DNA of 20,951 nucleotides from Alphaproteobacteria bacterium (lineage in GTDB: Bacteria > Pseudomonadota > Alphaproteobacteria > RF32 > CAG-239). Where the stretch lies: assembly GCA_017557925.1 (NCBI GenBank), contig JAFYWO010000026.1:1-20951 (forward strand). Reading direction: 5' to 3'. Numbering within the stretch: position 1 is the first letter of the stretch; each line of letters begins with the position of its first letter. The notes below the pieces were generated by a model, which made no database searches, was not told where the DNA came from, and saw nothing but the letters and a program-made list of their open reading frames with translations. Shown piece by piece: positions 1 to 20,951 of this stretch. The position numbers were made by a program, and so were the translations under genes.

Positions 1-145
1 ATGCAAAGTAAACAGTTGTATTAGCGTTTTCTGCAAACTCACGAGCGAGTTTAGATTGACAGTCGCTACCACCAAACCAACTACTTGTTGTAGAACAGCC
101 TGCTAATAAAACAACTGCACAAAGCAAACTTAAAAGTTTTTTCAT
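1..145 (-). CDS. Outer-membrane lipoprotein, probably OmpA/Pal-like (N-terminal 48 residues only; runs off window start)
   Basis: Only the first 48 codons are in the window. The start is a typical lipoprotein signal: two lysines, a hydrophobic stretch at about residues 4-15, and a lipobox LLAGC with the lipidated cysteine at residue 17. Serine follows the cysteine, so there is no Asp-type inner-membrane retention signal and outer-membrane sorting is expected. After a short Ser/Gly-rich linker, the sequence near residues 34-48 (LAREFAENANTTVYFA) resembles the beginning of an OmpA C-terminal peptidoglycan-binding domain as in Pal, but the window ends there. A GGAGA ribosome binding site sits just upstream of the ATG. 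The gene follows ftsI on the same strand after about 155 bases. A Pal identity would fit a division-linked envelope role (Tol-Pal), but this neighbourhood is not the usual tol operon. The lipoprotein call is firm; the OmpA/Pal call is moderate. Confidence 0.72.
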   Translation of the reverse strand, partial: MKKLLSLLCAVVLLAGCSTTSSWFGGSDCQSKLAREFAENANTTVYFA

Positions 146-212
146 TTATTTTCTCCATATGGTTAAAAACTTGGTTGTTATCGAGTAACTCCATAATCAA
201 CTAGACCACTAC

Positions 213-241
213 AATTTAAGAAACAAAAGTAAATATTTCAA
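213..241 (-). promoter_or_regulatory. Candidate sigma70-type promoter for the lipoprotein gene
   Basis: On the minus strand, TTGAAA (236-241) and TAAATT (213-218) are separated by 17 bases. This lies in the 155-base gap between the end of ftsI and the lipoprotein start, where nothing else is visible. The match is only moderate in a very AT-rich gap. Confidence 0.3.
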
Positions 242-300
242 TAACAAACTATACTATTTGTGTATAAACTTATTATTTATTTTACAAAAATTTTAAAACT

Positions 301-2064
301 TTAGTTTTTTATTCCAAAATTCTTTAAAAGATTTTCTCTTTGAACACTGACATCAAAATTCGGTTTGACATTTAATTGTGGAGCAACTCTTGAAATTATT
401 TTTCCACCTGTCGGACAAGCGTTCCATCCTGATGTAACATAACCGTATGTTTCTTTAATAGGTTTGGGGTCATCAATAATTACCATTAAAGAGTATTTTG
501 GGTCACTTGCCGGAAAAGCCGAAACAAAAGATGTTACATTTTTACCTTTTATATATTTTCCATTAACAATTTTATTGGCTGTTCCGGTTTTTCCTACAAC
601 CTCATAGCCTTCAATATTGGCGTTTTTAGCTGAACCTTGAATGACGACTTCACGAAGAAGTTTTCTCATATCTAAAGATGTTTGCATTGAGATAACTCGT
701 TTACTTTCTCTATTGGAACTTTCTCTTATTATGGTAGGAGGGGTATATATTCCTCCGTTTAAGATGGATGAGAATGCAGTTATTATATGTATCGGAGTTA
801 CGGATATTCCATAACCGTATGCTGTTGTTGCAACGGTATGTTCCTGCCATTGTTTTTCACTTCTGTAAATAGGAATTTCTCTTTCATTTATTTCCAAATT
901 TTTTATTTTTTCAAATAATCCTAAATTTTTGAAAAATCTTATCTGTAAATCTTTTCCTACTTTAAGCGCCATTTGGGCGGAAGCAATATTGGAGGAGTGA
1001 ATAAGGGTTTCTCCAACGCTCAACCATTTAGGCGGGACTCTGTAATCGGTAATTTTGAATCTTCCCATTTTAAGAGGTTTTCTTGCATCAAATCTGTCTG
1101 TTATTTTTATTTTTCCGCTATCAAGTCCGAGAGCTGTATTAAATACCTTAAAAACAGAACCTGCTTCATACACGCCTTGCGTTGCAAAATTAAATTTAAT
1201 ATCTTTATTTTTAAAATCTCGCTTATTTAAATCATAATCAGGAACAGAAGATAAAGCTATAATTTCTGAAGTTTTAATATCCATTAAAATAGCAGTAGCA
1301 CGTTCTGCCATAAATTTTTCTTTTGCTTTGATTAACTCATCACGAATTGCGTATTGAACACCCAAATCAATAGTCAGTTGTAAATCTTTTGTAGAAGAAC
1401 TTAAGCGATTGTTTAATGATTTTTCAAGTCCGGAAATGCCAATATTATCAATATCAGTATTTCCTAAAACGTGAGCTAATAATTCTTTTTGGGGATAAAC
1501 TCTTGTTTCACTTTCTTCAAATTCTAACTCAGGAAAGCCCAATGCATTAACTTTTGCTTGTTGGAAAGGTGAAATGTTGCGTTTTAGATAAGCGAAACTG
1601 GATTTTTTGGTTAGTTTTTCTAAAAAAACATCATAACTTATGTCGTTAAAAATGTTATGAAGTTTTTTCGCTATTTCTTCTGCATTACTGACTTTTTTTG
1701 GATTACATAATAAATTCACAGTAGGGAGATTGGTTGCAACAACAACTCCGTTTCTGTCGGTAATGTTTGCTCTGTGAACAGGAGAAGATGCTCTGATTTT
1801 TGGGCGATAATATGTTATTTCTTCTTTATCAAATTGTATTCCGTCAACTAAACAAACATTAAAAATTCTAAATATGATGATAGAATATATAATAACAAAT
1901 ATCGCAATAACTAACATTATGCGAGAACGACAAATGTTAACGGATTTATCTTCTGTTTCCCATCCAAATCTGCTTGGTGAAAAATATATTTCTTGTCCGG
2001 GAACATAAGAAAATGTAGGCTTTTTCTTTGATAAACTTAACTTTAGCACCATTTTACCATTCAA
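301..2064 (-). CDS. ftsI: Peptidoglycan D,D-transpeptidase FtsI (PBP3), septal class B PBP
   Basis: Septal transpeptidase that cross-links peptidoglycan at the division site, anchored in the inner membrane with its catalytic domain in the periplasm. A cytoplasmic N-terminus is followed by one membrane segment (about 49-68), then the PBP dimerisation region beginning near RASSPVHRANITDRNG (91-106). The three penicillin-binding motifs are all present: SVFK with nucleophile Ser303, SSN at 357-359, and KTG at 492-494. The length of 587 residues is normal. The start is uncertain: the longest frame begins with TTG at 2062-2064, three bases after the ftsL stop, while an in-frame ATG lies four codons later (2050-2052). 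Neither has a strong ribosome binding site. It is the last gene of the mraZ-rsmH-ftsL-ftsI run; murE, the usual next gene, is absent. No convincing terminator follows. Confidence 0.96.
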   Translation of the reverse strand: MNGKMVLKLSLSKKKPTFSYVPGQEIYFSPSRFGWETEDKSVNICRSRIMLVIAIFVIIYSIIIFRIFNVCLVDGIQFDKEEITYYRPKIRASSPVHRANITDRNGVVVATNLPTVNLLCNPKKVSNAEEIAKKLHNIFNDISYDVFLEKLTKKSSFAYLKRNISPFQQAKVNALGFPELEFEESETRVYPQKELLAHVLGNTDIDNIGISGLEKSLNNRLSSSTKDLQLTIDLGVQYAIRDELIKAKEKFMAERATAILMDIKTSEIIALSSVPDYDLNKRDFKNKDIKFNFATQGVYEAGSVFKVFNTALGLDSGKIKITDRFDARKPLKMGRFKITDYRVPPKWLSVGETLIHSSNIASAQMALKVGKDLQIRFFKNLGLFEKIKNLEINEREIPIYRSEKQWQEHTVATTAYGYGISVTPIHIITAFSSILNGGIYTPPTIIRESSNRESKRVISMQTSLDMRKLLREVVIQGSAKNANIEGYEVVGKTGTANKIVNGKYIKGKNVTSFVSAFPASDPKYSLMVIIDDPKPIKETYGYVTSGWNACPTGGKIISRVAPQLNVKPNFDVSVQRENLLKNFGIKN

Positions 2065-2067
2065 TAC

Positions 2068-2427
2068 TTATCTTTCAGAGTTAGCAAGTATTCTTAAAGA
2101 ATCTTTGTTCTTTGCAAACATTGTAGGATTCTCAAACAACTCGCCCTCTAATGGTAATGCAGAATAGTTAATAATTTGTTCAGGTTTTATAAAATCTAGC
2201 GAAATATATTTACCTGCTAAACTTTTTAATCTTTCGGGATTGTTAAGTTCACTCCAATCCGCTTCCAAAATATGAATATCGCGAATATCATTTCTTATAT
2301 CGCTATTGATTTGTGCTAATTCTTTTTCTAAATTTTGCACATCATTAGTTAGCACAAAATAGTATGCACCAATAACAAAAGTAAACATAATCCACAAAAC
2401 AGATATAGCGGTTTTTACATTACTCAT
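2068..2427 (-). CDS. ftsL: Cell division protein FtsL (alphaproteobacterial type)
   Basis: Small bitopic division protein, 119 residues, expected to form the FtsQLB complex and to recruit or activate FtsW-FtsI. A short cytoplasmic tail leads into a single membrane segment (about 7-27), then a predicted coiled coil (about 30-55, rich in E, L, I and N). The stretch ADWSELNNPERLKSLAGKY (56-74) is characteristic of alphaproteobacterial FtsL. The last 40 residues are low in recognisable features. It starts one base after the rsmH stop, with AAAGGA about nine bases before its ATG, and stops three bases before the longest ftsI frame, so translation is probably coupled through the cluster. Identity rests on gene order plus this motif, since FtsL proteins diverge quickly. 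Confidence 0.88.
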   Translation of the reverse strand: MSNVKTAISVLWIMFTFVIGAYYFVLTNDVQNLEKELAQINSDIRNDIRDIHILEADWSELNNPERLKSLAGKYISLDFIKPEQIINYSALPLEGELFENPTMFAKNKDSLRILANSER

Positions 2428-2428
2428 A

Positions 2429-3358
2429 TTATTTTTCCTTTCTTTTTATAGCATATCTTAATTTTGCGGAACGAGACCGCGGATTTGTGTTGTGTTCCGA
2501 TTCGCAGGGTGTGATTGCTTTAGATGCAAAAGAAAATATTTTATTTTCATCTGTTTTTGTTTCGCAATTTTTACCATATTTTGAAGAATGAACTTTTTTG
2601 GAGGCATTATCATTAAAGTAAAATTTAACAATTCTGTCTTCTAAAGAGTGAAAATCTACAACAACAATCCTTCCGCCATCTTTTACTATATCAGATGCAC
2701 CTTTTAGACCATTTTTAAGTTGATTTAACTCATCATTAACAGCGATTCGGATTGCTTGAAAAGTTCTGGTTGCAGGGTCAATTTGACCAAACTTCTTTGG
2801 TAATACGGAATAAATAATTTCAGCAAGCTCCGTTGTTGTTGTGATTTGTTTGTTTTTGCGATACAGAACAATTTGATGAGCTATTTGTCTGGATTTTTTT
2901 TCTTCTCCGTATGCGTATATCAAATTTGCAAGCTCTTCTTCTTCCATTGTGTTAACAATATCAGATGCCGTAGTGCCTTTCATAGACATTCTCATATCAA
3001 GTTCAGCCTCTTTACTAAAAGAGAACCCTCTGAAATCATCATCTAATTGCATAGATGAAACGCCTATATCAAAAACAACACCATCAACCTTTTCATTAAC
3101 TAAAGAAGAAATGTCACCAAAAGTACCGGCTCTAAAATCAAATCTGTTTCCATAAATACTTTTTAGCTCATTAGCTCTACTTACAACACTTGGATCTCTA
3201 TCTATAGCTATAAGTTTGCAATTTCTTGCATTAAGGATAGCCTCACTGTATCCACCGTTTCCAAAAGTAGCATCTACATATACACCGTTGTCTTTTATAT
3301 CTAAATTTTCAATAACTTCTTTAAGCATAACGGGAATGTGACGTGTTTTACTTGTCAT
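2429..3358 (-). CDS. rsmH: 16S rRNA m4C1402 methyltransferase RsmH (MraW)
   Basis: S-adenosylmethionine-dependent enzyme that N4-methylates C1402 of 16S rRNA in the ribosomal P site. Family motifs are visible: HIPVMLKEV near the N-terminus (7-15), the SAM-binding DATFGNGG (29-36), AIDRDP (51-56), VVFDIGVSS (94-102), FSFSKEAELDMRM (112-124) and a later RTFQAIRIAVNDEL. The 309-residue length is typical. An upstream in-frame ATG exists at 3362-3364, but the AGGAG ribosome binding site lies too close to it and is about seven bases before the ATG at 3356-3358, so the latter is preferred. This start overlaps the end of mraZ by 11 bases, indicating translational coupling. The cluster is probably controlled from the operator and promoter upstream of mraZ. 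Confidence 0.96.
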   Translation of the reverse strand: MTSKTRHIPVMLKEVIENLDIKDNGVYVDATFGNGGYSEAILNARNCKLIAIDRDPSVVSRANELKSIYGNRFDFRAGTFGDISSLVNEKVDGVVFDIGVSSMQLDDDFRGFSFSKEAELDMRMSMKGTTASDIVNTMEEEELANLIYAYGEEKKSRQIAHQIVLYRKNKQITTTTELAEIIYSVLPKKFGQIDPATRTFQAIRIAVNDELNQLKNGLKGASDIVKDGGRIVVVDFHSLEDRIVKFYFNDNASKKVHSSKYGKNCETKTDENKIFSFASKAITPCESEHNTNPRSRSAKLRYAIKRKEK

Positions 3359-3821
3359 TATCATTCTCCTTTAGTTTTAAAGACGGACGAGACTGTTTTA
3401 CTTTTTCTCTAATACGAGCTTCTTCTTTTGCCCAGTTTTCTTCGCTCCAAATTTGAAATTTGCGACCTTTGCCGACAAAAACAGCATTATCTTTGATTTC
3501 GGCGTGGGCTAATAGTTTTTCTGTTAAAACAATACGTCCTGTGCTATCAAAACTAAAACGCTTTGCATCTCCAAAAATAAGATTGGTCAAATCATCTTGG
3601 TCTTCAGAAAAGAAGTCTGTTGAATTTTCAATATCTGTTGCCAGTTTTTCTAAAAGCTCTTCTGTACATCCTTCTATGCAAGGAGATGTTAAACTTCTGT
3701 AACAAACAATTTCTGTAGATAAATCTTTAACTATTGCGCGATAATCTGAAGGTAGAGAAACACGCCCTTTAGCGTCTACCTTATTGATTATTGTATCTAA
3801 AAATAAAAAACTTTTGCGCAT
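3348..3821 (-). CDS. mraZ: Transcriptional regulator MraZ
   Basis: DNA-binding regulator of the division and cell wall cluster; in characterised bacteria it binds short direct repeats upstream of its own gene. It has 157 residues with two SpoVT-AbrB-like halves. The first carries DAKGRVSLP (16-24), the second DSTGRIVL (92-99), matching the duplicated DxxGRhhLP motif of MraZ. The C-terminal tail is charged and Lys-rich. The ATG at 3819-3821 has a weak AAGAGA ribosome binding site. It is the first gene of the run into rsmH, ftsL and ftsI, and its 3' end overlaps rsmH. Four TGGNA repeats at exact 10-base spacing lie 33 to 67 bases upstream of the start, which strongly suggests autoregulation. 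Confidence 0.96.
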   Translation of the reverse strand: MRKSFLFLDTIINKVDAKGRVSLPSDYRAIVKDLSTEIVCYRSLTSPCIEGCTEELLEKLATDIENSTDFFSEDQDDLTNLIFGDAKRFSFDSTGRIVLTEKLLAHAEIKDNAVFVGKGRKFQIWSEENWAKEEARIREKVKQSRPSLKLKENDNDK

Positions 3822-3853
3822 AGTAGTTTTCTCTTATGAATTATGTATATATA

Positions 3854-3888
3854 TGGTATAACATGGTATTTCGTGGGAATCAATGGAA
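3854..3888. promoter_or_regulatory. MraZ operator: four TGGNA repeats at 10-base period over the mraZ promoter
   Basis: Reading the plus strand, TGGTA (3854-3858), TGGTA (3864-3868), TGGGA (3874-3878) and TGGAA (3884-3888) recur with exactly five bases between units. Known MraZ operators are direct TGGGN-type pentamers with five-base spacers. The repeats lie on the strand opposite to the mraZ message. A candidate minus-strand promoter is embedded in them: TTGATT (3878-3883), 17-base spacer, TATACC (3855-3860). Bound MraZ would therefore cover the polymerase site. The repeat pattern is seen directly; binding is inferred from the family. Confidence 0.75.
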
Positions 3889-3977
3889 AAATGTAAGTTT
3901 TTGCAAAAATTTTTGGTGATTTTTATTTTTACTTTTAAAACAATAGGTTGGAAATATTTGAAATGTTTATAAAAAAA

Positions 3978-4015
3978 TAAAAACAAAAAAAAGCACCAAC
4001 AGTGTTGGTGCTTTT
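3978..4015 (-). terminator. Rho-independent terminator of the fabD-fabG operon
   Basis: A perfect 12-base-pair stem (AAAAGCACCAAC, 3989-4000, with GTTGGTGCTTTT, 4004-4015) has a three-base loop. On the minus strand it is followed by a long T-rich tract. It lies about 20 bases after the fabG stop and separates fabD-fabG from the mraZ cluster. Confidence 0.93.
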
Positions 4016-4036
4016 CGGTAATCTCTTAAAAGAGAA

Positions 4037-4774
4037 TTAAATCATAGCCATACCGCCGTTAACATGTAATGTTTGACCGGTAATGTATTGAGCTTCATCA
4101 GAAGCTAAAAATGCAACTGCATTTGCAATATCTTGAGCTTCTCCAAGTTTTCCCTCAGGAATTTTGCTTAAAAGTTGAGCTTTAACATCATCAGGTAAAA
4201 CATCTGTCATAGGTGTTCTGATGAAGCCAGGAGCGATAGAGTTTACGGTAACACCTCTTGAACCAACTTCTTGAGCTAAACATTTGTTCATAGCTATCAT
4301 ACCGGCTTTTGAAGCAGAGTAATTAGCTTGTCCTGGGTTACCCATAACACCAACAACAGAAGCGATACCGATGATGCGACCATATCTTCTCTTCATCATT
4401 CCTCTGATGGCAGCTTTAGCAAGTTTAAAACCTGCGGATAGGTTAACGTCTAAAACTAATTGCCAATCTTCGTCGCTCATACGCATAAACAAATTATCAC
4501 GAGTAAGTCCGGCGTTGTTTACTAAAATATCAATACGGCCCATTTTTTCTTCAACGTTTTTAACTAAATTATTAACGTCTTCTGAATTTGTAAGGTTTGC
4601 AACAAAATACTCAACTCTGTCGCCTAATTCTGCTTTTAATTTTTCCATTGGTTCTGCACGCATGTCTGTTAATGCAAGAGTAGCACCTTGTGCGTGTAAA
4701 GTGCGTGCTATTTTATCACCTAAACCTCCGGCAGCACCGGTGATTAGCGCAATTTTTCCATCTAACTTAAACAT
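4037..4774 (-). CDS. fabG: 3-oxoacyl-[acyl-carrier-protein] reductase FabG
   Basis: NADPH-dependent reductase of type II fatty acid synthesis in the cytoplasm, converting 3-oxoacyl-ACP to 3-hydroxyacyl-ACP. It is a classical short-chain dehydrogenase of 245 residues: nucleotide-binding TGAAGGLG (13-20), NNAG (86-89), active-site Asn111, Ser139, and the YSASK motif with Tyr152 and Lys156. PGFIRTPMT (182-190) and the C-terminal ITGQTLHVNGGMAM are typical of FabG. An AAGGA ribosome binding site lies about nine bases before the ATG, and the gene begins 24 bases after fabD, so the two are co-transcribed. A strong hairpin terminator follows. The common third gene, acpP, is not here. Confidence 0.96.
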   Translation of the reverse strand: MFKLDGKIALITGAAGGLGDKIARTLHAQGATLALTDMRAEPMEKLKAELGDRVEYFVANLTNSEDVNNLVKNVEEKMGRIDILVNNAGLTRDNLFMRMSDEDWQLVLDVNLSAGFKLAKAAIRGMMKRRYGRIIGIASVVGVMGNPGQANYSASKAGMIAMNKCLAQEVGSRGVTVNSIAPGFIRTPMTDVLPDDVKAQLLSKIPEGKLGEAQDIANAVAFLASDEAQYITGQTLHVNGGMAMI

Positions 4775-4798
4775 CTTATTTTTTCCTTTTCTAAAAAA

Positions 4799-5743
4799 TT
4801 ATAGATTTTTAGCTAATTCTTCAATGTCTTGAACAGAGTAAACAGATAAACAATTTACATCTTTCAAGCTACGTTTAGCCATACCGGAGAGAACTTTTCC
4901 TGCACCGAGTTCAACAAAGTCCGTAACGCCGTTTGCGCTCATAAAGTCCATTGTCTCTCTCCATCTTACGGTACCGGTAACTTGTTCAATCAAGTTTTTG
5001 ATTATATCTTGCTTATCTGTTTCAACATCAGCTAAAACATTAGCAATAATTGGTATTAGAGAATCTTTTGCTTCAACTTCCATAAATGCTCTTGCCATAG
5101 TTTCTGCAGCAGGTTGCATCAATGGACTGTGGAAAGGTGCGGAAACAGGCAATTTAAGACATCTTTTTGCTCCAAATTCAGAAGCAATTTCCACTGCTTT
5201 TTCTATTGCTTGTATGTGACCAGATAATACAACTTGTCCTTCGGAGTTATCATTGGCAGCAACACAGTAATGATTACCATCTTTGCAAGCATCTACTAAA
5301 GAATCTACATCCTTAAAAGATAATCCCAAAACTGCAGCCATACCGCCAACACCAACAGGAACAGCTTCTTGCATAGCATTACCACGTATACGCAATAGTC
5401 TTGCAGTGTCTGCTAAACTAAATACTCCGGCTGCACAGGCAGCAGAATATTCTCCCAAAGAGTGTCCGGCAACAAAACTGGCTTTATCTTTTAGAACAAT
5501 GCCAAAGTCTTTTTCTAATACTTTGACAACTGCCATAGATACAGCCATTAGCGCAGGTTGGGTGTTTGATGTTAAAGTTAAATCCAATTCAGGACCTTCA
5601 ACCATAACTTTATACAAATCTTGTCCTAAAGCATCGTTAACTTCATTAAAAACATCTCTTGCAGATGTGAAGTTTTCTGCTAATTCTTTCCCCATTCCTA
5701 CAAATTGAGAACCCTGACCAGGGAAAACAAATGCGTGTTTCAT
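4799..5743 (-). CDS. fabD: Malonyl-CoA:ACP transacylase FabD
   Basis: Transfers malonyl groups from CoA to acyl carrier protein to supply fatty acid elongation. The 314-residue sequence has the N-terminal FVFPGQGSQ (5-13), the nucleophile elbow GHSLGEY with Ser95, the carboxylate-binding Arg120 and the catalytic His205 in SAPFHSP. An in-frame ATG four codons upstream (5753-5755) was rejected: the GGAG ribosome binding site overlaps it and is ideally spaced for the ATG at 5741-5743, which gives the usual FabD N-terminus. It is the first gene of a two-gene operon with fabG. It is divergent from ftsK; the roughly 180 bases between them are very AT-rich. A TTGACT at 5797-5802 on the minus strand could be a -35 box, but no convincing -10 follows at the right distance. 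Confidence 0.96.
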   Translation of the reverse strand: MKHAFVFPGQGSQFVGMGKELAENFTSARDVFNEVNDALGQDLYKVMVEGPELDLTLTSNTQPALMAVSMAVVKVLEKDFGIVLKDKASFVAGHSLGEYSAACAAGVFSLADTARLLRIRGNAMQEAVPVGVGGMAAVLGLSFKDVDSLVDACKDGNHYCVAANDNSEGQVVLSGHIQAIEKAVEIASEFGAKRCLKLPVSAPFHSPLMQPAAETMARAFMEVEAKDSLIPIIANVLADVETDKQDIIKNLIEQVTGTVRWRETMDFMSANGVTDFVELGAGKVLSGMAKRSLKDVNCLSVYSVQDIEELAKNL

Positions 5744-5925
5744 ACGTTTCTCCATTAAAATTATTTATGGATTAAAGCTAAAACAGTTCAACCTAAAGTC
5801 AAGATTTAAATAAAAGCGGTGTGTATAGCTTGTTGTTGTTTTATATATTTTACTGAATTTTAATATTTTATTTAAAATTTATTTTTATACTTTAAGAAAA
5901 TTTGTATGCTAAAAAAGAGGTTAAA

Positions 5926-8268
5926 ATGGCTAAAAAAAGTAATAAGAATACATCAAAATCCGAAACACCATCATATTTAAAAAGTATAGTAAGCACTATT
6001 TTAGGTGGTTGTTTGATTGCGTATGGAATATGTTTGGTTTTATCTATGATTGGATATACTCCGACAGATGAATCTTTTAATGTATCAAATTCTGATAAAA
6101 TAAATAATTTTATGGGAAAATTTGGTTCTTACGCATCTGATTTAATTGTGAATAGTTTTGGTATAGCTATTTTAATATTTTTAATTCCTCTTTTGGTTTG
6201 GGGATATTTGTTGATACGTCATCACCATATTATAGAATTAAAAATTCGTATGTTTGCCGTAGCGTTAGGTGTAATTACTTTGTCCGGTACATTATACCAA
6301 ACATTATCTTTACCTTTAGAAAAAATAAATTTGTTAGGTAAATTTAGCCATATATTACCAGATTTTTTAACAAAAACATTTGATGCTTGGGGAGCAAAAG
6401 AATACTCCGGTCATTTATCTCTATTTGTTTTAGCGCTTATTTCTATAATGTCTTTTAATTTAGCTTTGGGTATAACTTTTAAGCATTGGTATAATATTAC
6501 TTCAAAGGTCTGCAAATTTATTTATATAACAATAAAACATTTACATTCTTTTGTTATGAAGCTTATAAATCCTAATTCTTTATATGAAAGTAACAAGGTA
6601 ACTGAAAGTGTAAATATAAGAACAAATAAAGAAGTAAAAAAGGAACCGACATTCAATAATGAAGAAGCATTACTAATTAAAGAAACTCCAAAACAAGAGA
6701 AAGCACCAATAAAGAAAGTGTCTGAAAATGTTTCTTCAATGCCTAAAATAAAAATTAAAGAACCAAACGGTTATAATTATCCGTCAATAAATCTATTAAG
6801 TCGTCCTAAAGGTAAAATAGGCTCAAGTGTTAATGAAAAAGAATTAAATGAAACTGCTTTAGCTCTTGAAGAAGCATTGAGTAATTATGGTATAAATGGT
6901 AAAATCGTAAAAGTAAGTCCGGGACCTGTTGTTACATTGTATGAATTAGATCCGGCACCGGGAACTAAAACTTCTCGTATTATATCTCTTGCGGATGATA
7001 TTGCTCGCTCTATGGCAGTTGGTTCTGTTCGTATTGCAACCGTTACCGGTTCAACAACAGTAGGTATAGAAGTGCCAAACAAGACAAGAGAGACGGTTTG
7101 GGTTAGAGATTTGTTGGAAGATACGAAGTTTACCGATAGTAAACACGCCCTAAATATTGTATTAGGTAAAGATATAGGTGGTAAAAACGTATATGCGGAT
7201 TTGGCTAAAATGCCACACTTGCTAATAGCAGGAACAACAGGTTCTGGTAAATCTGTTGGTGTTAATGCTATGATTTTATCGCTTCTTTATCGTATGACTC
7301 CTGATGAATGTAAATTTATGCTTATAGATCCTAAGATGTTGGAATTTTCTATGTATAACGGTATACCGCATTTGTTGACTCCGGTTATAACCGATCCGGC
7401 AAAAGCCGTAATCGGTTTGAAGTGGGCTGTAAGGGAAATGGAAGAACGTTATAGAGCAATGGCTTGTTTATCTGTTAGAAATATTACAGGTTATAATCTA
7501 AAACTAAAAGAAATGGAAGAAAAAGGCGAAAAACCTTCTAGAACAATTCAAGTAGGTTTTGACCCTGAAACAGGAAAACCAAAATACGAAAACCAACTTT
7601 TGGATACTAAACCTTTACCATATATTGTGATAGTTGTAGATGAGGCAGCAGACCTTATGATGGTTGCCGGTAAAGAAGTTGAAGCAGCTATTCAACGTTT
7701 GGCTCAAATGGCTCGTGCAGCAGGTATACATCTTATTATGTCTACACAACGTCCATCTGCAGATGTTATTACCGGAACCATAAAATCTAACTTCCCGACA
7801 AGAATTAGTTACCAAGTTACTTCAAAAATTAACAGTAGAACAATTTTGGATGAACAAGGTGCGGAACAACTACTTGGCAGAGGTGATATGTTATATATGC
7901 CTGCAGGACTTCGTCCACAACGTGTCCACGGCGGTTTTGTTCCTGATGAAGAAGTTGAGGCAGTAATGAACTTCTTAAAAACACAAGGAGCACCTAAATA
8001 TGTTGACGGAGTTACCGAAGGAGAATTAGATATAAAAAATAAAGACAATGGAGCTTTGTTTGATAAGACGTCTTTAGGCGGTGGCTCAAAAGATGATTTA
8101 TATGAGGAAGCCGTAAATATAGTAAGACAAGATAAACGTCCTACAATAAGTTACATTCAACGTCGTTTAGGTATTGGCTATAACAAGGCAGCATCACTTA
8201 TAGAACGTATGGAAGAAGAGGGTATTGTAACTAAAGCAGATGGCAATAACAAGCGAGAAGTTATCTAA
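5926..8268 (+). CDS. ftsK: DNA translocase FtsK
   Basis: Septum-located, ATP-driven DNA pump that clears and unlinks chromosome ends at division. The 780 residues contain an N-terminal membrane domain with about four hydrophobic segments (roughly 21-42, 71-98, 108-128, 162-184), a short Lys/Glu-rich linker (about 225-280), and the motor domain. Walker A is GTTGSGKS (436-443); Walker B is IVIVVDEAADL (567-577); STQRPSADVITG (606-617) is also diagnostic. A C-terminal winged-helix gamma domain (about 723-775), which reads polar KOPS-type sequences, is complete. The linker is short compared with E. coli FtsK. The longer TTG-initiated frame from 5902 was rejected because AGAGG lies five bases before the ATG at 5926. 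No terminator is visible before the convergent gene at 8337. Confidence 0.96.
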   Translation: MAKKSNKNTSKSETPSYLKSIVSTILGGCLIAYGICLVLSMIGYTPTDESFNVSNSDKINNFMGKFGSYASDLIVNSFGIAILIFLIPLLVWGYLLIRHHHIIELKIRMFAVALGVITLSGTLYQTLSLPLEKINLLGKFSHILPDFLTKTFDAWGAKEYSGHLSLFVLALISIMSFNLALGITFKHWYNITSKVCKFIYITIKHLHSFVMKLINPNSLYESNKVTESVNIRTNKEVKKEPTFNNEEALLIKETPKQEKAPIKKVSENVSSMPKIKIKEPNGYNYPSINLLSRPKGKIGSSVNEKELNETALALEEALSNYGINGKIVKVSPGPVVTLYELDPAPGTKTSRIISLADDIARSMAVGSVRIATVTGSTTVGIEVPNKTRETVWVRDLLEDTKFTDSKHALNIVLGKDIGGKNVYADLAKMPHLLIAGTTGSGKSVGVNAMILSLLYRMTPDECKFMLIDPKMLEFSMYNGIPHLLTPVITDPAKAVIGLKWAVREMEERYRAMACLSVRNITGYNLKLKEMEEKGEKPSRTIQVGFDPETGKPKYENQLLDTKPLPYIVIVVDEAADLMMVAGKEVEAAIQRLAQMARAAGIHLIMSTQRPSADVITGTIKSNFPTRISYQVTSKINSRTILDEQGAEQLLGRGDMLYMPAGLRPQRVHGGFVPDEEVEAVMNFLKTQGAPKYVDGVTEGELDIKNKDNGALFDKTSLGGGSKDDLYEEAVNIVRQDKRPTISYIQRRLGIGYNKAASLIERMEEEGIVTKADGNNKREVI

Positions 8269-8336
8269 GTAATAAGCGCTTATAAAGCATCAGAAGTTGT
8301 ATATTAATGACTTTTATGTGTAAAGGAAAAAGATAA

Positions 8337-9701
8337 TTATTTTTTTCTCTTTAAGGCCTTGCTTACTTTTTCAATACTGTTGCTAACGATAGTGATTTCT
8401 CTTTGCATATTATTTGTTTCATAAATTTTTAGAGCAGATTCATAATGCTCAATAGCTTCACGATATGATGATTTGTCTTTTGCAATCTTACCCATATTAT
8501 AGTATACATTAGCTATGTTTTCTTGTATTTTTGCCCATATTATAGGATGTAGTTCTTTTTCATAAATAGATTGTTTATTTCTATAGCACTGAATTGCCAG
8601 TCTTGAAATATCATTACTTTTGGAGAACAGTCCTAATAAAGATAAGTAATAACCTAAATATCCTTCTATCTTAGACCAAAGTTCCGGAAATGTAATTTCG
8701 GTATAAGTTTTTTCTGCAATTCTTAAATAAGTAACTGCATTTCTTAAACCCTGCATTCCATCTGCATATTTATTATTTGCAAACTTCCAATATCTGAAAT
8801 TAAGCTGTGCTAATTTAAATGAAATTAAGGCAAAATCATAAGGATAGTTGTATTGGTCTATATATTTTTGTGCTGTTTTATAGTTATTTATAGCTTTATT
8901 ATACATATTCCATTGTTGTTCTGCTTCTATATCTTGATTGATAGCCATTTCATATAACTGTCCGATATTTTTATACATACACCCTAAATGCACATTTTGT
9001 GTAATTTGTTTTTTTTGCAAAAAGGCATTTTTATATAATTCAAGATTTGTTTCAAAAGAGTCTTTTGTTATTTTTTTCTGTTCATAGCTCATATAAATTA
9101 AACTAACTATGTTTAAAATATAAGGAGAATATATTATATCGTCATTTTGTAATAAATTACACTCGTTAAAATAGGATAAAACTTTTCTTAACATTTTTTT
9201 CTTTAGTTGTTTTAAGTTTACTCTCTGTTCACTGATAGAAGCAACTATAGCCCCTACAACAAGGTAATAAAATATATCCAAAGATACATTACCCGGTTCA
9301 AAATATTTTATCGGTATATAAAGGCTATCTAATAAAGAATAAGAAATATTATCCAAATCGGTATAAGCATTAGCCGTTTGAAAGTTAAGCCTGATATTTT
9401 TATCTTCTTGATAACCCCAAACAACAACGTCAGCATCCAGTTTTTGTAAAATTTTATTTCCGGTATCAGATAAATCAAAAAAATGCCTTCCTTGTAAATT
9501 CAAAAATTTTTTATCAAATGTTTCGGTAAAATAATAGACTTCAAAACTTGAATTTTCACGTAGAAGATGCGTTAAAAAAGAACCGTAATTATGATTGCCA
9601 TACTCAACAAACTCAGTAACCACAACTTTTAGTTTTGTTGTATTTGATTGTTTATTCTTGTTTGGTGTTTCTTTTCCAAATAAAACCTTTATAAAATCCA
9701 T
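8337..9701 (-). CDS. Cytoplasmic TPR protein with TolB-like N-terminal domain, function unknown
   Basis: A 454-residue protein without signal peptide. Residues about 24-108 look like a small alpha/beta domain: a first strand LKVVVTEFVEY, a later FEVYYF, and the signature DADVVVWGYQEDKNIRLNF (89-107). This pattern recalls TolB-N/FlgO-type domains, where a strand is followed by an ADxVVxG turn. From about 165 to the end the sequence is helical with TPR-like repeats. The last units share a motif of about 43-residue period: FPELWSKIEGYLGYY (338-352) and HPIIWAKIQENIANVYYNMG (385-404), then a canonical YREAIEHYESALKIYE (413-428). Such repeats are common in Rhodospirillales proteins and mediate protein contacts. 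An AGGGG ribosome binding site lies eight bases before the ATG. It is last in the run rsmB, membrane protein, TPR protein, so its partner may be that membrane protein. No specific function can be assigned. Confidence 0.85.
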   Translation of the reverse strand: MDFIKVLFGKETPNKNKQSNTTKLKVVVTEFVEYGNHNYGSFLTHLLRENSSFEVYYFTETFDKKFLNLQGRHFFDLSDTGNKILQKLDADVVVWGYQEDKNIRLNFQTANAYTDLDNISYSLLDSLYIPIKYFEPGNVSLDIFYYLVVGAIVASISEQRVNLKQLKKKMLRKVLSYFNECNLLQNDDIIYSPYILNIVSLIYMSYEQKKITKDSFETNLELYKNAFLQKKQITQNVHLGCMYKNIGQLYEMAINQDIEAEQQWNMYNKAINNYKTAQKYIDQYNYPYDFALISFKLAQLNFRYWKFANNKYADGMQGLRNAVTYLRIAEKTYTEITFPELWSKIEGYLGYYLSLLGLFSKSNDISRLAIQCYRNKQSIYEKELHPIIWAKIQENIANVYYNMGKIAKDKSSYREAIEHYESALKIYETNNMQREITIVSNSIEKVSKALKRKK

Positions 9702-9705
9702 TATA

Positions 9706-9873
9706 TTACCCCTGAATGTCTTTTTTATATTTGCTTTTATTTGTTGATTTGGTTGATTTTATTTTTTGTTTGGTTTTAGTGTTCTTTGTTGTTTTTGCTT
9801 TTTTTTCTTCAATTAAAACATCCTCTTTTATTTTTTCAACTTTATTAAAGTTTTCATTATTTGTATCTTGTTT
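9706..9873 (-). other. Lys-rich 55-codon open frame in the -1 frame: probable true C-terminus of the upstream membrane protein
   Basis: Beginning at the four-A run 9871-9874 (minus strand), the frame one base back from that of the 9828-10907 gene stays open for 55 codons and stops at 9706-9708. The product is extremely Lys/Thr-rich (for example EEKKAKTTKNTKTKQ), like the charged cytoplasmic tails of membrane proteins. Its stop codon lies inside the AGGGGTAA that serves as the TPR gene's ribosome binding site, four bases before that ATG, which is normal operon spacing. By contrast the annotated frame ends 126 bases short of the TPR gene. One extra base in the A run would make a 400-residue fusion. 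This may be a real mutation, a sequence error, or recoding; no canonical slippery heptamer is present. Confidence 0.55.
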
Positions 9874-10907
9874 TCAAACATTCCTTTAACGGCTTTTGTT
9901 CCCCATTTTGTAACAGAGAAGAACAGTAACGGTTGAGCATCGCCCTTTATGATTTGGAGTAACCATAAATTTATTGCAATGGAAAAAATAAACAAAGCAA
10001 TACGTTCTTCTGCAACAACTTGAAAAGTTGCAAGCAGGGTATCAATAAAAAATATCTTTAAAATACCATTTGCGACAGGCAAAGCATATTCTCCATCATT
10101 TGATATTTTATAATAAGACGTATGCATATAAGGAATTTCTACAATTTGATTTAAAATTATACGATTGTATAAAGTAAAGAAAACTTCCGTAAGCAGATAT
10201 GATGATGCTATAATCATAGACACTTCCGCATATTCAACACTTGAATACAACATCATAGATGCAAGAACAAAACCTAAAGCATTCCAACCGCCGTTTGTAA
10301 TAACTAATTTTTCTGGTGGCCAACTATAGAAAATAAATGCAAGCATAACTCCCAAATATGCTAAAGCACAGTATGCTAACAATAAGGGAATAGCTTCAAA
10401 ATAGGCTAATACTACAATAGCAATGCAAACAGCCATAAATTGCATTGTAGCAATACCTCCTATACCATTAAGTAACCCCATGCCTTTAGTTATGGTAAAT
10501 ATAATAATAGCCACTATAAGACGTTCTTGCCAAATAGATAAATTACCTAAAGACAAACAAAAATCATCAGGTTGAATAAATGACATAATTAAAGAACTGA
10601 TAAGAATAACAATATTTGTAATTATTTTCAGGTCAATCAAATAACAAAAATAAATAGCACCGCCAAAGATAAAGGGAAGAACAAAATCCATAAAATTATA
10701 ATTCTTAATGTTGTCATATTGAGAGCTCGAAAATAAAAAAACACCCAATCCGCCAAGCAACATTGTCCCAAAAACCGGAAGCAAAGGATCTAAATCTTTA
10801 TCATATTCATTATTGTATATGTCCGAAGGAATGCGACTCAAGAAAAAATTTGCAACACCAAAACATACAAGCATTGCAATTATTCCGAATAAAACAACTT
10901 GATTCAT
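9828..10907 (-). CDS. Polytopic membrane protein, degenerate MraY/WecA (PNPT) family homologue, probable pseudoenzyme
   Basis: A 359-residue protein with about ten hydrophobic segments. I align it by eye with WecA/MraY phosphoglycosyltransferases: PVFGTMLLGG (44-53) matches their PLxGG loop, LIDLK (90-94) the DDxxxxxxK loop, GLLNGIGGI (144-152) the NLxDGxDGL motif, SWPPEKLVITNGGWNALGF (195-213) the PAxxFMGDxGSxxLGF motif, and YNRI...PYMHTSYYKI the YRR...HIHH motif. The catalytic aspartates are changed: N147 and G150 in the first motif and N205 in place of the FMGD aspartate. The second aspartate of the DD pair is Leu93. Transferase activity is therefore unlikely. The last 14 residues (after Glu345) look out of frame; see the Lys-rich frame at 9706-9873. 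The start follows rsmB by 46 bases with AGGA about six bases before the ATG. Membrane protein certain; family assignment inferred without a search. Confidence 0.7.
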   Translation of the reverse strand: MNQVVLFGIIAMLVCFGVANFFLSRIPSDIYNNEYDKDLDPLLPVFGTMLLGGLGVFLFSSSQYDNIKNYNFMDFVLPFIFGGAIYFCYLIDLKIITNIVILISSLIMSFIQPDDFCLSLGNLSIWQERLIVAIIIFTITKGMGLLNGIGGIATMQFMAVCIAIVVLAYFEAIPLLLAYCALAYLGVMLAFIFYSWPPEKLVITNGGWNALGFVLASMMLYSSVEYAEVSMIIASSYLLTEVFFTLYNRIILNQIVEIPYMHTSYYKISNDGEYALPVANGILKIFFIDTLLATFQVVAEERIALFIFSIAINLWLLQIIKGDAQPLLFFSVTKWGTKAVKGMFENKIQIMKTLIKLKK

Positions 10908-10953
10908 TTTTCCTCCTAAAAATTTAACATAAGAGCATTATATATAAATAATG

Positions 10954-12210
10954 TTAATTTTTTCTTTGCAAACAGGCAACAAAAAAACCATCAGTTCCAT
11001 TATAATCTTCCAAGTGTTGCGGTAAAATTCTTAAAAAACCTTCCTTTGTAACACTTTTTTCTGCTCCTTTTATTTTTATAGGTTTAATCACAAAATCTTT
11101 ATTATTTTCTAAAAATTTATAAATTTGTTTTTCGCCTTCTTCTTTTGATAAAGAACAGGTCGCATATACTAATAACGAATCTTTATGTAAAAATAATTTT
11201 GCTCTGTTTAGTATTCTTTTTTGTAGATTCGCCATCTTTTTTACATCAGTTAGATTTTTTGTATGAATTATTTCCGGATGTCTTCTGAAAGTTCCGGTAG
11301 CAGAGCACGGTGCATCAACAAGAATTATATCAAATTTCTCATTACTTTCAAATTCTGTGGCATCTTGACATTTTGTTTCTAAATTTTTTTCCAACTTCAA
11401 GCGTTTAATGTTTTCTTTTAAAACTTCTAATCGTTCTATTGATACATCAATTGCTAAAACGTTTGCTCCGTAAGATAAAAGTTGAGCGGTTTTCCCGCCG
11501 GGAGCAGCGCATAAATCAAGAATTTTTAGGTTTTTTAATTCTTTTCCAATAGCTTTAACAGCCATTGATGAAGAAGAGTCTTGAACCCAAAAATCTCCTT
11601 CATTAAAACCTGAAAGAGAAGATACTTTTGTAGAAGATGGTAATCTATAACTCCCAGTCCAAAGCTTAACGGCATTTTCAAAGGAAGGCTCTTTATTTGG
11701 TTTATAGGTTAAATCAAGCATAGGTTCTATATTTGCAAATTTTTGCATTTCGTCAATTTCTTCTTTTGTATAGTCTGTTTTTAGAAGTTCTAAAAATTGT
11801 TTACCAAAATAAGAGGTTTTTCTGTTTTTTAAGATTGCATCTTTGTTTCGGGCTATGTTTCTAAGAACAGCATTAACAAAATTTGCCCCAAATTTATCGT
11901 TTTTTTTCTTTGCAACTTCTACATAAGAGTTTATTACGGCATAAACAGCAGTATCTAAAAATAAGATTTCAACAGCCCCAAGATATAATATATATTCTAA
12001 AATATCTTGTTTTTTGGGGATTCTTTTTTTTACGAATACAGGTAAAACTTCTTCCTTAATGAAACTTAAATTGCGAAAACCCGTCATCATTAACATATTA
12101 AAAAAAGCTCTGTTGCTTTCTTTAACTTCATTTTTTATAGAACTCAAAGAAATTTTTTCTAAAAGAATACTTCTGAAAGTATCTACATAAAAAAATCTAT
12201 CATTACACAT
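10954..12210 (-). CDS. rsmB: 16S rRNA m5C967 methyltransferase RsmB
   Basis: SAM-dependent enzyme forming 5-methylcytosine at position 967 of 16S rRNA. The 418 residues comprise an N-terminal NusB-like RNA-binding helical domain (about 5-130, including FVNAVLRNIAR) and a C-terminal Rossmann methyltransferase domain. SAM motif LDLCAAPGGKT spans 231-241. The two RNA m5C cysteines are present: DAPCSATGTFRRHPE with Cys302 and the ATCSLSKEEGE motif with Cys352. The end GTDGFFVACLQRK is typical of the family. AAGG lies about six bases before the ATG. It is first in the run with the membrane protein and TPR genes downstream, and divergent from tolC across 86 bases. Activity and substrate follow from the family. 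Confidence 0.92.
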   Translation of the reverse strand: MCNDRFFYVDTFRSILLEKISLSSIKNEVKESNRAFFNMLMMTGFRNLSFIKEEVLPVFVKKRIPKKQDILEYILYLGAVEILFLDTAVYAVINSYVEVAKKKNDKFGANFVNAVLRNIARNKDAILKNRKTSYFGKQFLELLKTDYTKEEIDEMQKFANIEPMLDLTYKPNKEPSFENAVKLWTGSYRLPSSTKVSSLSGFNEGDFWVQDSSSSMAVKAIGKELKNLKILDLCAAPGGKTAQLLSYGANVLAIDVSIERLEVLKENIKRLKLEKNLETKCQDATEFESNEKFDIILVDAPCSATGTFRRHPEIIHTKNLTDVKKMANLQKRILNRAKLFLHKDSLLVYATCSLSKEEGEKQIYKFLENNKDFVIKPIKIKGAEKSVTKEGFLRILPQHLEDYNGTDGFFVACLQRKN

Positions 12211-12238
12211 TAAAAACCTTTTTTAAATTTAATTGTTT

Positions 12239-12268
12239 ATTAAATGAATTTGCTCTAATCTTAATCAA
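12239..12268 (-). promoter_or_regulatory. Candidate promoter for the rsmB run
   Basis: On the minus strand TTGATT (12263-12268) and TTTAAT (12239-12244) are 18 bases apart, about 28 bases upstream of the rsmB start. The gap is AT-rich and shared with the divergent tolC, so chance matches are likely. Confidence 0.33.
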
Positions 12269-12296
12269 AATAATTATCTATGTAAAGGATAAAAAT

Positions 12297-13649
12297 ATGT
12301 CATTTTACCGAATAGCTGCATTGGTTTTACTTTGTTCAATCGGTTTTAATACGACAACTAATGCAAACCAAGAAAAAAGTTTTTATGAATTAAATTCTCT
12401 GACAGATTGTATTGATAAAAATATTGTAGCAACTCAAGAAGTGTCTTTAATAGATTTAATAAAAATAGGAATTTGTAATAATCCCGGATTAAAAGCAGAT
12501 TATATGTATTATATGGAAAATAAAGAAAATTTGGATTCAGCAAAATCTGAATATTTTCCAAATATAGATTTATCTGTAGATGTAAATACATACACAAATA
12601 AAAATCAAGGTCGGAATCATACAGAAAATAATCCTTATAAACTTAATTTGGGGTTATCAATGTTGTTATATGATTTTGGAGGAAGAACAGCAAGAATAGA
12701 TAGCTTTAAATCATACTTAAAAAATTCCGGTTTTGAGTATAATAAGTCTTTACAAGATTTAATATTGTCTATTCATACGTCATATTTTAAATTGTTAGGA
12801 GCAAAAGAAGATTTGACAAGTGCAAAAGCTAACGAGGCAATGTATAAAAAGTCATACGATGAAGCAAGTCGTAAATATGATGTCGGAATGGTAGCTCTAA
12901 ATGATAAACTTCAAACCCAAACAAGCTACGAACAATCAAAATTAAAAGTAATTGAAACTTCAAATTATGTAAAACTGTATGAAGGAGAGCTTGCTATAAT
13001 CTTAAATTTATCACCTTTAACAACTTTTAAGTTGAAAACACCTCCGAAAGACAGAGATTTAACTGCTTTGGATGAAAAGGATACTCTTGATAAAATAATA
13101 GGACAAGCAATAAAAACAAGAGCAGAGATAAAAGCACAAGTTGAAGTGGTTAATCAGACTAATGCTAAACTAAGAGATTTACGTTCTTCTCGTTATGGTT
13201 CTTTTTCCTTAACAGCTTCAAGCGGATATAATAATTCTTGGAATGACAATAAATCATATATAAAAGATAATCAAATAGGTATAAACTATCGCTTGCCTTT
13301 GTTTACGGGGTTTGATACATCACACAAAATAACATCAGCTAAAAACAAAAGACAAAAGGAGCGTTATTTATTGGATGAAGTAAAAAATCAAATAAAAAAT
13401 GAAGTTTGGAGTGCATATCATAATTACAAGACTGCTTTAAAATCATACGAAGTAAGTAAAAAACTCTTAAAAAGTGCTCAAGAAAATGAAAAGGTGGCAT
13501 TCAAGTCTTATGAAATAGGTAAGACGGATATTATAAATCTTTTAACAGCAGAATCTCAATTAGCTGATGCCAGAGATACTTTAGTCAATGCTTTTTATAA
13601 TGTTTTAATTAGTAAAGCAACATTATATCGTTCAATAGGGAGGTTTTAA
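12297..13649 (+). CDS. tolC: TolC-family outer-membrane efflux channel
   Basis: Outer-membrane factor of a tripartite exporter: a trimeric beta-barrel with a long periplasmic alpha-helical tunnel. The 450 residues begin with a cleavable signal peptide (hydrophobic about 6-17, likely cleavage after TTTNA near residue 23). Two structurally repeated halves follow. SLIDLIKIGICNNPGL (51-66) matches the first-helix motif of the family, and NLGLSMLLYDFGGR and GINYRLPLFTGF are the matching barrel strands of the two halves. The second half ends with the equatorial motif YEIGKTDIINLLTAESQL, typical of TolC. AAAGGAT is spaced six bases from the ATG. Its stop overlaps the start of the adaptor gene by one base (TAATG), so this channel is dedicated to the downstream MacAB-like pump. 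The exact promoter is not clear. Confidence 0.92.
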   Translation: MSFYRIAALVLLCSIGFNTTTNANQEKSFYELNSLTDCIDKNIVATQEVSLIDLIKIGICNNPGLKADYMYYMENKENLDSAKSEYFPNIDLSVDVNTYTNKNQGRNHTENNPYKLNLGLSMLLYDFGGRTARIDSFKSYLKNSGFEYNKSLQDLILSIHTSYFKLLGAKEDLTSAKANEAMYKKSYDEASRKYDVGMVALNDKLQTQTSYEQSKLKVIETSNYVKLYEGELAIILNLSPLTTFKLKTPPKDRDLTALDEKDTLDKIIGQAIKTRAEIKAQVEVVNQTNAKLRDLRSSRYGSFSLTASSGYNNSWNDNKSYIKDNQIGINYRLPLFTGFDTSHKITSAKNKRQKERYLLDEVKNQIKNEVWSAYHNYKTALKSYEVSKKLLKSAQENEKVAFKSYEIGKTDIINLLTAESQLADARDTLVNAFYNVLISKATLYRSIGRF

Positions 13650-14761
13650 TGCTAAAAAATAAGTATATCATTTTATGTGCGATATTTGTAGTCTTAGCTA
13701 TAGGGTATAAAATTTCACAAAAACCATCTATCAATAAAGAACAATTTGAATTAGGCAAGGTAAAGAAAGCTGATTTGGCCTATGAAGTAACGGCAACCGG
13801 AACTATAAATCCTATCAATACAGTAACGGTTGGAACACAAGTTTCCGGTATTGTAGAAAAAGTTTTGGTGGATTACAATGATGATGTAAAGGAAGGACAG
13901 ATTTTAGCACTTCTTGATTCTTCAACCCTAAAGGAAGGTATGGAGAAATCATTGGCAAGTTATGAGTTGGCTCAAGCTAAAGAAAGTAAAGCAAAACTAA
14001 ATTATGAGCGCATAAAAAAACTTTATGCAGATAAGCTAACTTCTAAAGCTTCATTAGAAGATGCGGAAATAGAATATAAAGAAGCCTCTGCAAATGTTTT
14101 GAATGCCAAAGCAGACTACAATATTTCTAAAAAGAATTTTGAATATGCTACAATTACTTCTCCTGTTTCAGGAACAGTAATTTCTAAAGAAATAGAGCAG
14201 GGGCAAACTGTCGCTTCATCTTTTTCTACGCCAACGTTATTTTTGGTGGCAGAAGATTTATCAAAAATGCAAATAGAGGCCAGTATTTCAGAAGCAGATA
14301 TAGGATATATAGCTCCTGATATGAAAGCAACATTTACTGTAGATGCTTATCCGAATGATAAATTTTATGGGTCAATTCGTCAAGTTCGTTTATCGCCTAC
14401 AGAAGAATCAAATGTTGTTATGTATACGGTTATTATTGAAATTGATAATACATCTCGTAAACTTCTTCCCGGTATGACAGCTTCTGTGATTATAAAAGCA
14501 CAAGAAGCACTCGGTGTATTGACAATCCCTGCAATGGCTCTCCAATATAAACCTTCTCAAGCCATAAAAAAAATCATAAATAACAAAAGTATAATGAATA
14601 TAGAAGACAATCAGGACATTGTATATGTATTTGATAAAGAAAAAATAGTTCCACGAGTTGTTACCAAAGGTCTGTCAGATATGACAAATGTAGAAATTAA
14701 AGACGGCTTAAGCCTAGATGAGGAAGTTATTATAGAGGCTGTAGAGCCAAGGAGAAGATAA
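13649..14761 (+). CDS. macA: MacA-like periplasmic adaptor (HlyD/RND-type membrane fusion protein)
   Basis: Periplasmic adaptor joining an inner-membrane ABC pump to TolC. The 370 residues have an N-terminal membrane anchor (about 5-20), first half of the lipoyl domain (about 56-90, TVGTQVSGIVEKVLVDYND), a helical hairpin (about 93-160, with ERIKKLYADKLTSKASLEDAE split across its turn), the second lipoyl half (ATITSPVSGTVISKEIEQG, 167-185), a beta-barrel domain and a membrane-proximal domain ending DGLSLDEEVIIEA. These are hallmarks of MacA rather than RND adaptors: GTQVSG and TITSPVSGTV are especially MacA-like. The start overlaps the tolC stop and its own stop overlaps the ATPase start (TAATG both times). 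The transported substrate cannot be read from sequence. Confidence 0.9.
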   Translation: MLKNKYIILCAIFVVLAIGYKISQKPSINKEQFELGKVKKADLAYEVTATGTINPINTVTVGTQVSGIVEKVLVDYNDDVKEGQILALLDSSTLKEGMEKSLASYELAQAKESKAKLNYERIKKLYADKLTSKASLEDAEIEYKEASANVLNAKADYNISKKNFEYATITSPVSGTVISKEIEQGQTVASSFSTPTLFLVAEDLSKMQIEASISEADIGYIAPDMKATFTVDAYPNDKFYGSIRQVRLSPTEESNVVMYTVIIEIDNTSRKLLPGMTASVIIKAQEALGVLTIPAMALQYKPSQAIKKIINNKSIMNIEDNQDIVYVFDKEKIVPRVVTKGLSDMTNVEIKDGLSLDEEVIIEAVEPRRR

Positions 14762-15486
14762 TGAGCGATTCCCCTGTTATTGAAGTAAAACATTTATATA
14801 AAACCTACTTTATGGAAGGGGGTAACAGCCAACTTGTCTTAAAAGACATTAACTTCACAATTAAAGAAGGAGAATTTGTTGCCATTATGGGACCATCGGG
14901 TTCCGGCAAATCAACCTTAATGAATATTTTAGGTTGTTTGGATTTACCTACTCAAGGACACTATGTTTTAGATAATCAAGATATAGAAACAAAAGATGAT
15001 AAAGAGCTTGCTTTAATAAGAGGTAAGAAAATAGGTTTTGTTTTTCAAAATTTTAATTTGATGATGAAAAGAACTATAGCCGATAATGTTTCTCTTCCGT
15101 TAATTTATCAAAGAGTAGAAGAAAAAGAACGATATAAAAGAGCTCTTCAAATGCTCAAAAAAGTTGGTCTTTTAGGGTATCAAAAACGCCCTCCGTCACA
15201 AATATCAGGAGGAATGCAACAACGTGTAGCCATAGCAAGAGCTTTAGTTAATAATCCCGCTATAATTTTTGCAGATGAACCAACCGGTAACCTTGATAGC
15301 AAGACATCTAATGAAATAATGGATTTGTTTACCGAATTGAATAAACAGGGAATAACAATAGTATTGGTGACCCACGAAGACGATGTGGCAAATTATGCTA
15401 CAAGAATGATAAAAATAAGCGACGGTTATAAAGTTTATGATGGCTTGCGAAAAGATTACAGCAAAGAAAAGGAAACAAGATGTTAA
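14761..15486 (+). CDS. MacB-type ABC transporter ATPase subunit
   Basis: Nucleotide-binding subunit of a type VII (MacB/LolCDE-like) ABC system. The 241 residues have Walker [10 protein letters not shown] (44-52), Q-loop Gln96 in FVFQNFNL, signature ISGGMQQR (148-155, with the MQQR form usual in MacB/LolD), Walker B IIFADEP (168-174), D-loop NLDS and switch His205 in VTHE. Unlike E. coli MacB, where ATPase and permease are fused, this subunit stands alone. It starts one base inside the adaptor's stop and overlaps the permease start by seven bases, so all four exporter genes are translationally coupled. A LolD role is unlikely, because the gene sits with macA and tolC. Confidence 0.93.
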
Positions 15487-16697
15487 AAACAATTATTAAA
15501 GAAGCTTGGATTTCTATAGCATCATATAAACTAAGAACATTTTTAACAATGTTAGGTATTTTAATTGGTGTGGCAGCCGTAGTTATGATGGTCTCAGCAG
15601 GTCAGGCTGTGCAACTGCATATTACTAAATCTTTTTCATCAATGGGTAGTAATCGTATATTTATAAGTCCGGCAGAGTTGGTAACAGGCGGTGTAAGAGG
15701 TGCAAGAGGACTACCAAGTGTAACCATAGAAGATGTAAAAGCACTAAAAAATCTAAAGGGTGTAAAAACTGCTTCTTATGAAGGTAGAAGTGCTGTTCAG
15801 GTTGTATATGGTTCTCGTAATTATGGTACATCTGTTTATGGTACTAATCCTGATATTTTGGTAGTAAATAATTCTGAAATAGAAGATGGAGTTATGTTTA
15901 CCGAAAAAGATGTAAAAAGCGCTCGTCCTTATGCAGTAATTGGTCAAACTATGGTAAATGAACTTTTTGGACTTCAAAATCCGATAGGGAAAACTATTCG
16001 CCTTAAAGGACAGCCGTTTAAGGTTATAGGAACGATAAAAGAGCAAGGTGACGGTTTGTTTGGTAATGATATGGATAATTTTATTTATATTCCATACACA
16101 ACATTGCGTCAACGTTTAGCAGGTTCTGAACGTCCGAAATATGTGGATATGGCTTATGTTGTAGCAGAAAGTGAAGACCAAATTGAGGCAGTATCAAAAC
16201 GTATAGAGTATCTTTTGCGTTCACGACACAGATTAAAAGAAGGGGTGAAAAATGATTTTCAGATTCGCCCTATGACTGATTTTATCAATAAAGTAAGGAA
16301 TGTTGGTTTTATATTGTCTACATTGCTTGCTGTAATAGCATCAATTTCTTTGATTGTCGGTAGTATAGGAATTATGAATATGATGCTTGTTTCTGTTACT
16401 GAAAGAACAAGAGAAATAGGTACAAGAAAAGCATTGGGTGCTCCTAATAATTGGATAATGATGCAATTTTTAGCAGAGTCTATACTTATATCATTTATCG
16501 GTAGTTTTATTGGTATGATATTCGGTGTTATTATTTCTCAACTAGCCGGTTCTGTACTAGGGTTTGAGGTTCCTATATCTGTATGGTCTGTTATTGTATC
16601 TGTAAGTGTTGCTGTTGTGGTAGGAGTAATATCTGGGCTTATGCCGGCTCTAAAAGCTATGCGTCTAAATCCGATAGAAGCATTAAGATATCAATAA
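15480..16697 (+). CDS. MacB-type ABC transporter permease subunit
   Basis: Inner-membrane permease of the tripartite exporter, working by mechanotransmission to push periplasmic substrates through TolC. The 405 residues follow the MacB plan: N-terminal amphipathic stretch and first membrane segment (about 18-40, LRTFLTMLGILIGVAAVV), a large periplasmic core (about 45-270), then three further segments (about 275-303, 326-350, 367-388). ERTREIGTRKALGA (308-321) is the conserved cytoplasmic coupling region, and NPIEALRYQ is the classical C-terminus of the family. AAGGA lies six to seven bases before the ATG inside the end of the ATPase gene. A bidirectional terminator lies about 20 bases after the stop. 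Substrate unknown; macrolides, peptides, toxins and lipids are handled by relatives. Confidence 0.93.
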   Translation: MLKTIIKEAWISIASYKLRTFLTMLGILIGVAAVVMMVSAGQAVQLHITKSFSSMGSNRIFISPAELVTGGVRGARGLPSVTIEDVKALKNLKGVKTASYEGRSAVQVVYGSRNYGTSVYGTNPDILVVNNSEIEDGVMFTEKDVKSARPYAVIGQTMVNELFGLQNPIGKTIRLKGQPFKVIGTIKEQGDGLFGNDMDNFIYIPYTTLRQRLAGSERPKYVDMAYVVAESEDQIEAVSKRIEYLLRSRHRLKEGVKNDFQIRPMTDFINKVRNVGFILSTLLAVIASISLIVGSIGIMNMMLVSVTERTREIGTRKALGAPNNWIMMQFLAESILISFIGSFIGMIFGVIISQLAGSVLGFEVPISVWSVIVSVSVAVVVGVISGLMPALKAMRLNPIEALRYQ

Positions 16698-16714
16698 AAT
16701 TAAATTTTATACCT

Positions 16715-16745
16715 AAAAAAGCTCGTATTATTTACGAGCTTTTTT
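16715..16745. terminator. Bidirectional terminator between the efflux operon and gltX
   Basis: A 13-base-pair stem, AAAAAAGCTCGTA (16715-16727) with TACGAGCTTTTTT (16733-16745), has a five-base loop. It carries A and T tracts on both flanks, so it can terminate both the plus-strand efflux operon and the minus-strand gltX. Confidence 0.93.
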
Positions 16746-16756
16746 CTTAATCATGT

Positions 16757-18079
16757 TTAAGCCTTTTGGCCTCTTAATCTTTTATATGCTTTATCATATC
16801 CAATCAAAGGTAATAAAGTTTTAAGTTCAGGACCGTTTGCTTCTGCAGTTAAAGCCATTCGTATAGGGTGGAAAAGTTCTTTTCCCTTGCGTCCTGTTTT
16901 TGCCTTAACTTCATTCATCCAATTACCAAAAGTATTTTCATTAAAGTCTTCTTTAGGTAATAAATCTGAAGCTTCAACAGTAAAATCTTTATCCTCTACA
17001 ATTGGTTCAATTTCTTTATTGCAAATGTTGTCCCATAATAAAACATCTCTCGCAACTTCAAGGTTACCTTTAACATCTTCCCAAAAAACTTCGTTTATAC
17101 CAAAGTTGTCTTTTAATGCTCCATAAGGCATACCGTGAACCAATTTTGTATTAAACTTCTTCAATTCTTCTTCATCAAATTTTGGTTGAGAACGACCGAT
17201 TTTATTGAAGTCTAATGTTTCGGCAAGTTCTCCCAAACTATAAAAAGTTCTGATATCTTCTGAAGTTCCAAGCTTTGCTAAAAAAGAGCAAATAGACATA
17301 GATTCAATACCAGCTTCTCGTAATTCTCTGATGCCAAGACTACCTAAACGTTTTGATAATTTCCCTTCTTTTCCGGTTAATAAAGGAAGGTGAGCAAATT
17401 TAGGAGATTTACCGCCTAAGGCTTCAAACATCTGGATTTGAGCTGCAGTATTTGTAACGTGGTCTTCACCCCTAACGATATGTGTTATGCCAAAGTCAAC
17501 ATCATCAATTACACTAGGTAAATGATACAAATAACTACCATCTTCTCTGATGATAATAGGGTCAGAAAGTTTTGTAGCATCATATTTACAAACACCACGA
17601 ACTTCATCTTCCCAAACAATATCAGTATCAATAAGCTTAAATCTGTAATGAGGTTTTCTTCCCTCATTTTTAAAACGTTCAATATCTTCAGGAGTATATT
17701 TTAAGGCTTGTCTGTCATAAATAGGAGGAAGACCTCTAGACATCAGGCGTTTACGCTTAAATTCCAGCTCTTCAGGAGTATCATAGCAAGCATAAATTCT
17801 TCCTTCAGCTTTTAATTTTTCAACAACCTCATCATAACGTTTAACACGCTCTGATTGTCTTGCTTCTTCATCCCATTTTATACCAAGCCAATTAAGCGCA
17901 TCATAAATACCATCTTCATATTCTTTTTTAGAGCGTAGAACATCTGTGTCATCAATACGCAATAGCATTGTTCCCCCCATCTTTTTAGTCCAAAGATAGT
18001 TAAACAAAGCAGTTCTTACATTTCCGATATGTATCCATCCTGTAGGGCTAGGAGCAAATCTAACTTTTATATTTGTCAT
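16757..18079 (-). CDS. gltX: Glutamyl-tRNA synthetase (alphaproteobacterial short form)
   Basis: Class I aminoacyl-tRNA synthetase charging tRNA-Glu. The 440 residues start with FAPSPTGWIHIGNVRTAL (8-25), where HIGN is the HIGH-equivalent, and carry KLSKR (240-244) as the KMSKS-equivalent. ACYDTPEELEFKRKRL (97-112), GLPPIYDRQAL and the RKPHYRF segment (141-147) resemble the Rickettsia GltX1 type. The anticodon-binding region is shorter than in E. coli GltX (471 residues). Many alphaproteobacteria have two GltX proteins, one of them acting on tRNA-Gln for the GatCAB route; which role this one plays cannot be decided here. GAGGT lies seven to eight bases before the ATG. It is a single-gene unit, divergent from the ferredoxin gene across 191 bases. 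Confidence 0.94.
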   Translation of the reverse strand: MTNIKVRFAPSPTGWIHIGNVRTALFNYLWTKKMGGTMLLRIDDTDVLRSKKEYEDGIYDALNWLGIKWDEEARQSERVKRYDEVVEKLKAEGRIYACYDTPEELEFKRKRLMSRGLPPIYDRQALKYTPEDIERFKNEGRKPHYRFKLIDTDIVWEDEVRGVCKYDATKLSDPIIIREDGSYLYHLPSVIDDVDFGITHIVRGEDHVTNTAAQIQMFEALGGKSPKFAHLPLLTGKEGKLSKRLGSLGIRELREAGIESMSICSFLAKLGTSEDIRTFYSLGELAETLDFNKIGRSQPKFDEEELKKFNTKLVHGMPYGALKDNFGINEVFWEDVKGNLEVARDVLLWDNICNKEIEPIVEDKDFTVEASDLLPKEDFNENTFGNWMNEVKAKTGRKGKELFHPIRMALTAEANGPELKTLLPLIGYDKAYKRLRGQKA

Positions 18080-18270
18080 TTTTATACCTCAAACATACTA
18101 TTTTATGCAGATATTACCCATATTTTTTATAATTTCAATCATAAAGTAACAAGCATTTTATTTTTTTGTGACAAAACTTTTTTGTATTTTAATCTTTTTT
18201 CTCTTGCAATTACGTTATATTAATATTAAAAACATAAAACGAAAAAGAATTTTTTATAGGAGATAATGAT

Positions 18271-18507
18271 ATGCCTTCAGTTGTTAATGGCGATTTATGT
18301 ATCAAATGCGGAACTTGTGCAGGTGTATGCCCTGTAGAAGCTTTTCGTGTTGCTGATGAACAATATGTAGTTGATCCAGATACATGTATTGATTGTGGTG
18401 TTTGCATTTCTGAATGTCCTCAATCTGCAATTACATCAAGTGATGAAGCAGAAGAAAAATGGATTGAAGCTAATGCAGAATTAGCCAAAACAAGTCCAAG
18501 TGCTTAA
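18271..18507 (+). CDS. 2[4Fe-4S] clostridial-type ferredoxin
   Basis: Small cytoplasmic low-potential electron carrier, 78 residues. Two complete cluster motifs are seen: C10xxC13xxC16xxxC20-Pro and C39xxC42xxC45xxxC49-Pro. The spacing is that of short clostridial-type 8Fe ferredoxins, not of the 7Fe FdxA or the [2Fe-2S] Fdx common in aerobic alphaproteobacteria. A hydrophilic tail of about 25 residues follows the second cluster. AGGAG lies eight bases before the ATG. It appears to be monocistronic: a divergent gene lies upstream and a strong terminator downstream. The upstream 190 bases hold only a weak promoter-like pair (TTGCAA 18204-18209, TAAAAA 18227-18232). Partners such as pyruvate:ferredoxin oxidoreductase are not in the window, but the protein suggests anaerobic or microaerobic metabolism. 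Confidence 0.95.
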   Translation: MPSVVNGDLCIKCGTCAGVCPVEAFRVADEQYVVDPDTCIDCGVCISECPQSAITSSDEAEEKWIEANAELAKTSPSA

Positions 18508-18529
18508 TTTCTTTTGGTGAAAATTTAAT

Positions 18530-18568
18530 AAAAAGACTTAAAAGGAAAACCTCCTTTTAGGTCTTTTT
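18530..18568 (+). terminator. Rho-independent terminator of the ferredoxin gene
   Basis: A 17-base-pair stem (18530-18546 with 18552-18568, one G-T wobble) around a five-base loop ends in a run of five T. It sits 22 bases after the ferredoxin stop and only 17 bases before the ATG of the methyltransferase gene at 18586. Confidence 0.93.
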
Positions 18569-18585
18569 GATTTTGAAAGATTGTT

Positions 18586-19335
18586 ATGATAGAATATACA
18601 AGAGATTATCTTTTAGATAAAAGAATAAAAATATTCCAACCCGTTAATGGTTATAGGGCATCAACAGATGCAGTTTTTTTATCTTCTCTATTAGATGAAA
18701 AAAATATAAAAGAAGGTGCAAAAGTTTTAGATGTAGGTTCCGGAACAGGGGCCATTTCGCTATGTATTGCTTCACGTCTGAAAAATAAAAACATAGATAT
18801 AATAGGGCTTGATATTCAAAAAGATTTAATAGAACTTTCAAATTATAGTGCAAAAGAAAACGGGTTTGATGAATTTTTAAAATATGAGTATTTTGATATT
18901 AGGGCTAAAAGTTCTTCATTTGGCGGAATTTTTGATTTTGTTATTACAAATCCTCCGTATAGTGATCACGATATGCCTTCTCCAAATCAAAGCAAGAAAA
19001 TAGCACATAATCACCAAGATTTCAATCTTACTGAATGGATTTTGTTTTGCCTGAAAGTCTTAAAACCTAAGGGGTATATATTGCTTATAAATAGAGCAGA
19101 AGCAATAAACGAAATATTAAATACATTAAACGGCAAAGCGGGAAATATTAAGATACTTCCAATTTATTCAAAACAAAATCAAGTTGCTAAAAGGGTGGGA
19201 ATTATTGCACAAAAAACATCTAAAAGCATCACTCAAATATTACCTCCTTTTTATACTCATAATGAAGATGGAACGTATACTGATAAAGCAGAGAGTATTT
19301 TGCGAAAAGGTTTAGGATATTTTATAAATAGATAA
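18586..19335 (+). CDS. tRNA1(Val) A37 N6-methyltransferase-like protein (TrmN6/YfiC family)
   Basis: Rossmann-fold SAM-dependent N6-adenine methyltransferase of 249 residues. IFQPVNGYRASTDAVFLSSLL (16-36, read in two parts) matches the N-terminal segment of the TrmN6/YfiC family. SAM motif I is DVGSGTG (49-55) and the catalytic N6-adenine motif is NPPY (122-125). An acidic GLDIQ strand end (74-78) fits ribose binding. By family the target is A37 of tRNA-Val, but members also act on other RNAs, so the substrate is inferred. The ribosome binding site is poor (GAAAGA), and a strong terminator ends only 17 bases before the ATG, so its promoter must overlap that hairpin or expression depends on read-through. 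A second, bidirectional terminator follows. Confidence 0.87.
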   Translation: MIEYTRDYLLDKRIKIFQPVNGYRASTDAVFLSSLLDEKNIKEGAKVLDVGSGTGAISLCIASRLKNKNIDIIGLDIQKDLIELSNYSAKENGFDEFLKYEYFDIRAKSSSFGGIFDFVITNPPYSDHDMPSPNQSKKIAHNHQDFNLTEWILFCLKVLKPKGYILLINRAEAINEILNTLNGKAGNIKILPIYSKQNQVAKRVGIIAQKTSKSITQILPPFYTHNEDGTYTDKAESILRKGLGYFINR

Positions 19336-19336
19336 A

Positions 19337-19367
19337 AAGAAAACCCTATCAATGATAGGGCTTTCTT
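19337..19367. terminator. Bidirectional terminator between the methyltransferase gene and ptsN
   Basis: CCCTATC (19344-19350) pairs with GATAGGG (19354-19360) around AAT. After one A-C mismatch the stem continues with AAGAAA (19337-19342) and TTTCTT (19362-19367). The flanks are A-rich and T-rich. It lies between convergent genes. Confidence 0.82.
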
Positions 19368-19382
19368 AAATCTTAATAAAAG

Positions 19383-19826
19383 TTATGCGTTTAGTGTAGC
19401 ATAAATTTCATCAATAGAATGAGCTTTTCTTAGTTTTTCACAACTACCTTCCGTTTTTAATACACGAGATAATGTAGCCAACGCTGTTAAGTGATCAGCT
19501 CCACTGTTTTCAGGACTTATAAGCAAAAATACTAAATCAACAGGCTTGTTATCAAGAGAATCAAAATCAACGGGCTCGTCTAAACGGGCAAATAATGCAG
19601 ATACATTTTCTAAGCCGTCAATTCTTGCGTGAGGGAATGCAACCCCGTCGCCATAACCTGTAGATCCTAAGTTTTCACGTTCCCAAACCGCATCAAAAAT
19701 AACACGTTCATCTAATCCTGAAAGGCTAGCAATTTTGCTAGATAAAATTTGAACTAGCTCACGTTTGTTGCTTGCTTGAACATTATCAAGCACTGCATCT
19801 TTAGAAATAATATCTGCAATATTCAT
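19383..19826 (-). CDS. ptsN: Nitrogen PTS enzyme IIA (PtsN, EIIANtr)
   Basis: Regulatory phosphoprotein of the nitrogen phosphotransferase system (PtsP-PtsO-PtsN), a cytoplasmic signalling protein rather than a sugar transporter. The 147-residue EIIA domain is complete: LGSTGYGDGVAFPHARIDGL (53-72) carries the phosphorylated His66, and LVFLLISPENSGADHLTALA follows as usual. AAGGAAT lies eight bases before the ATG. It begins 18 bases after hpf and is probably co-transcribed with it. The order lptB-hpf-ptsN is conserved in Alphaproteobacteria, but rpoN, which usually lies in this block, is absent. Regulatory partners are not in the window. Confidence 0.94.
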   Translation of the reverse strand: MNIADIISKDAVLDNVQASNKRELVQILSSKIASLSGLDERVIFDAVWERENLGSTGYGDGVAFPHARIDGLENVSALFARLDEPVDFDSLDNKPVDLVFLLISPENSGADHLTALATLSRVLKTEGSCEKLRKAHSIDEIYATLNA

Positions 19827-19844
19827 AAGTTTTATTCCTTAAAA

Positions 19845-20411
19845 TTAGTTGTCAGACTTAGGTTCAACCCAACCGATATTGCCATCTTTACGACGATATA
19901 CCATACTTATATGGTTGTTTGCACTATTTCTGAACATCATAGCACATTCGTTACTCAAATCCATATACATTACAGCTTCGCTAACTGTGCATACCGGTAT
20001 ATTAGCATCTGTTTCTGCAATAGTTAATGGGGCATTTTCATTCACATCAACTTCTTCATCTTCTTCAACTAATGGCAGAACAGCCTCGTAAGCAAGCTCT
20101 GCAAGACCAATCTTACTCTTGTGTGCGCTAAGTTTTGTTTTGTGACGACGTAAACGAGTCGCAATATGTTCATTAGCATTGTCAAATGCTGAATAAGGAT
20201 CAGAAGCAGAGCCACTACCCTTTAATACAATGTTTTTTGCTGGATGAACAGTTATTTCAGCTCCAAAGTCCTCGCCTTCTTTAGAGAAAGCAACAGAACA
20301 ACTGATAGGAGAGCTAAAATATTTTTCAACAGAAGCAACTACTGCTTCTTCAACGTGTCTACGCAATTTTTCACTAACATCAACTTGTTTTCCTGAGAAT
20401 GTAACTTTCAT
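19845..20411 (-). CDS. hpf: Ribosome hibernation-promoting factor, long form
   Basis: Protein that binds the 30S subunit and drives formation of inactive ribosome dimers in stationary phase. The 188 residues contain an N-terminal S30AE domain (about 1-100, MKVTFSGKQVDVSEKLRRHV ... DPYSAFDNANEHIATRLRRHK), an acidic linker (about 105-133, EEDEEVDVNEN), and the C-terminal dimerisation domain (about 135-183, with AVMYMDLSNECAMMFRNS and GNIGWVEPK). Presence of the last domain marks the long form, which dimerises ribosomes on its own. AAGGGAT lies about six bases before the ATG. A strong sigma70-type promoter sits immediately upstream. Confidence 0.95.
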   Translation of the reverse strand: MKVTFSGKQVDVSEKLRRHVEEAVVASVEKYFSSPISCSVAFSKEGEDFGAEITVHPAKNIVLKGSGSASDPYSAFDNANEHIATRLRRHKTKLSAHKSKIGLAELAYEAVLPLVEEDEEVDVNENAPLTIAETDANIPVCTVSEAVMYMDLSNECAMMFRNSANNHISMVYRRKDGNIGWVEPKSDN

Positions 20412-20447
20412 TTGTTATCCCTTCCATTATTACTGTTTTCTAAATAA

Positions 20448-20477
20448 ATTATATTTTAAAATTGTGCAAAAAGTCAA
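20448..20477 (-). promoter_or_regulatory. Sigma70-type promoter for hpf-ptsN
   Basis: On the minus strand TTGACT (20472-20477) and a perfect TATAAT (20448-20453) are 18 bases apart. A start near 20441 would give a leader of about 30 bases before the hpf ATG at 20411. No sigma54-type GG-N10-GC element is seen here. Confidence 0.7.
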
Positions 20478-20492
20478 ATAAAAAAGGCAATA

Positions 20493-20951
20493 TTATATTG
20501 AAAAATTATCGCCAAGATAAACTTTTCTAACCTCTTCGCTTGCAACAATCTCTTCAGGTGTTCCTTCCATAAGAACAGAGCCCCCATGTAATATATAAGC
20601 TCTATCAATGATATCCAATGTTTCTCTAACATTATGGTCTGTGATTAAAACGCCTAACCCTCTGTTTTTTAACTGAGAAACAAGCTCTCTTATCTCGCCT
20701 ACCGCTATAGGGTCAATTCCGGCTAAAGGCTCGTCCAACAAGATATAGTTTGGTTGTCCGGCTAATGCTCTTGCTATTTCAAGCCTTCTTCTTTCGCCTC
20801 CTGATAATGCTACTGATGGAGATTTTCTTAAGTGAGAAATGGAAAATTCATTTAATAAATCTTCCAACATTTGCTGTCTTTTTTCTTTATCGTCTACTAC
20901 AATCTCTAATACCGCACTAATATTGTCTTCAACACTTAAATTTCTGAAAAT
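20493..20951 (-). CDS. lptB: Lipopolysaccharide export ATPase LptB (C-terminal 152 residues; runs off window end)
   Basis: Cytoplasmic ATPase of the LptBFG complex that extracts LPS from the inner membrane for export through LptC-A-D. The frame is open to the window edge, so the start lies outside; an internal ATG at 20868-20870 is not the start, because the preceding 27 codons read IFRNLSVEDNISAVLEI, typical LptB. The visible portion has the signature LSGGERRR, Walker B ILLDEPLAGIDP, the switch His in ITDHNVRET, and the C-terminal GTPEEIVASEEVRKVYLGD characteristic of LptB. Walker A would be outside the window. It is followed by hpf after 81 bases containing the hpf promoter; rpoN, usually next in this block, is missing. 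Confidence 0.94.
   Translation of the reverse strand: MFRNLSVEDNISAVLEIVVDDKEKRQQMLEDLLNEFSISHLRKSPSVALSGGERRRLEIARALAGQPNYILLDEPLAGIDPIAVGEIRELVSQLKNRGLGVLITDHNVRETLDIIDRAYILHGGSVLMEGTPEEIVASEEVRKVYLGDNFSI

Follow-up and report, generated by a model that had tools for sequence, protein, structure and literature searches.

The window analysed here – a stretch of 20,951 nucleotides from a 1.32 Mb, 72% complete alphaproteobacterial genome, with alphaproteobacterial metagenome assemblies from roe deer colon and water buffalo colon, plus SIG44, as the nearest named records – contains a gene for a membrane protein, here called PNPT*, set between rsmB and a gene for a TPR protein (Table 1). The gene order in the window's family is rsmB, an ApbA/PanE-like gene, PNPT* and the TPR gene. 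In a set of 107 loci that still includes one fragment (L020) and three duplicates, rsmB is present at 105 (it was not found on the short stretches at L020 and L026), and the TPR gene lies directly downstream of PNPT* at 106, the contig ending at the remaining one (L180). The ApbA/PanE-like gene occurs at 59 of the 107 and is absent from the window's own locus, where the gap between PNPT* and the TPR gene (126 bp) is the widest seen.

Table 1. Features of the PNPT* locus, in coordinates of the window
Feature	Coordinates	Strand	Description
TPR partner gene	8337..9701	-	454 aa; N-terminal alpha/beta domain and TPR superhelix; directly downstream of PNPT*
PNPT*	9828..10907	-	One open frame, 359 aa; catalytically degenerate WecA/WbpL-branch membrane protein
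C-terminal helix, residues 328-358	9834..9926	-	Predicted cytoplasmic tail, low pLDDT in part
W315	9963..9965	-	Newly conserved, 99% of 103; last membrane-type helix
HxxH loop place	10110..10133	-	Residues 259-266 (MHTSYY inside), with T263
E225	10233..10235	-	Newly conserved, 99% of 103; TM8, at its predicted periplasmic end
FMGD place	10284..10310	-	Residues 200-208, with N205
P174	10386..10388	-	Newly conserved, 97% of 103; in a loop predicted as periplasmic
NxxNxxDGxDG place	10452..10487	-	Residues 141-152: K141, G144, N147, G150
DD motif place	10632..10646	-	C88-Y89-L-I-D92; Asp at neither DD column in 103/103 copies
D65	10713..10715	-	Newly conserved, 96% of 103; in a loop predicted as periplasmic
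rsmB (16S rRNA methyltransferase)	10954..12210	-	Conserved upstream neighbour; 46 bp from PNPT* in the window

In the window the block lies beside ftsK and genes read as mraZ, rsmH, ftsL, ftsI, fabD and fabG (301-8268); at two loci of other genera (L067 and L070) the nearest large gene resembles leuS by eye. Unless backed by Pfam, the names of the other window genes (MraY, FtsL, RsmH and so on) are readings of their translations. A scan of positions 8200-12400 returned 18 promoter-like sites (24.0 in shuffles) and three terminator-like sites (1.3 in shuffles), none of the latter between genes; these figures give no guide to transcription units. Read on the plus strand, positions 9828-10907 are full of stops, and that reading was rejected.

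That a degenerate PNPT-type membrane protein is encoded here had been claimed by an earlier, sequence-only reading, and the observation stands. The protein matches PF00953 (Glycos_transf_4) at 28.9 bits, narrowly above the cut-off of 27, which some copies in other genomes miss (23.5 bits in G026, for example). Other searches return little: no curated NCBIfam model gives a family for PNPT* at E up to 0.1, PHROGs holds no match for PNPT* or the TPR protein, and a phmmer search of the PDB with the PNPT* protein finds nothing at E up to 10, a profile of the whole family reaching E. coli MraY only at E 0.014. The structure model, in which we read 11 membrane-type helices, keeps the MraY/DPAGT1 fold, as the same reading had proposed. 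Going by PDB titles, members of this fold are the targets of tunicamycin, muraymycin and capuramycin.

The active-site loops were compared across 103 different copies, obtained from the 107 family loci by dropping the L020 fragment (cut by a contig end) and the three duplicates. Canonical enzymes supplied 12 rows for the count of seven Asp/His columns, 13 for the count of the NxxDG, GGG and basic residues and 26 for information content; as the G035 protein was entered twice (L089 and L116), these correspond to 11, 12 and 25 different proteins. Two degenerate PNPTs (L117 in G054 and L065 in G033) were left out of all counts because their placement in the tree is unsure.

The window's PNPT* lacks all four sequence hallmarks of an active transferase – the DD pair, the DGxDG motif with its NxxN, the FMGD aspartate and the HxxH loop. 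Neither DD column holds Asp in any of the 103 copies; the alignment places this motif in the C88-Y89-L-I-D92 stretch, so that D92-L93, previously taken for the pair, has to be given up. Along NxxNxxDGxDG the canonical letter survives in 3, 1, 2 and 24 of the 103 copies at window positions K141, G144, N147 and G150. The first DGxDG aspartate (N147) is Asp in 2/103 and Asn in 77/103. The loop histidines are retained in 1/103 and 0/103, the second being replaced by Thr in 86/103 (T263 in the window). Of the seven catalytic residues none is left in 58 copies, one in 40 and two in 5. Against a full loss, some copies do retain Asp at single columns, namely the second DGxDG position (24/103; G150 in the window) and the metal-binding FMGD position (23/103; N205).

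How much such losses mean can be gauged from characterized relatives. The catalytic roles of D117, D118, D265 and H324 in Aquifex aeolicus MraY are summarised in PMC4790310. For human DPAGT1, the excerpted text of PMC6218659 gives at least 10% activity for DD-pair mutants and a fivefold gain in activity for Asp252Asn, and reports that changes at Asn185, Lys125 and His302 remove nearly all activity. Single aspartate losses are therefore no proof of inactivity, and loss of the FMGD aspartate is not decisive by itself if, as motif position suggests, it corresponds to Asp252; Asn185 and Lys125 were matched to alignment columns in the same way. The argument from missing aspartates to a dead enzyme thus does not hold by itself, whereas its conclusion that the site is lost does: the stronger evidence is the joint loss of the NxxDG asparagine (retained in 1/103), the basic residue nine places past DD (9/103), both loop histidines and the first cytoplasmic loop's GGG (0/103).

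The tolerance reported in the excerpt of PMC6218659 for DD changes (at least 10% activity) and for Asp252Asn, together with the conserved replacements N147 and T263 within active-site loops, could be taken to mean that PNPT* is still a transferase, its active site rebuilt from other residues. We regard this as improbable, given that the asparagine, basic residue, histidines and glycines just named are nearly always lost jointly and that the catalytic loops are now conserved less than the predicted periplasmic ones.

With loop sidedness borrowed from MraY, loop and helix borders set by us and columns absent from the window protein not counted, the cytoplasmic loops have an information content of 3.14 bits in the 26 canonical rows but of 1.35 in the 103 PNPT* copies, whereas the predicted periplasmic loops hold steady (1.76 against 1.83). 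The two shifts differ by 1.86 bits (permutation p 0.0001). Of the five predicted periplasmic loops, two depart from this pattern and have become less conserved on average (residues 112-124, 2.62 to 1.30; residues 222-229, 2.45 to 1.87), as have most intramembrane helices. The C-terminal helix (residues 328-358) is more conserved in the PNPT* family than in the canonical set, and to the newly conserved residues of Table 1 can be added Q296, also predicted to be periplasmic.

New near-invariant residues of this kind are hard to reconcile with a decaying relic, a reading that might be suggested by the fast divergence of the family (15-27% identity between the window protein and copies of other genera) and that we think very improbable indeed. 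All copies have one intact open frame of 332-429 residues, except the contig-edge fragment. Among 31 locus pairs close enough for comparison (rsmB dS <1.2), PNPT* has a median dN/dS of 0.13 and a range of 0.07-0.28 over the 20 pairs with dS <1.5, far below 1 and <0.28 in 20/20 usable pairs. The corresponding values are 0.11 in rsmB, from 31 pairs, and 0.03 in the TPR gene, from 20. A retained function is thus well supported, and so is the earlier combination of preserved fold, lost active site and continuing role, to which alignment, structure model and dN/dS each contribute.

As to descent, a quick maximum-likelihood tree of 64 proteins, in which long branches call for caution, recovers the 27 PNPT* copies sampled from the 103 as a single clade (SH-aLRT 99); where MraY splits off (100), this clade falls with WecA. 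It lies outside MraY, and is sister to the sampled canonical WecA/WbpL-like enzymes (89 for these) rather than nested within them; two other degenerate proteins sit on long branches and are unplaced. The sequence-only reading needs correcting in this respect: MraY is a cousin and not the ancestor. WecA and WbpL are undecaprenyl-phosphate HexNAc-1-phosphate transferases, found in alphaproteobacterial surface-glycan loci, and PNPT* shares with them its side of the tree, the PF00953 match, the fold and the order of loops, while differing in its missing catalytic residues, in the loss of most of the first cytoplasmic loop motif and in its constant neighbours, rsmB and the TPR gene.

Bridging relatives, like WecA/WbpL in such loci, sit beside an SDR epimerase. 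In G156, from another family of the same class, rsmB is accompanied by genes of ApbA/PanE-like and asparagine-synthase-like type, by one for a near-canonical PNPT and by an SDR epimerase gene; this PNPT (L115, G156:C86, 6552-7703) has the second DGxDG aspartate changed to Asn (DGING for DGIDG) and its other motifs intact. In G033, from another family of the same order, a degenerate PNPT is found together with the ApbA/PanE-like and SDR genes, and a canonical enzyme is encoded on another contig; the canonical enzyme of G035, extended at its C terminus, is encoded beside an SDR gene. This synteny suggests a route from a surface-glycan cassette to the PNPT* locus, and since parts of the same neighbourhood recur around near-canonical and degenerate relatives alike, comparing them in series could reveal what the fold does without chemistry. 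Away from any rsmB/TPR neighbourhood, G054 encodes a further degenerate PNPT (L117, G054:C48, 11938-13269, with VVMNKVPGL and LLNKAA), perhaps an independent loss.

A family profile run on 100 genomes of the order finds full-length PNPT* in 96 of 99 same-family genomes at E 8.8e-34 or better, those without it being G022, G127 and G128. In G127 the TPR gene lies at a contig end, so that PNPT* may simply be unsequenced. G022 and G128 lack both PNPT* and the TPR gene, but this was dropped as support for their pairing, as only weak rsmB-like matches occur there and the genes are no more likely to have been lost than to fall in an assembly gap.

The second PF00953 protein of the window's genome is an ordinary canonical MraY (129.9 bits). 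Across the 100 order genomes, one strong PF00953 match, of at least 112.9 bits and separate from PNPT*, is present in 97 of 99 family genomes (not in G012 or G030), nine of these matches being verified as MraY in the tree; the other PF00953 matches of family genomes fall at the PNPT* locus, and a second strong match besides the MraY-type one occurs in 0/99. The monotopic initiating transferase (PF02397) was found in only 8/83 order genomes. In most of these genomes MraY thus looks like the only intact enzyme of its kind, and the glycan pathway served by the ancestor of PNPT* has probably gone.

Given such a census, a lipid-binding fold left over from an enzyme would most naturally act on MraY, and PNPT* might still bind undecaprenyl phosphate or pair with MraY, regulating what is in most genomes the only intact enzyme of the superfamily. 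The retained fold would suit this role, as would the position of the locus in the window's genus, beside ftsK and genes read as the dcw cell-wall cluster. These genes, however, flank the locus in 0/12 loci of other genera, and most intramembrane helices are less conserved than in the canonical set; we consider this role unlikely. That PNPT* has turned into a lipid transporter or flippase, with undecaprenyl phosphate as one candidate substrate, is quite improbable. The fold is polytopic, its known members bind polyprenyl lipids and the predicted periplasmic residues are conserved; PF04018, which we take to be a family with a flippase-type role for undecaprenyl phosphate, is found in 0/50 order genomes. 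DedA-type proteins (PF09335), however, can also serve as undecaprenyl-phosphate flippases, and with matches in 49/50 genomes, 40/50 of them over the cut-off, there is no clear gap for PNPT* to fill; nor would such a job need a TPR partner.

It is this partner that guides our preferred explanation. Descent, fold, active-site loss, purifying selection and a fixed neighbourhood are all supported. Of the roles put forward in the sequence-only reading (scaffold, lipid-binding sensor, MraY partner), the constant neighbours, rsmB and the TPR protein, tilt the balance towards a scaffold. We give a probability of roughly 55% to the whole explanation that PNPT* is a pseudoenzyme acting as membrane anchor or receptor for the TPR protein. 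Tree and synteny point to an ancestor on the WecA/WbpL branch, a polytopic polyprenyl-phosphate sugar-1-phosphate transferase that probably belonged to a cassette of surface-glycan type beside rsmB. In the ancestor of the gut alphaproteobacterial family, to judge from sequence and model, nucleotide-sugar, metal and catalytic residues were lost and the membrane fold kept. The gene is fixed upstream of the TPR gene, and its product would presumably anchor the TPR protein or act as its receptor. This adaptor may be held by the cytoplasmic tail together with the emptied face on the same side, while D65, P174, E225 and Q296, with W315, would form a recognition side, perhaps still working through the polyprenyl groove; without any chemistry, the pair might thereby couple something at the membrane or in the periplasm to the cytoplasm. 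Against an anchor, the adjacency of the two genes could reflect shared regulation alone. In G033 the full-length TPR gene lies at the end of a different contig from the degenerate PNPT, whose downstream neighbour is the SDR gene, and the pairing may thus postdate degeneration.

The ApbA/PanE-like protein is, on its motif, a probable second pseudoenzyme: the full GxGxxG is present in 0/58 family loci and in both outgroup copies, and the one family copy scanned (L067) scores 18.6 and 13.1 bits, under the Pfam cut-offs. Two neighbouring enzymes would thus have lost their motifs in the same lineage. More tentatively, the anchor explanation can be widened to the whole surface-glycan initiation cassette, which may have turned into a non-catalytic transmembrane sensing or scaffolding unit, with the transferase and its ApbA/PanE-like neighbour as pseudoenzymes, the SDR gene replaced by the TPR gene (which has distant relatives with cyclic-nucleotide-binding domains) and the periplasmic or membrane side read by a fold so far described as an enzyme. 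Two of these relatives (L230, 4287-6089, and L231, 4739-6550) carry a cyclic-nucleotide-binding domain at the N terminus, and their C-terminal portion is related to the TPR protein of the window.

In other protein families pseudoenzymes are a familiar phenomenon. Among the papers found in the open-access literature with a few word combinations, none describes a member of the polyprenyl-phosphate transferase superfamily that is both dead and conserved. The nearest case, as far as the excerpt of PMC11915815 goes, is OG0001207 of pseudomurein archaea, an MraY/WecA-like group which, like PNPT*, is a long-branched superfamily member of unclear function, but is archaeal. DPAGT1 (GPT), in the excerpted PMC6218659, differs in being an active enzyme with a UDP-GlcNAc and Mg site. 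EcpK, of Myxococcus exopolysaccharide synthesis, is also reported to be a pseudoenzyme in a surface-polysaccharide context (PMC12004946), yet it is a tyrosine pseudokinase, of another protein family and in a working pathway.

What the locus suggests is that a protein related to the enzymes initiating surface sugars has, in one family of bacteria from animal guts, lost its active site, kept its shape and been selected beside one partner as a non-catalytic membrane part. If this is true, a transferase fold that is a drug target can serve as a non-catalytic membrane module, and a PF00953 match alone is insufficient to name a gene WecA or MraY. In three pairs of loci (L148/L155, L219/L071 and L174/L169) the ApbA/PanE-like gene and PNPT* have dS far above that of rsmB in the same pair – in L148/L155 both are saturated at an rsmB dS of 0.71 – which suggests either that diverged alleles were exchanged or that this region evolves fast locally.
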